From Natronobacterium gregoryi SP2 (GTDB lineage Archaea; Halobacteriota; Halobacteria; Halobacteriales; Natrialbaceae): a stretch of 64,000 nt of DNA. The stretch is taken from contig NC_019792.1 in assembly GCF_000230715.2 (NCBI RefSeq), positions 3,596,001 through 3,660,000 of the forward strand, read 5' to 3'. Positions 1-64,000 of the stretch are shown here, in pieces. The notes under the pieces were generated by a model. The model was not told the origin of the DNA, made no database searches, and saw only the letters and a list, made by a program, of their open reading frames with translations. Made by a program: the position numbers and the translations under genes. Positions within the stretch are counted from its first letter, which is position 1. Each line of letters opens with the position of its first letter.

Positions 1-1
1 G

Positions 2-1003
2 CTGACCGTCGGCGAATTCGATGCCGACGAGCCGACCGAGTTCGAGAGGTTCCCCGAACCCGACCTACCAGGCGGCGTCTCCGGCGGCATTAGCTTTGAC
101 CCCGCCGCTGACCGGTTCGCGCTGTCGACGACCGGCGACACCGTGAACACGAACGTCTTCGTGGTCGACGTCGAGTCCGGGGAAGCAAAGCGCTGGACGC
201 GAGCCCCGACTGCGGGGATTCCACCGGAGACGTTCGACGAGTCCGATCTCGTCCACGTCGAGAGCTTCGACGAACTGGAGGTGCCCGGTTTCCTCACCCT
301 GCCGGACGGCTACGAAGCGGGGAACACACCCGTCGTCGTCGACATCCACGGCGGCCCCGAGAGCCAGCGCCGGCCGTCGTTCTCGAGCGTCAAGCAGTAC
401 TTCCTCGATCGAGGATACGCGTACTTCGAACCCAACGTCCGGGGATCGGCCGGGTACGGTGCCGACTACGCTGCACTAGACGACGTCGAGAAGCGCATGG
501 ACTCGGTCGCAGACATCGAGGCCTGCGTCGAGTGGCTGCAAGACCACCCTGCGATCGACCCGGACCGTATCGCCGCCAAAGGGGGGTCCTACGGCGGCTT
601 CATGGTGCTTGCCGCGCTGACGGAGTACCCCCATCTCTGGGCGGCTGGGATCGACGTCGTCGGCATCGCCAACTTCGTCACGTTCCTCGAGAACACGGGC
701 GACTGGCGACGCGAACTCCGCGAAGCCGAGTACGGGAGTCTCGAGGCCGACCGCGAGTTCCTGGAAGACATTTCGCCGATCAACAACGTCGAGCGGATCG
801 AGGCACCGCTTTTCGTCCTCCACGGCGAGAACGATCCCCGCGTGCCCGTCGGTGAGGCCGAACAGATCGCCGACCAGGCCGCCAAACAGGGCGTCCCGGT
901 CCGAAAGTTGATATTCGAAGACGAGGGCCACGGCTTCTCGAAACTCGAGAACCGCATCGAGGCCTACACCGAAATCGCGGACTTCCTCGACGAACACGTC
1001 TGA
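2..1003 (+). CDS. S9 family peptidase (prolyl oligopeptidase / acylaminoacyl-peptidase type), C-terminal part
   Basis: The reading frame is open from the first bases of the window, so the N-terminal propeller is only partly present (short beta-rich stretch in the first 70 codons). The rest is the alpha/beta-hydrolase catalytic domain. It shows an HGGPE oxyanion-type motif, the nucleophile elbow GGSYGG (serine), the acid loop HGENDPRVP (aspartate) and the catalytic histidine in EGHGF. The family hydrolyses short peptides in the cytoplasm, probably in peptide turnover. An internal ATG-like start near 143 is not the true start, because coding sequence continues upstream. The stop codon overlaps a palindromic repeat. 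Confidence 0.9.
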   Translation: MTVGEFDADEPTEFERFPEPDLPGGVSGGISFDPAADRFALSTTGDTVNTNVFVVDVESGEAKRWTRAPTAGIPPETFDESDLVHVESFDELEVPGFLTLPDGYEAGNTPVVVDIHGGPESQRRPSFSSVKQYFLDRGYAYFEPNVRGSAGYGADYAALDDVEKRMDSVADIEACVEWLQDHPAIDPDRIAAKGGSYGGFMVLAALTEYPHLWAAGIDVVGIANFVTFLENTGDWRRELREAEYGSLEADREFLEDISPINNVERIEAPLFVLHGENDPRVPVGEAEQIADQAAKQGVPVRKLIFEDEGHGFSKLENRIEAYTEIADFLDEHV

Positions 1004-1080
1004 GACGGATTGTTGTCCCGAGTATCGGTACGACCGCGACCCGAAACGCTTGCAGCGAAACTGACAGGCAGTAAACCGTG
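1001..1080. repeat. P-family palindromic element, diverged copy (P1)
   Basis: Begins at the stop codon of the S9 peptidase. The left arm resembles TGAGACGGATTG-TTGTC and the right arm resembles GACAGGCAGTAAACCGT, the outer-arm pattern of the other P copies. The inner stem is degraded. It lies between two convergent genes. Confidence 0.5.
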
Positions 1081-1122
1081 ACCAGTGACAGCAACCGGCC
1101 ACACTCGAGGTGATCGGTCAGT

Positions 1123-1635
1123 TCACCACTCGATTTCGTACTCGCACATCTCGTCGGAGTCGACACGACCGGTCGTCGTGCTCTCGACGAGGTTGGGGAA
1201 CTGTCCGCCGAACCGTTCGACCGTTCCCATAACGATCCCTTTCGAAAACTCACGGGGGTACGGACTCTCGAACGCGATTGTTCCGCCGTCGTCCGTCCCC
1301 TCGAATTCGAACTCGCCGACTCTGCCGCGGTGACAGCTTTGCAGTCCGTTCGGAAGATTCCGGAGGGCTTCGGCCGGTGTTTCGGACTCGTCACGCCACT
1401 CGAGTTGTTTCGCAACTGCGGCCCCGAGTTGCCTGACGGTCGGCTCGCCGGCCCTGTCCTCGATCAGTTCCAGGGTGCGTGCGAATTCTGTGACCGGGTA
1501 CCAGTCGTTCTCGTCGAATTCGTCGATCCCCTTTTCCGCCAGTTCCTCTCGAACGCGGTCTCGAAAGACGGTCATCAGATTGTCGACCGTCGCGTCGACC
1601 GTCTGCCCACTTACTCTCGCGTGTTGTCCTTTCAT
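1123..1635 (-). CDS. Hypothetical protein translationally coupled to the sulfurtransferase
   Basis: A 170-residue acidic soluble protein whose start overlaps the stop of the upstream rhodanese gene by 4 bp (ATGA), so the two are almost certainly co-translated. The N-terminal half looks helical; the C-terminal half has glycine turns and ends with a cysteine-containing strand (C-EYEIEW). I do not recognise the family. The fold pattern could fit a V4R/HNOB-like small-molecule sensor, but no diagnostic residues are visible. Coupling suggests a role next to sulfur transfer. Confidence 0.7.
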   Translation of the reverse strand: MKGQHARVSGQTVDATVDNLMTVFRDRVREELAEKGIDEFDENDWYPVTEFARTLELIEDRAGEPTVRQLGAAVAKQLEWRDESETPAEALRNLPNGLQSCHRGRVGEFEFEGTDDGGTIAFESPYPREFSKGIVMGTVERFGGQFPNLVESTTTGRVDSDEMCEYEIEW

Positions 1636-2543
1636 CGCCCGTCACCCCCAACCGATCCAACGGGCGACGACGCGCCCGGTTCCCCCGTTTCGATCGGTGC
1701 GTCCTCCAGTTGACTCCACTCGGTCCAGGAGCCGTCGTAGTTGGTCGCATCGACACCGAGTAACTCGTGCAAAACGAACCAGGTAACCGACGCTCGTTCA
1801 CCGATCCGACAGTAAGCGACCGCACTGTCGTCCTCGTCGACGTCGTACACCTCGCGGAGTTGCTCTTTGGACTTGAACGAGCCGTCGGGACGAACCGCTT
1901 TGGCCCACGGAACGTTTTCGGCACCGGGGATGTGTCCCTCGGAATCCGTCGTTTTCGGAATCTCGGGTGGTGGACTTCCGCCACGGTACTCCTGTGGGTT
2001 GCGAACGTCGATTATCGGCTGCTCGGTCTCGAGAGCGCGTTTGACGTCTGCTTCGTACGCTCGAATCGTCTCGTCGGTTTCGTCGACGGTGTACTCACCG
2101 GGCGTGACCGACGGAACCGCCGTCGTCCACTCGTAGTCGTGCCAGTTCCAGTAGTGACGACCGCCGTCCATCAACCGGACGTCGTCGTGTCCGTAGTACT
2201 TACAGACCCAGTAGACGTGTGCCGCAAACCAGTTTGCCTCGTCGCCATAGAGGACGAGCGTCGTGTCGTTCGTGACGCCACACGCTTCCATTACCGCTTC
2301 GAAGGCGTCGGCGTCGACGATGTCCCGGCCGAGTTCGCCAGCGACGTCGTTTTCCCAGTCGACGCTGATCGCACCCGGAATGTGTCCTCGGTCGTATCGA
2401 CTCGTGTCGATATCGACCTCGAGGAGCCTGTAGGCTGGATCGTCGCGCTCGAACGCCGACAACGTCTCGCTGACCCATTCGGGATCTGCGAGTGGGTCCT
2501 GATTCGGTTTCATTGCGAAGCATGCGTTGAGACTGGCTGCCAT
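1632..2543 (-). CDS. Thiosulfate/3-mercaptopyruvate sulfurtransferase, tandem rhodanese
   Basis: Two rhodanese domains in 303 residues, the usual length for TST/MST enzymes. The N-terminal domain (about 20-150) is the inactive structural copy, with DTSRYDRGHIPGAI. The C-terminal domain (about 165-290) has IDVRNPQEY, GHIPGAENVPW and the active-site loop YCRIGERA carrying the catalytic cysteine. It transfers sulfane sulfur from thiosulfate or mercaptopyruvate to a thiophilic acceptor. Methionine 11 (position 2513) is an alternative start, since the first ten residues add nothing conserved. The stop overlaps the next gene by 4 bp. Confidence 0.92.
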   Translation of the reverse strand: MAASLNACFAMKPNQDPLADPEWVSETLSAFERDDPAYRLLEVDIDTSRYDRGHIPGAISVDWENDVAGELGRDIVDADAFEAVMEACGVTNDTTLVLYGDEANWFAAHVYWVCKYYGHDDVRLMDGGRHYWNWHDYEWTTAVPSVTPGEYTVDETDETIRAYEADVKRALETEQPIIDVRNPQEYRGGSPPPEIPKTTDSEGHIPGAENVPWAKAVRPDGSFKSKEQLREVYDVDEDDSAVAYCRIGERASVTWFVLHELLGVDATNYDGSWTEWSQLEDAPIETGEPGASSPVGSVGGDGR

Positions 2544-2776
2544 TAGTTGCTCCGCGGGAGTCTCAGATACCGAGAACGGGCCTGTATATTACAGGAACGG
2601 TCTCCGGTAGCGTCACGACGCCGTTCGAACTCCGCTTTTCTCTCACAACTGCGCGTCTCCAGTCGCGTGTAGTAGTTAGTGAGTTGTAATATCCAGCTCT
2701 AGGACTGCCGTACGTCGTCGCCGGGACGACACGATCCACGCGTGCAGACACCGGTGAACCGGTACAGCATCTCGTT

Positions 2777-3838
2777 TTAGCCGATCACTCCAGTCTTCGT
2801 CGCGACGTCTCGAGCGGCTTCTTCGTTCATGCCATCACCGAGGATCGTGTAGCGGTCGCGTATCTCGTGACAGGTCGTCAGCGCCTCGAGCACGGTTTCG
2901 TCGTCGATCCCGAGTTCGTCGGCAGTCGTCGGCGCGTCGATGCTGTCGAGAGCGTCTCGGATGTCGACCCAGAATCCTCGTTCTCCGCCGTGGAGGTAGG
3001 CGGTCATGATCGAGCCGACGCCGACCTGATGGCCGTGGAGCGCCACGTTCGGTTCCAGCCGATCTAACTGGTGGGAGAAGAGGTGTTCCGCGCCACTGGC
3101 GGGCCGCGAAGAGCCCGCGATGCTCATCGCGACGCCGGAAGACATCAGCGCCTTGGTGACGACCCAGGACGACTCCTCGAGACCGGGCCGGATAAGGTCG
3201 GCGTTGTCGACCAGGATCTCGGCGGTCATTTCCGAGAGTGCGGCCGCGTACTCGGAGTGTTCGACGTTTTTGAGCCGTCTGGCGAGTCGCCAGTCCATGA
3301 CGGCAGTGTAGTTCGAGATGATGTCGGCACAGCCGGCGGTCGTCAGCTCCCAGGGTGCCTCGGCGAGGACGGCCGTGTCGGCGACGACGGCCAGCGGCGG
3401 TTCGGCCGCGACGCTGTGGCGAGTGTCACCGTCGGGGACCGAGCCACGGTTGCTGACGATCCCGTCGTGGCTGGCGGCCGTCGGAATCGAAAGAAAGCCC
3501 ATCGAGAGGTGGTGGCTCGCCATCTTCGCGATGTCGATCGCCTTCCCGCCGCCGATGCCGACGAGGTAGGATGCGTCTTCGGCTTCGGCGACCTCGATGA
3601 CCGTCTCGACCGAGTCGAAGGTTGCGGACTCGATCGTGACGACGGCGGGATCGATCCCCGCGGCCTCGAAGTCTGCGGCGATCGGCTCTGCGGCGACCTC
3701 GCGTGGGGTTGGACTGGTGACGAACAGCGGCCGGCCCTGCAGGTGGAGGTCGTCGACGATCTCGACGACCTCGTCGAGGACGCCGTGACCGACGGCGACG
3801 TTTCGTGGGAGTCGAATCCACTTTGACTTCTGGAACAT
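2777..3838 (-). CDS. egsA: sn-glycerol-1-phosphate dehydrogenase
   Basis: 353-residue NAD(P)-dependent enzyme that reduces dihydroxyacetone phosphate to sn-glycerol-1-phosphate, the archaeal ether-lipid backbone. The protein opens with MFQKSKWIRLPRNV, has the Rossmann segment LVGIGGGKAIDIAK near residue 100, then IPTAASHDGI and metal-binding histidines (SGAEHLFSHQL; LHGHQVGVG), as in the iron-alcohol-dehydrogenase/G1PDH family. The longer open frame up to 4003 is not used: the start at 3838 gives the family N-terminus and has a purine-rich GGAGGG just upstream. It lies in the same orientation as the SDR gene, 64 bp away. Confidence 0.95.
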   Translation of the reverse strand: MFQKSKWIRLPRNVAVGHGVLDEVVEIVDDLHLQGRPLFVTSPTPREVAAEPIAADFEAAGIDPAVVTIESATFDSVETVIEVAEAEDASYLVGIGGGKAIDIAKMASHHLSMGFLSIPTAASHDGIVSNRGSVPDGDTRHSVAAEPPLAVVADTAVLAEAPWELTTAGCADIISNYTAVMDWRLARRLKNVEHSEYAAALSEMTAEILVDNADLIRPGLEESSWVVTKALMSSGVAMSIAGSSRPASGAEHLFSHQLDRLEPNVALHGHQVGVGSIMTAYLHGGERGFWVDIRDALDSIDAPTTADELGIDDETVLEALTTCHEIRDRYTILGDGMNEEAARDVATKTGVIG

Positions 3839-3841
3839 ATT

Positions 3842-3847
3842 CCCTCC
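3842..3847 (-). promoter_or_regulatory. Shine-Dalgarno-like GGAGGG upstream of egsA
   Basis: On the minus strand GGAGGG ends 3 nt before the ATG at 3838. It decides between this start and the in-frame upstream methionine at 4003, which lies inside the neighbouring gene. Confidence 0.6.
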
Positions 3848-3902
3848 AAGGGTATGGGAGGCATAAAATCGTTCTCGTCGTTCGTCCGCGAACGCCGCCG
3901 GA

Positions 3903-4892
3903 CTAGAGCGTCTCCAGAATGCCGAGTACGCGTTCCTCTGCCTCCCTTTCCGGTCCGTTCTCGCGTCCAACCCGGTCGCTCTCGAGGTGGTCCTCGACTG
4001 CACGGCCCATCGCCTCCTCGAGCGGCGTCGACTCCCAGCCCAGGTCGGCGAGTTTCGCCGTCGACATGACGTGTGGATAGTCGCGGTAGAGCGGGTAGTC
4101 CTCGAGTTCGATGTCGCCAGCCTCGAGTTCTCGCGGGCCGGCGTGGACGATCTCGACGTCAGTATCGAGTTGGTCGGCGATCAACTCGACCATCTCCTCG
4201 AGCGTGACGAGTCGCCGGTCGCCCGTGTTGTACGCCTCGCCCGGGTCGCCGCGTTCGGCGACGATTCGCAGGGCGCTGGCGACGTCCTCGACGTAGACGC
4301 GGTGCCAGATATTCGTCCCGTCACCGGGGACGACGACCCGGTCGAAGCGGTTCACCCGGTCGATCCAGAAGTCGAGTCGCTCGGTGTAGTCGTGTGGGCC
4401 GTAGACGATCGGCGGCCGGAGGGACATCGCGTCGACGCCTTCCTCGGCGGCCTCGAAGACCGCGCGGTCGCCCTCGGCCTTCCGGTTCCCGTAGGTGTCG
4501 CCCTCGTCGTCGGTCGCCTGGTTCCTGGTACACGGGGCAAGCGGCGTCTCTCCTTCACGTTTGGGAATGTCTTCCCGACCGTACGCTGCGCCACTCGAGA
4601 TGTAGACGTAGGCCTCACAGTCTGCAAAGATCCGAGTCGCCGCCCGGACGTCATCGGGGTAGTAGGCCACGCAGTCGAAGACTGCGTCGGGGTCGACCTC
4701 GTCTGCGGCCGCCGCGAGCGCGTCGTCGTCCGTCCGGTCGCCCTGGACGCGTTCGACGCGGTCGTCGGCGGCGAAGGGGTCGTCGTGGTTGCCGCGGTTG
4801 AAGATCGTCACGTCGTAGCCGTTTGCGAGCAGTTCCGTCACGAGGTGGCGCCCGATGAACCGCGTGCCACCGATGACGAGAGCGTCGTCCAT
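3903..4892 (-). CDS. NAD-dependent epimerase/dehydratase (extended SDR)
   Basis: 329 residues. N-terminal Rossmann motif GGTRFIGRH (residues about 8-16), with the serine of YISSGAAYG and the Tyr-Lys pair in YGNRK forming the SDR catalytic set. RPPIVYGPHDYTERLDFW and a substrate-side C-terminal region follow. Proteins of this shape (GGTRFIG rather than GGAGFIG) act on nucleotide sugars or are CSP41-like; substrate unknown. It is divergent from the helicase operon starting at 5000 and upstream of egsA in the same direction. Confidence 0.88.
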   Translation of the reverse strand: MDDALVIGGTRFIGRHLVTELLANGYDVTIFNRGNHDDPFAADDRVERVQGDRTDDDALAAAADEVDPDAVFDCVAYYPDDVRAATRIFADCEAYVYISSGAAYGREDIPKREGETPLAPCTRNQATDDEGDTYGNRKAEGDRAVFEAAEEGVDAMSLRPPIVYGPHDYTERLDFWIDRVNRFDRVVVPGDGTNIWHRVYVEDVASALRIVAERGDPGEAYNTGDRRLVTLEEMVELIADQLDTDVEIVHAGPRELEAGDIELEDYPLYRDYPHVMSTAKLADLGWESTPLEEAMGRAVEDHLESDRVGRENGPEREAEERVLGILETL

Positions 4893-4999
4893 GCGTGGTG
4901 GTCGTCACATTCGGGGAAAACGATGACGGACCGCATCGGACCGATCCGTCGCCGTACCTTTAAGTAGTAACTCGCTCCTACACGGGGACGTATCCATCG

Positions 5000-7222
5000 A
5001 TGTCGACGACGTTCTCCCTCGAGGGGGTCTGTAAACTCCGAGACTGTCCCGCGTCCGACGCCCTCGAGGACGCTGCCCGCGAGTACGCCGCTCTCGCGGA
5101 CGAGTATGGCCCCCGGAACGTACTGGTCCTGAAGCGCCACCCCGCCGGCCTCGAGGCAGTCCGCGAACGGCTGGCCGCCGTCGACTCGACGAACGGTTCG
5201 CCGCGCTCTCCCCGGGTCGAGTCGGTCCCCGAACACGCCTCGAAGGTCATCGAAGAGCACGATCCGACGCTGGATCGACTCGAGTACGAGGAACGTATCG
5301 AACTCATCTCGCTCGTGATCGACGGTGCGAGCCGTGACGTTCCCGACTACCTCGAGCGGGCCGCCCGTCACGAGAGTTTCGCCCGGGACGTGGGGCAACT
5401 GCTGCTCGAGGCGACCCGCCAGCAGCGCCGACTCGAGGACGGGGCGGACGTCCACGACTGCCTGGAGTTTCTCTACGCGATGAACGACCGATTCCACGAG
5501 GCGATCGCATCCCGCGGCTACGTCGAGCGGGCGGACGTGATCCCGCGGGCCGTCGACCTGCTCGAGGACGACGCCGACGGCCTCCGGACGCGGATGACGG
5601 AGTCGTTCGACGCCGTCCTCGCTCTCGAGTTCGAGGAGTTCCGCCGACTCGACCGACGCTATCTCGGAGCACTCTCGGCCGATGCGCGACTGGTCTGTCT
5701 GGGCGAACGCCACGCCAGCGTCGAGCGAACCCGTGTCGAGCCCGGTCGGATCGGGGACGTCGTCGGCGACGGCCTCGCGATGGAACGGCTCGAGCGAGTG
5801 GACGCGTCCGGGTCCCCTCACCGCGATATCGTCCGATTTCTCGCGACCGGCGACGCGCCGGAGTCGAAAGAGAGCACTGACGCGCAGGCGTCGGAGGGCG
5901 ACTCGAGTGTTGACGCGGCGGAACCGACTGGACGCGCTCACCGCATTCGAACCGGAACCGCACGCGAGCAGGTTCGTGCGGTCGCCACGGAGATCCAGTC
6001 GCTGTCCGGGCGTCGCGAGTGGGGCTACGACGAGTTCGTCGTCGCCGTTCCCTCGATCGAACGGGTTCCAGACACCAGACGGCGGCTCCGGGAAGCGGGC
6101 GTTCCGACGGCGACGATCGGCACTCCCTCGCTCGCCGAAGACCCCGCGGTCAACGAACTCTACGCGTTCGTGGCGCTGCAGTGTGAGCGAAGCGAGACGC
6201 GGGCTGCAGACGGCGACCGGGACGGCGACTTCGCTCGCGAGGACGGCCTCGAGCGACTCCGCGCTCGCGTCGACGACTTTTCACCGTCCCTGCTCGAGGC
6301 CTGTGACGACTCGAGTGTCGTCCGCGCGCTCCGGCAGTGGCTCCGGCAGACGAACCTGAAAGGACGTATCGCTGCCGAGGAGGACTGGGTCGATGCCCGC
6401 GAGCAGTACGCAGGCGTGCGTCGCGTCCTCGAGATCGCCGACTTCGTCGAGGAGACGGATCTCGTCGGGCCGGACTGGCACGGATTCCGCCGAATGCTCG
6501 AGCGGACGATCCGGTACGACGCGCCGTACGTCCACGCGGTCGAGACCCAGCCGCCGACCGGCGGCGTCACGGTCTGTGCTGTCGGCGATCTCAAGTACGA
6601 CGCATACGAGGTCGTGTTCCTGCTGGATCTTATCGACGACGCGTACCCGGGCGAACAGTTCCTCACGCAGCTGTTTCCCGACGCGTGGCTCGAGGAGATG
6701 TCGGGGTATCCGGCGGTCACCGACCCCTCGCCCGAGACGGTCGCGGAGACGTTTGCGACGGTCGACGGATCGGACGACGTGGGCGACCCCTTCGAAACAT
6801 ACCACGCCCAGCGATCGCGACGCCGGCTCGCGATCGGTGCCCGTGCCGCACGGAGCCGTCTCTACTGCTGTTCGTACGAACGGGGCTCCGGCGGGCTGCG
6901 ACGCACCTACGACGAGTCGCGCTACCTCCAGCTACTCGCGTCGACGTCCGGACCCACACTCGAGGACGTCGACACCCACGACGAGGCGGCGATCAACGGC
7001 GAGACGAACGCCCTCGAGGCCGTCCTCGACCAGCCCCACGGCGAACTCGAGCGTGTCCTCCGGGAGGCGAGTACGGGCGGCGAGGCCGACCTCGCGGACA
7101 CCGAGGAACTGTTCGAGGAGCTCGCCGTCGTCCTCTCGGCGGATGATGTCGACGACGAACTTGCCGAGGCGGTGCGGTCGCAGTTCGAGTTCGCGGCGGG
7201 AGAGGTGGTCCGGAATGACTGA
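5000..7222 (+). CDS. AddB/RecC-like inactivated helicase subunit
   Basis: 740 residues, acidic, first of three overlapping genes. The N-terminus (about 35-55, VLVLKRHPAG) is where a UvrD-type Walker A loop would sit but has no GxGKT. Near residue 525 it has VTVCAVGDLKYDAYEVVFLLDL, matching the motif-V region of RecC/AddB proteins (KG-F--VFLLGL--G-FP), followed by DDAYPGEQFL. This points to a catalytically dead SF1 scaffold of the RecC/AddB kind that helps recognise and split DNA ends. The protein stops before any nuclease domain; that domain is the next gene. The end overlaps the next start by 8 bp. Function is inferred from motifs and context. Confidence 0.7.
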   Translation: MSTTFSLEGVCKLRDCPASDALEDAAREYAALADEYGPRNVLVLKRHPAGLEAVRERLAAVDSTNGSPRSPRVESVPEHASKVIEEHDPTLDRLEYEERIELISLVIDGASRDVPDYLERAARHESFARDVGQLLLEATRQQRRLEDGADVHDCLEFLYAMNDRFHEAIASRGYVERADVIPRAVDLLEDDADGLRTRMTESFDAVLALEFEEFRRLDRRYLGALSADARLVCLGERHASVERTRVEPGRIGDVVGDGLAMERLERVDASGSPHRDIVRFLATGDAPESKESTDAQASEGDSSVDAAEPTGRAHRIRTGTAREQVRAVATEIQSLSGRREWGYDEFVVAVPSIERVPDTRRRLREAGVPTATIGTPSLAEDPAVNELYAFVALQCERSETRAADGDRDGDFAREDGLERLRARVDDFSPSLLEACDDSSVVRALRQWLRQTNLKGRIAAEEDWVDAREQYAGVRRVLEIADFVEETDLVGPDWHGFRRMLERTIRYDAPYVHAVETQPPTGGVTVCAVGDLKYDAYEVVFLLDLIDDAYPGEQFLTQLFPDAWLEEMSGYPAVTDPSPETVAETFATVDGSDDVGDPFETYHAQRSRRRLAIGARAARSRLYCCSYERGSGGLRRTYDESRYLQLLASTSGPTLEDVDTHDEAAINGETNALEAVLDQPHGELERVLREASTGGEADLADTEELFEELAVVLSADDVDDELAEAVRSQFEFAAGEVVRND

Positions 7223-8231
7223 GACGCTCTCGGTCGACGCGCTTCGGGCCTACCTCCGCTGTCCCCGCCAGTACGAACTGGGCTACGTCTACGACCTCGA
7301 GGGGACCGACGAGGACGATGCGACGGCCGACCGCGTCTCACTGCTTCGAACGGCGATCTGTGCGGCCCTCGAAAGCGACGAGAGCGACCCGGAGGCGCTC
7401 GAAGCGGTGGCGAAACGACGACTGTCGACGCTCTGGGACGACCACGACGAACCGTTCCACTCACAGGCACAGCGACGCCACGAACGCCGCGTCCTCGAGG
7501 CGACGCTGCGGGCGTACCTCGAGCTGGCGGGCGTCGAACACGCGATGGGGGTTCGAGAGTTGCGCCAGGAGGTGGCGGACGGCGACGCCACGCTCGCCGG
7601 CCCGGAGATCGACCTCGAGAGTTCGATTTCGGTCCCCGATTCGGACGCCGAACCCGTCACTCTCGAGGCGACCGTCGACTACGTCTACGGCGACGGCTCG
7701 TCGCTGGTCGGGGTGCGGTTCGTCCCGACGCTCTGGCCGATGGGGTATCTCCGGTATCGCTCCGAGTGGGAGGACGTCGAGGACCGGTTCGTCGACCACT
7801 TCGATCCCGAAGCCGACGAGTTCGATCCCGGCTCCGTTGGGACCTTGCTCGAGACCGCCGTCGTCCTTGATGGGCTCCGGAGCTACGCCGACCGGCTCGG
7901 GCTGTCCGATCGAACCTGCCGGTACGTCTGGGTGCCCCTCGCCGATCGCTCGGAGACGTCGATCAACTGGGTGCGTGAGACTGTCGAGACGAGTCTCGAG
8001 GTCGCAGACCTCACCGACGTTTACGTCGACCACCACACGTTCGGGATGACCCACGAACACCGCAATCGGACCGTCGACGGGCGACTCGAGTCGGTCGTCG
8101 ACCGTCTCCGATCCGACGGTTTCGACCCGAGTGAACGGTGGGACGACATCGTCGACGAGGTCTGTCCGGCGTGTGAGTATCGCGTCTGCTGTGGCGAGTA
8201 CGTCGGGACGGAGGTGGCGTTCGATGGGTGA
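7215..8231 (+). CDS. Fe-S nuclease-like protein (AddB C-terminal / Cas4-like fold), active site apparently lost
   Basis: 338 residues. One cysteine lies near the N-terminus (C16 in YLRCPRQYE) and a cluster near the C-terminus (C317, C320, C325/C326 in CPACEYRVCC), the spacing seen in iron-sulfur PD-(D/E)XK nucleases such as AddB and Cas4. Where DxxD...(D/E)xK would be expected there is ATVDYVYGDG followed by LVGVRF, so the catalytic lysine motif is not evident. It overlaps both neighbours by 8 bp, implying coupled translation into one complex. It could be a structural Fe-S domain that clamps DNA. The ATG at 7215 is chosen because the longer frame lies inside the upstream gene. Confidence 0.75.
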   Translation: MTETLSVDALRAYLRCPRQYELGYVYDLEGTDEDDATADRVSLLRTAICAALESDESDPEALEAVAKRRLSTLWDDHDEPFHSQAQRRHERRVLEATLRAYLELAGVEHAMGVRELRQEVADGDATLAGPEIDLESSISVPDSDAEPVTLEATVDYVYGDGSSLVGVRFVPTLWPMGYLRYRSEWEDVEDRFVDHFDPEADEFDPGSVGTLLETAVVLDGLRSYADRLGLSDRTCRYVWVPLADRSETSINWVRETVETSLEVADLTDVYVDHHTFGMTHEHRNRTVDGRLESVVDRLRSDGFDPSERWDDIVDEVCPACEYRVCCGEYVGTEVAFDG

Positions 8232-11200
8232 GCCAGAACGCGAACCGGGAGACGAGGAGCTCGAACCCCGCGGAAACCAGGATGCCGTTCTCGAGAGCAC
8301 GGCGGCCTGTACCTCCGTCGACGCGGGTGCAGGGACGGGCAAGACGACCACGATGCTCATGCGGATCGAACACGCCATCGAGACCGGCGCGGTCGACCCC
8401 GGCGACGTGCTGGTCTTGACGTTCGCAAACGAGGCCGCTGGCAGCATCCGCGACGCGGTCGCCGACCGACTCGATCCCGAAACGGCGGCGGCAATCGACG
8501 TCTACACCTACCACTCGTTCTGTCACCGGCTGGTCCGAGAGTACGCCTACTACCTCGGCTACTCGCCGGAGTTCGACGTCGTCACCGACCGAAAACGCCG
8601 CCGGCTGATCGGCCGACTGCTCGCGGAGAACGACTACGGTTTCGCCGCGGCGACCGGCGACGGCTCACCGGCCGAACTCACCGCCGACGTCGATGGCTTC
8701 ATCCAGGAGATGAGCCAGGAAGACGTCACTCCCGGCGAGCTACAGAAGGCGTTGCCGGACGTTCGCACCCTCGAGCTACTGACCGAGTTCGTCCTCTGGC
8801 TCGAGCGCCGCGCGAACGAGGAACTATCTTTCGACGCCGAGGCGCTCCGGTACTTCAACGCCGAGGACCACCTCGAAACGGCCTCAGAGTCGCTGGTCGA
8901 CTACGGCAAGCTGATTCAGTACTGTCGTGAGAAGATCGACGAGTCGCCCGCGTTTGGCGACAGCGAGGTCGTCCGCGACGTCGAGCGCTACCTCGAGATC
9001 CTCCAGGACTGCGTGACAGAGACGATCGAGACGCTCTCGCTCGAGGAGCGGGAGACAAAACAGTTGCCGCGGGCGCTGTTTTACAACCGGATTCGCCGGG
9101 ACGCGACGGACCGAATCGAGCAGAGCCCGTTCGGCCGACTGAAACACTACGTCGAGTTCCTCCGGCTCGCGCGCCACTACACCGACGTCTACGGGGACTA
9201 CCACGACGCCCTCGAGAACCGGGGTGCACTCGACTTCGACGAACTCGTACGGAAGGCGACCCAGTTGCTGAACGACGAGTCGATCGCCTCCGAGATCACC
9301 GACCGATGGGAGCAGGTCTACTGCGACGAGTTTCAGGACACCGACGAGACGCAGTTTTCCCTGCTCACGGGACTTACCGACGGCCACGACCGACCGTCGC
9401 TGTTCGCAATCGGCGACAAGGACCAGGCGATCTATGGCTGGCGCGGGACGGATCGCAGGGGACTGGACCGACTCGCGTCCGTCTACGACGACCACGACGC
9501 GGTCGAACTCGGGCTCAACTTCCGGTCGCGCCAGGAGATCCTCGACCTGACCAACTGCTGTGGGTACGGGCCACAGTCCTCGAAGACGCTCCGGGAGGCA
9601 GACCGGACGCCGGGCGAGTACGGCGACTACGACGATTACGAGCGTGCCGACGACGACACGGGGCTCGAGGAGCCGCCGGATCACGTCGTCACGATCGAGA
9701 GCGGCGAGATCGATCGGCCGATGGCCGAACAGGTCGGAACGACCGTCTCGAGGCTGCTCAACGGTGAAGCCGAGAACGTCCCACGACGGCGACTCGAGGA
9801 CGTCGCGGTCGTCGTCAGGACGAACCGCCACGCCCAGGCCGTCGCGGAGGCACTCGAGAGCCGTCGAATTCCCTACGAGGTATCGGGCTCGCCCGGCGGC
9901 GACGTCTCGCCCGGTATCCGGACGGTGCTGTCGTACCTCCGCGTGCTCGTCGACTCCGACGCGGACGCCCACCTCCGGCGAGTTCTGTTCTACCGGTATC
10001 GGCTTCCGGAGTCCGACCTTCGGACGCTACAGCAACAGGACGGTCCGCTCGTGGACGCCGTCTTCGAGGTCGACAGCGAGACACTCGAGCGTCCCGACAG
10101 GCTCGAGCGAGCACGCGACCACCTCGAGACGCTCGCAGAGTACCGGCGTCTGTACCCGCTGTCCGGCTTCCTCCGGCGGTTCCGCGAGGTGACGCGTCTC
10201 GAGTGGTTCCTCACGAGCGACGAGCGCGCCGAGTTCGACCGGATCGAGCGATTCGTCGACGCCTACGACGCCGACTCGATGTTGCGAATGCTCTCTGCGG
10301 AGTTTCTCGAGGCGCTGGAGAACACGCTCGAGGGAAGCGAGAGCGAGCGAACGCGTGGAACACACTCGAGCGACTATGTCGACGTGATGACGGTCCACCA
10401 GGCGAAGGGACTGGAGTTCGACACCGTCCTCGTTCCCTTCCTCTCGGACGAGGAGTGGTGCGTCGAGGCGGACTACGCCCGGCGAAGCCGCGAGCGGTTG
10501 CTTGCAGCGTTGCTCTCCGACGACCTCGAGTCGCCGTTACGGTCGGATCTGGCGGCCGAGACCGTCGGCGAGGAGTGGCGCGTGCTCCACGTCGCGCTCA
10601 CCCGTGCGGAGAACCACCTCTTTCTGTTCGGTGCCGAGTACGACTACGAGGGTGAGGACGCCCAGCTGGGCGTCGAGACCGCGGACGCCTGCCTTCCCGA
10701 CGCGATCGAGTGGTCGACTGCCGGCCAGCGGATGGACCTCTGGGAGTCACTGACCGAGAGCTTCGAGGACGTTCGAGAGATCTATCCAGAGACAGTCGCC
10801 GACCGGACGACGGAACTCGCTCGCTCGAGCGGCGTGACCCCCGGTTCGATCACCTACTACGCCGACTACGAGGACCGACAGGTCGAGCCGCTGCGAACGC
10901 GGGAGGCGATCGAGACGGTCCACCAGCTGGGGCGATTACTGCGCGACGACGCGCTGTTGCCCGCGGCCGACGCCGCGAGCTACGCCGACGGTCGCGACGA
11001 CGGCGTTCGAGTGCCGGGCGCGCGGCGGCTGTCGACGCTGACCGAAGAGACCGTCCGGTTCCCGGTCGAGACGCTGTCCGAGGCGACCGAACTCCCGGTC
11101 GCAATCTCGCACAGCTACACCGCGATGGAGACTCACGACACGTGTCCGCGAAAGCACTACCTCGATCACGTCGTCCGGGCGATCGACGATCCGGGGGCTC

Positions 11201-11895
11201 GAGGCGAGACATCTTCCGGCGACGGCGGCTCGCGAGTCGTCGGCACCGTCTTCCACGACGTTGCCGAAGAGGCGTTCTACCGCGAGTACGAGAGCCGTGA
11301 GGAGTGGCACGAGGCAGCGACCCGACAGCTGACCGCTCGAGGACTGACCGACCACCGCGAGGACGTACTGGCCTGCGTCGATCGATACTTCGGGGCGACG
11401 GCGGACGGTTTCGACCGTCCAGTCGCCGACTGGGACCAACTCGCGGCCGAACTGCCGTTCTCGCTTGCAGACGTCGCCGGCGTGACGGGCAACGTCGTCG
11501 GCTACGTCGACTCGGTTCGCCGGACGCCCGACGGGGAACTCGTCGTCCTCGACTACAAGGCGACCGCCGAGCGGGCCGATCCGACCGAGGCCGTCCAACT
11601 CGTGCTGTACGCTCGTGCCTGCGAGCAGCGATTCGACGAACCAGTCTCGGCCGTCGGCTACGTCTACGTGGGAGACGTCGATTCGGGTCCGCGGGCCGAA
11701 CTCGTCGATCCCGAATCCGACGAACTGCCGGAGTGGGAGTCGGTACTCGAGACATTCGTGGCCGCCGACGATCCCGACTATTTCGAGACGACGCCGGGCA
11801 ATCACTGTCGGTACTGCCCGCATCGGTCACTGGGCTGTGGGCCCGACGGGCTCGAGGACCGCAGAGAGACGCGAGGACGTCCGCAAGCACGGTAA
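8224..11895 (+). CDS. UvrD/AddA-like SF1 helicase fused to a Fe-S PD-(D/E)XK nuclease
   Basis: 1223 residues. Helicase motifs in order: Walker A GAGTGKT (35-41), TFANEAA (Ia), DEFQDTDETQF (motif II, about 369), GDKDQAIYGWRG (motif III, about 396), MTVHQAKGLEFD (motif V, about 721) and LHVALTRAE (motif VI, about 790). The C-terminal nuclease has TCPRKHYL (about 972), GTVFHDVAEE, GYVDSV, then LDYKAT (catalytic D-x-K, about 1108), and ends with CRYCPHRSLGC (about 1194), completing a four-cysteine Fe-S site. It probably unwinds and degrades double-strand break ends. The start at 8224 overlaps the previous gene by 8 bp and avoids a spurious upstream extension. Confidence 0.9.
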   Translation: MGEPEREPGDEELEPRGNQDAVLESTAACTSVDAGAGTGKTTTMLMRIEHAIETGAVDPGDVLVLTFANEAAGSIRDAVADRLDPETAAAIDVYTYHSFCHRLVREYAYYLGYSPEFDVVTDRKRRRLIGRLLAENDYGFAAATGDGSPAELTADVDGFIQEMSQEDVTPGELQKALPDVRTLELLTEFVLWLERRANEELSFDAEALRYFNAEDHLETASESLVDYGKLIQYCREKIDESPAFGDSEVVRDVERYLEILQDCVTETIETLSLEERETKQLPRALFYNRIRRDATDRIEQSPFGRLKHYVEFLRLARHYTDVYGDYHDALENRGALDFDELVRKATQLLNDESIASEITDRWEQVYCDEFQDTDETQFSLLTGLTDGHDRPSLFAIGDKDQAIYGWRGTDRRGLDRLASVYDDHDAVELGLNFRSRQEILDLTNCCGYGPQSSKTLREADRTPGEYGDYDDYERADDDTGLEEPPDHVVTIESGEIDRPMAEQVGTTVSRLLNGEAENVPRRRLEDVAVVVRTNRHAQAVAEALESRRIPYEVSGSPGGDVSPGIRTVLSYLRVLVDSDADAHLRRVLFYRYRLPESDLRTLQQQDGPLVDAVFEVDSETLERPDRLERARDHLETLAEYRRLYPLSGFLRRFREVTRLEWFLTSDERAEFDRIERFVDAYDADSMLRMLSAEFLEALENTLEGSESERTRGTHSSDYVDVMTVHQAKGLEFDTVLVPFLSDEEWCVEADYARRSRERLLAALLSDDLESPLRSDLAAETVGEEWRVLHVALTRAENHLFLFGAEYDYEGEDAQLGVETADACLPDAIEWSTAGQRMDLWESLTESFEDVREIYPETVADRTTELARSSGVTPGSITYYADYEDRQVEPLRTREAIETVHQLGRLLRDDALLPAADAASYADGRDDGVRVPGARRLSTLTEETVRFPVETLSEATELPVAISHSYTAMETHDTCPRKHYLDHVVRAIDDPGARGETSSGDGGSRVVGTVFHDVAEEAFYREYESREEWHEAATRQLTARGLTDHREDVLACVDRYFGATADGFDRPVADWDQLAAELPFSLADVAGVTGNVVGYVDSVRRTPDGELVVLDYKATAERADPTEAVQLVLYARACEQRFDEPVSAVGYVYVGDVDSGPRAELVDPESDELPEWESVLETFVAADDPDYFETTPGNHCRYCPHRSLGCGPDGLEDRRETRGRPQAR

Positions 11896-12098
11896 AGAGT
11901 TTTCGGACAGTAGACCCGTCGAGCGCGCCGACCACGGAACTGATGGCAGGGAACAGACCACAGATCGGGACGCCGCTGACGAGTCCCGATCCAACCGTGA
12001 GGAAGACGTAAGCGCCTCGGTCGTGAACGCGTCGCTCGCATCTGCGGTTCGGTAACCGCGATACGTGCGTTTATGTCGATCGAAGCGAACGATTCCGT

Positions 12099-12593
12099 AT
12101 GATCGAGGCGACGCTGTGTTTTCCGCTGCGGGACGGCGACGTCCTCCTGATCGAGAAACGCCGCGGACTCGGCGAGGGCTGGTACAACGGTCCGGGCGGC
12201 AAACTCGAGGACGGCGAGACACCCCGGGAGTGTGCGGTCCGCGAGACCCGCGAGGAGGTCGGACTCGAGGTCGATCCGGCGGCGCTCGAGAAGGCCGGGG
12301 AACTCACGTTCCTGCTGGACGGCGAGGTCCACACGGTCTGTCACGTCTACCGGACCGACGAGTTCTCGGGGGAGCCGACCGCATCGGAGGAGGCCCGGCC
12401 GGAGTGGTTCGCTGTCGAGGACGTTCCCTACGACCAGATGTGGGAGGACGACCGGCTGTGGCTGCCGGGAGTGCTGGACGGAAAGACTGTCGCGGGCGAG
12501 TTCGCGTTCGCGGGTGGAAAACCCCTGGACGAGGCCGAGTTCGTCGATTACGACCTCGAGTGGGACGTTGCGTTCGACGCCGCGGCGGAGTAA
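12099..12593 (+). CDS. MTH1-like Nudix hydrolase (8-oxo-dGTP diphosphatase type)
   Basis: 164 residues with a complete Nudix box (GX5EX7REUXEEXGU) starting at GGKLEDGE. Features shared with MTH1 rather than generic MutT are GWYNGPGGK before the box and the C-terminal WEDDRLWLPGVLDGK stretch followed by GEFAF. The likely role is removal of oxidised purine nucleotides from the pool. It is transcribed alone after the helicase operon; TTTATG at 12069-12074 lies 25 nt before the ATG and could be the TATA box of a leaderless transcript. It ends 3 bp from the convergent oxidoreductase. Confidence 0.88.
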   Translation: MIEATLCFPLRDGDVLLIEKRRGLGEGWYNGPGGKLEDGETPRECAVRETREEVGLEVDPAALEKAGELTFLLDGEVHTVCHVYRTDEFSGEPTASEEARPEWFAVEDVPYDQMWEDDRLWLPGVLDGKTVAGEFAFAGGKPLDEAEFVDYDLEWDVAFDAAAE

Positions 12594-12596
12594 CAG

Positions 12597-13568
12597 TCAG
12601 GGCTTCAGAACGATTTTCCCGGAACTCTTGCGGTCCTCGATGTACTGGTGGGCGTCGGCCGCGTCCTCGAGGTCGAACTCCTCGCCGAGAATTACCTCGA
12701 GGTCGCCGCTGGTCAGCCCGTCCGTGAGGTCGGGGACAGCCTTCATGACCTTGCTCGAGTCGTGGTAGGCGGCCTGCCCGAGGTGGAATCCTTTGACAGT
12801 CTTGTTCTCGAAGAGGAGTCGCTGGTTCTCGGCGGAGGCAGGGACGCCGCTTGCGACGCCGAAGGTGACCATCCGGCCGAAGTGTTTCATGGCGTCGAGA
12901 CTGCGGTCGAAGACGTCGTCGCCGACGCTCTCCAAGACGAGGTCGACGCCTTCGCCGTCGGTCTCGTCGTCGACGACGTCTCGGAAGTCCGTCTCGGTGT
13001 AGTGGATTGGGTGGTCACAGCCCAGGTCGGCCGCGAGCTCGAGCTTTTCGTCCGTACTCGCGGTGCCGAACACCTCCGCGCCGGCGTTCGAGGCGAGTTG
13101 GACCGCTGCAGTGCCGACGCCGCCCGCGGCAGCCTGGATGAGGACCGTCTCGTCGTCCTCGAGGCCGCCCCACTCGAACAGACAGGAGTGGGCCGTGAGG
13201 AACTGGACGGGGAAGCCGGCGGCCTCCTCGAAGCTCATGCCCTCGGGGATGGGAAAGAGCGTCTGGGCGTTTGCGGTGGCGTACTCGGCGTAGCCGCCGG
13301 TGTCGAGCATCGCGACGACGCGGTCGCCCTCGTCGAGGCCGACGCCCTCGCCGGTCGCGTCAATCGTCCCCGCGGCCTCCATGCCGGGGACGTACGGTGC
13401 TTCGGGACCGCCGGGGTAGAGGCCGCGCCGTTGCATCACGTCCGCAAAGTTGATCCCCGCGGCCTCGACCTCGATCCGGACCTCGCCCGCGTCGGGGTCG
13501 GGTTTGTCCGTCTCGATTACCTCGAGACGATCGCTGTCGCCGTACTCCGTAACCTCGATAGCTCGCAT
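12597..13568 (-). CDS. NADPH:quinone oxidoreductase, zinc-free MDR family
   Basis: 323 residues of the medium-chain dehydrogenase/reductase superfamily. The GroES-like N-terminal domain has GINFADVMQRRGLYPG and VPGMEAAGTI. The cofactor domain has VLIQAAAGGVGTAAVQLA (residues about 141-158). The zinc-ligand cysteines of alcohol dehydrogenases are missing, which places it with the quinone/enone reductases (QOR). Expected reaction: NADPH-dependent reduction of quinones or reactive enones. The ATG is the natural family start. Confidence 0.9.
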   Translation of the reverse strand: MRAIEVTEYGDSDRLEVIETDKPDPDAGEVRIEVEAAGINFADVMQRRGLYPGGPEAPYVPGMEAAGTIDATGEGVGLDEGDRVVAMLDTGGYAEYATANAQTLFPIPEGMSFEEAAGFPVQFLTAHSCLFEWGGLEDDETVLIQAAAGGVGTAAVQLASNAGAEVFGTASTDEKLELAADLGCDHPIHYTETDFRDVVDDETDGEGVDLVLESVGDDVFDRSLDAMKHFGRMVTFGVASGVPASAENQRLLFENKTVKGFHLGQAAYHDSSKVMKAVPDLTDGLTSGDLEVILGEEFDLEDAADAHQYIEDRKSSGKIVLKP

Positions 13569-13725
13569 AGAGTTACAATGGTAACCAGTCCGTATAAATG
13601 TGCGAGAACAGGAAAGGGTCGGCCGGGCGTTTATCGCTCGCGGGCAGCGAGGTCGCCGGGACGAGAGTTCCGTTCAGCGACGGCCTTCGCACGATTTAAG
13701 ACCGCGCTGCCTGACTGTCGAACCA

Positions 13726-15213
13726 ATGAGCGACGAGAGCCAGGAACTCGGTATCACCGAGTCGAAATCGCACAAACCCGGGGAGTGGTACGCCGAAGTG
13801 GTCCAGAAGGCCGACCTCGCTGACTACGCGCCGATGGGCGGGTTCATCGTTACGAAGCCACGTGGCTACGCGCTGTGGGAGTCCATCCAGGACGCGCTCG
13901 ACGGCTGGTTCAAGGAAACCGGCGTCGACAACGTTTATTTCCCGATGTTCATCCCCGAGTCCTTCCTCGAGCGCGAGAAAGACATCGTCGAGGGGTTCGA
14001 CCCCGAGGTCGCGTGGGTGACCCAGGGCGGTCACGACGAACTCGAGGAGCGACTCGCAGTCCGTCCGACGAGCGAATCGATCATCGCTCCCTTCATGGCC
14101 GACTGGACCCGCAGCCACCGCGACTTGCCGCTGCGGATCAACCAGTGGTGTTCCGTGGTGCGGTGGGAGGCCACCGAGACGAAGCCGTTCTTCCGGACGA
14201 AGGAGTTCATGTGGCAGGAGGGCCACACGGCCCACGCCACGAACGAAGGTGCCTGGGAGGAGGTCTGGACCCGGCTGGACCAGTACGAACGCGTTTACGA
14301 GGACGTGCTCGCGATTCCGGTGCTCCGTGGCAAAAAGCCCGAACACGACAAGTTCCCCGGCGCGGACACCACGACCACGGTGGAGGCGCTGATGCCCGAC
14401 GGCAAGTCCGTCCAGGGCGCGACCAGCCACAACCTCGGCCAGAGTTTCGCCGAGGCGTTCGACATCACGTACGTCGACGAAGACGAGGAGGAGCGGACGG
14501 CCTACACCACCTCGTGGGGCCTCTCCTGGCGTGCACTCGGCGCACTCATCATGACTCACTCCGACGACCAGGGGCTCGTGCTCCCGCCGACCATCGCGCC
14601 CACGCAGGTCGTCGTCGTCCCCATCTGGCAGGAAGACACCAAAGAGGATGTCCTCGAGTACTCCGAGACGATCGTCGACGACCTCGAAGAAGCCGGCTTC
14701 CGCGTCGAACTCGACGACCGCGACGAGCGCAACCCTGGGTTCAAGTTCAACGAACACGAGTTGAACGGCGTTCCGTTGCGACTCGAGATCGGCCCCTACG
14801 AGGTCGAGGACGAAGAAGTCACGCTGGTTCATCGACCCGACAACGAGGAAGCCGTCGAGGATCGTGACGGAATCGTCGACGCCGTCGACGAACACCTCGA
14901 GACGATCTACGACAAACTCTACGAGGCCGCCGAAGAGAACTTACAGGAGAACGTCCGCGAGGCCGACAGCGCCGAGGAGATCATGGGGACAATCGGCAAG
15001 CACGGCGGTTACGTGAAGGTACCGTGGTGTGGCGACCAGGCCTGCGAGGAAGCGATCAAGGAGAAAGTTGCCGCCGAGATCGTGATGCAACCGCTCGAGG
15101 AGCAGGGCGGCCAGACTGCTGGCGTTCCGAAGGCACCCGAGGACGACGACGCCGAGTGTGCAGTCTGTGGCGACGATGCCGACGACCTCGCGTACTTCGC
15201 AAAGAGCTACTAG
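13726..15213 (+). CDS. proS: Prolyl-tRNA synthetase (archaeal/eukaryotic type)
   Basis: 495-residue class II synthetase. Motif 2/3 regions are visible: VRPTSESIIAPFMADW, NQWCSVVRWE, TKPFFRTKEFMWQEGHTAH and SWGLSWRALGALIMTH. The anticodon-binding domain begins at APTQVVVVPI, and the C-terminal zinc domain carries WCGDQACEE and CAVCGDD (four cysteines). It ends in -KSY as in other archaeal ProRS. The start at 13726 (MSDESQELGITESKS) is preferred over the ATG at 13600, whose extra residues are Arg-rich and non-conserved. Confidence 0.96.
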   Translation: MSDESQELGITESKSHKPGEWYAEVVQKADLADYAPMGGFIVTKPRGYALWESIQDALDGWFKETGVDNVYFPMFIPESFLEREKDIVEGFDPEVAWVTQGGHDELEERLAVRPTSESIIAPFMADWTRSHRDLPLRINQWCSVVRWEATETKPFFRTKEFMWQEGHTAHATNEGAWEEVWTRLDQYERVYEDVLAIPVLRGKKPEHDKFPGADTTTTVEALMPDGKSVQGATSHNLGQSFAEAFDITYVDEDEEERTAYTTSWGLSWRALGALIMTHSDDQGLVLPPTIAPTQVVVVPIWQEDTKEDVLEYSETIVDDLEEAGFRVELDDRDERNPGFKFNEHELNGVPLRLEIGPYEVEDEEVTLVHRPDNEEAVEDRDGIVDAVDEHLETIYDKLYEAAEENLQENVREADSAEEIMGTIGKHGGYVKVPWCGDQACEEAIKEKVAAEIVMQPLEEQGGQTAGVPKAPEDDDAECAVCGDDADDLAYFAKSY

Positions 15214-15568
15214 CGCTTTCGGTCGGTCCTCTGTCCCTTCCCCATCGGGATCGGCGTGACGTCGTCGGTGTTTCCACAGGACTCTCGCGGGCGGTCTGTC
15301 GTCGTGACCCTGAGCAGATCCTGCTAGTACTTGACTACCATACCTAATTGATTAACCCCAGGTTGCTTGTGAGTGGATGCTGATATTCACGTGTGGTGTT
15401 CACTTCGGTGGGTGAACACTACGTGCCTCTGACACCTTTTCGTTACTGACGGTCGTCACGTCCAACAACGGCCCCTCGTATGGACACCTTATACTGCCTC
15501 CTATGGATATATAATACACTTAGTCATTATTGGTCAACCTCTTATAGTGCGTTTCACTACCGCTGTGT
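15214..15568. other. Intergenic region upstream of gltB
   Basis: 355 bp without a credible gene. From about 15340 it is AT-richer than the flanks and holds several TATA-like stretches, including GGATATATAATAC at 15504-15516 and CTTATAGT at 15541-15548. The length and the AT-rich tracts make it the likely control region for nitrogen-dependent expression of glutamate synthase. No defined operator was recognised. Confidence 0.6.
15541..15548 (+). promoter_or_regulatory. Putative TATA box of gltB
   Basis: CTTATAGT is centred about 25 nt before the ATG at 15569, the spacing expected for a leaderless haloarchaeal transcript. Confidence 0.5.
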
Positions 15569-18500
15569 ATGTCACAGCCACACGTAGGGGGAGCCGCCGG
15601 ACGGCTCCAGGGGCTCGCTGGCCCTGCAGACGCCCGATCGAACTGCGGTGTCGGCGTCGTGATGGACTTGAACGGCGGTCGCGGCCACGACGTCGTCTCC
15701 GACGGACTCGAGTTGCTCGTCAACCTCGAACATCGTGGTACCACCGGTGCCGAAAAAGACACCGGCGACGGGGCCGGACTCATGCTCCAGACGCCACACG
15801 CGTTCTTCGAAGACGTTCTCGAGACCGACCTTCCCGAGACCTACGCCGTCGGCTCGATTTTCTTCCCGCAGGACGACGACACACGCGAGGCCCTCGTCGC
15901 GCTCTTCGAGCGGACTGTCGCCGACTACGACCTCGAGGTACTCGAGTGGCGCGACGTGCCGACGGACAACGACGAGCTCGGGGAGACGGCCGTCGAATCG
16001 GAACCCGACGTTCGACAGGTCGTCGTGACGCCTGTCGACGACGTTTCAGGTGCGGACTTCGACCGCCGACTCTACGTGGCTCGCCGCGCTCTCGAGAACG
16101 AGGCAGCCGATATCGACAACGCAGAGCGGTTCTACGTCTGCTCGCTCGATTCGAAGACGATCGTCTACAAGGGGCTGCTCAAGGGCGAACAACTGCCGAC
16201 TTACTATCCCGACCTGACCGACGGCCGCGTCGAGTCGAACTTCGTGATGGTCCACGAGCGGTTCTCGACGAACACGCTCGGTGCCTGGCACCTCGCCCAC
16301 CCCCATCGAACGATCATTCACAACGGCGAGTTCAACACCATTCAGGGCAACGTCAACTGGATGCGTGCCCGCGAGACGGACCTCGAGAGCGACGTGTTGG
16401 CTGACCTGGAAGCAGTCAAACCGATCATCGACGATCCCGACCAGTCCGACACGGCAAGCGTCGACAACGCACTCGAACTCCTGATGCAGGACGGCCGCGA
16501 CTTAGAGCACGCCCTGCGGATGCTCGTCCCCGAGGCTTGGCGCGGTGACGACGAGATGGACGAGGACCGCAAGGACTGGTATGACTTCCACGCTTCGCTG
16601 GTCGAACCGTGGGACGGCCCCGCGCTCGTGGCGGCGACCGACGGCGAGCGAGTCGGTGCCGTTCTGGACCGCAACGGCCTCCGACCGTGTCGGTACGACG
16701 TCACGGCCGACGATCGACTAATCGTGGCCAGTGAGGCTGGCGCGCTCGAGACCGACCCCAGCGAGATCGAAGAGCGCGGTCGCCTCCAGCCCGGCCAGCT
16801 GTTCCTCGCAGACCCCGAGGAAGGTCGGGTCATCCCGGACGACGAGGTCTTCGAGGGCCTCACGGACGACTACTACGGCGAGTGGGGCGAGCGGGAACAG
16901 GTCCACGTCGACGACCTTCGGACGGCCGACGACGAGACGCCCCGGGAGTCCGTCTCGGGTCTCCGCGAGCACCAGGCCGCCTTCGGCTACACGCACGACG
17001 AACTCGAGAACATGCTCGAGCCGATGATCGAGACGGGCAAAGATCCCGTCGGCTCGATGGGCGACGACACACCGCTGTCTGTCCTGACCGAGTTCAACCG
17101 GCCGCTTTTCTCTTACTTCCGACAGCTGTTCGCCCAGGTGACGAATCCGCCGCTGGACTACATCCGCGAGGAACTGGTTACCTCGATGGAGAGCCGGCTC
17201 GGCTTCCAGCGCAACCTCCTCGACGAGTCGCCCGAACACGCGCGCCAGCTGGTACTCGACTCGCCGATCCTCACGAACACCGAACTCGAGGCGATCCGCA
17301 ACTGTTCGACAAACGGAATCACTGCCGCGACGATCGATATCACCTACGAGCCCGAGAGCGGCGAACCCGGCGTCGACCTCGAGGCTGCGATCGAGCGCGT
17401 TCGAGATGACGCCGTTTCCGCGATCGAAGACGGTACCGACGTCTTGATTCTCTCGGACCGTGAAATATCGGAGGATCGGGTTGCGATCCCGAGCCTGCTC
17501 GCGACCGGCGGCGTCCACCACGCGCTCGTCCGGAACGGTCTGCGCAACCACGTCGGACTCGTCGTCGAGTCGGCCGAACCCCGGACCGTCCACCAGTTTG
17601 CGACGCTGGTCGGCTACGGTGCTGGCGCGGTCACCCCCTATCTCGCCTACGAGACGATCGCAGACCTCACCGACGGGGCGGACGGTCCCGCCACTCCGGC
17701 GGCCATCGACGCCTACGTCGGGGCTGTCGAAGATGGCCTCCTGAAGATAATGGCCAAGATGGGTATCTCGACGGTCGAGAGCTACCAGGGCGCGCAGATC
17801 TTCGAGGCCGTCGGGCTCGACTCGAGCGTCGTCGACGAATACTTCGAGGGCACCGAGAACCGCACCGAGGGGATCGGCCTGGCCGAGATCGAGGCCGACC
17901 TGCGCGAGCGCCACGCCGTCGCTTTCGGCGACGAGAAGTCCGAGACCCACCTCGAGCGCCAGGGCGAGTTCGAACACCGGTCGGACGGTATCCACCACCA
18001 GTGGAACCCCGACACCGTCGGCACGCTCCAGCAGGCCGCCCGGTCGAACGACTACGAACGCTACCAGGAGTTCGCCGAGCAGGTCAACGACCAGAACCGC
18101 ACCCTCCAGACGCTCCGGGGACTGCTCGAGTTCGACTCCGATCGCGATCCGATCCCGATCGAGGAGGTCGAACCCGTCAAAGATGTCGTCGAGCGGTTCT
18201 CGACGGCGGCGATGAGTCTGGGCAGTCTCTCACCGGAGGCCCACGAGAACAACTCGATCGCGATGAACCGGATCGGCGGGAAATCGAACTCCGGAGAGGG
18301 TGGTGAACCGCCCGAACGGTTCGGCACGGAGAAAGAGTGTAACGTCAAGCAGGTCGCTTCGGGTCGCTTCGGCGTCACCTCGACGTACCTCTCCTCGGCC
18401 GACGAACTCCAGATCAAGATGGCCCAGGGGTCGAAGCCGGGAGAGGGCGGCCATCTCCCCGGCGAGAAGGTAAACGAGATGATCGCCCACGTCCGCAAGT

Positions 18501-20119
18501 CGACGCCGGGCGTCGGGCTGATCTCGCCGCCGCCGCTGCACGACATCTACTCGATCGAGGACCTCAAACAGCTGATCTTCGACCTCAAGACCGCGAACGA
18601 GGGCGCCGACGTCAACGTCAAACTCGTCTCCGAGGCCGGCATCGGCACCGTCGCGGCCGGCGTCGCGAAGGCAAACGCCGACGTGGTCCACATCTCCGGC
18701 CACTCCGGCGGGACGGGAGCATCTCCGCGCACGTCGATCAAGAGCGCCGGTCTCCCCTGGGAACTCGGCCTCGCCGAGGCCAACCAGATGCTTCGTGCGA
18801 CCGGACTACGCGACCGCATCCGCGTCTCCGCCGACGGCGGCCTAAAGACCGGCCGCGACGTCGCCGTCGCCGCCCTGCTGGGTGCCGAAGAGTACGTCTT
18901 CGGGACAGCCTCGCTCGTGACCTCGGGCTGTGTGATGGCTCGCCAGTGTCACAACAACACCTGTCCTGTCGGCGTCGCAACCCAGCGTGGCGACCTGCGT
19001 GCCCGGTTCCCCGGCGAACCCGAGCACGTGATCAACTACATGACCTTCATCGCCCAGGAACTGCGCGAGATCATGGCAGAACTCGGGTTCCATACTGTCG
19101 ACGAGATGATCGGCCGCGTCGAGGTCCTGGCACAACGCGACGACATCGACCACCCCAAGGCCCGGAACGTCGACCTCTCGGCCGTCCTCGCCGAACCCGA
19201 GGGTGACATCCGGTACAAGATCCGCGAACAGGACCACGAACTCGAGGACCACCTCGACCGCGACCTGCTCGAGGTCGCGGAAGACGCCATCGAACGCGAG
19301 GAACCGGTCGACGTAGAGACCGACGTTTCGAACGTCGACCGTGCGGTCGGCGCGATGCTCTCGAACCGGATCACCAGCCGGTACGGCGAACCTGGCCTCC
19401 CCGAGGACACCGTCACCGTCGACCTCGAGGGCACCGCCGGCCAGAGCTTCGGGGCGTTCCTCGCGAGCGGGCTCTCGATGCACCTCGAGGGGTGCGCGAA
19501 CGATTACGTCGGCAAGGGCCTCTCCGGCGGCAAGATCACGGTCCGGACGCCGGAGACCGCGGGCTACGACCCGACCGAGAACGTCGCGATCGGCAACGTC
19601 GCGCTCTACGGTGCGACCGACGGCCAGCTGTACGTCAACGGCGTCGCCGGAGAGCGGTTCGCGGTCCGCAACTCCGGTGCCAAGGCCGTCGTCGAGGGCG
19701 TCGGCGACCACGGCTGCGAGTACATGACTGGCGGCGTCGTCGCCGTCCTGGGTGAGACCGGCAAGAACTTCGCCGCAGGAATGTCCGGCGGCGTCGCCTA
19801 CGTCTACGATCCCGACGAGACGTTCGCCGACCGCGCGAACACCGGCATGGTCTCCCTGCACGACGAACTCGAGGAGAAAGACGAGCAGATGCTGCGTCGC
19901 CTCGTCGAGAACCACGTCGCCTACACGAGCTCCGAGCGCGGCCAGCGGCTACTGGACAACTGGGAGCGCGCGCTCGAGTGCTTCGTGAAGGTGATGCCCG
20001 AGGCCTACCACGAGGCGATCACCGAGCAGGGCAGCGACGACGTTCGCAACGAACTCCCCGAGACGCCGGTGACGGGTGCCAGCGCGGAGGCGACGGAGTT
20101 CGCGGCGAGCGACGACTGA
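15569..20119 (+). CDS. gltB: Glutamate synthase large subunit
   Basis: 1516 residues, full length. After a 25-residue propeptide the mature N-terminal nucleophile is Cys26 (RSNCGVGVV) of the class II glutaminase domain. The central and FMN-binding synthase domains follow (AAMSLGSLSPEAHE near 880; GEGGHLPGEK near 960; SGGTGASPRTS near 1053). The 3Fe-4S ligands are in CVMARQCHNNTCPVG (near 1121), and the C-terminal GXGXG beta-helix domain runs from about 1270. It converts glutamine and 2-oxoglutarate to two glutamates. No gltD-type small subunit is adjacent, so electrons may come from ferredoxin; that is inference. It is convergent with the MazG-like gene, 3 bp apart. Confidence 0.95.
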   Translation: MSQPHVGGAAGRLQGLAGPADARSNCGVGVVMDLNGGRGHDVVSDGLELLVNLEHRGTTGAEKDTGDGAGLMLQTPHAFFEDVLETDLPETYAVGSIFFPQDDDTREALVALFERTVADYDLEVLEWRDVPTDNDELGETAVESEPDVRQVVVTPVDDVSGADFDRRLYVARRALENEAADIDNAERFYVCSLDSKTIVYKGLLKGEQLPTYYPDLTDGRVESNFVMVHERFSTNTLGAWHLAHPHRTIIHNGEFNTIQGNVNWMRARETDLESDVLADLEAVKPIIDDPDQSDTASVDNALELLMQDGRDLEHALRMLVPEAWRGDDEMDEDRKDWYDFHASLVEPWDGPALVAATDGERVGAVLDRNGLRPCRYDVTADDRLIVASEAGALETDPSEIEERGRLQPGQLFLADPEEGRVIPDDEVFEGLTDDYYGEWGEREQVHVDDLRTADDETPRESVSGLREHQAAFGYTHDELENMLEPMIETGKDPVGSMGDDTPLSVLTEFNRPLFSYFRQLFAQVTNPPLDYIREELVTSMESRLGFQRNLLDESPEHARQLVLDSPILTNTELEAIRNCSTNGITAATIDITYEPESGEPGVDLEAAIERVRDDAVSAIEDGTDVLILSDREISEDRVAIPSLLATGGVHHALVRNGLRNHVGLVVESAEPRTVHQFATLVGYGAGAVTPYLAYETIADLTDGADGPATPAAIDAYVGAVEDGLLKIMAKMGISTVESYQGAQIFEAVGLDSSVVDEYFEGTENRTEGIGLAEIEADLRERHAVAFGDEKSETHLERQGEFEHRSDGIHHQWNPDTVGTLQQAARSNDYERYQEFAEQVNDQNRTLQTLRGLLEFDSDRDPIPIEEVEPVKDVVERFSTAAMSLGSLSPEAHENNSIAMNRIGGKSNSGEGGEPPERFGTEKECNVKQVASGRFGVTSTYLSSADELQIKMAQGSKPGEGGHLPGEKVNEMIAHVRKSTPGVGLISPPPLHDIYSIEDLKQLIFDLKTANEGADVNVKLVSEAGIGTVAAGVAKANADVVHISGHSGGTGASPRTSIKSAGLPWELGLAEANQMLRATGLRDRIRVSADGGLKTGRDVAVAALLGAEEYVFGTASLVTSGCVMARQCHNNTCPVGVATQRGDLRARFPGEPEHVINYMTFIAQELREIMAELGFHTVDEMIGRVEVLAQRDDIDHPKARNVDLSAVLAEPEGDIRYKIREQDHELEDHLDRDLLEVAEDAIEREEPVDVETDVSNVDRAVGAMLSNRITSRYGEPGLPEDTVTVDLEGTAGQSFGAFLASGLSMHLEGCANDYVGKGLSGGKITVRTPETAGYDPTENVAIGNVALYGATDGQLYVNGVAGERFAVRNSGAKAVVEGVGDHGCEYMTGGVVAVLGETGKNFAAGMSGGVAYVYDPDETFADRANTGMVSLHDELEEKDEQMLRRLVENHVAYTSSERGQRLLDNWERALECFVKVMPEAYHEAITEQGSDDVRNELPETPVTGASAEATEFAASDD

Positions 20120-20122
20120 CGA

Positions 20123-20641
20123 CTACTGGCAGTCGCGATACGAACTTTCCCACTCGCGGTCGCTGACCTCTTCGTACCACGCGACGTCGATACACTCTTC
20201 GAGCGTGTACCCTCGCTCTTTGGCGAAGTCGGAGAGGTGGGTGAGGAGCGTGGAGATCGTACGCCGTTCGGCCTCGTCGCCGACTCGAGACTCCTCGAGT
20301 CGAATTCCCTGCCGTCGTTTCAGCACCGATCGATTGAGACGACCGAGGGCGGCGTTCACGCCGTATAGCGGATCGTCGTACGTTCGCTCGTCCGGGTTCT
20401 GTGTGTCGTATGCCGCTTGGAGGTCGAAACCGCGACGGGCGCAGAAGTCGGCGAGATACACGAGCAGATCACCGACGCAATCGAGTTCGTACTCAGTCAG
20501 GCAGTCGTGTACTGCGAGATGTTCGGTGAGTTCGCCGAGTTCCTCGGCGACGCCGAGAAGCGGATTGGCGGTGGGCTGATCGGCGAAGTTCTCCCGACTC
20601 CACTCGCTTACCTCCCCCTGTAAGGTTTCGAACGTCGACAT
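20123..20641 (-). CDS. MazG-like nucleotide pyrophosphohydrolase family protein, internally duplicated
   Basis: 172 residues. The first half (about 25-80) has a MazG-type metal site: EELGE on one helix, then DCVGD on the next. The second half repeats the layout (DPLYG for NPLLG, LLTHLSDFAKERGYTLEECID for LLVYLADFCARRGFDLQAAYD), but the first acidic helix has become AALGRL, so its site is dead. The family hydrolyses (d)NTPs to NMP and PPi, or acts in nucleotide-pool sanitation. The active copy probably pairs with the degenerate copy in a pseudo-dimer. Confidence 0.75.
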   Translation of the reverse strand: MSTFETLQGEVSEWSRENFADQPTANPLLGVAEELGELTEHLAVHDCLTEYELDCVGDLLVYLADFCARRGFDLQAAYDTQNPDERTYDDPLYGVNAALGRLNRSVLKRRQGIRLEESRVGDEAERRTISTLLTHLSDFAKERGYTLEECIDVAWYEEVSDREWESSYRDCQ

Positions 20642-20712
20642 CGTCGGCGATCAGTACCGGATCGACATAAAACGACACCGTTTCGACGGATCGTGATTCT
20701 CGGCGTGTGGAC

Positions 20713-21300
20713 TTATCGGCCCATCGCGTGGAACTCGTCGTTGGGTCGCATGTCCGCGAACATCGCCATCCGGTTGCTCAGGTTGAAGAAGGCGGTGACG
20801 GCGGCGATGTCCCAGATCGCCTCCTCGCCGAAGCCGGCCTCACGCAGTCTCTCGAGGTCGTCCTCCTCGACTTCCGTCGGCCGTTCGGTGAGTTTCACCG
20901 CGACGTCCAGCATCGTCCGGTGGGCGTCGCTGATATCCGCCGTCCGGTAGTTCGCGATCAGCTGGTCCGCGAGCTGTGGGTCCTCCGCGTAGATCCGAGC
21001 GAGCGCGCCGTGAGCGACGTTACAGTAGTAACAGTGGTTGACGCCCGACACCGTGACGACGATCATCTCGATCTCCTCGCGCTCGAGCGCGGTATCCTCG
21101 ACCAGGGCGTCGTGGTACTGGAAGAACGCCCGGAAGTGCGAGGGCTTGTACGCGAACGCCGAGAACACGTTCGGCGTGAACCCAGTGCGTTCGGTCTCTT
21201 CCTCGATCCGTTCTTGGAGGTCCTCGGGGAGGTCTTCGAACGCCGGGACGGGGAACCTGGTCATCGCGTCGTCCTTGAGTTCGGGTGTCGTATCGCCCAT
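20713..21300 (-). CDS. AhpD/carboxymuconolactone decarboxylase-like peroxidase-related protein
   Basis: 195 residues, all-helical, with the AhpD-type site GVNHCYYCNVAHG (CxxC followed by histidine three residues on). This matches the uncharacterised peroxidase-related subfamily of the CMD superfamily. The C-terminal FFNLSNRMAMFADMRPN is typical of that subfamily. The likely activity is thiol-based peroxide or radical reduction. The start at 21300 (MGDTTPELKDDAM) is chosen; a much longer frame runs into the next gene but has no family features. Confidence 0.85.
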   Translation of the reverse strand: MGDTTPELKDDAMTRFPVPAFEDLPEDLQERIEEETERTGFTPNVFSAFAYKPSHFRAFFQYHDALVEDTALEREEIEMIVVTVSGVNHCYYCNVAHGALARIYAEDPQLADQLIANYRTADISDAHRTMLDVAVKLTERPTEVEEDDLERLREAGFGEEAIWDIAAVTAFFNLSNRMAMFADMRPNDEFHAMGR

Positions 21301-21349
21301 AGCCGACGTTCTCCGTCGTACATGATAAATCGGTGTGGGATTCGAGCGG

Positions 21350-21763
21350 CTACCCGTCCTCGAGGACGCCGCCGGCCGCTCGAGCGTCCTCGAGGACGGC
21401 GTCGGTTCCGGGCGCGGCCAGCAGGTGGGCCGGACAGTCGCAGTCGGAGGCGCCGAACGCCTCGACCGGCTCGCCCGGGAGGCGGTCGGCCAGTTCGCAC
21501 TCGCGATCTTCGTCGGGGAAGCGGACGACGGACTCGAGTATCGTCGCCGAATGGCCCAGCAGGTAGTCGACGTGCCAGTGTCTGGCGTCGCGGTCGCCGC
21601 TTGCGAGTTCCCGGTGGCGATCGACGCGCGCGAACCCGCCAGGCCCGAACGCGCTGCCGACGTAGGCGTAGGCGCCGGCGGCGAACTCGCGTTCCCCGAG
21701 TGCGCCGACCTCGATGGTCGAGTGCCGGTTGACGTCGACGACGAGAACGTAGGTACCGCCCAT
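21350..21763 (-). CDS. GIY-YIG nuclease-like protein (DUF123 type)
   Basis: 137 residues. The first strand GTYVLVVDV corresponds to the GIY element, and GAYAYVGSAFGPGG is the YIG-like second strand. RVDRHRE and RHWHVDYLL follow, as in the DUF123 family often found beside or fused to endonuclease III in archaea. The C-terminus has DCDCPAHLL, then a low-complexity tail. Function is unproven; a DNA-processing role is inferred from the fold. Confidence 0.8.
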   Translation of the reverse strand: MGGTYVLVVDVNRHSTIEVGALGEREFAAGAYAYVGSAFGPGGFARVDRHRELASGDRDARHWHVDYLLGHSATILESVVRFPDEDRECELADRLPGEPVEAFGASDCDCPAHLLAAPGTDAVLEDARAAGGVLEDG

Positions 21764-21830
21764 ATCGGAGTCAGTCGCGGGCGGAACAAAAACGGCGACG
21801 ATTACGGCCGATCAGGTCCGTCGAACGCCT

Positions 21831-21912
21831 CATACGGTTTGCTGTACGTCATTTCCGGCGCGACCGCGAGCCCTCCTGCGGTCGCGCCGGGACATCGGTA
21901 CAGCATTCCGTG
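21831..21912. repeat. P-family palindromic element (P2)
   Basis: Outer arms CATACGGTTTGCTGTAC and GGTACAGCATTCCGTGT flank a perfect 13-bp inner stem CCGGCGCGACCGC / GCGGTCGCGCCGG. It abuts the stop codon of the RGG-rich gene and could act as its terminator. Confidence 0.8.
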
Positions 21913-23448
21913 TCAAGACTCGTGGTGCTCTTCGTCGTCCGTGACCGGCAGGTCGTCGTGGACGTGTCGCCGGTTGCTCACGTCGTCGTCCTGGTTCCGC
22001 CGGTGGCCTTCGTCGCGGTTGCTGCCCGTTTCCTGGCCGGAGTCACCAGTCCAGTGACCCTGTTGCGCTCGATGACCGCGCTGGCGGTACTCGAGGCCGC
22101 CACCGGACTGAGTGTCGTCGCCGTGGCTTCCCTCCGGCCGACGGGAGTCGTACTGGTCGCGGTCGGATTCGAACCGTTCGCCGCCGCGGGCGTCCTCCTC
22201 TCGACTGCTTTCCTTTCGACCGCCGCGGTCCTGGCCGCCCATTCGATCGCCACGGTCTTCGCTGCCCCTTCGGCCGCCTCGGCTTTGGCCGCCCCTTCGG
22301 CCACCCTGACCTTCGTGGTGATCACCGCTGCCGTGTCGGCCGCCCTGTTCGCTCCGGGCTTCGTCGCGGCGCATTCGCTGGTCGCGCTGGTAGTGGTCGC
22401 GGCCTCGTTCGTACTCCTGGCCTCGCTGACCGCCGCTCTCGGCGTGGCCGTGGTGTTCCCGGCCCTGGCCAGCCTCCTCGCGTCGACCCTGGTGCCGTTC
22501 GTCCGGGAACCCCTGGCTTCGCTGGTGGCGACCGCCCTGGGATTGACCGTGTCGCGGGCGGCTCTCGTGTCGGCTCCGCTGTTCGGTCTCGCCTCGGGGC
22601 CGTCGATCCTGCGTGCCGCGTCGGTCGTCGCCCTGCTGGCGGAACTCGCCGCCGGACTGCCCTCGTCCGGACCGGTTGCCTTCCGTCTGGCGACCTCGCT
22701 GTGAGCCGCCCTGGGAGCGACGCTGGCCGCCGGCGTCCCGGTAGCGGCCACCCTGTTCCCCCTGTCGTTCCCAGCCACCGGTCTCGTGCTGGCGCCCTCG
22801 GCCCTGTTGCTGACCGCCTCGACGCTCGTGCCGGTTCTGCCCCGGTGCCTGGCTGTGTCGCGGCTGTCCCCGTTGTTGCTCCTGGCGGCGCTCGCCGCCG
22901 TGCTGCTCTCTCCCTCCTCGGTCCTGCTGGCGACCGTGCCCGCCTCGCTGACGACCCTGTTGGCCCCGGGCCCCCTGTCGACGGCTCTGGCCACCCTGCT
23001 GACGGTCCTGACCGCTCTGCTGGCGGCCCTGTCCGTGGTGTTGCCCACGTTCGCTTCGCATCTGCTTGTCGTACTCGCCCCGACTTCGCTGTCCGCGGTC
23101 GTCCCGTCGAGCCTCGCCGCCGTACTCGAGATTCGCATCTCCCACGTCGCCACCGAAGTCGCTCGAGCGGTCGCCCCGCCGACCACCTTCGGAACCGCGG
23201 CCGCCCTGCCGAGACCGCTCTCCCTGCTGATGGCGTCTCGAGGACCCGCTGGCTCGATCGTCTGATCGCTGGCGTCGGCTGCCTCGTTCCGGTCGGTCGT
23301 GGCCGCCACGGCCGCGTTCGGTACCCGGCTGATTCCAGCCACGCTCCGGTTCGTCGCTGCCCTCGTGTCCCCGATCGCCGTGTGCCTCGTAGTCGGTGCC
23401 CCGGTCTCGCCCTCGATCGTCTCGTCGATCGTCGTTGTGGTCTCTCAT
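21913..23448 (-). CDS. Arg/Gly/Gln-rich intrinsically disordered protein (RGG-like)
   Basis: 511 residues almost entirely of R, G, Q, H, S, D and E in irregular short units (GGQSR, RGGRR, GRQQ, DRGG), with no isoleucine or cysteine seen and very few hydrophobic residues. No domain or signal peptide is visible, and the C-terminus turns acidic (DDLPVTDDEEHHES). Several frames are open here because GC-rich low-complexity DNA lacks stops. This frame is chosen because it starts with a clean ATG, uses ordinary haloarchaeal codons (CAG, CGT/CGC, GGC/GGT) and ends next to a palindromic element. It is basic rather than acidic, unusual for a haloarchaeon. RNA binding or condensate formation is inference only. 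Confidence 0.6.
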   Translation of the reverse strand: MRDHNDDRRDDRGRDRGTDYEAHGDRGHEGSDEPERGWNQPGTERGRGGHDRPERGSRRQRSDDRASGSSRRHQQGERSRQGGRGSEGGRRGDRSSDFGGDVGDANLEYGGEARRDDRGQRSRGEYDKQMRSERGQHHGQGRQQSGQDRQQGGQSRRQGARGQQGRQRGGHGRQQDRGGREQHGGERRQEQQRGQPRHSQAPGQNRHERRGGQQQGRGRQHETGGWERQGEQGGRYRDAGGQRRSQGGSQRGRQTEGNRSGRGQSGGEFRQQGDDRRGTQDRRPRGETEQRSRHESRPRHGQSQGGRHQRSQGFPDERHQGRREEAGQGREHHGHAESGGQRGQEYERGRDHYQRDQRMRRDEARSEQGGRHGSGDHHEGQGGRRGGQSRGGRRGSEDRGDRMGGQDRGGRKESSREEDARGGERFESDRDQYDSRRPEGSHGDDTQSGGGLEYRQRGHRAQQGHWTGDSGQETGSNRDEGHRRNQDDDVSNRRHVHDDLPVTDDEEHHES

Positions 23449-23625
23449 AGTAGATACGGGATGGATGTGAACGCGCTGACGCTGATCGTCTGTCCTCGTC
23501 GGCGACAGGACCTAGACCGAACGGGCGGTTAAATCCAGAGCGTGCGTTCGCTTGCAGCCCGCTATCGAACGGTGCGCGGAGTTCTCGAAGGCGTTCGGCG
23601 GAAGAACGTGTTTTAACTATCGAAG

Positions 23626-24624
23626 CTACTCCGCAGTTTCGGCCCGCCTCGCGGCCGGGAACAGCGACTCGAGGTCGACGTCCGTCGGTTCCACTCGAAG
23701 CCGGTACTCGCCGTCCTCGTAGGCGACGACGTCCTCGTGGTACAGGTGATCTAGGTGGGCGTAGGCCTCGCCGGGGCCGTGGATGACGTGTATCCCCTGA
23801 AGGTCGCCGAACAGGTGGTCGCTGACGGTCCAGGGGTCGGCCGGGCCGTGGGCCTCGAGAACAGCCAGAACCTCCTCGGTCCGTTCGCGGTGGTGATCGA
23901 CGATCGTCAGCGCACGCTCGGTCGGCTCCTCGATGGGGTCACGGTGACCCGGCCACACCCGATCGTAGTCGCGGTCGACGATCGTTCGTAACGTCTCGAG
24001 GTAGTTCTTGAGTGGCCGTTCGACCCGAACGTCCGCGCCGCCGACGTTCGGCGTGTACACCGGCAAGAGAGCGTCGCCCACGAACGCCTCGCTCCCGTCT
24101 TCGATCTCGAAACAGCACAGCCCCGCCGCGTGGCCGGGTGCGTGGACCGCCTCGAGCGTTCGGCCGCCGATCTGGAGGCTGTCGCCGTCCTCGATCGGCG
24201 TAGCGTCGACGGGGTCGCCTTCGATCTCGTCGAAGCGGTCGAGAAAGGCAAACAGGTCTCCTTTCGCGTCCTCGGGGACGCCCCACTGCTCGAGGAGATC
24301 GCGTTGTCGCTGTTCTCGACGCTCGAGAGCGTCGGCGTCGTCTTCGACCAGCGGGACGTCCGCCTCGTGGACGTAGACGGTGGCACCGCTCTCGGCCTGG
24401 ATCTCTCCCGCGAGACCGGCGTGGTCGACGTGGTAGTGGGTGAGAACGATATCGTCGACATCTGCGAACTCGTAGCCGCGGTCGGCGAGGCCGTCCTCGA
24501 GGTCCGATCGAACGTCTGTCATCGCAATTCCCGTGTCGACCAGCGCGAGTGTGTCTCCGTCCTCGAGAACGTAGGCGTTGTTGCGCCCCTCGAACTCGTC
24601 GTTACCCAGCGTGATGCGGTCCAT
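23626..24624 (-). CDS. MBL-fold metallo-hydrolase
   Basis: 332 residues. The metallo-beta-lactamase signature HYHVDHAG (HxHxDH, about residues 63-70), the third metal histidine in VHAPGHAAG, FVGDALLP (aspartate) and GHRDP (final histidine) complete a binuclear metal site. A C-terminal helical extension (about 225-325) resembles the winged-helix tail of LACTB2/glyoxalase-II-like hydrolases. The substrate is not determinable; thioester or ester hydrolysis is plausible. Confidence 0.9.
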   Translation of the reverse strand: MDRITLGNDEFEGRNNAYVLEDGDTLALVDTGIAMTDVRSDLEDGLADRGYEFADVDDIVLTHYHVDHAGLAGEIQAESGATVYVHEADVPLVEDDADALERREQRQRDLLEQWGVPEDAKGDLFAFLDRFDEIEGDPVDATPIEDGDSLQIGGRTLEAVHAPGHAAGLCCFEIEDGSEAFVGDALLPVYTPNVGGADVRVERPLKNYLETLRTIVDRDYDRVWPGHRDPIEEPTERALTIVDHHRERTEEVLAVLEAHGPADPWTVSDHLFGDLQGIHVIHGPGEAYAHLDHLYHEDVVAYEDGEYRLRVEPTDVDLESLFPAARRAETAE

Positions 24625-24749
24625 GTGCCAGCCAGTGGCTTGACGATATTAACTCGCAGGGTCTCGGAACGATACGGCGGTAGCTGCAAGAGCGTGCTGG
24701 CAACGGGCGGTAACCCCAACCGCTCCGGCGGGGCACGGACGATACGCCG

Positions 24750-26495
24750 TCAGTCCTCCAGTTGCACCACGTTTCCATCGGCGGTTTCGCTTCTCGACTC
24801 CGCGCCGACCTCGAGGTCGCCGTCCTCGTCGACGACGATCATGTTCGCCGTCCCGTACGACCCGCCGAGGTCGACGTCGTGGCCCCGCTCCTCGAGTTCC
24901 TCGACGATGTCGTCCGGGAACTCGCGCTCCATCTCGAGGGTGTTACCGATGTCGTAGGGGTGTTGTGTCGACGGGAACGCGGTCGTCTCGAAGCGAGGGC
25001 TGTCGATCGCTTCCTGTGCGCCGAGCCCGAACTCGGCGACGTTGACGAACTGCTGGGTCTGTCCCTGTGGCTGCATGTCGACGCCGGTGTTGCCACCGAG
25101 CACGTAGGGCTCCCCGTCGCAGGTGGCCAGGTAGGGATTGGAGGTGTGGCGAACCTTGTAGCCGGGCGTCAGTCGGTTGGGATCGTCCTCCTCGAGCGAG
25201 AGCATCCGCATCCGGTTGTTGAGGTGGATTCCGGTGTCGCCGATCACCTGGAACTGGGCGCCGAGGCTGGTCGTCACCGCAGCCCCGTTCCCGTCCGCGT
25301 CGACGACGTGAAAGGTCGTGGTGTGGTCGGCGTCGGTTTCGGAGAGGCCAGAGTCGATCGGCCACTCCATCGCATCGTCCATCTCGAACCGGTCGCGCTG
25401 GTCCGCCGCGTACTCCTCGTCCAGCAGGTCGGCGACGGGGACGTCGACCCTGTCGGGATCGCCGACGTGGTGGTAGCGATCCGCGAACGCGAGTTTGATC
25501 GCCTCCGCCTGGACGTGGACGGCGTCGGCGCTGTCAGGGTCGATCTCGTCGAGGTCGTACGCTTCGAGGACGTTCAGGGCGAGCAACTGCGTGATCCCCT
25601 GGCTGTTCGGCGGGTTCTGGTACACCTCGAGGTCCTCGTCGTACTCGATCGAGATCGGATCGACGATATCGGCCTCGAACTCCTCGAAGTCCGGGCGGGT
25701 GAGATAGCCGTCGTTTTCGTCGGAGAACTCGACGATCGCCTCGGCGATCGGCCCGCGGTAGAAGTAGTCCCTGGCCGCCTGAATCGCTTCGTTCCGACCC
25801 TCGTCGCGCCGATCTGTGTACGCGTCGGAAAGTGCCTCGAACGTGTCGGCCATGTCGTACTGGTAGCTCGTCTCACCCTCCTCCACGAGCTCGCCGTCGG
25901 GCATGTAGATCTCGACGGCGTCCGGCCGCTCCTCGATCCGGTCCGCCCGCCGCCCGAGCCAGCGTATCATCCCCGGGCTGGCGGGATACCCCTCCCGTGC
26001 GATCGTCATCGCCGGATCGACGACCTCTGCGAGGTCGAGTTCGCCGTACTCCTCGAGCCACAGCATCCAGCCGTCCCAGGCACCGGGCACGATCGACTGG
26101 TGCATGCCGTAGTCGCCCGCACGGTCCTCGAAGTCGTCCACCGTCGCGTCGGAGCCGACGGGACCCACGCCGTCGACGCTGGTCACTTCCTCAGAGTCCG
26201 CCTCGTAGTACAGCGCCCAGGTACCGCCGCCAAGCACCGAGGAGAACCAGGGTTCGACGACCGACAGCGTACAGGCGACCGCGACCGCGGCGTCGGCAGC
26301 CGTGCCACCCTGCTCGAGGATCTCGAGGCCGGCCTCGGTCGCGAGGTGGTGCTGGGAGACGACGGCGACTGAGTCGTCGCTCGGATCGTCCGCTCCGGCT
26401 GCGTTCGTTTCCGGACGGGTGTCGCCAGCTATAGCCGCGATTCCGACTCCGCCGCTGCCGAGGAGGAGTTCCCGGCGATTGAGCGTCGGGACCAT
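24750..26495 (-). CDS. ggt: Gamma-glutamyltransferase, Tat-exported
   Basis: 581 residues. The N-terminus MVPTLNRRELLLGSGGVG has a twin-arginine signal, so export in folded form is likely. The large-subunit region has GGTAADAAVAVA and a WALYYEAD segment. Autocleavage should occur before the threonine run in HTTTFHVVD (about residue 391), giving the small subunit with its N-terminal catalytic threonine; NRMRMLSLEED and GGNTGVDMQPQ follow. It transfers or hydrolyses gamma-glutamyl groups. The start at 26495 is used because the longer frame overlaps vapC on the same strand and has no signal features. Confidence 0.9.
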   Translation of the reverse strand: MVPTLNRRELLLGSGGVGIAAIAGDTRPETNAAGADDPSDDSVAVVSQHHLATEAGLEILEQGGTAADAAVAVACTLSVVEPWFSSVLGGGTWALYYEADSEEVTSVDGVGPVGSDATVDDFEDRAGDYGMHQSIVPGAWDGWMLWLEEYGELDLAEVVDPAMTIAREGYPASPGMIRWLGRRADRIEERPDAVEIYMPDGELVEEGETSYQYDMADTFEALSDAYTDRRDEGRNEAIQAARDYFYRGPIAEAIVEFSDENDGYLTRPDFEEFEADIVDPISIEYDEDLEVYQNPPNSQGITQLLALNVLEAYDLDEIDPDSADAVHVQAEAIKLAFADRYHHVGDPDRVDVPVADLLDEEYAADQRDRFEMDDAMEWPIDSGLSETDADHTTTFHVVDADGNGAAVTTSLGAQFQVIGDTGIHLNNRMRMLSLEEDDPNRLTPGYKVRHTSNPYLATCDGEPYVLGGNTGVDMQPQGQTQQFVNVAEFGLGAQEAIDSPRFETTAFPSTQHPYDIGNTLEMEREFPDDIVEELEERGHDVDLGGSYGTANMIVVDEDGDLEVGAESRSETADGNVVQLED

Positions 26496-26574
26496 TGGGG
26501 GTTGGACAGGGAGCGCAAATGTAGTGGTTGGGGGGTTGCTCGTGAGCCTCAAAATGGGATTTCGAAGTGAATAA

Positions 26575-26952
26575 TCAGCTCTCTCGTTCCTCGAGTGCGA
26601 GACGATCGTCCGTAACCTCGTCGAACGATTTGTCCGAGGAGACGATCGGGTCCTCGTCAGCGTAGGCGACGTGGTACGCATCAAAAGGAGTGAGATCGTT
26701 TTGTTCCATGTAGTCGACTGCCTGGAACAGCACGTCTTCGTCTTCCGGAATCGTCGCTATCTCGAGCGCATAGGCGAGTGCTTCCATCCGATCGAACTCG
26801 AACCGGTTCGAAATCACGAGCAGCTCGAGCAACGTCGCACGGGAGGTGTAGATTTCTCCTTCGTTCTCTTGAGCGACTGTTGCTGCCCGATCCTGCAGCC
26901 AGTCGTCGTCTTTTATCAATGCGAGGAAGAAGTCTGTATCAGCGTAGATCAT
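26575..26952 (-). CDS. vapC: VapC-like PIN-domain toxin
   Basis: 125 residues with the PIN-domain acidic layout: MIYADTDFFLALI (first aspartates), TLLELLV (glutamate on helix 2), DLTPFDAYHVAYA (aspartates) and DPIVSSDKSFD (last aspartate). These ribonucleases cut tRNA, rRNA or mRNA when not bound by antitoxin. It lies 6 bp downstream of the antitoxin gene in the same orientation. Confidence 0.88.
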   Translation of the reverse strand: MIYADTDFFLALIKDDDWLQDRAATVAQENEGEIYTSRATLLELLVISNRFEFDRMEALAYALEIATIPEDEDVLFQAVDYMEQNDLTPFDAYHVAYADEDPIVSSDKSFDEVTDDRLALEERES

Positions 26953-26958
26953 CGGAAC

Positions 26959-27210
26959 TTACTCCGGCATATCGCGCAGAGCATCTTCTCGAGCCGCTTC
27001 ACGTGCTTCTCGCTTGATCTCTGCGATCGATTTGTCGTCGAACGCGTCACCGACAGCATTCCGGAGCCCTTCGATGGGATCGTCGGCAAGTGGAATGAGT
27101 TCGACTCGGTCGTCGAGTTCGACGACCCGGTATCTGTCACCGTGTTTCTCACGGATCTCGTGAGGGATGACGATTCGACCTCGATCGTCGGCCTCGGCCG
27201 TCTTGCTCAT
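26959..27210 (-). CDS. vapB: VapB/AbrB-type antitoxin
   Basis: 83 residues from the ATG at 27210. The N-terminal swapped-hairpin AbrB domain is seen in TAEADDRGRIVIPHEIREK; the acidic helical C-terminus would wrap the toxin. The longer start at 27252 would add 14 residues absent from AbrB domains. It probably autorepresses the operon from the AT-richer stretch just upstream. Confidence 0.85.
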   Translation of the reverse strand: MSKTAEADDRGRIVIPHEIREKHGDRYRVVELDDRVELIPLADDPIEGLRNAVGDAFDDKSIAEIKREAREAAREDALRDMPE

Positions 27211-27356
27211 AGTAGTATCTTCTACCACGGGAACACTCAAAAGAGTTCCCACAAATATTATCGAGTTCCCCGCAGCTCTTTCGAACCAGGCGTCAGCTAC
27301 AGGAACGAATCGTTCTAACGGGTGAAGAATCGACCAGTCGCGGGAGTGGAACGAAA

Positions 27357-28853
27357 TTACTCCTCGAGTTCGGCCCGCAGCAACTGGTTCACGTCGCCCG
27401 GGTCCGCGCTGCCGCCGGTCTTTTGCATCACCTGGCCGACCAGGAAGTTGATCGCGCCGTCGTCGCCGGACTCGTAGTCCTCGACGGCCTCGGGATTCTC
27501 GTCGATCGCTTCGACGACCGCTTCCTGCACTTCGCCCTCGTCGGTCTTGCCGAGGTCTTCCTCTTCGACGATCTCGTCCGGCTCCTTCCCGCGGTCGAGC
27601 ATCGACCGCAGAACCGTCTCGCGGGCGTTTTTCGCGGTTATCTCGTCCTCGGCGACGAGTTCGACGAGGCGGGTGACTTCCGCGAGTCGGCCCTCCATCT
27701 CCGTAATCTCCATGTCGCGGTAGTTGAGTTCCCCAAGCAGGTTGTCGGCGACCCAGGTAGCCGCGAGGTCGGGGTCGAACTCGCTTGCGACGTCCTCGTA
27801 GAAGTCAGCGACCTGCTTGGTCGAGGTGAGTTTCGAGGCGGCTTCCCCGCTCAGGTCGTACTCCGACTGGAACCGTTCGCGACGGGCCGTGGGGAGTTCC
27901 GGGATGGCGATCTCTTCTTTCCAGTGGGAGACCTGCAGCGGCGGGAGGTCGGCTTCCTCGAAGTAGCGGTAGTCTTTCTCTTCTTCTTTCGAGCGCATCG
28001 AGACCGTGATGCCGCGAGACTCGTCCCAGTGGCGGGTCTCCTGTTCGACCGCTCGACCGCGCTGGATGGCGTTTTTCTGACGAGTCTCCTCGTAGGCCAG
28101 GGCCTTCTGGGCTCCCTTGTGACTCGAGATGTTCTTGACCTCCGTGCGGTTCGCGCTCTCGAGGGCGTCCTCGCCGATTTCGTCGACGCCGTCGCCGTCG
28201 ATCTCCTCCCCGGGGATGATCGAGAGGTTGGCGTCGATACGCAGGCTGCCGTCGCGTTCGGCCTCGAAGACGCCCAAGTACTCCAGTACCTCCTCGAGTT
28301 CCGCGAGGAAGGCTCGTACCTCGTCGGGACTACGGAAGTCCGGCGCGGTGACGATCTCCATCAGCGGCGTGCCGGCGCGGTTGTAGTCGACCAGCGTGTA
28401 CTCCGCCGAATCGATGCCGCCACCGCCGCCGACGTGCTGGAGGCTCCCGGGGTCTTCCTCGAGATGGGCGCGTTCGATCGCCACCGTGCGCCGTTCGCCC
28501 TCGACGGAGACCTCGAGTTCGCCGTCGGCACAGATCGGCTCGTCGTACTGGGTGATCTGGAAGTTCTTCGGCAGGTCGGGATAGTAGTAGTTCTTCCGGT
28601 GGAACCGGGTCTCCTCGGGGATGTCGGCGTCGATCGCCTTGCCGATCTTGACGGCTGCCTCGACGGCCCCTTCGTTGAGGACGGGCAGGGCACCCGGCAG
28701 GCCGAGACAGACCGGACAGACGTGCTCGTTTGGCTCGTCGGTCGGCTCGGTCGAACACCCACAGAAGATCTTCGTGTCGGTCTCCAGTTGGACGTGGACC
28801 TCGAGGCCGATGACGGTCACGAGGTCGCCCTGCTGGACGGTTTGGGCAGTCAT
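27357..28853 (-). CDS. gatB: Asp/Glu-tRNA amidotransferase subunit B
   Basis: 498 residues. GLEVHVQLETDTKIFCGC with cysteine zinc ligands, CPVCLGLPGALPV, FHRKNYYYPDLPKNFQITQ and DYNRAGTPLMEIVT are GatB hallmarks. The C-terminal YqeY-like tail ends in NFLVGQVMQKTGG. It forms GatCAB, which amidates Glu-tRNA(Gln) and/or Asp-tRNA(Asn). gatA and gatC are not in this window. A tRNA-Glu, the substrate type, lies at 48.6 kb. Confidence 0.96.
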   Translation of the reverse strand: MTAQTVQQGDLVTVIGLEVHVQLETDTKIFCGCSTEPTDEPNEHVCPVCLGLPGALPVLNEGAVEAAVKIGKAIDADIPEETRFHRKNYYYPDLPKNFQITQYDEPICADGELEVSVEGERRTVAIERAHLEEDPGSLQHVGGGGGIDSAEYTLVDYNRAGTPLMEIVTAPDFRSPDEVRAFLAELEEVLEYLGVFEAERDGSLRIDANLSIIPGEEIDGDGVDEIGEDALESANRTEVKNISSHKGAQKALAYEETRQKNAIQRGRAVEQETRHWDESRGITVSMRSKEEEKDYRYFEEADLPPLQVSHWKEEIAIPELPTARRERFQSEYDLSGEAASKLTSTKQVADFYEDVASEFDPDLAATWVADNLLGELNYRDMEITEMEGRLAEVTRLVELVAEDEITAKNARETVLRSMLDRGKEPDEIVEEEDLGKTDEGEVQEAVVEAIDENPEAVEDYESGDDGAINFLVGQVMQKTGGSADPGDVNQLLRAELEE

Positions 28854-28972
28854 TGCCCGTCGATTCGGTCCGGTGGCGGTAAAGCGTAACGGGACGGAGC
28901 CGCGAGTCCCGACTCGAGGGGTTCTGACAATCTATACGGACGTTCATTACGGACTCGTGAGAACGGAGGCGG

Positions 28973-29676
28973 ATGGAACGGTGGCAACGGCGCGCAGTGA
29001 AGACGATCACCGGCATCGTCGTGCTCGTCTTCCTCACGTCGCTGGCCTACCACTACGTCATGATCGTCTTCGAGGGCCGCTCCTCGAGTTACTTCCACTC
29101 GACGCAGGTCGTCGTCGAGACGTTTCCCGGGACCGGCTACGGTTCCGACTCTCCCTGGGAGTCGGCCGTCGGAAACCTCTTCGTCATCGTGATGGGCCTC
29201 AGTACTTTCTGCTCCTGTTTATCGTTCTCCCGTACGTCTTCCGGTCCGTCCTCGAGCGGACGCTCTCGCCGACGCTACCGACGGAGACGGAGCTCGCGGA
29301 TCACGTCGTGGTGTGTGGCTACAGCGCCCGCGTCGAACGACTCGGCGAGCGAAACCAAAGCACGCCAAGCGGGGGCTGACTACGTCCTCAGTCTCCCCGA
29401 TATCAGTGGTCGGTTGCTCGCACTCGACGTGCTCCGCGACGCGAGCATCTCCTACGACCGACAACTGAAGATCGTCCGGTTCGAAGCCGATCCGCTCACG
29501 GGTCGTGCCGTCACAAATACGCCGCTTCCGGAACTGAACTGTACGCTCATTGCGGTCGAGCGGTCGGACGAAAACGTCACCGATCCCGCGCCATCGCCGA
29601 TTTCCGGCGCGGCGACAACCTGTTGCTCGCCGGTGACGACGACGCGATCTACACGTTCAAATCAGAACTCGAGTAA
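28973..29676 (+). pseudogene. Broken potassium channel with RCK/TrkA-N domain
   Basis: Starts with a good ATG, a transmembrane helix (ITGIVVLVFLTSLAYHY), a pore loop with the K+ filter TGYG and the start of a second helix, then changes frame near 29200. The other frame continues FLLLFIVLPYVFRSVLE and the NAD-binding start HVVVCGYSARVERLGE. Sequence then returns to the first frame (ADYVLSLPDISGRLLA) and ends in a third frame with a TrkA-C-like tail (RRGDNLLLAGDDD) and stop at 29674. At least two frameshifts and a deletion inside the Rossmann domain are needed, so it is dead. Confidence 0.8.
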
Positions 29677-29953
29677 GTTCTCGAGTGTCGTTGCCGCGAC
29701 AGTCAGATGGAGAAAATACCGTCGTTGTTCATCGTCTGTGCTAACTGCTGTCTTCGCTACTCGTCACTATAGAAACGATCTGACCGTTCATCTCGGTGTC
29801 ACTCCGTCCGAGAATCTCCGATTCGCGTGGGTACTCGAGACCAACGATTTCCGGAGGCGTTGTGGCTTTCGCGTCGTGGGGCCTGCTTCGATCACACGGT
29901 CTGCTGTGGCTCAATTAGGTCGGTCTTCGCTCCTCTCGGCCCGTAGTGTTCGC

Positions 29954-30063
29954 CTAGTACCGTCCCAAGCGTAGACCGACTAGTTGAGAGTTGGCCCAAA
30001 CCGATCACGATTCTCGATCAGGAGTAGAGTGCACTAGCCAGAGTAGACTTGGGACGCTACTAG
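29954..30063 (+). repeat. CTAG-bounded module A, copy 1
   Basis: 110 bp from CTAG to CTAG. Terminal inverted repeats CTAGTACCGTCCCAAG and (as reverse complement) CTAGTAGCGTCCCAAG match at 15 of 16 positions. It has internal CTAG sites near both ends. Nearly identical copies are at 43034 and 61287. Its last CTAG is shared with the next module. Confidence 0.9.
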
Positions 30064-30147
30064 TGGCGGGCCAAGCCTGCACTGATGGGTCGAATCTGGC
30101 GGTGTGGCCCGATTCGACCCGTCAGTCGACGGTTGGGACGGTACTAG
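30060..30147 (-). repeat. CTAG-bounded module B, copy 1 (inverted)
   Basis: 88 bp, arms in reverse orientation to the other B copies. The inner stem GGGTCGAAT / ATTCGACCC encloses a 16-nt loop. It shares CTAG with module A on the left and module C on the right. Confidence 0.9.
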
Positions 30148-30231
30148 TGCTTTGGCAAGCCTAAACGGATGAGTGAAACCGAATGCGGTCGTCTAGTTTC
30201 ACGCAGCAGTCGACGCTTGGCGGAGTACTAG
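30144..30231 (+). repeat. CTAG-bounded module C, copy 1
   Basis: 88 bp beginning CTAGTGCTTTGGCAAGCC and ending GGCGGAGTACTAG. Outer arms pair with G-U allowance, and the inner stem is GTGAAAC / GTTTCAC. The second copy is at 61203. Confidence 0.9.
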
Positions 30232-30420
30232 GCTCACCTGCAAAAGCGTCTCGCCACGTTTCGAGTCCCGCTCGACGCCGTTTCCCGAGACGTCTCTGGG
30301 TCGTTTTGCGGGTATTTATAAACAAATAGTCACTACGGCATTCGTGACACACAAACCATAATAACTACGTATACTGGGATTCTGCTGCACCCTGTGGTAC
30401 GTCTAAGTAATAGGAACAGT

Positions 30421-30426
30421 TATAAA
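30421..30426 (+). promoter_or_regulatory. Putative TATA box of the DAACS transporter gene
   Basis: TATAAA starts 28 nt before the GTG start at 30449, in an AT-rich tract. The spacing implies a leaderless transcript and supports the GTG start. Confidence 0.55.
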
Positions 30427-30448
30427 CTATCGACCGGTTGCTCGTGAT

Positions 30449-31738
30449 GTGTTGGGTAGTAGCATAGAGTCTTATTGGTCGCAGTATCGTTCCGTTCCAA
30501 TCGTCTATCGAATCGGCGTCGCGTTCGTTCTCGGTTCGGTTTTGGGATTGGTTCTCGGTGAGCCAGCAACCGTCCTCGAGCCGCTCGGCGACCTATTTAT
30601 CAATATGCTGAGTATGCTCGTCATTCCGATCATCGTGTTTACGCTACTGATGGGCGCAAAGCGACTCTCGCCGAGTAACCTCGGAAAGATCGGCGGACAG
30701 GTCGTCGGCCTCTACGCGATCACGTCTGCTTTCGCCGTTCTCATCGGCCTCGCCGTTTCGAACTTGATCAGCCCTGGCGAGGGACTCGAAGGATGGCAGG
30801 AGGCCGAACCCGACGCCGCCGAAGCACCGTCTCTCCAGGAGGTTCTGCTTGGAATCGTTCCCGAGAATCCCGTCGGTGCGATGGCACAGGGGGACGTCCT
30901 CCCGACGATTTTCTTCGTGATTGCCTTCGGACTCGCGCTCGCGCTCGTACAGGAGAGCGTCGAAAGCGAGGACGTCACAAACGGCGTCGAAACGTTCTTC
31001 GACATCGCCGAGGCCGGCGCAGAGGCGATGTTCAAGATCGTCTGGGGCGTCATGGAGTACGGCGTTATCGGCGTCTTCGCGTTGATGGCGACGGTCTTCG
31101 GCCAGGCCGGAACCGACGCGATCATCCCGTTCGCGCTGCTGATCCTGACGCTGCTCGTTGCGTCGGTCGCCCACATCGTCCTCGTTCACTTCGTGGGGAT
31201 CGTCGCACTGGTGGTCGGCGAATCCCCACGCGGGCTGCTCGTCGGCGGGAAAGACGCGCTCATCACCGCCCTGAGTATCCGTTCGTCGAGCGGAACGCTC
31301 CCGGTGACCATGGCCAACGCCGACGACAACCTCCACATCGACGAGAGTATCTACAGTTTCTCCCTGCCGCTTGGCGCGACGATCAACATGGACGGGACCG
31401 CCCTCTACCAGGGCGTCGTCGCGATCTTCGCGGCGAATCTGGTCGGCGTCTCGCTGACCGTCGGGGAGCAGTTGACGGTGGTCGCAGTCGCCGTGCTCGC
31501 GAGTATCGGTGCCGCCGGCGTGCCCGGGACCGGGTTGATCATGTTGACGCTCGTGTTGACCCAGCTCGGACTCCCACTGGCGATCGTCGGATTCGTCGCG
31601 GGCGTCGACCCAATTCTCGACCGCCTCCGGACGATGACAAACGTCAGCGGCGACCTCGCGGTGACGACGCTGGTCGCGAAGTGGAACGACGCCGTCGACT
31701 TCGACAGCGGGACCTGGGTCGCTTCGAATCGCGACTGA
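30449..31738 (+). CDS. Dicarboxylate/amino acid:cation symporter (DAACS, GltP/DctA type)
   Basis: 429 residues with about eight membrane segments and two re-entrant loops. Family signatures: SSSGTLPVTMAN (about 277, the serine-rich hairpin 1) and NMDGTALYQG (about 313), the substrate and sodium site of glutamate transporters. PGTGLIMLTLVL marks hairpin 2. It imports C4-dicarboxylates or acidic amino acids with Na+ or H+. It is alone, flanked by repeats and a dead IS630 element. Confidence 0.9.
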   Translation: MLGSSIESYWSQYRSVPIVYRIGVAFVLGSVLGLVLGEPATVLEPLGDLFINMLSMLVIPIIVFTLLMGAKRLSPSNLGKIGGQVVGLYAITSAFAVLIGLAVSNLISPGEGLEGWQEAEPDAAEAPSLQEVLLGIVPENPVGAMAQGDVLPTIFFVIAFGLALALVQESVESEDVTNGVETFFDIAEAGAEAMFKIVWGVMEYGVIGVFALMATVFGQAGTDAIIPFALLILTLLVASVAHIVLVHFVGIVALVVGESPRGLLVGGKDALITALSIRSSSGTLPVTMANADDNLHIDESIYSFSLPLGATINMDGTALYQGVVAIFAANLVGVSLTVGEQLTVVAVAVLASIGAAGVPGTGLIMLTLVLTQLGLPLAIVGFVAGVDPILDRLRTMTNVSGDLAVTTLVAKWNDAVDFDSGTWVASNRD

Positions 31739-31824
31739 GACCTCCTGTAGCGATCTACAGGGTGAGCAGGCCGAGTGCCTCGAGGTCGTACGGAAGACGT
31801 TGCCTTCCGTGACTGAGCGGAGCA

Positions 31825-32978
31825 TGATGAGTGACAGAAGTTTTGGGCGTGGGCTAAGACGAACGGGTAGTGGGAGGAGACCGGCGAGGCGAGCTCGTTC
31901 GTCATCTGAGCGAGGAGGAGTTGGATCGTCTGCTGGACGAAGCAGACGATCCAAAGGTCGTCAAGCGGCTCACCTTTGTCAAGCGTCTCTACAAGGGTGC
32001 AACGTACGAAGAAGCAGCTGACGACGTGGGGAAATCTGCGTCGACTGGAAGTCGCTGGGCACGTCGATGGAACGATGGCGGGCTGGGTCAGTTGACACCG
32101 AACTTCGGGGGCGGAAGGCCCCCGAAGCTCGGTGACGAGGAACAAGAGCGTCTTCTAGAACTTCTTCGGGAGGGACAACCCTAGAAAGCACAAGAAGTTC
32201 ATCAACTTTTGGACGAAGAGTTCGATGTTGAGTACCACCCGGATTATCTCGGCCGATTCCTCCGGAATCTCGGACTCTCCTACGCTAAACCACGTCCCAA
32301 ACGACCCTCCCGGCCAGAAAACGCCGATGAAATCCTCGAAGAACGCGTCGCAGACGCGTTCGACGAGGAACCAGAGACAGCACATAACAAGCGTCCTGAT
32401 GCTGAGGACGAAGGCTGGGTCCTCGACGACGATATTTGTACAGATGGGGGAACTGTCGTCGGTTTTTCTGACGCTTCTCACCCGCAACCATACGACAATT
32501 CGCATCGACTGTGGTACGTCAATGATCAGACACTGGAACGACCGCTGGTGAAGCTTGACGAACCAGCGGTCGGGTGCTATACGCTTACCGGCGAAAGTGT
32601 CCTGACGTTCCCTGCAGATCAATCGAAAGAGACATCTGTGCCCTACTGGAGGAGATCCGCGAGCAGAATCCGCGTTCCCGGATTCTGCTCGTCTTGGACA
32701 ACTTTTCGTCCCACATCTGTGAATACACGCGCAAGCGCGCACATCAACTCGGTATCGATCTCGTCTTTCTTCCGGTCGGTTCCCCACATCCCAATCCAAT
32801 CGAGCAGGTCTGGAAAGTGCTCAAACGGAATGCTTCACCAATCGTCGTGGCGAGCGAGAGCGCGTTCCGCACTCTCGCTCGCCGCCTCTTCAACACCCTC
32901 ACCGATCGACTTGGATTCGCCAAGTCTTGGATCGACCAGTTCCTCAGTCCATATTTGCAAAAGTTATCTTGATCATTA
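31825..32978 (+). mobile_element. Degenerate IS630-family insertion sequence
   Basis: Contains an IS630-type transposase gene. Probable imperfect terminal inverted repeats lie around TGATGAGTGACAGAAG on the left and (reverse complement) TAATGATCAAGATAAC on the right. The exact ends and target duplication are uncertain. It is dead in cis because the transposase frame is broken twice. Confidence 0.6.
31870..32972 (+). pseudogene. IS630-family transposase, nonsense mutation plus frameshift
   Basis: The helix-turn-helix part is intact (KRLYKGATYEEAADDVG, WARRWNDGG). At 32182 a TAG replaces the expected Trp codon between REGQP and KAQEVHQLL; the same frame then continues through DDDICTDGGTVVGF. 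Near 32630-32645 the frame shifts and the DDE tail resumes (ILLVLDNFSSH, VFLPVGSPHPNPIEQVW). The catalytic residues remain recognisable across the pieces, suggesting fairly recent decay. Confidence 0.85.
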
Positions 32979-33038
32979 TAGCGGTGGATAGCTCAACGAG
33001 GCTGCACCCACAGGACGGTTCGCGGTTGCACCTGGACA

Positions 33039-33225
33039 TCAGTACACCAATCTGTCGTAGTCGTAAACTAACACGTCGAACTCGTCGGGACCGTCACGGG
33101 CGAGCGCGTCCTCGAGTGACGAATCCGGGGGCGAACCGATCATCGCGTACAGCACTGACGACTCGGTCGGACCCGAGTTGTCGACGTAGTCGACCCGGTA
33201 AGACTCGAATGGTCGGTGACGAGAT
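33039..33225 (-). pseudogene. C-terminal fragment of an unrecognised protein
   Basis: On the minus strand about 60 codons read ESYRVDYVDNSGPTESS through DEFDVLVYDYDRLVY and a TGA at 33039, with normal haloarchaeal codon use and acidic residues, but no start. The 5' part is missing. It sits just past the IS630 end, so insertion or deletion may have removed the rest. Family unknown. Confidence 0.4.
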
Positions 33226-33463
33226 CCACACCGTGTACGTCATAGAGCGCCGTGACTCTCGACGACGCGCCAATCTGTGCGGCCGGCGATCCGTTTGCCG
33301 ACTCCGTTTCCGGTTTTGCAGTGCGTAGGCGGTTCCGGTAGGAGAGATCGAACGTGAGCGATCGACTGCCCGTCCACAACAAGGATCGGACACGGACACG
33401 ATGTCGGTGCTCGACCCCGAGTACGTCCGCGACGGCGAACGGCGACCGTAGGATGTCGCCTAG

Positions 33464-33634
33464 ATTCCGGTCAGTATCTGGCCCGGCGACATCGTCTTCG
33501 ACCCCGATGACCGTACGTTCGTCGTGAACAACAAAACCAACGACGTCTCCGCGATCGACTGCGAGACCTGGACCGAGACCGACCGCTACGAGACGGAACG
33601 TCACCCGGACGGGATCGCCTCCCTCGAGCGGTAA
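33464..33634 (+). pseudogene. Remnant of a beta-propeller-like (YncE-type) protein
   Basis: A 56-codon open stretch with a blade-like pattern (WPGDIVFDPDDRTFVV, then NDVSAIDCETW and HPDGIASLE), ending in TAA. A stop codon lies directly upstream and no start is present. Repeated blades of this kind occur in surface YVTN/YncE propellers. The surrounding 33226-33463 has only scattered coding-like fragments. Confidence 0.35.
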
Positions 33635-33709
33635 GAGCGCTCGTTTACGTCGTCACCGAGCGTCGACGCCACCCCCGGAATTATACGTCAGTTCGTTGTC
33701 CCTCGAGGC

Positions 33710-34570
33710 ATGGCTCTCTCGCGACGCGGGAGGGGTGGCCGGGCGACTGCAGGTGCGTTCTGGTCGCAGGTTCACCCCGTCTTCATGCTCCCGCCGCTCG
33801 CTGCGTCCCTGTTCGGCGCGATCCTCGCTCGAGATGTCGTCCTACTGGTCGCGACGATCCACGTCCTCGCGATGTTCGCGGCAGTCTACACGGCCCACGT
33901 CAAGGACGGCTACGTCGACTTCTATGTCCGTGGCGAAGACGACGGTCACCCGTTGACCGAACGTGGTTGTCGCGTCGCACTCGTCGCGTCGACGGCCGTC
34001 TTTGCGGGCTGTTGTCTCGTTCTCTACGTGCTGGTCGACGCCGTCGCAGTCGCGCTTACGGTCCCGACCTGGCTCGTCGCCTACCACCACGCGCCACAAC
34101 TCGATACAAACCCCGTGACGGCGACGACGGGCTACCCGCTCGGGATCGCCCTCTCGCTTCTCGGCGGCTTCTACGTCCAGGCGGGAACGCTCACGGCCGT
34201 CGCCGTCGGCTTTGCCCTCGTCTTCCTCGTCTTGCTGTCGGGGATCAAGGTGATCGACGACGCCCAGGACTACGACTACGATCGCTCGATCGAGAAACGA
34301 ACCGTCGCGGTCGCCGTCGGACCGGGTCGAGCATACGACGTTGCATACGGGCTGATGGCGACGGCGCTTCTCGTCGTGGTCGCGTTCGCGGTCGCTCGAG
34401 TGTTCCCACCGAGCGTCGTTTTGGCAGTGCTGGCGTTCGCTGCGGTTGCCGTGATCGCACGCCGGGCCGATCCGACTATTGCGACCATGCTGTTGATCCG
34501 GGGCTCGTACGTCTTCCTGGCGGTGCTGGTCGCGTCGGTGTGGTTCGAACCGCTCGCTCGCGTCTGGTGA
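33710..34570 (+). CDS. UbiA-family prenyltransferase-like membrane protein
   Basis: 286 residues with about eight or nine transmembrane helices. Two Asp-rich loops mark the UbiA fold: VKDGYVDFY in the first half and DDAQDYDYDR (about 183) in the second, which bind Mg-prenyl diphosphate. Candidate products are lipids, quinones or carotenoid-type molecules; the acceptor cannot be told. The stretch between the motifs (HHAPQLDTNPV, GYPLGIALSL) is family-like but diverged. Confidence 0.85.
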   Translation: MALSRRGRGGRATAGAFWSQVHPVFMLPPLAASLFGAILARDVVLLVATIHVLAMFAAVYTAHVKDGYVDFYVRGEDDGHPLTERGCRVALVASTAVFAGCCLVLYVLVDAVAVALTVPTWLVAYHHAPQLDTNPVTATTGYPLGIALSLLGGFYVQAGTLTAVAVGFALVFLVLLSGIKVIDDAQDYDYDRSIEKRTVAVAVGPGRAYDVAYGLMATALLVVVAFAVARVFPPSVVLAVLAFAAVAVIARRADPTIATMLLIRGSYVFLAVLVASVWFEPLARVW

Positions 34571-34584
34571 ACTGATTCGAAGCG

Positions 34585-34857
34585 TCAGGCGGGAGGTTCG
34601 ATGTATCCGAACTGCAAGAGGATCAACATCAAGATCCACAGGGTAGCGTTCGCGGCTCCGATCGCCGCGAAAGCGAGTGGGAACCAGTTTCGCTGCATCG
34701 TCTTCTTTAGCTGAACACCGCTGTAGGCGGCGATCACTCCGACGAGCGGTATGATCATCGAGAGTACCGCGGACACGATTGCTCCCCACAGGTGTAGCGG
34801 CGTCTCGCCGTGTGCCTGTCCAATATCGTCTATCAGTGATAGATTTTCCGTCGCCAT
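34585..34857 (-). CDS. Small two-helix membrane protein
   Basis: 90 residues: a polar N-terminus, then two hydrophobic helices (about 22-45 and 57-82) linked by a basic loop (QLKKTMQRN). A TTTATAGT box lies about 23-30 nt before the ATG on the minus strand, as expected for a leaderless gene. Family not recognised. Confidence 0.7.
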   Translation of the reverse strand: MATENLSLIDDIGQAHGETPLHLWGAIVSAVLSMIIPLVGVIAAYSGVQLKKTMQRNWFPLAFAAIGAANATLWILMLILLQFGYIEPPA

Positions 34858-35088
34858 TGGCAGACCGTTGGTACTGCCCCACTATAAACTGACTGGTCAG
34901 TCAACAACGAGGGCGTCGCGTAAGAAACGGTCCCGGAGGCAGGCACACGCCGCTTACGTGCCCGTCCTGCGTCGAGTGTACGCTTCTCTTCGTAAGTTAC
35001 GCCTCGAGAAAGCCGACGGAAAGGACTGGCCCGGGAATACATCGAGAGTGGGGGTTTCGGAACGGTACCTGAAACGATTCACGGGAAA

Positions 35089-36028
35089 GGGCTGCGTTGA
35101 ATCACTAGGCGGCGTCGGGGAAGGTCAGTAAATCGAAGGAGTTGAAGCGGGAAAATTTGGTTGTCCATGACACAAATCGCCCGCTTCACCGAGCGTTGTG
35201 TCTCGATTGCTCAAAGAGTTACGGGTGAACGAGGCGAATCCGTCGCCCAGCAGGGTGGCGGTGGGTTCGCCGACTATGCCCTCGTCTCGCTGCATTGTCT
35301 CCGGATTTACCTTGGTACATTCTATCGAATGACGCTCGATCTGCTGAAGGAAATGCCACAAATAATGGGGGAGGTCGGCCTCGAAGCGGCTAATCTTCCC
35401 GCACCCTCCACGCTGTGTAAGGTGTTTGACCAGATCGAAATGAGCGTCTGTCGAGTGCTGGTGCGCCAGTCGGCGCAGTTGCACGACCTCTCTGAGCACG
35501 CTGCAATCGATGCAACGTTCTATGAAAAAATCGTGCTAGCCGCCATTACTACCAGCGAACGAATTATCGCGTTCAGACGCTCAAAGTGACAAATATCGTC
35601 GATACAGCATCGCAAGCTGTGCTCGATCTTCACTGTTTAACGACGCTAGAAGGCAGTGACGCGGATCTCTGTGTGCGGATCGTCCGCCGGAACGCGGGCG
35701 GTCTGGGGACTCTGGCTGCGATAAGGGCTCTGACAAGCAACAACTCCGCGAACGACTCCGTGGCCTCGACATTCGCCCGCTAATCAAACACCGAATCTTC
35801 GCGCCGTCGGATCACGCGCACAACGCCCGAATTGGCGAATATCGGTACGCTCAGTGGGCAATGAACGCAATCGTCAACTCAACCGTCAAGCGCTCGCTCG
35901 GGTACGCCGTGCGAGCGCGGACCTGGTATCGGGAGTTCCGTAAAATCGCTCTGATGTGTGTCGTCTACAATATCAAACGCGCTGCCAAACAGTGAAATCC
36001 ACCGCCTTACACGGGTTGAACAGAGCCC
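35089..36028 (+). mobile_element. Degenerate IS5-family insertion sequence
   Basis: About 940 bp. Ends GGGCTGCGTTGAA (left) and, as reverse complement, GGGCTCTGTTCAA (right) match as imperfect terminal inverted repeats. It encloses a broken IS5-type transposase. No target duplication was confirmed. Confidence 0.7.
35167..35995 (+). pseudogene. IS5-family transposase in three frames
   Basis: The N-terminus from MTQIARFTERCVS to AAIDATFYEK is in one frame. At an A6 run (35525-35530) it shifts to a second frame (HYYQRTNYRVQTLKVT; VLDLHCLTTLEGSDA). Near 35720 it shifts again to DKGSDKQQLRERLRG and finishes with RYAQWAMNAIVNSTVKRSLG and a TGA at 35993-35995. The first break sits on a slippery A-run and could be programmed, but the second shows the gene is decayed. 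Confidence 0.85.
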
Positions 36029-36307
36029 CTGTTTCGAACGTCCGTTAGAGAAAGTGTTAAAGTGATTAGGTTAATGATCGATGCAGTGTGCGAAAGTGGC
36101 TCGTTCCACGCCGAGAATCACGTTACGTGAGCCCGTCGGTGTAGAGGTTGGCACCCCTCTCTCCGCGTGAACGCAGAGGACTTCCGCCTCAGCCGCAGGC
36201 GGATATCGACACTCAGGGACAGACCCGAGAGACCTCAAACACACGCAACGGCTCTCTTCGACAGGTACTGGACTCCCAACCCTTCCCCGTCCAAGACCGG
36301 AAACCAC

Positions 36308-36766
36308 TTACTCTGGTTCGTTGGGAACAACCGTCACCGGCCGGTCACTGTCGAGGATCACTGCCTGGGCAACACTGCCGAACAGCACCTTCCCGACCGG
36401 AGTGTGTTTCGAGACGCCGAGGACGACCTCGTCGCTATCGAACTCCGCGACGGTCTCGACGATCGCCTCGGCGGGCGTCCCGACAGTCTCGTGGACCGCA
36501 TACTCGACCCCGGCATCCTCGAGGACCTCGATGGCGATTTCGACCGACGCCGGTAGCCGGTCGACCTCCCTGATTGCGTCGGCCATCTCTTCGGCGTACG
36601 TCTCGAAGAAGCCACCGACCGCCCACTCAGCGTCGGGCAGCGTCACTTCCTCGTGAACGTAGAGGACGTCGACAACGTGGTCATCAGCTGCCCTCTGAAC
36701 GACCGCCTCGGCCTGTGTGCGAACCCGCGACTCTTTCTCGTCGGCGGCGAGCAACACCCGATACAT
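36308..36766 (-). CDS. Universal stress protein (UspA family)
   Basis: 152 residues from MYRVLLAADEKES. Alpha/beta UspA fold; the ATP-site pattern G-2x-G-9x-G(S/T) is only partly kept (GVSKHTPVGKVLFGSVAQAV), and the C-terminal strand is RPVTVVPNE. The start at 36766 is used because it gives the normal first beta strand. Confidence 0.85.
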   Translation of the reverse strand: MYRVLLAADEKESRVRTQAEAVVQRAADDHVVDVLYVHEEVTLPDAEWAVGGFFETYAEEMADAIREVDRLPASVEIAIEVLEDAGVEYAVHETVGTPAEAIVETVAEFDSDEVVLGVSKHTPVGKVLFGSVAQAVILDSDRPVTVVPNEPE

Positions 36767-37209
36767 ACGTCGTCGTTTCACTTCCAGCGATAAAACACTC
36801 GTGACGGTGGGCGTTCCGTCCACTTCCGTGGACTCATACTACATTGATATTTTCTCAGTGTGAACGCGGAGAAATCCCGAGTGGATAGAAATCAAAGATT
36901 TCCAAGCATCGCGGAATCTTCGATTTCGCTCAGCGGTGGGAGTTTCAGGTTCGCAACCACAGACGCCGCCACTTTACGAGAGTCCACATCTAACCCAGTC
37001 ATCGTGGCCGGTGGCTGTCTAGTACCGTCCCAACCGTCGACTGACGGGTCGAATCGAGCCACACCGCCAGATTCGACCCATCAGTGCAGGCTTGGCCCGC
37101 CACTACGTGAGGGCACGTACCCACGCCGTGAACGGCGTGGTATTGCGCCTGTTCAGCCATACGTTGTGATAAAATTTTATCTTTATTCTCTTGGTTGTAT
37201 TGATCGGTT
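36767..37209. other. Gene-free region with a solitary module B
   Basis: 443 bp without a gene. It holds module B copy 2 (37019-37106). From about 37150 it is AT-rich, with TTTATC/TTTATT elements that probably serve the SLC13 gene. Confidence 0.6.
37019..37106 (+). repeat. CTAG-bounded module B, copy 2
   Basis: 88 bp, the only module found alone. The left end is CTAG but the right end is CTAC, a one-base change. The inner stem and loop match copy 3. Confidence 0.9.
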
Positions 37210-39045
37210 ATGGATCGCATATCCCGGGCGTGTCAACGCATCATTTGGAACGCTTGGACAGCTCTCTGGCGCTCGAGCGTCCGAACGAAGGCGTATCTCA
37301 CTCTCGACGGAGCGAAAATCGCCGCCGACATCACGGACGGGGAGCTCCGCGCCGACGTGTCGGACGACCCAGCGGTAGGCCACCGGCTTGCCGATGGTTC
37401 ACGCGACCCTGTCGACGAGCGACGCGACTCGAGTGGCGACTCACGGGATGTCGCCGCCCATCTGGGGGACTCGGGCGACCCAGGGGATGGGGGCGACGAC
37501 GGGTCCCCGTTCGACGTGGGTGGCAGCTATGGCCTGCGCCAGCGGGTCAGTCTCCTGCTTGGCCCTTTCCTGTTCGCACTGATCTACTTCTCGCCGGCAC
37601 CGGCAGGGCTCCCACCGGAGGGGAAGGCAGTTGCCGCCGTCACCGCTTGGGTCGCCATCTGGTGGGTTGGTGAGGCGATCCCGATCCCGGCGACGTCGCT
37701 GCTGCCGATCGTGCTCTTCCCGCTGACCGGTGCCTTGCCGGTCGCCGAGACGACACCGTCGTATGCCAGCCCGCTAATTTTCCTTTTTATGGGTGGGTTC
37801 TTCCTCGCGATGGCGATGCAGCGGTGGGGACTCCACCGCCGGATCGCCCTCCGTACGATCACGTTCGTCGGGAGCTCGCCTGCCCGACTCATTCTCGGTT
37901 TCATGATCGCGACGGCGTTTCTCTCGATGTGGGTCTCGAACAGCGCGACCGTGATGATGATGGTCCCTATCGCGCTGGCGGTGATCTATCAGACCGCCGA
38001 TCTGGTCGACGAGACCGACCTCGATATCGCCACCGCCGAGGGTGAGTTCTCTTTCGGCATCGCCCTGATGCTCTGTATCGCCTACGGTGCGTCAGTTGGC
38101 GGCGTCGGCACACTCATCGGTACGCCGCCGAATATTCTCTTTGCGGGCCAGGCCGGCGAGTTGTTCGGAGAGACGATCGGCTTTGCCGAGTGGATGCTCT
38201 ACGGCGTGCCGATCTCCGTCGTCGGGCTCGTAACTGTCTACGTCTACGTCACGCAGGTGGCGATGCGTCCGCAGTTCTCCAAGCTACCGGTCGAGGGTGA
38301 GACGATCGAGCGCCAACTCACCGATCTCGGTCCGATGTCAAGCCAGGAGCGACTGGTGCTCGTCGTCTTCGTCGGGATGGCCGCAAGTTGGATCGGCGCG
38401 AGCCTGCTCGATCAGGCCGGGGTGGTTCCAGTGCCCGACGACGTCGACTCGATCGTCGCAATCGCGGGCGCACTCGTTCTCTTTACCCTGCCGACGAAAA
38501 CCGACGACGGCGACCACACGTTTGTCCTCGACTGGACGAACGCGGTCGAAATCCCCTGGGGCGTGATCCTGCTTTTCGGCGGCGGACTCGCGATCGCCGC
38601 CGGCTTCGGAGAGACCGGTCTCGCGGTCTGGATCGGCGAGCAACTAAGTGCCCTCGAGGGAGTCTCGATGGTGGTTATCCTGCTCTCTGTAGTCGCAATG
38701 ACTATTTTTCTCACCGAGATCACCTCGAACACGGCGACGACCGCGATGCTGATGCCGATCCTCGCTGGCGTCGCGGTCGGTATCGGCGTCCACCCGTACG
38801 GGTTGATGATCGCCGCGGCGACGGCGGCTTCTTTTGCGTTCATGCTCCCGGTCGCGACGCCACCGAACGCGATTGTCTTCGGCAGCGGCTACATCACCAT
38901 TCCCCAGATGGCCCGCGTTGGCTTCGGCCTCAACCTCCTTGGAGTCGTCCTGATCACGATCGTGGCGGTGCTGTGGCTCCCTTTCGCCTGGGGAATCGAC
39001 GTGACGACGCTGCCAGCAGAATTCCTCGAGGCCTGGGGATCGTGA
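37210..39045 (+). CDS. SLC13/DASS family anion:sodium symporter
   Basis: 611 residues. Twin SNT motifs of the family are present: SNSATVMMMVP (about 242) and TSNTATTAMLMP (about 505), plus GTLIGTPPN between them. About 11 membrane segments begin near residue 110. The first 105 residues are a hydrophilic Asp/Gly-rich cytoplasmic leader unusual for the family (DSSGDSRDVAAHLGDSGDPGD region). It takes up dicarboxylates, sulfate or related anions with Na+. Internal starts are unlikely, as the TATA-like tract sits about 30 nt before this ATG. Confidence 0.9.
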   Translation: MDRISRACQRIIWNAWTALWRSSVRTKAYLTLDGAKIAADITDGELRADVSDDPAVGHRLADGSRDPVDERRDSSGDSRDVAAHLGDSGDPGDGGDDGSPFDVGGSYGLRQRVSLLLGPFLFALIYFSPAPAGLPPEGKAVAAVTAWVAIWWVGEAIPIPATSLLPIVLFPLTGALPVAETTPSYASPLIFLFMGGFFLAMAMQRWGLHRRIALRTITFVGSSPARLILGFMIATAFLSMWVSNSATVMMMVPIALAVIYQTADLVDETDLDIATAEGEFSFGIALMLCIAYGASVGGVGTLIGTPPNILFAGQAGELFGETIGFAEWMLYGVPISVVGLVTVYVYVTQVAMRPQFSKLPVEGETIERQLTDLGPMSSQERLVLVVFVGMAASWIGASLLDQAGVVPVPDDVDSIVAIAGALVLFTLPTKTDDGDHTFVLDWTNAVEIPWGVILLFGGGLAIAAGFGETGLAVWIGEQLSALEGVSMVVILLSVVAMTIFLTEITSNTATTAMLMPILAGVAVGIGVHPYGLMIAAATAASFAFMLPVATPPNAIVFGSGYITIPQMARVGFGLNLLGVVLITIVAVLWLPFAWGIDVTTLPAEFLEAWGS

Positions 39046-39442
39046 CCTCGTCGACGACTTCGGTTGGAAACCACGCCTGCGGAGGCGATCGTTCTTTCGT
39101 GAGAGTGTGTCATACTGTCGGACAGTGGCAATACGCAGTCGGTCGCGGATTCGCGGCCGTCTTCACCGGTGACGGCCCCAGCAGAGCGACCGATCGTCAC
39201 GTCGTTCTGTCCGGGAGTATCAGTGACCGAAACCGCACGATCGCTTGCGCCTCGACCGTCCTGCCAAATTACATGTATGAAAAACGATGCCGGCGGTGTG
39301 TCCCCTCCCTACTGCGCTACTCGCCCTGTGGCCTGCGTTGCTCCTTGAGGAGGGGGCTTACGCCTGCATTCAGCTAAACGCGCGGGAATCCTCACGTGGG
39401 GGGTCTCGGCTCATGCCGAACCACCACGCGAGCGACTTTTTC
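39046..39442. other. Gene-free region downstream of the SLC13 gene
   Basis: 397 bp with no credible open frame. Its distal part may be the 3' trailer of the tnpB remnant that follows. Confidence 0.5.
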
Positions 39443-39826
39443 CTACCCGTGGATACGCCGGTTCGTGCTCGCTTCTTTGGGACTTTCGTGAGAGTGTGGT
39501 ATCTCCGACCAACCGTGGTCGTCCCACTCGAATGCACGAGCCGTGCCATCGGCCGTGGTACGTCTGTTTCGTGGCGTCGGAGGACCGTCCCCCTTGTCGA
39601 AGGGTCCCGTGGCCCTTGAGGACACACTGGTACGGATTACTGTAACTATTTTCCGCCGACCGCCGACTCCGTTCTGGCGATCGGCGGTAATTGAATACAG
39701 CAAACCGTATAACAGGTCAGCGTGTCCTGATGCCGAGCAGTGTCTTTGGCCGAACCGCAGTTTGGACACGGCCGGCTTGTCCACGTTTCCGTGCGAACTT
39801 CGACCGTGATTTGTGCGATAGTGCAT
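39443..39826 (-). pseudogene. IS200/IS605-type tnpB C-terminal remnant interrupted by a palindrome
   Basis: On the minus strand the zinc-ribbon start typical of TnpB is visible (WTSRPCPNCGSAKDTARHQD, then LTC). The reading then runs straight into element P9 (39631-39711). Beyond it the tail resumes with DGTARAFEWDDHGWSE and ends at a TAG at 39443. No catalytic core remains. Assignment rests on the CPNCGS...HxDTLTC pattern. Confidence 0.55.
39631..39711. repeat. P-family palindromic element (P9) inside tnpB remnant
   Basis: Outer arms TACGGATTACTGTAAC and TACAGCAAACCGTATA; inner stem CGCCGACCGCC... / GGCGATCGGCGG, imperfect. It is inserted immediately after the TnpB zinc-ribbon cysteine codon on the minus strand. 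Confidence 0.8.
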
Positions 39827-39968
39827 GGGTGAGATCCGAATCGAGTTCGACGGCGATGAACAGTACGAGCGACTGAAGAAACTGGAGCAACATCACGGGC
39901 TGACGTGAAAGGGGTTGTTCCTTGAAGGCGAGACGCGCATCCGCGAGGAGACTCCAAACGGCCAGTAG
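39825..39968 (+). pseudogene. Small ribbon-helix-helix-like gene with an in-frame TGA
   Basis: 48 codons beginning MGEIRIEFDGDEQYERL, with GLT-stop-KGLFLEGETR and a TAG at 39966. The TGA at 39906 stands where related small haloarchaeal proteins (GLTWKG) have tryptophan, so it looks like a TGG to TGA change. Divergent from the tnpB remnant. Confidence 0.5.
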
Positions 39969-40111
39969 TCGGCGGTTGTTCGGCAGTGCTTATCGTTCGA
40001 CTCCCAGTCTGAAGGCGAAGGGGGATGCCAACTTGTGCCACATAGAGGATGGCGTCGGTGGACTGCGTTCGACGCGAGGAGAACGCCTGGGGGACCGATC
40101 ACCGAGGAAAG

Positions 40112-41311
40112 TCACAGCAGGCCGATATCCTCGCCGGCCGCCTGGAGCGCTTCGAGACAGGCGACGACATCGGCGGGCCGGTGTGTCGCTATCGGGGTGA
40201 CCCGGAGACGACTCCGCCCGTCGTGTTTCGGCGGTTCGGTTGCCGGAGCGACGACATTTCGTTCTCTGATTCCATCGGCGAGCGCGATGGCGTCTTTCTG
40301 GTCGTCGACGACGATGGAAAGAACCTGAGAGTCGCCTCGTAGTTCGAACCCCATCGACTTGAGGCCGTCACGGAGATGGGCGACATTCTCCCAAAGCCGT
40401 TCGCGGGCGTCGGTGTGACGGGCGACGTGTAAGGCTTCACTCGCCGCGCCAGCAGACGTTGGCGCGAGTCCGGGCGAGGTGACGAACGGCGGGGCCTCGT
40501 GGACCAGCCACTCGATCAGGGCGTCGCTACCGGCGACGTAACCGCCCTGGCTGGCAAGCGCCATCGAGAGCGACCCCAACTGCACGTCGACACACTCCTC
40601 GAGTCCCTCAGCCTGGACGATTCCGCCGCCGCCGGCGTAGAGGCCCGTAGCGTGTGTCTCGTCGGCCAGCACCCACGCGCCGAACGTTGTGGCGAGGTTA
40701 CAGATTGCCGACAGCGGTGCGACGGTGCCGGCCGTCCCGAAGACGGTGTCGGTTGCGATCAGCCAGGACTCGTCGTCGGCACCGTGTTCGGCTCGCATCT
40801 CGAGTTTCGATCGCAGGTCGTCGGGACTGCAGTGGTCGTAGACGACGACGTCGGCACGCGAGAGTTTGCAGCCGTCGACGATCCCTGCGTTAGTCGACTC
40901 GTCGACGAAGACGGCGTCAGGTTCGAGTGCCGTGATCGTGCCAACGCCCGCGACATAGCCCGACGAAAACGAGAGCGCACGGTCGGTGCCTGTGACCTCC
41001 GCGAGCTGGCGCTCGAGGTCGTGGTGGACGAGCGTGTCGCCGGTCACTGGCCGACTCGCTCCAGCGCCAGTACCGACGGTCGCGGCGGCCTGTCTGGCCG
41101 CGTTCTGGACCCGCTGGTTGCCGGTCAGCCCCAGATAGTTGTTCGATCCAAACACCAGCACCTCTTCGGCCTCGAGGACGGGTAGGTCGCCACCGGGCGG
41201 CGGAGCGAAGTGGACGCGCTCGGCCACTCGATCCGCAGGTGACAGCGTCCGTCGGTTCTCTTCCTCGAGAGCGGTCACCCGGTCCTCGAGGTCGAACCCG
41301 CGGTCTTCCAT
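40112..41311 (-). CDS. AONS-like aminotransferase-fold protein lacking the PLP lysine
   Basis: 399 residues related to 8-amino-7-oxononanoate synthase (BioF) and glycine C-acetyltransferase. It has FGSNNYLGLT, GASRPVTGDT, DETHATGLYAGGG and GSLSMALASQGGYVAG. In active enzymes the last motif reads TLSKA with the lysine that binds pyridoxal phosphate; here codon 250 is ATG (Met, 40562-40564). Other substrate-pocket residues look kept. It is either a recently inactivated gene or a non-PLP relative. The start at 41311 (MEDRGFDLED) gives the normal family length. Confidence 0.85.
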   Translation of the reverse strand: MEDRGFDLEDRVTALEEENRRTLSPADRVAERVHFAPPPGGDLPVLEAEEVLVFGSNNYLGLTGNQRVQNAARQAAATVGTGAGASRPVTGDTLVHHDLERQLAEVTGTDRALSFSSGYVAGVGTITALEPDAVFVDESTNAGIVDGCKLSRADVVVYDHCSPDDLRSKLEMRAEHGADDESWLIATDTVFGTAGTVAPLSAICNLATTFGAWVLADETHATGLYAGGGGIVQAEGLEECVDVQLGSLSMALASQGGYVAGSDALIEWLVHEAPPFVTSPGLAPTSAGAASEALHVARHTDARERLWENVAHLRDGLKSMGFELRGDSQVLSIVVDDQKDAIALADGIRERNVVAPATEPPKHDGRSRLRVTPIATHRPADVVACLEALQAAGEDIGLL

Positions 41312-41569
41312 TCGCGTGAACGGACTCTTTGGTGTGGTTTTATTCTCACGGTTCTGTTTTGTGAATGGAAACTGATACGAATTGGACAGAACGCGGACGT
41401 AGATGCGTTCCGGCTGCAATTGGAACCGTCCCGGGATCGACGGCCACAAATGTTGGATTGTAGAACCAAGTTGGCCGTTACAGTAATGTGGTAGAACTCT
41501 AACTCATCTCAACTGGAAAAAGTCCAAAAATTAAATACGTGAGAGAATGTAGGATGCGTAAGTCGACCT

Positions 41570-42397
41570 ATGACCGACAGTACGTTCGACGACGATGTGG
41601 GAAACGGGGGTGGGATCGACGTCGGCTCGAGTGGGAGTGAGTTGTTCGGCGGAATCGCGGAGGACGCCCACGAGGAGCCGGCGGTCGACGACGGGAAACC
41701 GGATCACGACCGGACCGTAGGCGATGTCGAAGACAGGACAGCTGCGTCTATCTTCGGCGAACTCAAGGCAGACGTCGGTAACGACGCCGACGACGTACTC
41801 GGGGACGAGAGTCCCGACGACATCATCGCGAGCGCGGACGAGCCGACGACCGACTCGGTGTGGCCGGACGACGACCTCGTCGCCGACGAAGAAGAACTCG
41901 AGACGCTTCTGTTGACTGGCCGCACGAAAGGACAGGAGTTTCTCTGGGTCGCCCCAGAAGACGCGAACGACGGCGAAAGATCCTCCGAAACAGAAACTGA
42001 AACCGGCGAGAAAACTGATCCGGAGACCGACGGTGCAGCGAGTGCTCCACCGACGGCGGCCGCCGAATCGGCCGAGATGGACGAGAACGGTTCGACCGCG
42101 GCTCCTACCGGGGTGGGGCCTGGAGAAACCGACGAAACGCGCGTCGCACTCGAGGCCGAGAGTAGCGACGACCCGGACGAGGCCTCCGCCACGAATCCCA
42201 CACCCCTCGAGTCGACGTCGACTCTGGACGGCGACGAGTCGTCGGCCAGTACTGTCGGCGAGTCCGGAGCGACGACGGCGACCGAGGCAACGTCGACAGA
42301 AGAAACGGACTCGGGAGACGAAGACGAAAGCGAAGGCGAGTCGGACGACGCGACTGGGCTGGTCGGGTCACTACTGTCGACACTCAACCCCTTCTAA
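41570..42397 (+). CDS. Highly acidic Ser/Thr-rich protein of unknown function
   Basis: 275 residues. An N-terminal third has short conserved-looking patches (SELFGGIAEDAHEEP, RTAASIFGELKADVG, LLLTGRTKGQEFLWVAP); then a long D/E/S/T/A-rich disordered tail ends in a hydrophobic GLVGSLLSTLNPF. AT-rich sequence with AAATAC lies about 30-40 nt upstream. The short patches and hydrophobic C-terminus suggest protein-protein contacts. Family not recognised. Confidence 0.75.
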   Translation: MTDSTFDDDVGNGGGIDVGSSGSELFGGIAEDAHEEPAVDDGKPDHDRTVGDVEDRTAASIFGELKADVGNDADDVLGDESPDDIIASADEPTTDSVWPDDDLVADEEELETLLLTGRTKGQEFLWVAPEDANDGERSSETETETGEKTDPETDGAASAPPTAAAESAEMDENGSTAAPTGVGPGETDETRVALEAESSDDPDEASATNPTPLESTSTLDGDESSASTVGESGATTATEATSTEETDSGDEDESEGESDDATGLVGSLLSTLNPF

Positions 42398-42488
42398 ACT
42401 CCGGCGAACGTCGACGTGCGAGACGAACCGAAAGACCGCGATCGGATCGACTCGCAACGCTAAGCGTGACGAACCGATAGCCGTCGAA

Positions 42489-42929
42489 CTACTCGTCTCC
42501 CACGTTTACCGTGACGACCGGCACCGGCGACGACCGGATGACCCGTTCGGCGACGCTCCCGATCAGTTCCCGGGACGTCCCCGTGCGACCGGATGTCGCC
42601 ATGACGACGATGTCTACGTCGTTCTCGTCGACGTACTCGAGAATCTCCTCGTGTGGGACGCCACGAACGACCGACGACTCGACCTCGAGTCCGGACTCCT
42701 CGGCACGGTCGACGACGTCGTCGACGGCTCGCTCGCCGGCGTCGAACAGCGAGCCGTAGATGTCTTCTTCGGCGTCGTCGTCGAGTGTGCTTCCGAACGC
42801 CGGCGACGATTCGACGACGTACTGAGTGTGTAGGGTCGCGTCATATCGATCTGCGAGGTCGAGCGCGTGTGCGAGTGCGGTCTCTGATCGGTCGGAGCCG
42901 TCGGTCGGTGCAAAGACTGTATCGTACAT
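42489..42929 (-). CDS. Universal stress protein (UspA family)
   Basis: 146 residues. First strand MYDTVFAPTDGS, and a complete ATP-binding pattern ATSGRTGTSRELIGSVAERV followed by PVPVVTV, so it probably binds ATP. Single-gene unit divergent from the acidic protein region. Confidence 0.92.
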   Translation of the reverse strand: MYDTVFAPTDGSDRSETALAHALDLADRYDATLHTQYVVESSPAFGSTLDDDAEEDIYGSLFDAGERAVDDVVDRAEESGLEVESSVVRGVPHEEILEYVDENDVDIVVMATSGRTGTSRELIGSVAERVIRSSPVPVVTVNVGDE

Positions 42930-43033
42930 AGGGCCCTATTCGGATAATCGACTTGAAGCGTTTTCGGCTGTCGCCAGTCACCAGGAATCCGGAACCGGGA
43001 TGGCAAAAACGCGAATCGAAAGACAGGAGCCAG

Positions 43034-43143
43034 CTAGTACCGTCCCAACCGTGGATCGACTAGTTGAGAGTTGGTCAAAACCGATCACGATTCTCGATCA
43101 GAAGTACAGCGCACTAGCCAGAGTAGACTTGGGACGCTACTAG
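43034..43143 (+). repeat. CTAG-bounded module A, copy 2
   Basis: 110 bp, differing from copy 1 at only a few positions. Shares the CTAG at 43140-43143 with module B copy 3. Confidence 0.92.
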
Positions 43144-43227
43144 TACCGTCCCAACCGTCGACTGACGGGTCGAATCGAGCCACACCGCCAGATTCGACCC
43201 ATCAGTTCAGGCTTGGCCCGCCACTAG
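43140..43227 (+). repeat. CTAG-bounded module B, copy 3
   Basis: 88 bp. Its right-hand CTAG (43224-43227) contains the TAG stop codon of sucD on the minus strand. Inner stem GGGTCGAAT / ATTCGACCC. Confidence 0.92.
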
Positions 43228-44093
43228 AGAAACTCCGCTATATGATCGGCAACTTCCTCGGGAGTGTCACCGACCGGGACGCCGGCGTCGTTCAGAGCCG
43301 AAATCTTGCTCTCGGCAGTGCCGGTCCCGGAGCCAGAGACGATCGCACCGGCATGGCCCATGCGCTTGCCCGGCGGCGCGGTGCGGCCGGCGATGAAGCC
43401 TGCAACGGGCGTGTCGACGTGTTCGTCGATGAAGGCTGCGGCCTGCTCTTCGTCTTCGCCACCGATCTCGCCGCACATGACGATTGCCTCGGTGTCGGGG
43501 TCGTTCTCGAACAACTCGAGGGCATCGATGAAGCTCGTGCCGATGATCGGGTCGCCACCGATCCCGATCGCGGTCGTCTGGCCGATACCACGAGCGGTGA
43601 GGTTGTCGACGACCTGGTAGGTCAGAGTGCCCGAACGCGAGACGAGACCGACGTTCCCCTCGGCGAAGATGTTGCCGGGGAGAATGCCGAGTTTGGCCTC
43701 ACCGGGCGTGATGAGACCGGGACAGTTCGGACCGACGAGTCGCGTATCGGTCTCCGAGAGGCGCTTGTTGACTTTGGCCATGTCCTGGGTCGGGATACCC
43801 TCCGTGATCGCGACGGCGAGATCGAGGTCCGCATCGAGCGCCTCGAAGATGGCGTCGCCCGCGAACGCCGGCGGGACGAAGACGACAGACGTGTCGGCGT
43901 TTTCCTCTTCGACGGCTTCGTGGACCGTGTCGTAGACGGGAACGCCGACAGCCTCCTGACCGCCCTTCCCCGGGACCGCACCGGCAACGACGTTGGTCCC
44001 GTACTCCATCATCTGTTCGGCGTGGAACTTTCCTTCCCCGCCAGTGATGCCCTGTACCACGACGCGCGTGTCGTCGTCGACTAAAACGCTCAT
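43224..44093 (-). CDS. sucD: Succinate-CoA ligase, alpha subunit
   Basis: 289 residues. CoA-binding start [21 protein letters not shown]-like [13 protein letters not shown]; and [18 protein letters not shown], which carries the histidine phosphorylated in catalysis. It makes succinyl-CoA or ATP in the TCA cycle together with SucC. The ATG overlaps the sucC stop by 4 bp. The stop codon lies inside a CTAG shared with a repeat module. Confidence 0.97.
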
Positions 44094-45241
44094 TGTTCGT
44101 TCACCTCGTCAGCGTACTCGACGGAACGCTGAACCGCGTCCTCGAGGGTCTGTTCGACCGTCACGAGGTCCTCGTTCAGAATCTCCATACCTTCCTCCCA
44201 GTTCGTGCCGGCAAGCCGGACGACGACCGGCTTTGGAATCTCGTCGAACTGCTCGAGCGCCTCGTTGATCCCGCGGGCGACCTCGTCACCGCGAGTGATG
44301 CCGCCGAAGATGTTGAAGACGACCGAGTCGACGTTGTCGTCCGAAAAAACCATATCGAGCGCGTTCGCGATACGCTGGGCTTTCGCGCCACCGCCGACAT
44401 CCAGGAAGTTGGCTGGTTCGCCGCCGTAGTGATCGACGAGATCCAGCGTCGTCATCACCAGCCCAGCGCCGTTGCCGATGATGCCGACGTTACCAGACAG
44501 GCGAACGTAGTCGAAGTCGTACTCGTCGGCCTTCTGCTCGAGTTCGTCCCCGCCGGCGGCTTCGTCTTCCATCTCGGCGAGTTCGGGCTGGCGGAACAGT
44601 GCGTCCTCGTCGACGTTCATCACAGCGTCGGCCGCGACGACCTCGTCGTCTTCGGTGACCATCAGCGGGTTGATCTCGACGTCGGAGCCGTCACGGCTCT
44701 CCCAGAGATCGTACAGCGTTTTCAGGATACTCGAGACGTCGCGGGCGACCGACTCGTCGACGCCCGCGTCGTAGACGGCCTTGCGGGCCTGGTAGGGATG
44801 CATGCCGAAAGACGGATCGACGTGCTCGCGTGCGATCGCGTCGGGATCTTCCTCGGCGACACCCTCTATATCGACCCCACCTTTGGTCGAAACCATCGCA
44901 ACGGGCTTGCCCTCGCTGCGGTCCATCGTGATCCCGACGTAGAGTTCGTTGGTGAAGTCGACGGCTTCCTCGACGAGAACCTGCTCGACGTGATAGCCCT
45001 TGAGATCCATCCCAAGAATCGAATCGGCTGCCTCGCGAGCCTCGTCGGCGTCCGCGACGAGTTCGATCCCACCGGCCTTCCCACGCCCACCGACGTGTAC
45101 CTGCGCTTTGACTGCGACTGGATACCCGATCTCGTCCGCCGCAGAAACGACCCCGTCGACGTCGGAGGCAAGTTGTGATGCCGGCGTCGGAATGCCAGCA
45201 TCGGCAAAGACCCCCTTCGCCTGATATTCGTGTAGTCTCAT
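44090..45241 (-). CDS. sucC: Succinate-CoA ligase, beta subunit
   Basis: 383 residues. ATP-grasp domain with [15 protein letters not shown] near the N-terminus, GNGAGLVM, then [14 protein letters not shown] at the CoA end. MRLHEYQAK is the family start; an ATG two codons upstream (45247) is possible and is better placed for a leaderless transcript from the TTTAAG at 45270-45275. Operon with sucD. Confidence 0.96.
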
Positions 45242-45464
45242 ACCCATTCGAACGGGCGTTCCGCCCTTGCTTAAATCCTGCCAGTTTCCGTTCGTCACGA
45301 AAACATCTTCGGCGAGCCCACCAGTGGCCGGCCCGAAACCGACGACGGTGACCGAAGCGTTTGACTCGAGCGAGCCCCAATCGTCGGCGAGACTCGCGGC
45401 ACGCGAGGACCGGATCGAACCGCATGCAACTCACTCACGTCTCACAGCGGGGGTAACGCCGGTA

Positions 45465-46331
45465 ATGTACCCGCCCGCTGCGCGCCTCGGTCGATGGGTC
45501 CGCACGCTCGAGAAGGGCCTTCGTATACTGGTCCACAGCAACCTCTTTATATCGATCGCGACCACGAGCGTCGCGGTGACGACGGCCCGCCTGGTCGGTC
45601 TCCCGCTCGAGGCGCTGCCACTTTTCGTCGTCTTCGCTGCGACGCTTTTCGTCTACACGGTCAACAGACTCACAGATCTCGAGGAAGACGAGCAAAACGT
45701 CCCACAGCGTGCGGCGTTTACGAAACGGTACGGACGACGCTGGCTGGGCCTTGGCTCGTTCCTCTATCTCGTTGCGGTCGTCGCCTCGCTCGCGCTCGGT
45801 CTGCCGGGGACGGGCTACATGCTGGCACCGCTTCTCGCCGTCGTCCTCTACTCGCAGGTCGGCATCAAGCGCGTGTTTTTCCTAAAGAACCTCTTCGTGG
45901 GGCTCGCCTGGGGAGCGATCCCACTTGGCGTCGGCTACTACTACGGACAGCTCTGGACCGCCGAAATCCTGTTTCTGACCGGCTACGTCGCCGCCATGAT
46001 CACGGTCGCTGCAGTGATCTTCGACGTCAAAGACATCCAGGGCGATATCGAGGAAGGAATCTCGACGATTCCAAACACCGTCGGTCCAGAACAGACGCGG
46101 CAAGTAGCACAGCTCGGAAACGCCGCCGTCGCGATAGCCGTCGTCTCGGTCGTGACAGCAGGACTCGTTCCGACTCGGCTACTGGCCGTCCTCTCGATGA
46201 ACGCATACGTCGCCAGCTACGTCCCGTTTGCGACACCTGACCGGGGGCCGCTGTTTTATGGGTTCGTCGTCGACGGCGAACACGTCTTCTTAGCCGGCGT
46301 CGTCGTCGGACTCGAGTGGCTACTGTGGTGA
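45465..46331 (+). CDS. UbiA-family prenyltransferase
   Basis: 288 residues, about eight transmembrane helices. Asp-rich loops NRLTDLEEDEQN (near 73) and DVKDIQGDIEEG (near 188) bind the prenyl diphosphate. The pattern FLKNLFVGLAWGAIP is typical of the archaeal UbiA branch. Lipid or quinone prenylation is expected. The start at 45465 (MYPPAARLGRWV) is used; the longer frame overlaps the sucC promoter region. Confidence 0.88.
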   Translation: MYPPAARLGRWVRTLEKGLRILVHSNLFISIATTSVAVTTARLVGLPLEALPLFVVFAATLFVYTVNRLTDLEEDEQNVPQRAAFTKRYGRRWLGLGSFLYLVAVVASLALGLPGTGYMLAPLLAVVLYSQVGIKRVFFLKNLFVGLAWGAIPLGVGYYYGQLWTAEILFLTGYVAAMITVAAVIFDVKDIQGDIEEGISTIPNTVGPEQTRQVAQLGNAAVAIAVVSVVTAGLVPTRLLAVLSMNAYVASYVPFATPDRGPLFYGFVVDGEHVFLAGVVVGLEWLLW

Positions 46332-46346
46332 CACCAGCGTTCGCGG

Positions 46347-46574
46347 TCAGTTCCGGTCGGTTTCACTCCAATCACAGTCCTGGCACTTCCAGCCGGTGAC
46401 GAACTCGGTGACGGAAGGCATGTACCCGACTTGCAAAACGCCACCGCCGCAGTCGGGACACGCCCTGTCGGCGTCCTCGATCGATTCGGCCTCCATGACC
46501 GAGTCATCCTCGACGAGCTCTGCGAGTTTCTTGGCTGTGACCATTCGACCCTGAACGACGCGATTCTCGCTCAC
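46347..46574 (-). CDS. Small zinc-ribbon protein (DUF5795 type)
   Basis: 75 residues from a GTG start (VSENRVVQGRMV). Two CxxC knuckles, CPDCGGG and CQDCDW, form a zinc ribbon. GTG is preferred over the ATG ten codons later because SENRVVQGRMV looks like the conserved family start. A TTTAGG box lies about 25 nt before it. Confidence 0.75.
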   Translation of the reverse strand: MSENRVVQGRMVTAKKLAELVEDDSVMEAESIEDADRACPDCGGGVLQVGYMPSVTEFVTGWKCQDCDWSETDRN

Positions 46575-46688
46575 GTTCGAAAACCCGGGCCCGACCATCC
46601 TAAACGTTTCTTGCCCGAGGGCCTGCTTGAGGGACGGCCTGTAGGTGCGTGCACAATGGTATAGCGCTCTCGTTCCCAAAGACCAGTC

Positions 46689-47006
46689 ATGGAAACGCGA
46701 TGGGCAACGATCGACGGCGTGCGGGTACACGTTCCGGAAGACATCACTGCAGACGAACTCCGAGACCGACTCCACAAGCCCGACGATGCCGTCTTGATCG
46801 CCGTGACCGGTGACCTCGTCGCCGTCGTCCACGAGGACGACCGACCGCTCTCGGAACTGATCGCTGGCTGTGCGAACACCTACTACTTCAGGCGGGACGG
46901 AGACGTAGAGCGGACCGATATCCCTGCGATCGACGAAATCGAAACGGCGGTAACGGACCCGTCACAGGACGAGACGACGTTTCAGCGTCCCGATGTCGAC
47001 CGCTGA
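46689..47006 (+). CDS. Hypothetical acidic protein
   Basis: 105 residues. The first 70 alternate strands and helices (WATIDGVRVHVPEDIT; DDAVLIAVTGDLVAVVHEDDRPL) like a small ubiquitin- or RNA-binding-type fold; the tail is disordered. Divergent from the zinc-ribbon gene and convergent with the HalOD1 gene. Family not recognised. Confidence 0.65.
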   Translation: METRWATIDGVRVHVPEDITADELRDRLHKPDDAVLIAVTGDLVAVVHEDDRPLSELIAGCANTYYFRRDGDVERTDIPAIDEIETAVTDPSQDETTFQRPDVDR

Positions 47007-47011
47007 CGGCA

Positions 47012-47260
47012 CTATTCGACTGTGACGACAGGTTCGTCCCCGAATTCAACCGTCACGTCGTATCCAGCGTACGGGAATGCGATTCGACCCGTGCGTTCTG
47101 CCCCCGACTCGGTCGTCTCGAACGCAGCAGTCAGTGCGTCCGGATCGACCGCCTCGAACAGCGGCGGGAGTTCCACCGGTTCCGTGTTTTCGAGCGTCGC
47201 AACAGCCATCACGATCCGTTCACACACTCCGTCACTGTCGGCCTCGAGAGTCTGAGTCAT
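47012..47260 (-). CDS. Stand-alone HalOD1 output-domain protein
   Basis: 82 residues. It covers just the HalOD1 domain found at the ends of haloarchaeal signalling proteins: a helix VCERIVMAVATLENT, LPPLFEAVDPDAL, then the two strands GRIAFPYAGYDVTVEF. No receiver is attached, so it may work by association with a partner. The start at 47260 is used. Confidence 0.8.
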   Translation of the reverse strand: MTQTLEADSDGVCERIVMAVATLENTEPVELPPLFEAVDPDALTAAFETTESGAERTGRIAFPYAGYDVTVEFGDEPVVTVE

Positions 47261-47466
47261 TGCTATCGTAGGCCACGCTCTGGCGTTAATATGTTTCGAA
47301 ACTCGTATTGCTGATAGACATAGCCATGTACTCGTCCGTGAGGGGCGGCCGCCGGTTCTCACACCACGCCGAGCCGACTCGAGCAAATCTGTCGCCGACC
47401 GGAACCGACACGGAATTCGACGGTCTCGTACCGTTACTGTCGACGCGGCCGTACGCTCGCGTACCG

Positions 47467-47971
47467 ATGACGACGAGCGAACGCGGTGCCAGCGAACGCG
47501 CTCACCCAGAGCACAGCAACCGACCGGTCTGACGGCCGGGATCGGCACGTGGCTCCTGCTCTCGGGCGTGCTCGTTACCGGAACCGGATGGATCGTCGTC
47601 CACAACGTGGTGGTCGGTGCTGCAATCGCTACCACGAGTGCAGACGCGGCGGCGTTCTCATAGGGATTATCGTACCAACCGGAGGTTTCGAAGCCCGTCC
47701 TTCGACGCTGTGTCGTGGTTCGTCACGGGAAAACTATGAACTCCTACGATACTCCCTATCAGACGAGGGTCCCCCTCCGCTCCCGACTGTCGCTGCGACG
47801 ATCGTCGTCACCCTGCTGGGACTGTAGACGGCCGCGTCGGCGTTCGGCTTCGATCTCACAGCCATCCTGTTCTGGACCAACCTCGTCGTCGGTGCCGTCG
47901 TGGCAGTGCTGGGGATCGCAAGCGTCTACGCGAGCCGGCAGACGGCCGACATCTCTGCAGCCACGGCGTGA
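47467..47971 (+). pseudogene. Degraded SPW-repeat-type membrane protein
   Basis: Two membrane helix pairs are visible in different frames: GTWLLLSGVLVTGTGW with VVHNVVVGAAIA, then, after a frame-broken stretch, AILFWTNLVVGAVVAVLG ending at the TGA at 47969-47971. This is the two-repeat W-N-x-x-x-G pattern of SPW proteins. At least two frameshifts separate the pieces, and 47261-47466 holds nothing else recognisable. Confidence 0.6.
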
Positions 47972-48013
47972 TCTCCCCGTGACGTTAACACGCCTCACGT
48001 CGAACGACAGCGT

Positions 48014-48448
48014 ATGACCGCTCACGTTCTCGTCCCCGTCGACGGATCGGCTGCTGCCGATACCGCACTCGAGTACGCTCACGAACAGTTCCCGAACGCG
48101 GGACTGACGCTGCTGTACGTGATGGACCCGATGGCCGACTACAGCCGCCGCCGATCGTTCCCAGGCTACCGGGACGACGACGAATTCACGAACGAACGGG
48201 AAAAAGGCGAACTCGTCCTCGAGAACGCAATCGAGAGGCTGCCAGACGACGCGTCGATCGAAACGACACTCGAGAGTGGTGACCCCGCGGATGCAATCGT
48301 CCGCTACACCGACGACGGAGACGTAGACCACGTCGTGATCGGAAGCCACGGTCGGAAATCCGTTGCCCGATTTTTGCTCGGCAGCGTCGCGGAGGCAGTC
48401 GTTCGCCGGTCGGTCGTGCCAGTGACGGTCGTGCGACCTGACGAGTAG
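48014..48448 (+). CDS. Universal stress protein (UspA family)
   Basis: 144 residues. First strand HVLVPVDGS, ATP pattern GSHGRKSVARFLLGSVAEAV, last strand VPVTVVRP. Downstream of the SPW remnant in the same orientation, so it may have lost a membrane partner. Confidence 0.93.
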   Translation: MTAHVLVPVDGSAAADTALEYAHEQFPNAGLTLLYVMDPMADYSRRRSFPGYRDDDEFTNEREKGELVLENAIERLPDDASIETTLESGDPADAIVRYTDDGDVDHVVIGSHGRKSVARFLLGSVAEAVVRRSVVPVTVVRPDE

Positions 48449-48483
48449 CGATATCGTTCGGACGACGATTTCGACCCACGAGT

Positions 48484-48567
48484 CATACGGACTGCTGTAC
48501 CGATGTCCCGGCGCGACCGCAGAAGTGTGCGGTCGCGCCGGAACTGACTGACAGCAAACCGTCTCAG
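48484..48567. repeat. P-family palindromic element (P3)
   Basis: Outer arms CATACGGACTGCTGTAC and GACAGCAAACCGTCTCAG; perfect 13-bp inner stem CCGGCGCGACCGC / GCGGTCGCGCCGG. Lies 67 bp from the tRNA-Glu gene. Confidence 0.88.
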
Positions 48568-48634
48568 TGTACTAGAGAGACGGTGGCTCACGAACCAGTC
48601 GACCCCGTGGCGCTTTACGTGGTTCGCAAAAGAG

Positions 48635-48709
48635 TGCTCCGTCTGGGATTTGAACCCAGGTCATCGGCTCGAAAGGCCGAAATGATTGGCCGGACTACAC
48701 CAACGGAGC
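48635..48709 (-). tRNA. tRNA-Glu (anticodon UUC)
   Basis: 75 nt. Acceptor stem GCTCCGT / ACGGAGC with discriminator A. The anticodon stem TCGGC / GCCGA encloses loop CTTTCGA (anticodon TTC). T arm CTGGG-TTCAAAT-CCCAG. No CCA is encoded and no intron is seen. It serves glutamate decoding and is the precursor for GatCAB amidation where tRNA-Gln is mischarged. Confidence 0.95.
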
Positions 48710-48890
48710 ATATTGCTTCGCTCCTTGCTCCGGGCTTCGACGGCGGGCCGCCTCACCATGGAGCGTACATCGTTCGCGTCGCGCACCACCGTACGGGGCG
48801 CGTCTCGAACGCATTCGTTCGTTGCGCGGGGCTAATAAAAAACGTTCCGTTCCAGCGGCGTAGTGGCATGGGCTGACGTACCCGTCCCCG

Positions 48891-48976
48891 TCAGACGGAT
48901 TGCTGTAACTAGTTACCGCCGATCGCCGACCCCGTTCTGGCGATCGGCGGTAATTGAATACAGCAAACCGTATCAG
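48891..48976. repeat. P-family palindromic element (P10)
   Basis: Outer arms AGACGGATTGCTGTAACT and TACAGCAAACCGTATCAG. The perfect 15-bp inner stem TTACCGCCGATCGCC / GGCGATCGGCGGTAA is the longest here. It contains CTAG at the junction of outer and inner arms. Confidence 0.9.
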
Positions 48977-49049
48977 AGCGCGCGATTGCCCCACGACGAA
49001 ACCCACCGTCTTCTCAACGTTTTTGGACCGCCATCACGACTCACCAGCC

Positions 49050-49787
49050 ATGAAACACGTCCGCTTTCGCGATCCCGCAGGTGCCGTTCGCCGTGGCAAG
49101 TATCAGGACGGTATCGTCCACTTCGCGAACGAGAGTTACGACAAAGAAAGCGACGAGATCGATGTCCTGCCGCCCTGTGAACCCTCGAAGATCGTCTGCA
49201 TCGGTCGCAACTATGCCGACCACGCCGACGAGATGGACTCCACGGTGCCGGACCAGCCGCTGCTCTTCCTGAAACCTCCGAGCGCACTCGCTGGACACGG
49301 CGACACCGTCACCGTCCCCGCGGGGAAAGACCGGATCGACTACGAGGCCGAACTGGCCGTCGTCATCGGCGAGCAGTGCCGTCACGTCCCCGAAGACGAC
49401 GCCATGGACGCCGTCGAGGGGATCACTTGCATGAACGACATCTCGAACCGCGACGACCAGCGTCAGGAGAAAAACTGGGTCCGCGGGAAGGCCTTCGACG
49501 GTGCCGCGCCGCTTGGCCCGGTGCTCGCAACGCCGGACGAAGTCCCCGACGACGCCGCCGTCCGCTCGCGCGTCAACGGGGACCTGAAACAGGACGGCAC
49601 CCGCGACCAGCTCATCTTCCCGATTCCGGAACTGATCGCCGAAATCACGACCTACCTCACTTTAGAACCCGGCGACATCATCGCGACCGGCACCCCCGAA
49701 GGCGTCGGCCCGCTCGCAGACGGCGACGAGATCGAGATCGAAGTCGAAGGTGTAGGAACGCTCGAGCACACCGTTTGCATCCCGTAA
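49050..49787 (+). CDS. Fumarylacetoacetate hydrolase family protein
   Basis: 245 residues. FAH-fold core with CIGRNYADHADEM, LFLKPPSAL, the metal ligands in DYEAELAVVIG, NDISNRDDQ and TGTPEGVGPL. The family includes acylpyruvases, fumarylpyruvate hydrolases and HHDD isomerases of aromatic catabolism; the exact substrate is unknown. The start at 49050 (MKHVRF) avoids a longer frame that runs through P10. Confidence 0.9.
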   Translation: MKHVRFRDPAGAVRRGKYQDGIVHFANESYDKESDEIDVLPPCEPSKIVCIGRNYADHADEMDSTVPDQPLLFLKPPSALAGHGDTVTVPAGKDRIDYEAELAVVIGEQCRHVPEDDAMDAVEGITCMNDISNRDDQRQEKNWVRGKAFDGAAPLGPVLATPDEVPDDAAVRSRVNGDLKQDGTRDQLIFPIPELIAEITTYLTLEPGDIIATGTPEGVGPLADGDEIEIEVEGVGTLEHTVCIP

Positions 49788-49795
49788 CCGACCTG

Positions 49796-50083
49796 CTACT
49801 CGACCGTGAACAGGTGCCCCTCCGTGGGCACGTCGAACAGCCCGATTCGCGCGCCCGCGTCGAGCCACGCGTGTCCATAAGAAAAGGAGGCCAGAGCGTT
49901 CACCGGATCGTCGTTCTCGCGGAAGTGTCGCCCGTCCTCGAGATACGAATCGGCCATCTCGTAACACTCTGCGGCGGCGTCGTACATCGGCGTCCCCTCC
50001 CGCGGCGCGATCGTCGCCTCCGCAAGCGCCTCCGCGAGCAGTTCGCCGTAGCGGTCGGTCTTCTCCTCGAGATCGGCGGCCAT
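49796..50083 (-). CDS. DUF357 family protein
   Basis: 95 residues, all helical (ADLEEKTDRYGELLAEAL; AAECYEMADSYLEDGRHF; DPVNALASFSYGHAWLDAG), the DUF357 pattern known only from archaea. An ATG at 50137 overlaps the previous stop by 4 bp and would add 18 residues; translational coupling makes it a real alternative. Function unknown. Confidence 0.85.
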   Translation of the reverse strand: MAADLEEKTDRYGELLAEALAEATIAPREGTPMYDAAAECYEMADSYLEDGRHFRENDDPVNALASFSYGHAWLDAGARIGLFDVPTEGHLFTVE

Positions 50084-50133
50084 AGAAAGACGTTCTCGAA
50101 GACGGCCGTAAGTCCGTCGACCGTCGCCGGTCG

Positions 50134-51393
50134 TCACTCCGCTCGTTCGAGGTCGATGGTCCGGTATGGCGTCGGCACGGCGTCGTACACCTCCTCGACT
50201 TCCGAATGCGTCTCACCTGCGTCACCGTCGAACTCGGTTGCCTCGAGGACGTACAACGGTGGCGAGTCGCCGAACGAGACGCCGGAGTAGGAGTCACCAC
50301 TGACGCCGACGACGAAGTGATCGTCCATCTCGTAGTCGGTCTCCCCGATGTCGACCTCGTAGTCGCCGGGAATCTCGAGAATACCGACTTCGGAGTCGGT
50401 CAGATACCAGCAAAGTCCTGCGAGCGCGGTCGAAACGTCGTCGAGGTCGCCGCCCTCGAGAAGAGTGAGACGAATGTCTTTGGGGTTGCCGGACGCGCCC
50501 GAGAGCGGTTCAGGACTGTTTGGGATCGACCGGACGATATCGGCGGCGGTGCAGGCCGTTTCGGGAGTGGAGAAGTCGTACTCACCGATCTCCCGGGTAA
50601 ACTCCTGGCGCATCGAGACGCTGTGACGTCCGGTCGTCGTCGACTCACCACCCTGGCCGAACGAGTGGACGACGCGCCCGTTGAGTGTCTCCCTTACCTG
50701 CGCTTCGTCGCTTAGAGCCATCTGGCACATCGACTTCCGAAGGCGAACGTCGATCGTCCAGCTTTCACCGGCAGTGGTCCCGTTGAACTGCAGGGCATAC
50801 ATTCCTTCACCGATGTCTCGTCTATAGGCCGCGTCCGAGTCGTCGGCGTTTTTCGGCTCGACGTCGTACTCGATCGGGTTCGGAACGATCTCACCGTCTT
50901 CGATATCGAATCGATCCGTCTCGGCGACGAACGCCTCGTATCCCATAACGAGGGGATCTATCTCCTCTGTTTCGTCCTCGATAACGACAGTGTATCGCAA
51001 CTCCTCGGTCGAATCGAGTTCCGACGGATCGATCTCGAGGTCGAACTCGCGGATCGTACCGTCGGTGAGATCCTCGACGGGTTCTCTCGTCGTCTCCAGA
51101 GGCCACGGTTCGGTCAGCTCCCACAACTCGATTCGAAACTGGCCGTCGGTCAGAAACTGCTCGGGCAGCGACCCCTGTGGGATTCGCACCTCGAGTGAAT
51201 CCAGCGAGTAGTCGGTCACGACGGGGTGGCGCTGTACGAACGGTCCCGCCTCGACTGTCGTCCCGGATTCGGTTTCGTCGGTGGTCGTTCGTTCCGATGA
51301 CTCGTCGGGCGTAGAGTCGTCGCTCGACAGGTACGAATAGCCGGCCCCACCAGCACCCAGTGCTGCTGCTGCCAAAACCGTTCGTCGATCCAT
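50134..51393 (-). CDS. Exported protein of unknown function (Tat-like signal)
   Basis: 419 residues. The N-terminus MDRRTVLAAAALGAGGAG is a short twin-arginine signal, followed by a Ser/Thr/Asp-rich linker and then a largely beta-strand acidic body with a few cysteines (SMCQMAL, TACTAAD, AGLCWYL). No known domain was recognised. Probably cell-surface attached or secreted. Confidence 0.75.
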   Translation of the reverse strand: MDRRTVLAAAALGAGGAGYSYLSSDDSTPDESSERTTTDETESGTTVEAGPFVQRHPVVTDYSLDSLEVRIPQGSLPEQFLTDGQFRIELWELTEPWPLETTREPVEDLTDGTIREFDLEIDPSELDSTEELRYTVVIEDETEEIDPLVMGYEAFVAETDRFDIEDGEIVPNPIEYDVEPKNADDSDAAYRRDIGEGMYALQFNGTTAGESWTIDVRLRKSMCQMALSDEAQVRETLNGRVVHSFGQGGESTTTGRHSVSMRQEFTREIGEYDFSTPETACTAADIVRSIPNSPEPLSGASGNPKDIRLTLLEGGDLDDVSTALAGLCWYLTDSEVGILEIPGDYEVDIGETDYEMDDHFVVGVSGDSYSGVSFGDSPPLYVLEATEFDGDAGETHSEVEEVYDAVPTPYRTIDLERAE

Positions 51394-51506
51394 ACGACAA
51401 ACTCCCGATGCGGGTCACAAGTTCTTTATTGCCAAATAGTGTGGTGTGTATTAACACTCCGTAGTGGAGCGCAAGGCGTTTAGGCTCTGTTTTCCAATAC
51501 GTTTCC

Positions 51507-52826
51507 ATGAGCGACCAGCCTCGAGTCGAGATTTATACGAAGGAAGACTGTCCGTACTGCGACAAGGCCAAGGACCTCTTCGACAGCAAGGGCGTCGAGT
51601 ACGAGGAGTACAACATGACCGGCGACGAGGAACTGTTCGAGGAGATGGTCGAGCGGGCCGGCGGGCGAAAGACTGCACCCGAAGTGTTCGTCGACGACGA
51701 GCTGATCGGCGGCTGGGACGACACGAGCAAACTCGACGAGACGGGCGAACTCGACGAGAAACTGGGACTCGTGACCGACGGGGGCGACGAGATCGTCGAA
51801 CACCGTCCGCTGGTCATCGCCGGCACCGGGATCGCGGGTCTCACGGCAGCGGTCTACGCCGGCCGGGCAAACAACGATCCGCTGGTTATCGAGGGAGACG
51901 AACCTGGCGGCCAACTCACGTTGACGACCGATGTCGCGAACTACCCCGGCTTCCCCGAGGGAATCGGCGGCCCCGAACTCGTCAACAAAATGAAAGAACA
52001 GGCCCGACAGTTCGGCGCCGACCTGCAAAACGGCGTCATCGAGTCGGTCGACGACTCGACGCGCCCGTTCCGCGTCGAACTGACGAACGGCAACGTCTAC
52101 ACTGCAGACGCCGTGATCGCAGCCTCGGGAGCCAGCGCCCGCACGCTCGGGGTTCCGGGCGAGGACGAACTCATGGGCTATGGCCTCTCGACGTGTGCCA
52201 CCTGTGACGGTGCCTTCTTCCGCGGCGAGGACATGCTCGTCGTCGGCGGCGGCGACGCCGCCATGGAGGAGGCAACCTTCCTGACGAAGTTCGCCGACAC
52301 TGTCTACATCGCCCACCGCCGCGAGGAGTTCCGCGCGGAGGACTACTGGGTCGATCGCGTCCACGAGAAGGTCGAGGACGGCGAGATCGAGATCATGAAG
52401 AACACGGAACTGCTCGAGGTCCACGGCTCTCAGGAAGAGGGCGTCGACTACGTCACCCTCGTCGAGAACGACAAGGGCCATCCGACGGACCGACTCGAGG
52501 ACCCGGAGACGAACGAGTTCGAGTTCGACGTCGGCGCGGTCTTCCTCGCGATCGGCCACACGCCGAACACGGAGTACCTCGAGGACACCGGCGTCGAGAT
52601 GGACGACGACGGCTACCTCGTGACCCAGGGCGGTGACGGTGGTGGACAGACCGAGACCGCGGTGCCCGGTATCTTCGGCGCTGGCGACGTCGTCGACTAC
52701 CACTACCAGCAAGCCGTCACCGCCGCCGGCATGGGCTCGAAAGCCGCGTTGGACGCCGACGAATACCTCGAGGACGTAGAGCGGGCGGAGTCGGGCGAGG
52801 CGGAAGCGGCCGCGGCGGACGACTGA
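51507..52826 (+). CDS. Glutaredoxin-thioredoxin reductase fusion
   Basis: 439 residues. Residues 1-90 are a glutaredoxin-like domain with CPYC (IYTKEDCPYCDKAKDLF) and the TAPEVFVDDELIGG cis-proline region. From about 100 the protein is thioredoxin reductase: GTGIAGLTAAVYAG (FAD), the redox pair CATCDG (near 230), GGGDAAMEEA (NADPH) and GIFGAGDVVD. The fused CPYC site may take electrons directly from the reductase. TTTAGG lies about 26 nt before the ATG. Confidence 0.93.
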   Translation: MSDQPRVEIYTKEDCPYCDKAKDLFDSKGVEYEEYNMTGDEELFEEMVERAGGRKTAPEVFVDDELIGGWDDTSKLDETGELDEKLGLVTDGGDEIVEHRPLVIAGTGIAGLTAAVYAGRANNDPLVIEGDEPGGQLTLTTDVANYPGFPEGIGGPELVNKMKEQARQFGADLQNGVIESVDDSTRPFRVELTNGNVYTADAVIAASGASARTLGVPGEDELMGYGLSTCATCDGAFFRGEDMLVVGGGDAAMEEATFLTKFADTVYIAHRREEFRAEDYWVDRVHEKVEDGEIEIMKNTELLEVHGSQEEGVDYVTLVENDKGHPTDRLEDPETNEFEFDVGAVFLAIGHTPNTEYLEDTGVEMDDDGYLVTQGGDGGGQTETAVPGIFGAGDVVDYHYQQAVTAAGMGSKAALDADEYLEDVERAESGEAEAAAADD

Positions 52827-52939
52827 GTCTCTCCGGTTGGAATTTCTGCCGTGTTGAAATGCGTATATTCCATCCGTTTCGGGAAGGATCTCACGAGGCT
52901 ACCGACGAACAGTTGCTCGAGGTCGTCGCCGCAGTTGCG

Positions 52940-53242
52940 TTATTCCCTCCCTTCTTCGAGTGTGCCGTACCGGTCCGCAACCGTCGAGAAATACTGCAAG
53001 AGAAAAGCTTCCTGACTGCGCTCGCCGGCCTCGAGTTCGACGAGTAACTCCTCGAGTTCGTCTCGAGGCTGGTGACAGAGGTCGCCGTGGCAGGACTTGC
53101 AGACGTGTTCGAACGCCTTATCGTCGCGGTCCCAGCGGTCGCCGTGTTTGTCGTACTCGCGGGCCTCGTCTCGGACGACGTCGTCCCCACAGGCGAGGCA
53201 GGTGACCGTCTCGGTACGGTTCCGGGAGGACCACAGGGGCAT
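52940..53242 (-). CDS. Small zinc-finger protein
   Basis: 100 residues. CLACGDD and CKSCHGDLC give four to five cysteines for one zinc site, followed by a coiled-coil-like acidic helix (LEELLVELEAGERSQEAFLL). Probably a haloarchaeal DNA- or protein-binding zinc protein; the partner is unknown. Confidence 0.75.
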   Translation of the reverse strand: MPLWSSRNRTETVTCLACGDDVVRDEAREYDKHGDRWDRDDKAFEHVCKSCHGDLCHQPRDELEELLVELEAGERSQEAFLLQYFSTVADRYGTLEEGRE

Positions 53243-53373
53243 AGTGTCTCCGACGGTGTGCTATTACTTAGCAATTACCGCAGCTCTCGAAGGGCCGGAC
53301 TGTTCAGTCGGGCGACCGACACTCGAGGCGACAGGTCGCCGGTTACCCGTGGATGGTGGTGATGTTGGTGGTG

Positions 53374-53455
53374 TGAGACGGTTTGCTGTCAGTCAGTTCC
53401 GGCGCGACCGCGCGCTCCTGCGGTCGCGCCGGGACATCGGTACAGCACTCTGTAT
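53374..53455. repeat. P-family palindromic element (P4)
   Basis: Outer arms TGAGACGGTTTGCTGTC and GGTACAGCACTCTGTAT; perfect 13-bp inner stem CCGGCGCGACCGC / GCGGTCGCGCCGG, the same stem as P2 and P3. Confidence 0.88.
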
Positions 53456-53612
53456 GGGTCGGACGCCCGCGATTGGAGAAGATCGTGTTGCGACGTGAGT
53501 GAGACGGATGGTTGGACCGATTTCTAGTGCAACCGCTTTGGATCGTGGGTGTACCGGAAACGAGTGCCAGTAAACAGTACGAGTAACCCCTCGGCGAGGC
53601 GTCGTCGGTCGG

Positions 53613-54092
53613 TCAGCCGCCGGCGTAGATCGCGTAGTTCAGCACGGCCGCGAACGACACCCAGACGAGATACGGGACTAGCAGGGTGGCCGCGAGCCGA
53701 TCGACGCGATCGAAGGCGACGATGGTTCCGACGATCGCAAGCCACAGTGGGACGATCACCGCCAGTCCGAGATCCGGCCGCTGGAGCCCGAAGAAGGCCG
53801 GCGTCCAGGCGAGGTTCAGTGCGAACTGGACGGCGAACGTGGCGACCGCGATCGTCACGTCGCGGCCCCGACCGTGCCGGACGACGAGAAAGAGCGCGAC
53901 CCCCAGCAGGGTAAACAGCAGCGTCCAAACGATCGGAAAGAGAACCTCCGGCGGGAAGAACCACGGGCGATCGATCCAACCGGTATCGGAACGAAACAGA
54001 AACGCCGGGGACGAACCGAGTGCGTTGACGCCGACGACGAACGCGAGTGCGACCAGTAGATCGCGGGTCGAGAGATCCGGACGGCGTTGCAT
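53613..54092 (-). CDS. TspO/MBR family membrane protein
   Basis: 159 residues, five transmembrane helices. WFFPPEVLFPIVWTLLF, FALNLAWTPAFFGLQRP and LVPYLVWVSFAAVLNYAI are the TspO signatures for tetrapyrrole and lipid binding. The start at 54092 (MQRRPDLST) is chosen; further upstream residues do not fit the family. Confidence 0.9.
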   Translation of the reverse strand: MQRRPDLSTRDLLVALAFVVGVNALGSSPAFLFRSDTGWIDRPWFFPPEVLFPIVWTLLFTLLGVALFLVVRHGRGRDVTIAVATFAVQFALNLAWTPAFFGLQRPDLGLAVIVPLWLAIVGTIVAFDRVDRLAATLLVPYLVWVSFAAVLNYAIYAGG

Positions 54093-54227
54093 AACCGATT
54101 CCATACCGCCCGGTACGTCTCGAGTCGGGGTATGCGTTCCGGCGACCGGACGGCCATCCAGGAATCGGCGGTGTAAAGCGACGGAAATCGAACGCTTAAA
54201 TGGACCGGGACGGTAGAAGCCATCGAC

Positions 54228-54707
54228 ATGGACGTCAAATCCCGACATCACCTCCGGAGTGACGCCGTCTCGGATCTCGAGGACGGCCTTGAGGAGAAAC
54301 TGGGCGTCTCGCCGGACGGCGACGCCTACGAGCGCGTCGAGTTCGAGGACACCGACTGGGAGGTCGTCTTGATCGACGGGGAGCCACAGGTCGCGTCCTT
54401 CGACGACGAACTGTTCCTGACGGTGCGGGGCGCGAACGCCTACGATCTCGGCAGGCGACTGGTGACTGTCGACGCGGGTGCGATATCGTTCGTTAGCGAC
54501 GGTGCGGACGTGATGCGGCCCGGGATCACGGAAGCGAGCGAGGATATCGCCGCGGACGACCTGGTCGTCGTTGCCGAAGAGTCCCACGGGAAGGTGCTCG
54601 CGGTCGGCCGCGCCCGCGTCGACGGCGCGGAGATGGCTGGCGACGAGGGGAAAGTCGTCGACTCGCTACACCACGTCGGCGACGAGCTGTACGAGTTTAC
54701 CGGCTGA
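54228..54707 (+). CDS. PUA-domain RNA-binding protein (MCT-1/eIF2D-like)
   Basis: 159 residues. An N-terminal pre-PUA domain (about 1-75), then a PUA domain with the signature AGAISFVSDGADVMRPGI and VAEESHGKVLAVGRA. Archaeal proteins of this group are thought to act in translation or ribosome recycling. Divergent from TspO. Confidence 0.85.
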   Translation: MDVKSRHHLRSDAVSDLEDGLEEKLGVSPDGDAYERVEFEDTDWEVVLIDGEPQVASFDDELFLTVRGANAYDLGRRLVTVDAGAISFVSDGADVMRPGITEASEDIAADDLVVVAEESHGKVLAVGRARVDGAEMAGDEGKVVDSLHHVGDELYEFTG

Positions 54708-54780
54708 GGTGGTTTCTGTAGGGATTTCTGGCACGACCGCAAACGGCTCGCGGTTGCGCCGTCGATGGCGACAGTGGCTC
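54705..54780. repeat. P-family palindromic element, diverged (P12)
   Basis: Arms resemble TGAGGTGGTTTCTGTAG and a degraded right arm; the inner stem GCACGACCGC / GCGGTTGCGC is partly paired. It overlaps the stop of the PUA gene. Confidence 0.5.
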
Positions 54781-54786
54781 GGCTAG

Positions 54787-55554
54787 TCACCCGGTCTCGG
54801 CGAGGGAGTCCGCTTCGTACGCTTCCTCGTACTTCTCGAGGGTCGTCTCGTATCCCGCCATCGCGAGGTCGTAGGCTCCCCGTAGATCCGCGATTGGTGT
54901 CTCCGTTGCGTCGACCCGAAGATCGTTGTACGGCGGTGTCATAGCGTGGGTTTCGGTCGACTCGACGACGACCGCGGCGCTCTGGACGGGAAGCTCCTCG
55001 CGTTTGTCTCCACCCTCGACGTGGCCGGCCGCCAACGCGTCGATAAGCCGCTTTGCGAGCGGTTGTGGATCGTCTTCGTCGTCCAGTCTGGCCGCGTTCG
55101 GTCCCGTGGCAGGATCGGTGGTCTCGTGGACTGCGGTCGCTTCGTAGGCCTCCATCGTCGCCTCGATAACGTCTTCACCGGTGAGCAGATTGCCGGCGAC
55201 GGTGACACGTTCGCCTTCGCGGTGGCCGAACCAGTCGCCACACTCCCCGCCCGAGAAGGCGAACGTCCCGTCGGCGTCGACGCCGTGCAACTGGCGCTGG
55301 GGCGCGCCCTCGTCTGCGTTGAGCAGTGCCTCGAGAGCGTCTTCGACGGTCAGCCCGTCGTCGATGTACTCGATGCCGCGTCGCCCGAGGTCGACGTTGA
55401 CCAGGCTCTGGGTAGCGACGGCCCCGTTCTCGCTGACGAACGGACAGAGCGTTCCGACCCCCGGCAGGCGGGTTGTCACCGCGACCCCGAACCGCCGGTG
55501 AGAGTCGCCGGCCGGCGTCTCGTAGCTCTCGTGAGCGCAGATGCTGAACGTCAT
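54787..55554 (-). CDS. DUF1028 family Ntn-hydrolase-like protein
   Basis: 255 residues. MTFSICAHESYE, FGVAVTTRLPGVG, then GAVATQSLVNVDLG and the middle QRQLHGVDADGTF with VAGNLLTGEDV are DUF1028 hallmarks; these proteins resemble N-terminal-nucleophile hydrolases. The start at 55554 is used because the longer frame lacks family residues. Confidence 0.85.
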   Translation of the reverse strand: MTFSICAHESYETPAGDSHRRFGVAVTTRLPGVGTLCPFVSENGAVATQSLVNVDLGRRGIEYIDDGLTVEDALEALLNADEGAPQRQLHGVDADGTFAFSGGECGDWFGHREGERVTVAGNLLTGEDVIEATMEAYEATAVHETTDPATGPNAARLDDEDDPQPLAKRLIDALAAGHVEGGDKREELPVQSAAVVVESTETHAMTPPYNDLRVDATETPIADLRGAYDLAMAGYETTLEKYEEAYEADSLAETG

Positions 55555-55613
55555 GTGCGAGGACAGACAGTCTGCGAGTAAAAAAGTCGATATTGCGGAC
55601 AGTTCGTCGCCGA

Positions 55614-57407
55614 CTACTCGAGCAGTTCCCGGAGACGGATTCCGGCGTGACCGCCGGCACCGACCAGGATGCCGACGACGTACAGTGTCGTGAGAGCGAC
55701 GCCGAGGGAGGCGCTCTTTGTCCGCGAGTCGGTTGCGGCCTGTTCGTCCGAGAGCGAGCCACACCGGTCGACGATCGCACGGACTGCCCGGACAGTTCGA
55801 CTCTCGGGGTGGCGTTCGAGTGTCGTCGCGATCGGTGGGCTGATGCGATAGTAGAGGTCGACCAGTCCGCGACCGATTGGCGTCGCGGACATGGAGTCGT
55901 CCCGGAAGCGACGCAGGGAGTTCAGCGTTTTTCCTTCGCCCGCCGTCGCAGTCGTGATGAAACAGCCACCTTCACTATCGGTCGTGAACGACTGTGTGAG
56001 CCCGGTATCCGCGTCGTCGTCGGCTTCGGCGACGGCACGGAACTCGTAGTCGGTTCCCTCGGAGAGTCCGGCGAGGTCGTCGTCGAACGAGCCGGTCTCG
56101 GTGAGCGTCTGGGGCGTCGTCTCGTTCGGGAGGTTGCCGCCAGCCTCGCCCCACTCGAAGTAGACCTCGACGCTGTCGGCGTCAGCGAATTCCGTCAGCG
56201 TTCCGTTGAGCGTCGCGGTCGTGTCACTGACGCCCGTCGCCGAATCCGTCGAGACGGAGAGTCCTGGCTCCGGCGGGTCGGTGTCTCCGAGCACCGCTTC
56301 CTGGGCGTCGAGCAAGCCGTTCCCCTGTTCGTTGTCGTCGAGGTCGATGTCTTCGGCGGTGTCGAACAGTTGCTCGCGTGCCTCGGTGTTGCTCTGGTCG
56401 TCGCCCATCAGGTGAGCCGCTGCACCGGCGACGTGTGGGCACGCCATCGACGTCCCCGACAGCGTGTTGTATCCGTTGTCGGTGTAGGTCGAGTAGATGG
56501 CGCTGCCCGGTGCGGCGATGTCGACTTCCGGGCCCCGCGAGGAAAACGACGAGATGTCGTCGTCGTCGTTCGTCGAGGAAACCGCGACGACAGTGTCGTA
56601 CGCCGCCGGATAGCCGACGCTGTCACAGCAGCCATCGTTGCCCGCCGCGGCGACGACCAGCGATCCCTGATCGACCGCATACTGGCAGGCGTCCTCGAGC
56701 GCCTGCTGGGGGCTGTCACCGCCGAGCGACAGCGAGATGACGTCGATCCCCTGGTCTGCGGCCCACTCGACGCCCGCTGCGACGTCGCTGAAGGTACCGC
56801 TACCCCAGCTGTTCAATACCTTCACTGCATAGAGCTCCGACTCGAGTGCGACGCCGACGACGCCGACGTCGTTGTCGGGAGCGACTGCCGTTCCGGCACA
56901 GTGGGTGCCGTGGCCGTTGTCGTCGCCGTAGGGTTCTTCACAGCCGGTACAGGACGTACCGAACGCCTCACCACCGTCGACGGTCAGACTCTCGTGATCG
57001 ACCTGGACGCCGGTGTCGACGATTGCGATCGAACCGCCGGAACCGGTTTCGTCTTCGTCGTGAAGGACGTCGGCACCGACGCGGTCGACACCCCACGGTA
57101 CCGTCTGTAACGCGTACGCTCTCTGCTCGTCCTCGACGTACCGGACGTGTGGATTTCGCTCGAGCCCCTCGATTGCTTCCTCTGGGAACCTTCCGACGAG
57201 TACCTTGCCGGTCCGATCGAAGTCCAGTTCATGATGGACCTCGTCGGCAGCCTGGCGAACTGGCCCGAAGGGTGTGTCTGCGGTGAGTCCGACCACCTTT
57301 CGCTCGGGTGGCCCCTGTGCGATAGCCGTGCCTGCCACGCCCGTCGTTGCCGCACCCACGGCAGTGCCGCGGAGCAAGCGACGACGGGTAACGTCGTTGT
57401 CTGACAT
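55614..57407 (-). CDS. Halolysin-like subtilisin protease with CFI-box C-terminus
   Basis: 597 residues. A Tat signal (VTRRRLLRG), then an I9-type propeptide (about 35-95). The S8 domain has Asp131 (DTG), His166 (NGHGTHCAG) and Ser320 (GTSMACPH), and the cysteine pairs CTGC and GCCDS suggest disulfides. A fibronectin-III-like domain follows (about 383-475). CFITTATAG at 482 begins a CFI-box domain (LRRFRDDSM, YYRISPPIA), and a transmembrane segment lies near the end. It is exported, folded, probably membrane-held and perhaps released by processing. Confidence 0.92.
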   Translation of the reverse strand: MSDNDVTRRRLLRGTAVGAATTGVAGTAIAQGPPERKVVGLTADTPFGPVRQAADEVHHELDFDRTGKVLVGRFPEEAIEGLERNPHVRYVEDEQRAYALQTVPWGVDRVGADVLHDEDETGSGGSIAIVDTGVQVDHESLTVDGGEAFGTSCTGCEEPYGDDNGHGTHCAGTAVAPDNDVGVVGVALESELYAVKVLNSWGSGTFSDVAAGVEWAADQGIDVISLSLGGDSPQQALEDACQYAVDQGSLVVAAAGNDGCCDSVGYPAAYDTVVAVSSTNDDDDISSFSSRGPEVDIAAPGSAIYSTYTDNGYNTLSGTSMACPHVAGAAAHLMGDDQSNTEAREQLFDTAEDIDLDDNEQGNGLLDAQEAVLGDTDPPEPGLSVSTDSATGVSDTTATLNGTLTEFADADSVEVYFEWGEAGGNLPNETTPQTLTETGSFDDDLAGLSEGTDYEFRAVAEADDDADTGLTQSFTTDSEGGCFITTATAGEGKTLNSLRRFRDDSMSATPIGRGLVDLYYRISPPIATTLERHPESRTVRAVRAIVDRCGSLSDEQAATDSRTKSASLGVALTTLYVVGILVGAGGHAGIRLRELLE

Positions 57408-58059
57408 GGTTACAAGTGGTGTATGGCGTTCCAGACGCGGTCAGCTCGAGTCCCGCCTCGGCACGAGCCATGTGCCGTGACACCATACACCGAGCTAGGG
57501 GTCGACATCGACCGACATTAAAATTATCACGATATTCTTCTATTGAAACATACCACACGTAATTAGAACAGAGAACACTGGAGATGAGAAATCGATTGCC
57601 ACAGTCGCTACGGAACGGGACGCTCGTCCGGTCTGGGCCGGTGACCTGCTCCCAGGGGGCGGTTCCTCCCGGCTCGATCGATCCAGTCGGCGCTGTCGCC
57701 AGTCTCGAGTCCGACCACATTCGCGCTGGTGACTCTACTCACCTGCCCGTCGTCGAGGTGAGACTCGTGGTCTTCGGTTTCCACCGTCGGCGCTTCTGAC
57801 GTGCGGTTGCTCGGGGAAGCCACTGATACGGATCGTCGTAACGTTTTACCGGTGATCGCTGTCTCGTTCGAGCGATCACCGGAAATGACTGACAGCAAAC
57901 CGCCTGATACGATGCGTGGAATCGCAGCGACACGCACGAGCAGGAAACGAGACGTCACTAGCCAGATCACGATGTCATCGGTGCTGGGCCGATCGGTCGG
58001 TTACCGTGACGGTCCGTCTGACGTAAGAACTATACTGGCGGCGGTGATGGATACCGGCA
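57408..58059. other. Gene-free region between subtilase and sepF
   Basis: 652 bp without a gene. It holds an inverted pair GGTGTATGG / CCATACACC (57418-57426 and 57483-57491) just upstream of the subtilase, then an AT-rich tract (57520-57570), and P5. The subtilase promoter is expected in the AT-rich part. Confidence 0.6.
57823..57909. repeat. P-family palindromic element (P5)
   Basis: Outer arms CTGATACGGATCGTCGTAAC and GACAGCAAACCGCCTGATA; perfect 12-bp inner stem CCGGTGATCGCT / AGCGATCACCGG, sequence unlike the other subfamilies. Confidence 0.85.
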
Positions 58060-58416
58060 ATGGGACTGATGAGTAAAATTCTCGGCGGCGACCAGTCACG
58101 GAACGCCGAGGAGTACGTCGAACTGGATCTCGACGACGTTGCGGCTGAGTCGGCAGCTGCGACGATGCAGGTCCACATCGCAGAGATCAGCGGTCAAGCC
58201 GACGCGATCGACATCAAAGACGCCGTCTACGACGGCGACATCGTCATCGCGGACGTCACCCGCCTCCGGACCGAAGATAGTACCGTCGAACATATCGTCG
58301 ACGAGTTACGCCAGGTCGCCGAGGAAGTCGACGGCGACATCGTCAGGAAAGGCGACGACCAGATGATCATCACCCCGACTGGCGTCCGGGTCAGCCGGGA
58401 GAAACTCGGCCAGTGA
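58060..58416 (+). CDS. sepF: SepF cell-division protein
   Basis: 118 residues. The N-terminus MGLMSKILGG is a short amphipathic membrane-targeting helix; then a linker and a SepF core (VHIAEISGQADAIDIKDAVYDGDIVIADVTRL). It tethers FtsZ rings to the membrane at mid-cell. An ATG at 58069 is an alternative. A hairpin follows the stop. Confidence 0.92.
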   Translation: MGLMSKILGGDQSRNAEEYVELDLDDVAAESAAATMQVHIAEISGQADAIDIKDAVYDGDIVIADVTRLRTEDSTVEHIVDELRQVAEEVDGDIVRKGDDQMIITPTGVRVSREKLGQ

Positions 58417-58436
58417 ACTGAACCGGACTAAAAGAG

Positions 58437-58453
58437 AACACCTTCGGGTGTTT
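58437..58453 (+). terminator. Hairpin with TTCG loop after sepF
   Basis: AACACC-TTCG-GGTGTT, a 6-bp perfect stem with a stable tetraloop, followed by TCC. Located 21 nt after the sepF stop. Confidence 0.4.
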
Positions 58454-58508
58454 CCAGACGGCGGGAATTACGACGGTGGGTTATTAGAACAGGACCATAG
58501 AATCATAT

Positions 58509-59201
58509 ATGACCGGCTTTCGAGCAACTGTCGTTGTCCGGGACCCCGCTGACTGTCCCGTTGCTAACATCTCGGCAAGCACGCAAGAATCGATCGACTC
58601 CGTAACCAGAACGAAACCCACCCCTCGAACGAACGGAAACGGAACCGAACCCGCTGGCGGAAACGTCATGGTCGAAGAGTTCGAGATCGGCGCGAACGCT
58701 TCACTCGGCGAACTCGAGAACGGCGATCTCGGCACCGACGTCGACCTGATGCCCGTCCAGTCTACCGACCGCGAGGAACGCTACCGCTTCGAGTTCGAAA
58801 ACAACGGGAGTTGTGCGTGTGAAGTCGTCGAAGCGACCGGAACGCCACTCTCGTCGGTTCGAGCACAGGACGGCGCACTTCTCCTCTCTTTTCACGCGCT
58901 AGAACTCGAGGATATCTCCGGTATCGTCGGTGAACTCAGAGACGAGTTCGACGGCGTTCTTGTCGAGGACCTGACCAAAGACGAGGAAACGCCGGGCGAC
59001 CCGGTCATCGTCGACCGCGAGAGACTGACTGATCGACAGCGAGAGATCCTCGAGACTGCCCACGAGATGGGTTACTTCGAGTATCCGAAAGGAGCGAACG
59101 CGACCGACGTCGCCGAAGAACTCGGCGTCGCCCGATCGACGTTTACCGAACATCTGGCTGCCGCACAGACGAAACTACTCGAGTCGATCGTCGAGGACTG
59201 A
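58509..59201 (+). CDS. HTH_10 (bacterio-opsin activator-like) transcription regulator
   Basis: 230 residues. The central region (about 55-155) is the usual sensor-like domain of this group with few fixed residues. The C-terminal HTH_10 begins at LTDRQREILETAHEMGYFEYP, and ATDVAEELGVARSTFTEHL is the recognition part. Probably controls metabolic or stress genes; the target is unknown. A TTATTAG box lies about 28 nt before the ATG. Confidence 0.9.
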   Translation: MTGFRATVVVRDPADCPVANISASTQESIDSVTRTKPTPRTNGNGTEPAGGNVMVEEFEIGANASLGELENGDLGTDVDLMPVQSTDREERYRFEFENNGSCACEVVEATGTPLSSVRAQDGALLLSFHALELEDISGIVGELRDEFDGVLVEDLTKDEETPGDPVIVDRERLTDRQREILETAHEMGYFEYPKGANATDVAEELGVARSTFTEHLAAAQTKLLESIVED

Positions 59202-59871
59202 TTCGGCGGCTCGATATCGCCGCAGAGACGACTGTGCGAACAGTCGCTACTGTGTGGCGGTTTCCTGGAACTCGTTTTCGGTGCAACCGCTTCGGGTCGC
59301 GGTCGCACCGGGACAGTGGGTGAGCAATCCGTATGGGCCACTGCACACCCGATCACGTTTCGACGCTGTCGCGTTCCGCGACGGCGTCTCGAGTGCGATC
59401 GGTGTGTGCATTGTTTTGTCCGGCAGTAGCAGCAGTCGGCACAGACACACGGTTTTCGACCGTGCGGTCACCGATTGCTTTTTTAGAAACTGTCGTCCGA
59501 GAGACGAGGACTCTCGTTATCGAGCGAAGCTCTCCGATTTTCGAACGGGCTCCGAAAGATAGTTTGGAATCCGTTGCGTTCCGACCGATTCTTCACCCAC
59601 GTGAAGCGGCCTGTCAGTTAACCTTTAGGAGAGAAATTCGGAGCGAGCGTTCGAACAGTAACCAGTTGCCCTGAAGACGGCGTCATCTACGCGGTAAACA
59701 GCGTGGCATCGTGCCTGCTTCGATATACAAACGGTCTCAGCTACGGTCGGACAGTATAGTCGAGACACGAGGACAGAATTACGCCCGCTGCCGAAACCGA
59801 CGATTCTGAATAGCACCCTCAAACAGGGGGAAACGGTAATGTTTTTCCATTGCCGACGAAAATATGAAATC
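59202..59871. other. Gene-free region upstream of citrate synthase
   Basis: 670 bp. Contains P6; the rest has no credible open frame. The stretch 59620-59871 is less GC-rich and should hold the citrate synthase promoter, though no clear TATA box is assigned. Confidence 0.5.
59251..59336. repeat. P-family palindromic element (P6)
   Basis: Outer arms TGTGTGGCGGTTTCCTGGAACT and GTGAGCAATCCGTATG; inner stem CGGTGCAACCGC / GCGGTCGCACCG, nearly perfect. Confidence 0.75.
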
Positions 59872-61020
59872 ATGGCAACCGATCTTCGGAAAGGGCTGGA
59901 AGGTGTTCTGGTCGCAGAGTCCGAACTGAGCTCGATCGACGGTGACGAGGGCCGCCTGATCTACCGAGGGTACCCGATCGAGGAACTCGCCAGAGAGACG
60001 AGCTACGAAGAAGTACTCTATCTCCTCTGGCACGGTGAGCTCCCGACTGAAACCGAACTCGCGGAGTTTTCCGAGGCGATAGCGACCGAACGCGAAGTCT
60101 CCGAAGACGTACTCGCAACCATGGAGCGACTCGCCGACACCGGCGAACAGCCGATGGCCGCGCTCCGAACCGCAGTCTCGATGTTCTCGGCTCACGATCC
60201 CGACGCCGGCGCCGACCCCGACGACCTCGAGGCGACGCTTCGCAAAGGCCGGCGCATCACCGCCAAGATCCCGACGGCACTCGCAGCGTTCGAGCGCTAT
60301 CGGCTCGGCGAAGCGCCTGTCGATCCCGACCCCAATCTGGGACTGGCTCCCAACTTCCTCTACATGCTGACCGGGGAACGGCCGGACGACGTCGCAGCCG
60401 AAACCTTCGATCAGGCGCTTATCCTGCATGCCGATCACGGACTCAACGCTTCGACGTTTACCTCGATGGTCATCGGCTCGACGATGGCCGATATCTACAG
60501 TTCCGTCACCGGCGGCATCGCCGCACTCTCCGGCCCGCTTCACGGTGGTGCGAACCAGGACGTCGTGGACGTGCTAATAGAGATCAACGAGAGCGACAAA
60601 GACCCACTCGAGTGGGTTGAGGAAGCCACCGACGCAGGCAGACGCATCCCTGGTTTCGGTCACCGCGTCTACAACGTCAAGGACCCGCGTGCACACATCC
60701 TCCACGAACGCAGCAAGGAACTCGCCGAGAACGGCGACGACAAGTGGTACGACATCACGACGACGATCGAAACGTACCTCACCGAGGAGAAGAATCTGGT
60801 CGAGGATGGAATCGCCCCGAACGTTGATTTCTACTCCGGGTCGGTCTACTACCAGCTGGGCCTCCCGACCGACATGTATACGCCGATCTTCGCGATGAGT
60901 CGCGTCGGCGGCTGGATCGCTCACGTCCTCGAGTACCAGGAGGATAACCGTCTCATTCGCCCGCGTGGACGGTACGTCGGTCCCGAAGACGAGGCGTTCG
61001 TTCCGCTCGGGGAACGGTAG
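59872..61020 (+). CDS. Citrate synthase
   Basis: 382 residues. Catalytic His in GPLHGGANQ (about 224), His in FGHRVY (about 263) and Asp in NVDFYSG (about 316). LDGDEGRLIYRGYPI-like start (ELSSIDGDEGRLIYRGYP). It condenses acetyl-CoA and oxaloacetate. The start at 59872 (MATDLRKGLEG) is preferred over the ATG at 59839. With sucCD it supplies TCA-cycle steps. Confidence 0.97.
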   Translation: MATDLRKGLEGVLVAESELSSIDGDEGRLIYRGYPIEELARETSYEEVLYLLWHGELPTETELAEFSEAIATEREVSEDVLATMERLADTGEQPMAALRTAVSMFSAHDPDAGADPDDLEATLRKGRRITAKIPTALAAFERYRLGEAPVDPDPNLGLAPNFLYMLTGERPDDVAAETFDQALILHADHGLNASTFTSMVIGSTMADIYSSVTGGIAALSGPLHGGANQDVVDVLIEINESDKDPLEWVEEATDAGRRIPGFGHRVYNVKDPRAHILHERSKELAENGDDKWYDITTTIETYLTEEKNLVEDGIAPNVDFYSGSVYYQLGLPTDMYTPIFAMSRVGGWIAHVLEYQEDNRLIRPRGRYVGPEDEAFVPLGER

Positions 61021-61047
61021 TTCTAGACGGGGTCGACTCTTTTCGAT

Positions 61048-61118
61048 TTATCGGTTTCCTGAAATTCGTTCCCGGTGTAACCGTGTCGAGTTCGCGGTTG
61101 CACCGGGAGACTGGGACA
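61048..61118. repeat. P-family palindromic element, 3'-truncated (P7)
   Basis: Left arm TTATCGGTTTCCTGAAATTCG and inner stem CCCGGTGTAACCG / CGGTTGCACCGGG are present, but the right arm is replaced by the CTAG array beginning at 61119. Confidence 0.7.
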
Positions 61119-61206
61119 CTAGTACCGTCCCAACCGTCGACTGACGGGTCGAATCTGGCGGTGTCGCTCGATTCGACCCGTCAGTTCAGGCTTGGCCCGC
61201 CACTAG
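61119..61206 (+). repeat. CTAG-bounded module B, copy 4, inverted loop
   Basis: 88 bp. Arms match copies 2 and 3, but the 16-nt loop (61155-61170) reads CTGGCGGTGTCGCTCG, the reverse complement (one mismatch) of CGAGCCACACCGCCAG in those copies. Confidence 0.92.
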
Positions 61207-61290
61207 TGCTTTGGCAAGCCCGAACGGATGAGTGAAACCGAATGCGGTCGTCTGGGTTCACTCAGCAGTCGACGCTTGGCGGAGTACTAG
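61203..61290 (+). repeat. CTAG-bounded module C, copy 2
   Basis: 88 bp. Inner stem GAGTGAACCC-type (GAGTGAAACC / GGGTTCACTC). Shares CTAG with modules on both sides. Confidence 0.92.
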
Positions 61291-61396
61291 TACCGTCCCA
61301 AACGTGGACCGACTAGTTGAGAGTTGACCCAAACCGATCGCGATTCTCGATCAGGAGTAGAGCGCACTAGTCAGAGTAGACTTGGGACGCTACTAG
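61287..61396 (+). repeat. CTAG-bounded module A, copy 3
   Basis: 110 bp, same terminal inverted repeats as copies 1 and 2. The final CTAG (61393-61396) is also the CTAG of the P11 palindrome. Confidence 0.92.
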
Positions 61397-61457
61397 TTAC
61401 CGCCGAGCGCCGACCTCGTTCTGTCGACCGGCGGTAATTGACTACAGGAAACCGGAC
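61393..61457. repeat. P-family palindromic element, 5'-truncated (P11)
   Basis: Inner stem TTACCGCCGAGCGCC / ACCGGCGGTAA and right arm GACTACAGGAAACCG, closely like P10. The left outer arm is missing and replaced by the CTAG array. Confidence 0.75.
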
Positions 61458-61641
61458 ACTGGTTCGAGACGGCGACGGCGTTCCTCGCCACGGAAATCGA
61501 AGACTTCCGTCCGACCCAGAGCCACGCGCCTGTATTTCTGTCGAATCGACCCCACGAGAACTCGAATCGGTTAGTTCAGCCGACACAGCCGCGGACCTGC
61601 TCCCGGAGGAATTATATTGGCGACGATGTTAGGGTGTGGTA

Positions 61642-62118
61642 GTGAGCGTCAACATCGACAGTCGAGTCGTCGTGCCGGGGAGCGACGACTACGTCGACGC
61701 AGCCTGGCAGCTCAAAGAACGGATCAGTAGCCAGGAGGGGGTTCTCAAACAGCGCCACGAGTTTTTTACCGACGCCTACCGCCGCTCGAAGGTCCACTGT
61801 TACGTCGTAAACGACGACCTCGTCGGGTTCGCAGCCGTTCGACGCGACGGCTACATCCTCTTTCTCGCAGTCGCACCCGAGTACAGAGGAGAGGGAATCG
61901 GCAAGCGACTGGTCGCTCGAGTTGCCGACGACCACGATTCGATTACCTGTCACGCCCGGACGAGCAACGAGAACGCCCTCCAGTTCTACGAACACCTCGG
62001 GTTCGAGATCAAACGGCGAATCGACGACTACTACGAGGACGGCGGCGACGCCTACTACCTGAAACTCGGCTCCGGCGTCGGGATTGCCGATCGGATATCG
62101 GACTTGATACGACGATAG
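61642..62118 (+). CDS. GNAT N-acetyltransferase (RimI-like)
   Basis: 158 residues. Acetyl-CoA site FLAVAPEYRGEGIGKRLVARV (Q/RxxGxG/A pattern YRGEGIG) and the motif-B region ENALQFYEHLGF. GTG at 61642 (MSVNIDSRVVV) is chosen as the family start; another GTG lies 6 nt upstream. ATTATA lies about 28 nt before it, fitting a leaderless gene. Confidence 0.85.
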   Translation: MSVNIDSRVVVPGSDDYVDAAWQLKERISSQEGVLKQRHEFFTDAYRRSKVHCYVVNDDLVGFAAVRRDGYILFLAVAPEYRGEGIGKRLVARVADDHDSITCHARTSNENALQFYEHLGFEIKRRIDDYYEDGGDAYYLKLGSGVGIADRISDLIRR

Positions 62119-62145
62119 AGACGTACCGAACGTGTCTCTTGTTTC
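62117..62145 (+). terminator. Hairpin and T-rich tail after the GNAT gene
   Basis: AGAGAC...GTCTCT stem overlapping the stop codon, followed by TTGTTT. A plausible intrinsic terminator. Confidence 0.4.
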
Positions 62146-62504
62146 TCGCGGAAGTCGCTACTCGTTCGACGACCTGGTCGGTTCCTGACGATCCCGCGTC
62201 GCAGAATCGTCACCAGCAGAGACGTCTCGTCCTGTGGACTCCGACAGTGCTCGCAGGGAACCGTCTCGTCGACGATCTGTTCGACAGTTTTGTGGAGTAG
62301 TATCGGTCCAAGCGCCAACTGCTGTGTCGAACTCGATCGTCTGATACGGATTACTGTAACGATTTACCGGTGCAACCGCCGCCCGGGTCGCAGTTGTGCC
62401 GGAAATGACTTACAGTAAACCGTCTGAGACTGGCTCGACCCCGCAGTTCAAGCTTGGCCGCCACCAGGCTTCGTCGCGCTGTATCTCGGCTCGCGGACGC
62501 CCGA
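62119..62504. other. Gene-free region before the ATP-grasp gene
   Basis: 386 bp between convergent genes; it holds P8 and otherwise nothing recognised. Confidence 0.6.
62341..62428. repeat. P-family palindromic element (P8)
   Basis: Outer arms CTGATACGGATTACTGTAAC and TTACAGTAAACCGTCTGAG pair over about 14 bp. The inner stem CCGGTGCAACCG / CAGTTGTGCCGG is imperfect. Confidence 0.85.
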
Positions 62505-63740
62505 TCAACAAGAACAGTAGTAGTCCGGGTCACCGAACTCCGTCTCGAGTGCCTGCAGCGCCGGGCCGGGATCGGACGGACGATAGACGCCCGTCGTCAG
62601 CCCGCGAGACGACTCGAAGTCGCCGGACAGTAGGGCGGTCCACTCGTCGGTCGAGAGCACGTCGGGGAACGACGGCGAACGCGCGAGCAAGGAGAGGTAG
62701 TCGGGGAGGGAGAGCCAGCGGGCGTCCCGGTTCTCGTCGGGGTCGTACTCGAGTCCGACGGCGTCGGCGTAGGCAGCGTACGGCAGGTTCGAGCCGGTCT
62801 CGACGGGCATCGAGATCCACTTCCAGGGACGGGTGTTGACGTCGAGCAGGACGTATTCCTCGCGGTCGCTATCGTAGACAAATTCTGCCTCGCTGATCCC
62901 GTGGTAGCCGCTGTCCTCGAGTACCGAGCGGGCGCGGGCCACGAGTTCGGGGTCCTCGACGCGGTCGACGACACAGGAGCTGCCGTAGCCCTGCGGATAC
63001 CGGACGCGGGCGTTGCCGACGACGCTGGTCACGTCCCCGTCAGGCGAGACGTAGGACGCGAACGACCGGTCTTCTCCCAGAGCGACGGGGACCTTCTCCT
63101 GGGCCACCACTCGGACACCGGCGTCTTGGGCCTCGACGACGACCTCGCGGAACTCCTCGCGGTCGGCGACTTCGACGACGTTCGTCCCGAGCAGTTCCTC
63201 GAACTCGCGCTTGCGTGCGGGTTTGACCACGAGAGGGAAGCCGAGTCGGTCGGCGGCGTCGTCGGGGTCGATCTCGGAGAGCCGGTAGGTTTCGGGGTAG
63301 GGAACGCCGAGTGCTTCGGCGGTCGCGTACAGCGACTCCTTGTCGAGGATGTCGGCGATCACGTCCCGTTCCGCAAAGGGGAGTCGGACGGCGTCGGGTT
63401 CGGTCTCAGCGAACGCGTGGACCCACTCGTCCATGCAGGGGAAGGCGACTGGCTCGTGAGCTAGTACGTCGGTGACCGATTCGATGTCCTCACGGAACCC
63501 GTCGGGATCGTCGAGTGGGAAAGTTACTTTGCCGGCGGCGACGACGGCCTCGGAAGGCGGCGCGACCCCGTTGCCGACCCGATCTAGGGCGATGACCGGC
63601 ACGTCGTGGACGGCGAGCGCGCGGGCGACGCTCACTCCCGTGATGTGGGCGTTGGCGACGATCGCCGGCGGCCGATCGAACGACTGCTCCTCGAGGCGCT
63701 CGCGAAGTTGTGCGAGCGACGCGAACTGCGGGTAACTCAT
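62505..63740 (-). CDS. ATP-grasp carboxylate-amine/thiol ligase-like protein
   Basis: 411 residues. N-terminal Rossmann-like start (AIVANAHITGVSVARALAVH), then the ATP-grasp core with LVVKPARKREFEE, VVAQEKVPV and the metal-binding VLLDVNTRPWKWI. The same overall shape occurs in D-aspartate ligases and other peptide-bond-forming enzymes. Substrates unknown. The C-terminus ends in YYCSC. Confidence 0.85.
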   Translation of the reverse strand: MSYPQFASLAQLRERLEEQSFDRPPAIVANAHITGVSVARALAVHDVPVIALDRVGNGVAPPSEAVVAAGKVTFPLDDPDGFREDIESVTDVLAHEPVAFPCMDEWVHAFAETEPDAVRLPFAERDVIADILDKESLYATAEALGVPYPETYRLSEIDPDDAADRLGFPLVVKPARKREFEELLGTNVVEVADREEFREVVVEAQDAGVRVVAQEKVPVALGEDRSFASYVSPDGDVTSVVGNARVRYPQGYGSSCVVDRVEDPELVARARSVLEDSGYHGISEAEFVYDSDREEYVLLDVNTRPWKWISMPVETGSNLPYAAYADAVGLEYDPDENRDARWLSLPDYLSLLARSPSFPDVLSTDEWTALLSGDFESSRGLTTGVYRPSDPGPALQALETEFGDPDYYCSC

Positions 63741-63909
63741 GGTCGATCCAGCGGATCGGTCCGACTAAAGGCTGCGGTTCCGGCGATCCTGGTCACTGTC
63801 GCTGACGGCGACGGCGACGGCGACCGAGACGCGTTCGCACGATACCGACACACGACGACCGGCAGTTTCGGCAGGGTTATACGCTCCCATCCACGATTAC
63901 TCGAGGCGT

Positions 63910-64000
63910 ATGGAGGAGCGAACGAGGGCGTATCTTCGAGGGCGGTTCCGCGACTACTATCGACGGACAGAGCTTACGCCACCGCCCGCAGCCAACGAAC
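63910..64000 (+). CDS. priS: Probable DNA primase small subunit, N-terminal part
   Basis: The first 30 codons from the ATG at 63910 read MEERTRAYLRGRFRDYYRR then TELTPPPAANE, the opening of haloarchaeal PriS as I know it. The gene continues beyond the window, so the catalytic Asp motif is not visible. Divergent from the ATP-grasp gene. Confidence 0.65.
   Translation, partial: MEERTRAYLRGRFRDYYRRTELTPPPAANE

Follow-up and report, generated by a model that had tools for sequence, protein, structure and literature searches.

AddAB is among the closest described relatives of the system reported here. In the enzyme of Bacillus subtilis (PDB 3u4q, 4cej) and in its counterparts from methanogens and haloarchaeal plasmids, a UvrD-type motor with a C-terminal nuclease (AddA) is paired with AddB, a single polypeptide that has a helicase fold and, at its end, an intact nuclease surrounded by four Fe-S cysteines. 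The scaffold gene lies ahead of the motor gene. In RecBCD, the scaffold subunit RecC contains a dead helicase fold and a dead nuclease fold and accompanies one active RecB subunit. AdnAB of mycobacteria (PDB 6ppu) consists of two UvrD-related subunits. UvrD-Cas4 fusions are single proteins that join a UvrD helicase to a pfam12705 nuclease, and defence contexts have been described for them (PMC5704561). Ordinary two-gene AddAB also occurs in haloarchaea and methanogens, so the operon analysed below is not the only source of AddAB-type enzymes in archaea.

Here, we analysed three genes, A, B, and C, from a 64,000-nt stretch of the Natronobacterium gregoryi SP2 genome (the window). We read A-B-C as a helicase-nuclease of the AddAB/RecBC type whose addB gene has been divided into two, with a probability of roughly 0.7. 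This reading rests on the matches of A to the N-terminal part of AddB, of B to the AddB nuclease, and of C to AddA, together with the addB-addA order of the genes; two-gene addB-addA pairs of haloarchaea share this order and likewise overlap by 8 bp. The archaeal AddB proteins that we checked also lack Walker A, as A does. Unlike AddB, the two scaffold folds are encoded by two genes at every locus, and the nuclease fold of B appears dead in the window and its chromosomal relatives but intact in mobile copies. With RecBCD, the window copy shares a scaffold in which A lacks Walker A and B lacks the catalytic motif, and C would be the one RecB-like active subunit. However, the operon has no RecD-like gene (the next genes encode NUDIX and epimerase proteins), B keeps its Fe-S cysteines, and the scaffold is spread over two proteins; a profile comparison with the single E. 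coli RecC sequence gave nothing significant. In comparison with AdnAB, two UvrD-related subunits are present and C matches AdnB well (1.8e-28 against PDB), but the second motor, A, is dead and its nuclease is the separate protein B. UvrD-Cas4 proteins resemble C in architecture, whereas C is accompanied by A and B.

Organization and conservation of the operon

All three genes are on the plus strand. Gene A (5000..7222) encodes 740 aa, gene B (7215..8231) 338 aa, and gene C (8224..11895) 1223 aa. The ORF boundaries give an 8-bp overlap at both junctions, A/B at 7215..7222 and B/C at 8224..8231, as the initial annotation had stated. The start of C is the conserved ATG at 8224; the program-made ORF list begins C at 8131. 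The genome is a single contig of 3,788,356 bp from a member of Natrialbaceae whose genus is shared with Halobiforma.

The order A-B-C was found in 27/27 loci first fetched. Among 73 further loci, all from haloarchaea, A and B were never missing and C was present in 71; at the other two, a contig end cuts the locus. Every complete locus found was haloarchaeal and had the genes in this order, which indicates that the arrangement is not due to chance; all loci came from searches seeded with A, which lone C genes would escape. Overlaps in the chromosomal branch described below mostly measure 8 bp, and those in the mobile branch 8 or 4 bp. The genes are co-inherited, and correlations between the pairwise distance matrices of their products are 0.94-0.99, a result that is consistent with joint travel and that shared descent would also give.

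The three proteins

Gene A was proposed in the initial annotation to encode an inactivated RecC/AddB-like helicase, to be checked by structure prediction. At the position where Walker A is expected, between the first strand and the first helix (5024..5059; secondary structure E9-14/H21-36), the alignment shows no such motif. The motif scan detected Walker A in 0 of 74 homologues and no DExQD motif in A. Searches of A against Pfam, NCBIfam, and PADLOC returned no match. The profile of A matched AddB best in PDB (3u44_B, E=2.4e-8), ahead of UvrD1; the A2 profile gave nothing useful in the same database. The AlphaFold model of A (pLDDT 82.5, pTM 0.82) served as the proposed check, which the AddB/RecC fold passed: AddB structures occupied ranks 1-4 of the PDB fold search, with UvrD/PcrA very close by E-value. 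The proposal of a motor-dead SF1 helicase scaffold of the AddB/RecC type thus agrees with both profile and fold.

The closeness of UvrD leaves room for another origin of A. A could be a UvrD paralogue that decayed beside C, in the manner of an AdnAB-like ancestor, with a convergent likeness to AddAB. In profile-profile comparison, A scored 148.6 with AddB, 135.7 with archaeal UvrD-Cas4, and 111.4 with AddA, the yardstick being two-gene AddAB from archaea plus one cyanobacterial pair; small gaps between such scores carry little weight because the compared profiles differ in depth. The nearness of the UvrD-Cas4 score, the UvrD structures that follow AddB closely in the fold search, and the best NCBIfam matches of C (P0003), which are PcrA and Rep, speak for an independently decayed UvrD. 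Against this origin, the alignment with AddB takes in the N-terminal part of A, starting at residue 24-27, whereas those with UvrD-Cas4 and AddA start only at about residue 154-158. Moreover, the succession A-B runs collinear with AddB, and the best match of B is the AddB nuclease. We regard a decayed UvrD as the less likely source of A and favour the split addB. A viral origin of the cassette was also considered and is not supported, as no relatives of A were detected among the viral contigs scanned.

Gene B encodes a free-standing protein with a PD-(D/E)XK fold, equivalent to the C-terminal nuclease domain of AddB. It matches Pfam PDDEXK_1 (1.3e-10). Its model (pLDDT 90.5) matches the Argonaute-associated Cas4-family protein ACE1 and then the nuclease end of AddB, both with modest E-values. 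By hhalign, B lands on the nuclease end of AddB, and its score with the AddB C-terminal part was 79.7, against 57.2 and 56.0. Four cysteines are invariant in 41 homologues, namely C16 (7260..7262) and the CxxCx5C residues C317, C320, and C326 (8163..8192). They correspond to the four cysteines around the AddB nuclease and are candidate ligands of an Fe-S cluster. The active-site stretch (7677..7721) is degenerate according to alignments and motif scan: D155 is kept, but the D/E-x-K motif, which reads DYK in the mobile branch, is changed to ...VGVRF. Judged by these residues, B of the window is predicted to be nuclease-dead, which would make the A+B pair RecC-like in function. With A and B falling on the two ends of AddB and encoded separately at every locus, the earlier suggestion that an Fe-S domain has been split off from an AddB-type scaffold is supported.

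Gene C encodes the UvrD helicase with a PD-(D/E)XK nuclease and has Pfam matches to UvrD-helicase (7.8e-53), UvrD_C (7.1e-26), and PDDEXK_1 (1.4e-25). Walker A (AGAGTGKT, 8323..8346) and Walker B/motif II (DEFQDT, 9325..9342) are invariant in the alignment and present in 68/68 and 66/68 homologues, respectively. In the nuclease domain, H1011, D1096, the catalytic DYK at D1110-K1112 (11551..11559), and Q1125 are invariant in 23 sequences. The same holds for Cys974 (11143..11145) and Cys1195, Cys1198, and Cys1205 (11806..11838), the candidate Fe-S ligands, and the CxxCx6C signature is present in 68/68 homologues. C thus carries four cysteines of its own, as anticipated; such cysteines are absent from 5 of the 6 AddA proteins compared. 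A phmmer search with the nuclease part of C gave no useful match.

By its motifs, C has the predicted features of AddA, an active SF1A helicase with a C-terminal PD-(D/E)XK nuclease, and its profile scored 701.6 with AddA and 590.8 with UvrD-Cas4 (hhalign), in line with the initial assignment to an AddA-like subunit. Its assignment simply as AddA was rejected on the basis of tree and curated cut-offs. C formed its own clade (support 100), apart from AddA (95) and archaeal UvrD-Cas4 (97); the tree was a quick one that contains some long branches and only 2 UvrD-Cas4 rows. Against the NCBIfam model addA_Gpos, C reached 127.6 bits, compared with a cut-off of 707.65. None of the curated AddA, AddB, and RecC models was passed, and A (P0001) and B (P0002) had no NCBIfam match at all. 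On sequence grounds, C should be called AddA-like in architecture and not an AddA.

Chromosomal and mobile branches

A was detected in 106 of 292 Halobacteria genomes and, among the matches listed, in 64 of 74 sampled Natrialbaceae. Outside Halobacteria, a phylum sample of 295 genomes gave partial, weak matches of A to frames of about 920-1100 aa, and those inspected were AddB-like or UvrD-nuclease proteins. In the tree of A, a single change explains the state of the active site of B, with 27 intact and 22 lost motifs separated by a split with a support of 99. The tree is unrooted, and loss is the natural direction of this change, since the motif is present in AddB and in the mobile copies.

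The branch with the lost motif is chromosomal and mostly from Natrialbaceae; it includes the window copy and the divergent loci L042, L098, and L110. The window copy is surrounded by genes for an epimerase, a NUDIX protein, a dehydrogenase, ProRS, and glutamate synthase, with no defence genes among these neighbours. The NUDIX neighbour is common to 23 of 46 relatives within short flanks. The branch with the intact motif occurs on plasmids and varied chromosomes, and its host families are mixed at short distances (Halosimplex with Natronomonas). Its neighbours include BREX-5, type I and III restriction, Sir2, McrBC-like, and conjugation-like genes. At E<=1e-10, the genes flanking 10 mobile loci gave matches to 90 PADLOC families and those flanking 10 chromosomal loci other than the window copy to 7, where the counts are not independent since many PADLOC models overlap one another. 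Flank ORFs in this GC-rich DNA were chosen by a frame-composition score.

In one clade, the operon lies next to Argonaute. Six loci (L108, L114, L117, L118, L119, and plasmid L157) have the order Argonaute (Piwi, ~890 aa)-PLD-A-B-C. A gap of 5 bp separates the PLD stop from A at the five loci measured, and the annotation of L157 gives the same distance. An Argonaute of this clade, at >=85% identity, is present in 10 of 292 Halobacteria genomes; 9 of these have A at a distance of about 2.2 kb downstream, and the tenth has it on a neighbouring contig piece. In an eleventh genome (G301), the Argonaute next to A is broken. The upstream genes of L106 and L115, taken for Argonaute by their size, are McrB-like AAA_5 proteins according to Pfam.

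Argonaute-PLD is the APAP system, which is reported to restrict plasmids and a virus (PMC11442185), and its two genes are directly upstream of mobile A-B-C in this clade, whereas the window copy has neither next to it. A tie between the window copy and the genome's own Argonaute was rejected. The latter is about 1.07 Mb away and shares 27-29% identity with the cassette-linked one; the 19 kb examined around it gave no match to the cassette-linked PLD protein. The association with Argonaute has partly been noticed before. The main text of PMC11442185 mentions only a helicase-encoding gene near some APAP operons, and UvrD-type proteins with PD-(D/E)XK motifs near Argonautes are listed in PMC6299218. 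We found no reading of a complete three-subunit AddAB-like machine beside Argonaute in the literature searched.

These contexts raise the question of whether A-B-C as a whole is an anti-invader machine that degrades foreign linear or replicating DNA and does not serve repair, with the chromosomal Natrialbaceae copy being a domesticated defence system. The plasmid-borne mobile copies beside restriction, BREX-5, McrBC-like, Sir2, and Argonaute genes, the contrast in PADLOC families between the two branches, and the close linkage of A to one Argonaute clade all speak for defence. The metabolic neighbourhood of the window copy, the presence of A in most sampled Natrialbaceae, and the recurrent NUDIX neighbour point away from it, and we consider it doubtful that defence accounts for both branches. 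The initial annotation had suggested defence against invading DNA as a possible role; context supports this part for the mobile branch but not for the chromosomal copy in the window. The mobile cassette probably serves defence, in one clade feeding or following the Argonaute-PLD system.

A tentative scenario, to which we give a little less than an even chance, would separate the branches. In the mobile branch, the motif of B was kept, and in one clade a five-gene Argonaute-PLD-A-B-C unit was formed, which would give Argonaute an engine for unwinding and chewing ends. In the chromosomal branch, a single loss of the scaffold nuclease would have left a machine that settled as a resident enzyme of repair, a repeat of the AddB-to-RecC change. 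Such a change has been seen in bacteria, and the loss on one haloarchaeal branch would be a second case of a RecC-like subunit arising. The cleavage of duplex DNA by Argonaute is limited by its lack of helicase activity, and helicases, including nuclease-deficient RecBC, aid Argonaute in vitro (both as cited in PMC11442185). An operon supplying both Argonaute and a helicase would be a natural version of this in vitro pairing.

Proposed mechanism and place in archaeal end processing

UvrD-family motors translocate 3'-5'. In the split-addB reading, C would be the sole motor and, in the window copy, the sole nuclease as well; after loading on a DNA end, it would move 3'-5' and cut the separated strands. 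A, with its dead helicase fold, and B, with its dead nuclease fold and intact Fe-S cysteines, would make up a RecC/AddB-like scaffold gripping the end, possibly as a pin and strand guide that contains a structural Fe-S cluster and splits or guides the strands. In the mobile copies, each of the two nucleases could cut one strand. For the window copy, resection or degradation of DNA ends is the most likely activity. From the family, we infer that the proteins would form a complex with the corresponding strand polarity, resect or degrade DNA ends, and take part in RadA-dependent recombinational repair; Chi-like control and a physiological role may be inferred as well. That C instead acts alone as a UvrD-nuclease, with A and B in other roles, is improbable: single-protein UvrD-Cas4 enzymes do occur in archaea (also PMC5704561), but the translational overlaps are kept and the gene order is unbroken in both branches of our A-seeded collection, in which a lone C would be missed.

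The machine was expected to be additional to the standard archaeal end-resection set, and this holds for N. gregoryi. In this genome, two NurA genes pass the cut-off and a Rad50-hook match stays below threshold, so that A-B-C would add to the standard set. An AddAB-like machine in most sampled Natrialbaceae would be a further candidate for break resection.

Immediate surroundings of the operon in the window

About 200 bp downstream of the A-B-C operon, and on the same strand, lies a gene for a NUDIX hydrolase (window 12099-12593). The NUDIX hydrolase gene is common to 23 of the 46 chromosomal relatives, as counted within the flanks available for each locus, and may be functionally linked to the operon. 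Upstream, reading by eye revealed a TATA-like stretch, cctttaagtag (window 4957-4967), about 40 bp ahead of the start codon of A. A near-leaderless operon transcript would fit this putative element.

Argonaute-linked and plasmid copies

Haloarchaeal plasmids and chromosomes carry five-gene arrays in the order Argonaute, PLD, A, B, and C (loci L108, L114, L117, L118, L119, and L157, with the arrays at L108:2079-6947 and L157:9082-13926), in which 5 bp separate the PLD stop from the A start. The window genome has its own Argonaute of 887 aa (L180:7064-9724, equivalent to about 2525063-2527723 on contig C1 of G000), which is probably NgAgo. It shares only 27-29% identity with the cassette-linked Argonautes, and their PLD protein found no match in the 19 kb stretch around it.

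In the surveyed genome G301, a broken Argonaute containing a stop, its pieces 86-95% identical, adjoins an A gene (contig C1, 2389715-2390411). A is retained at this locus while the Argonaute part decays.

Plasmid copies of A-B-C frequently lie between two genes, one for a 568-aa divergent AAA/DUF4143 ATPase and the other, in antisense orientation, for a protein of 375 aa that weakly matches DNA polymerase B exonuclease; in plasmid copy L160 the flanking genes occupy L160:11974-13677 and L160:20315-21439.

Two-gene AddAB in archaea

AddAB of the ordinary two-gene type is also present on haloarchaeal plasmids (L168:4766-11615, L169:4922-11606 on H. salinarum plasmid PHS3, and L171:4790-11609). 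The AddB proteins of these pairs comprise about 1020-1060 aa with the nuclease motif and Fe-S cysteines intact, and the AddB and AddA genes overlap by 8 bp. Methanogen genomes likewise contain two-gene AddAB (L146, L149).
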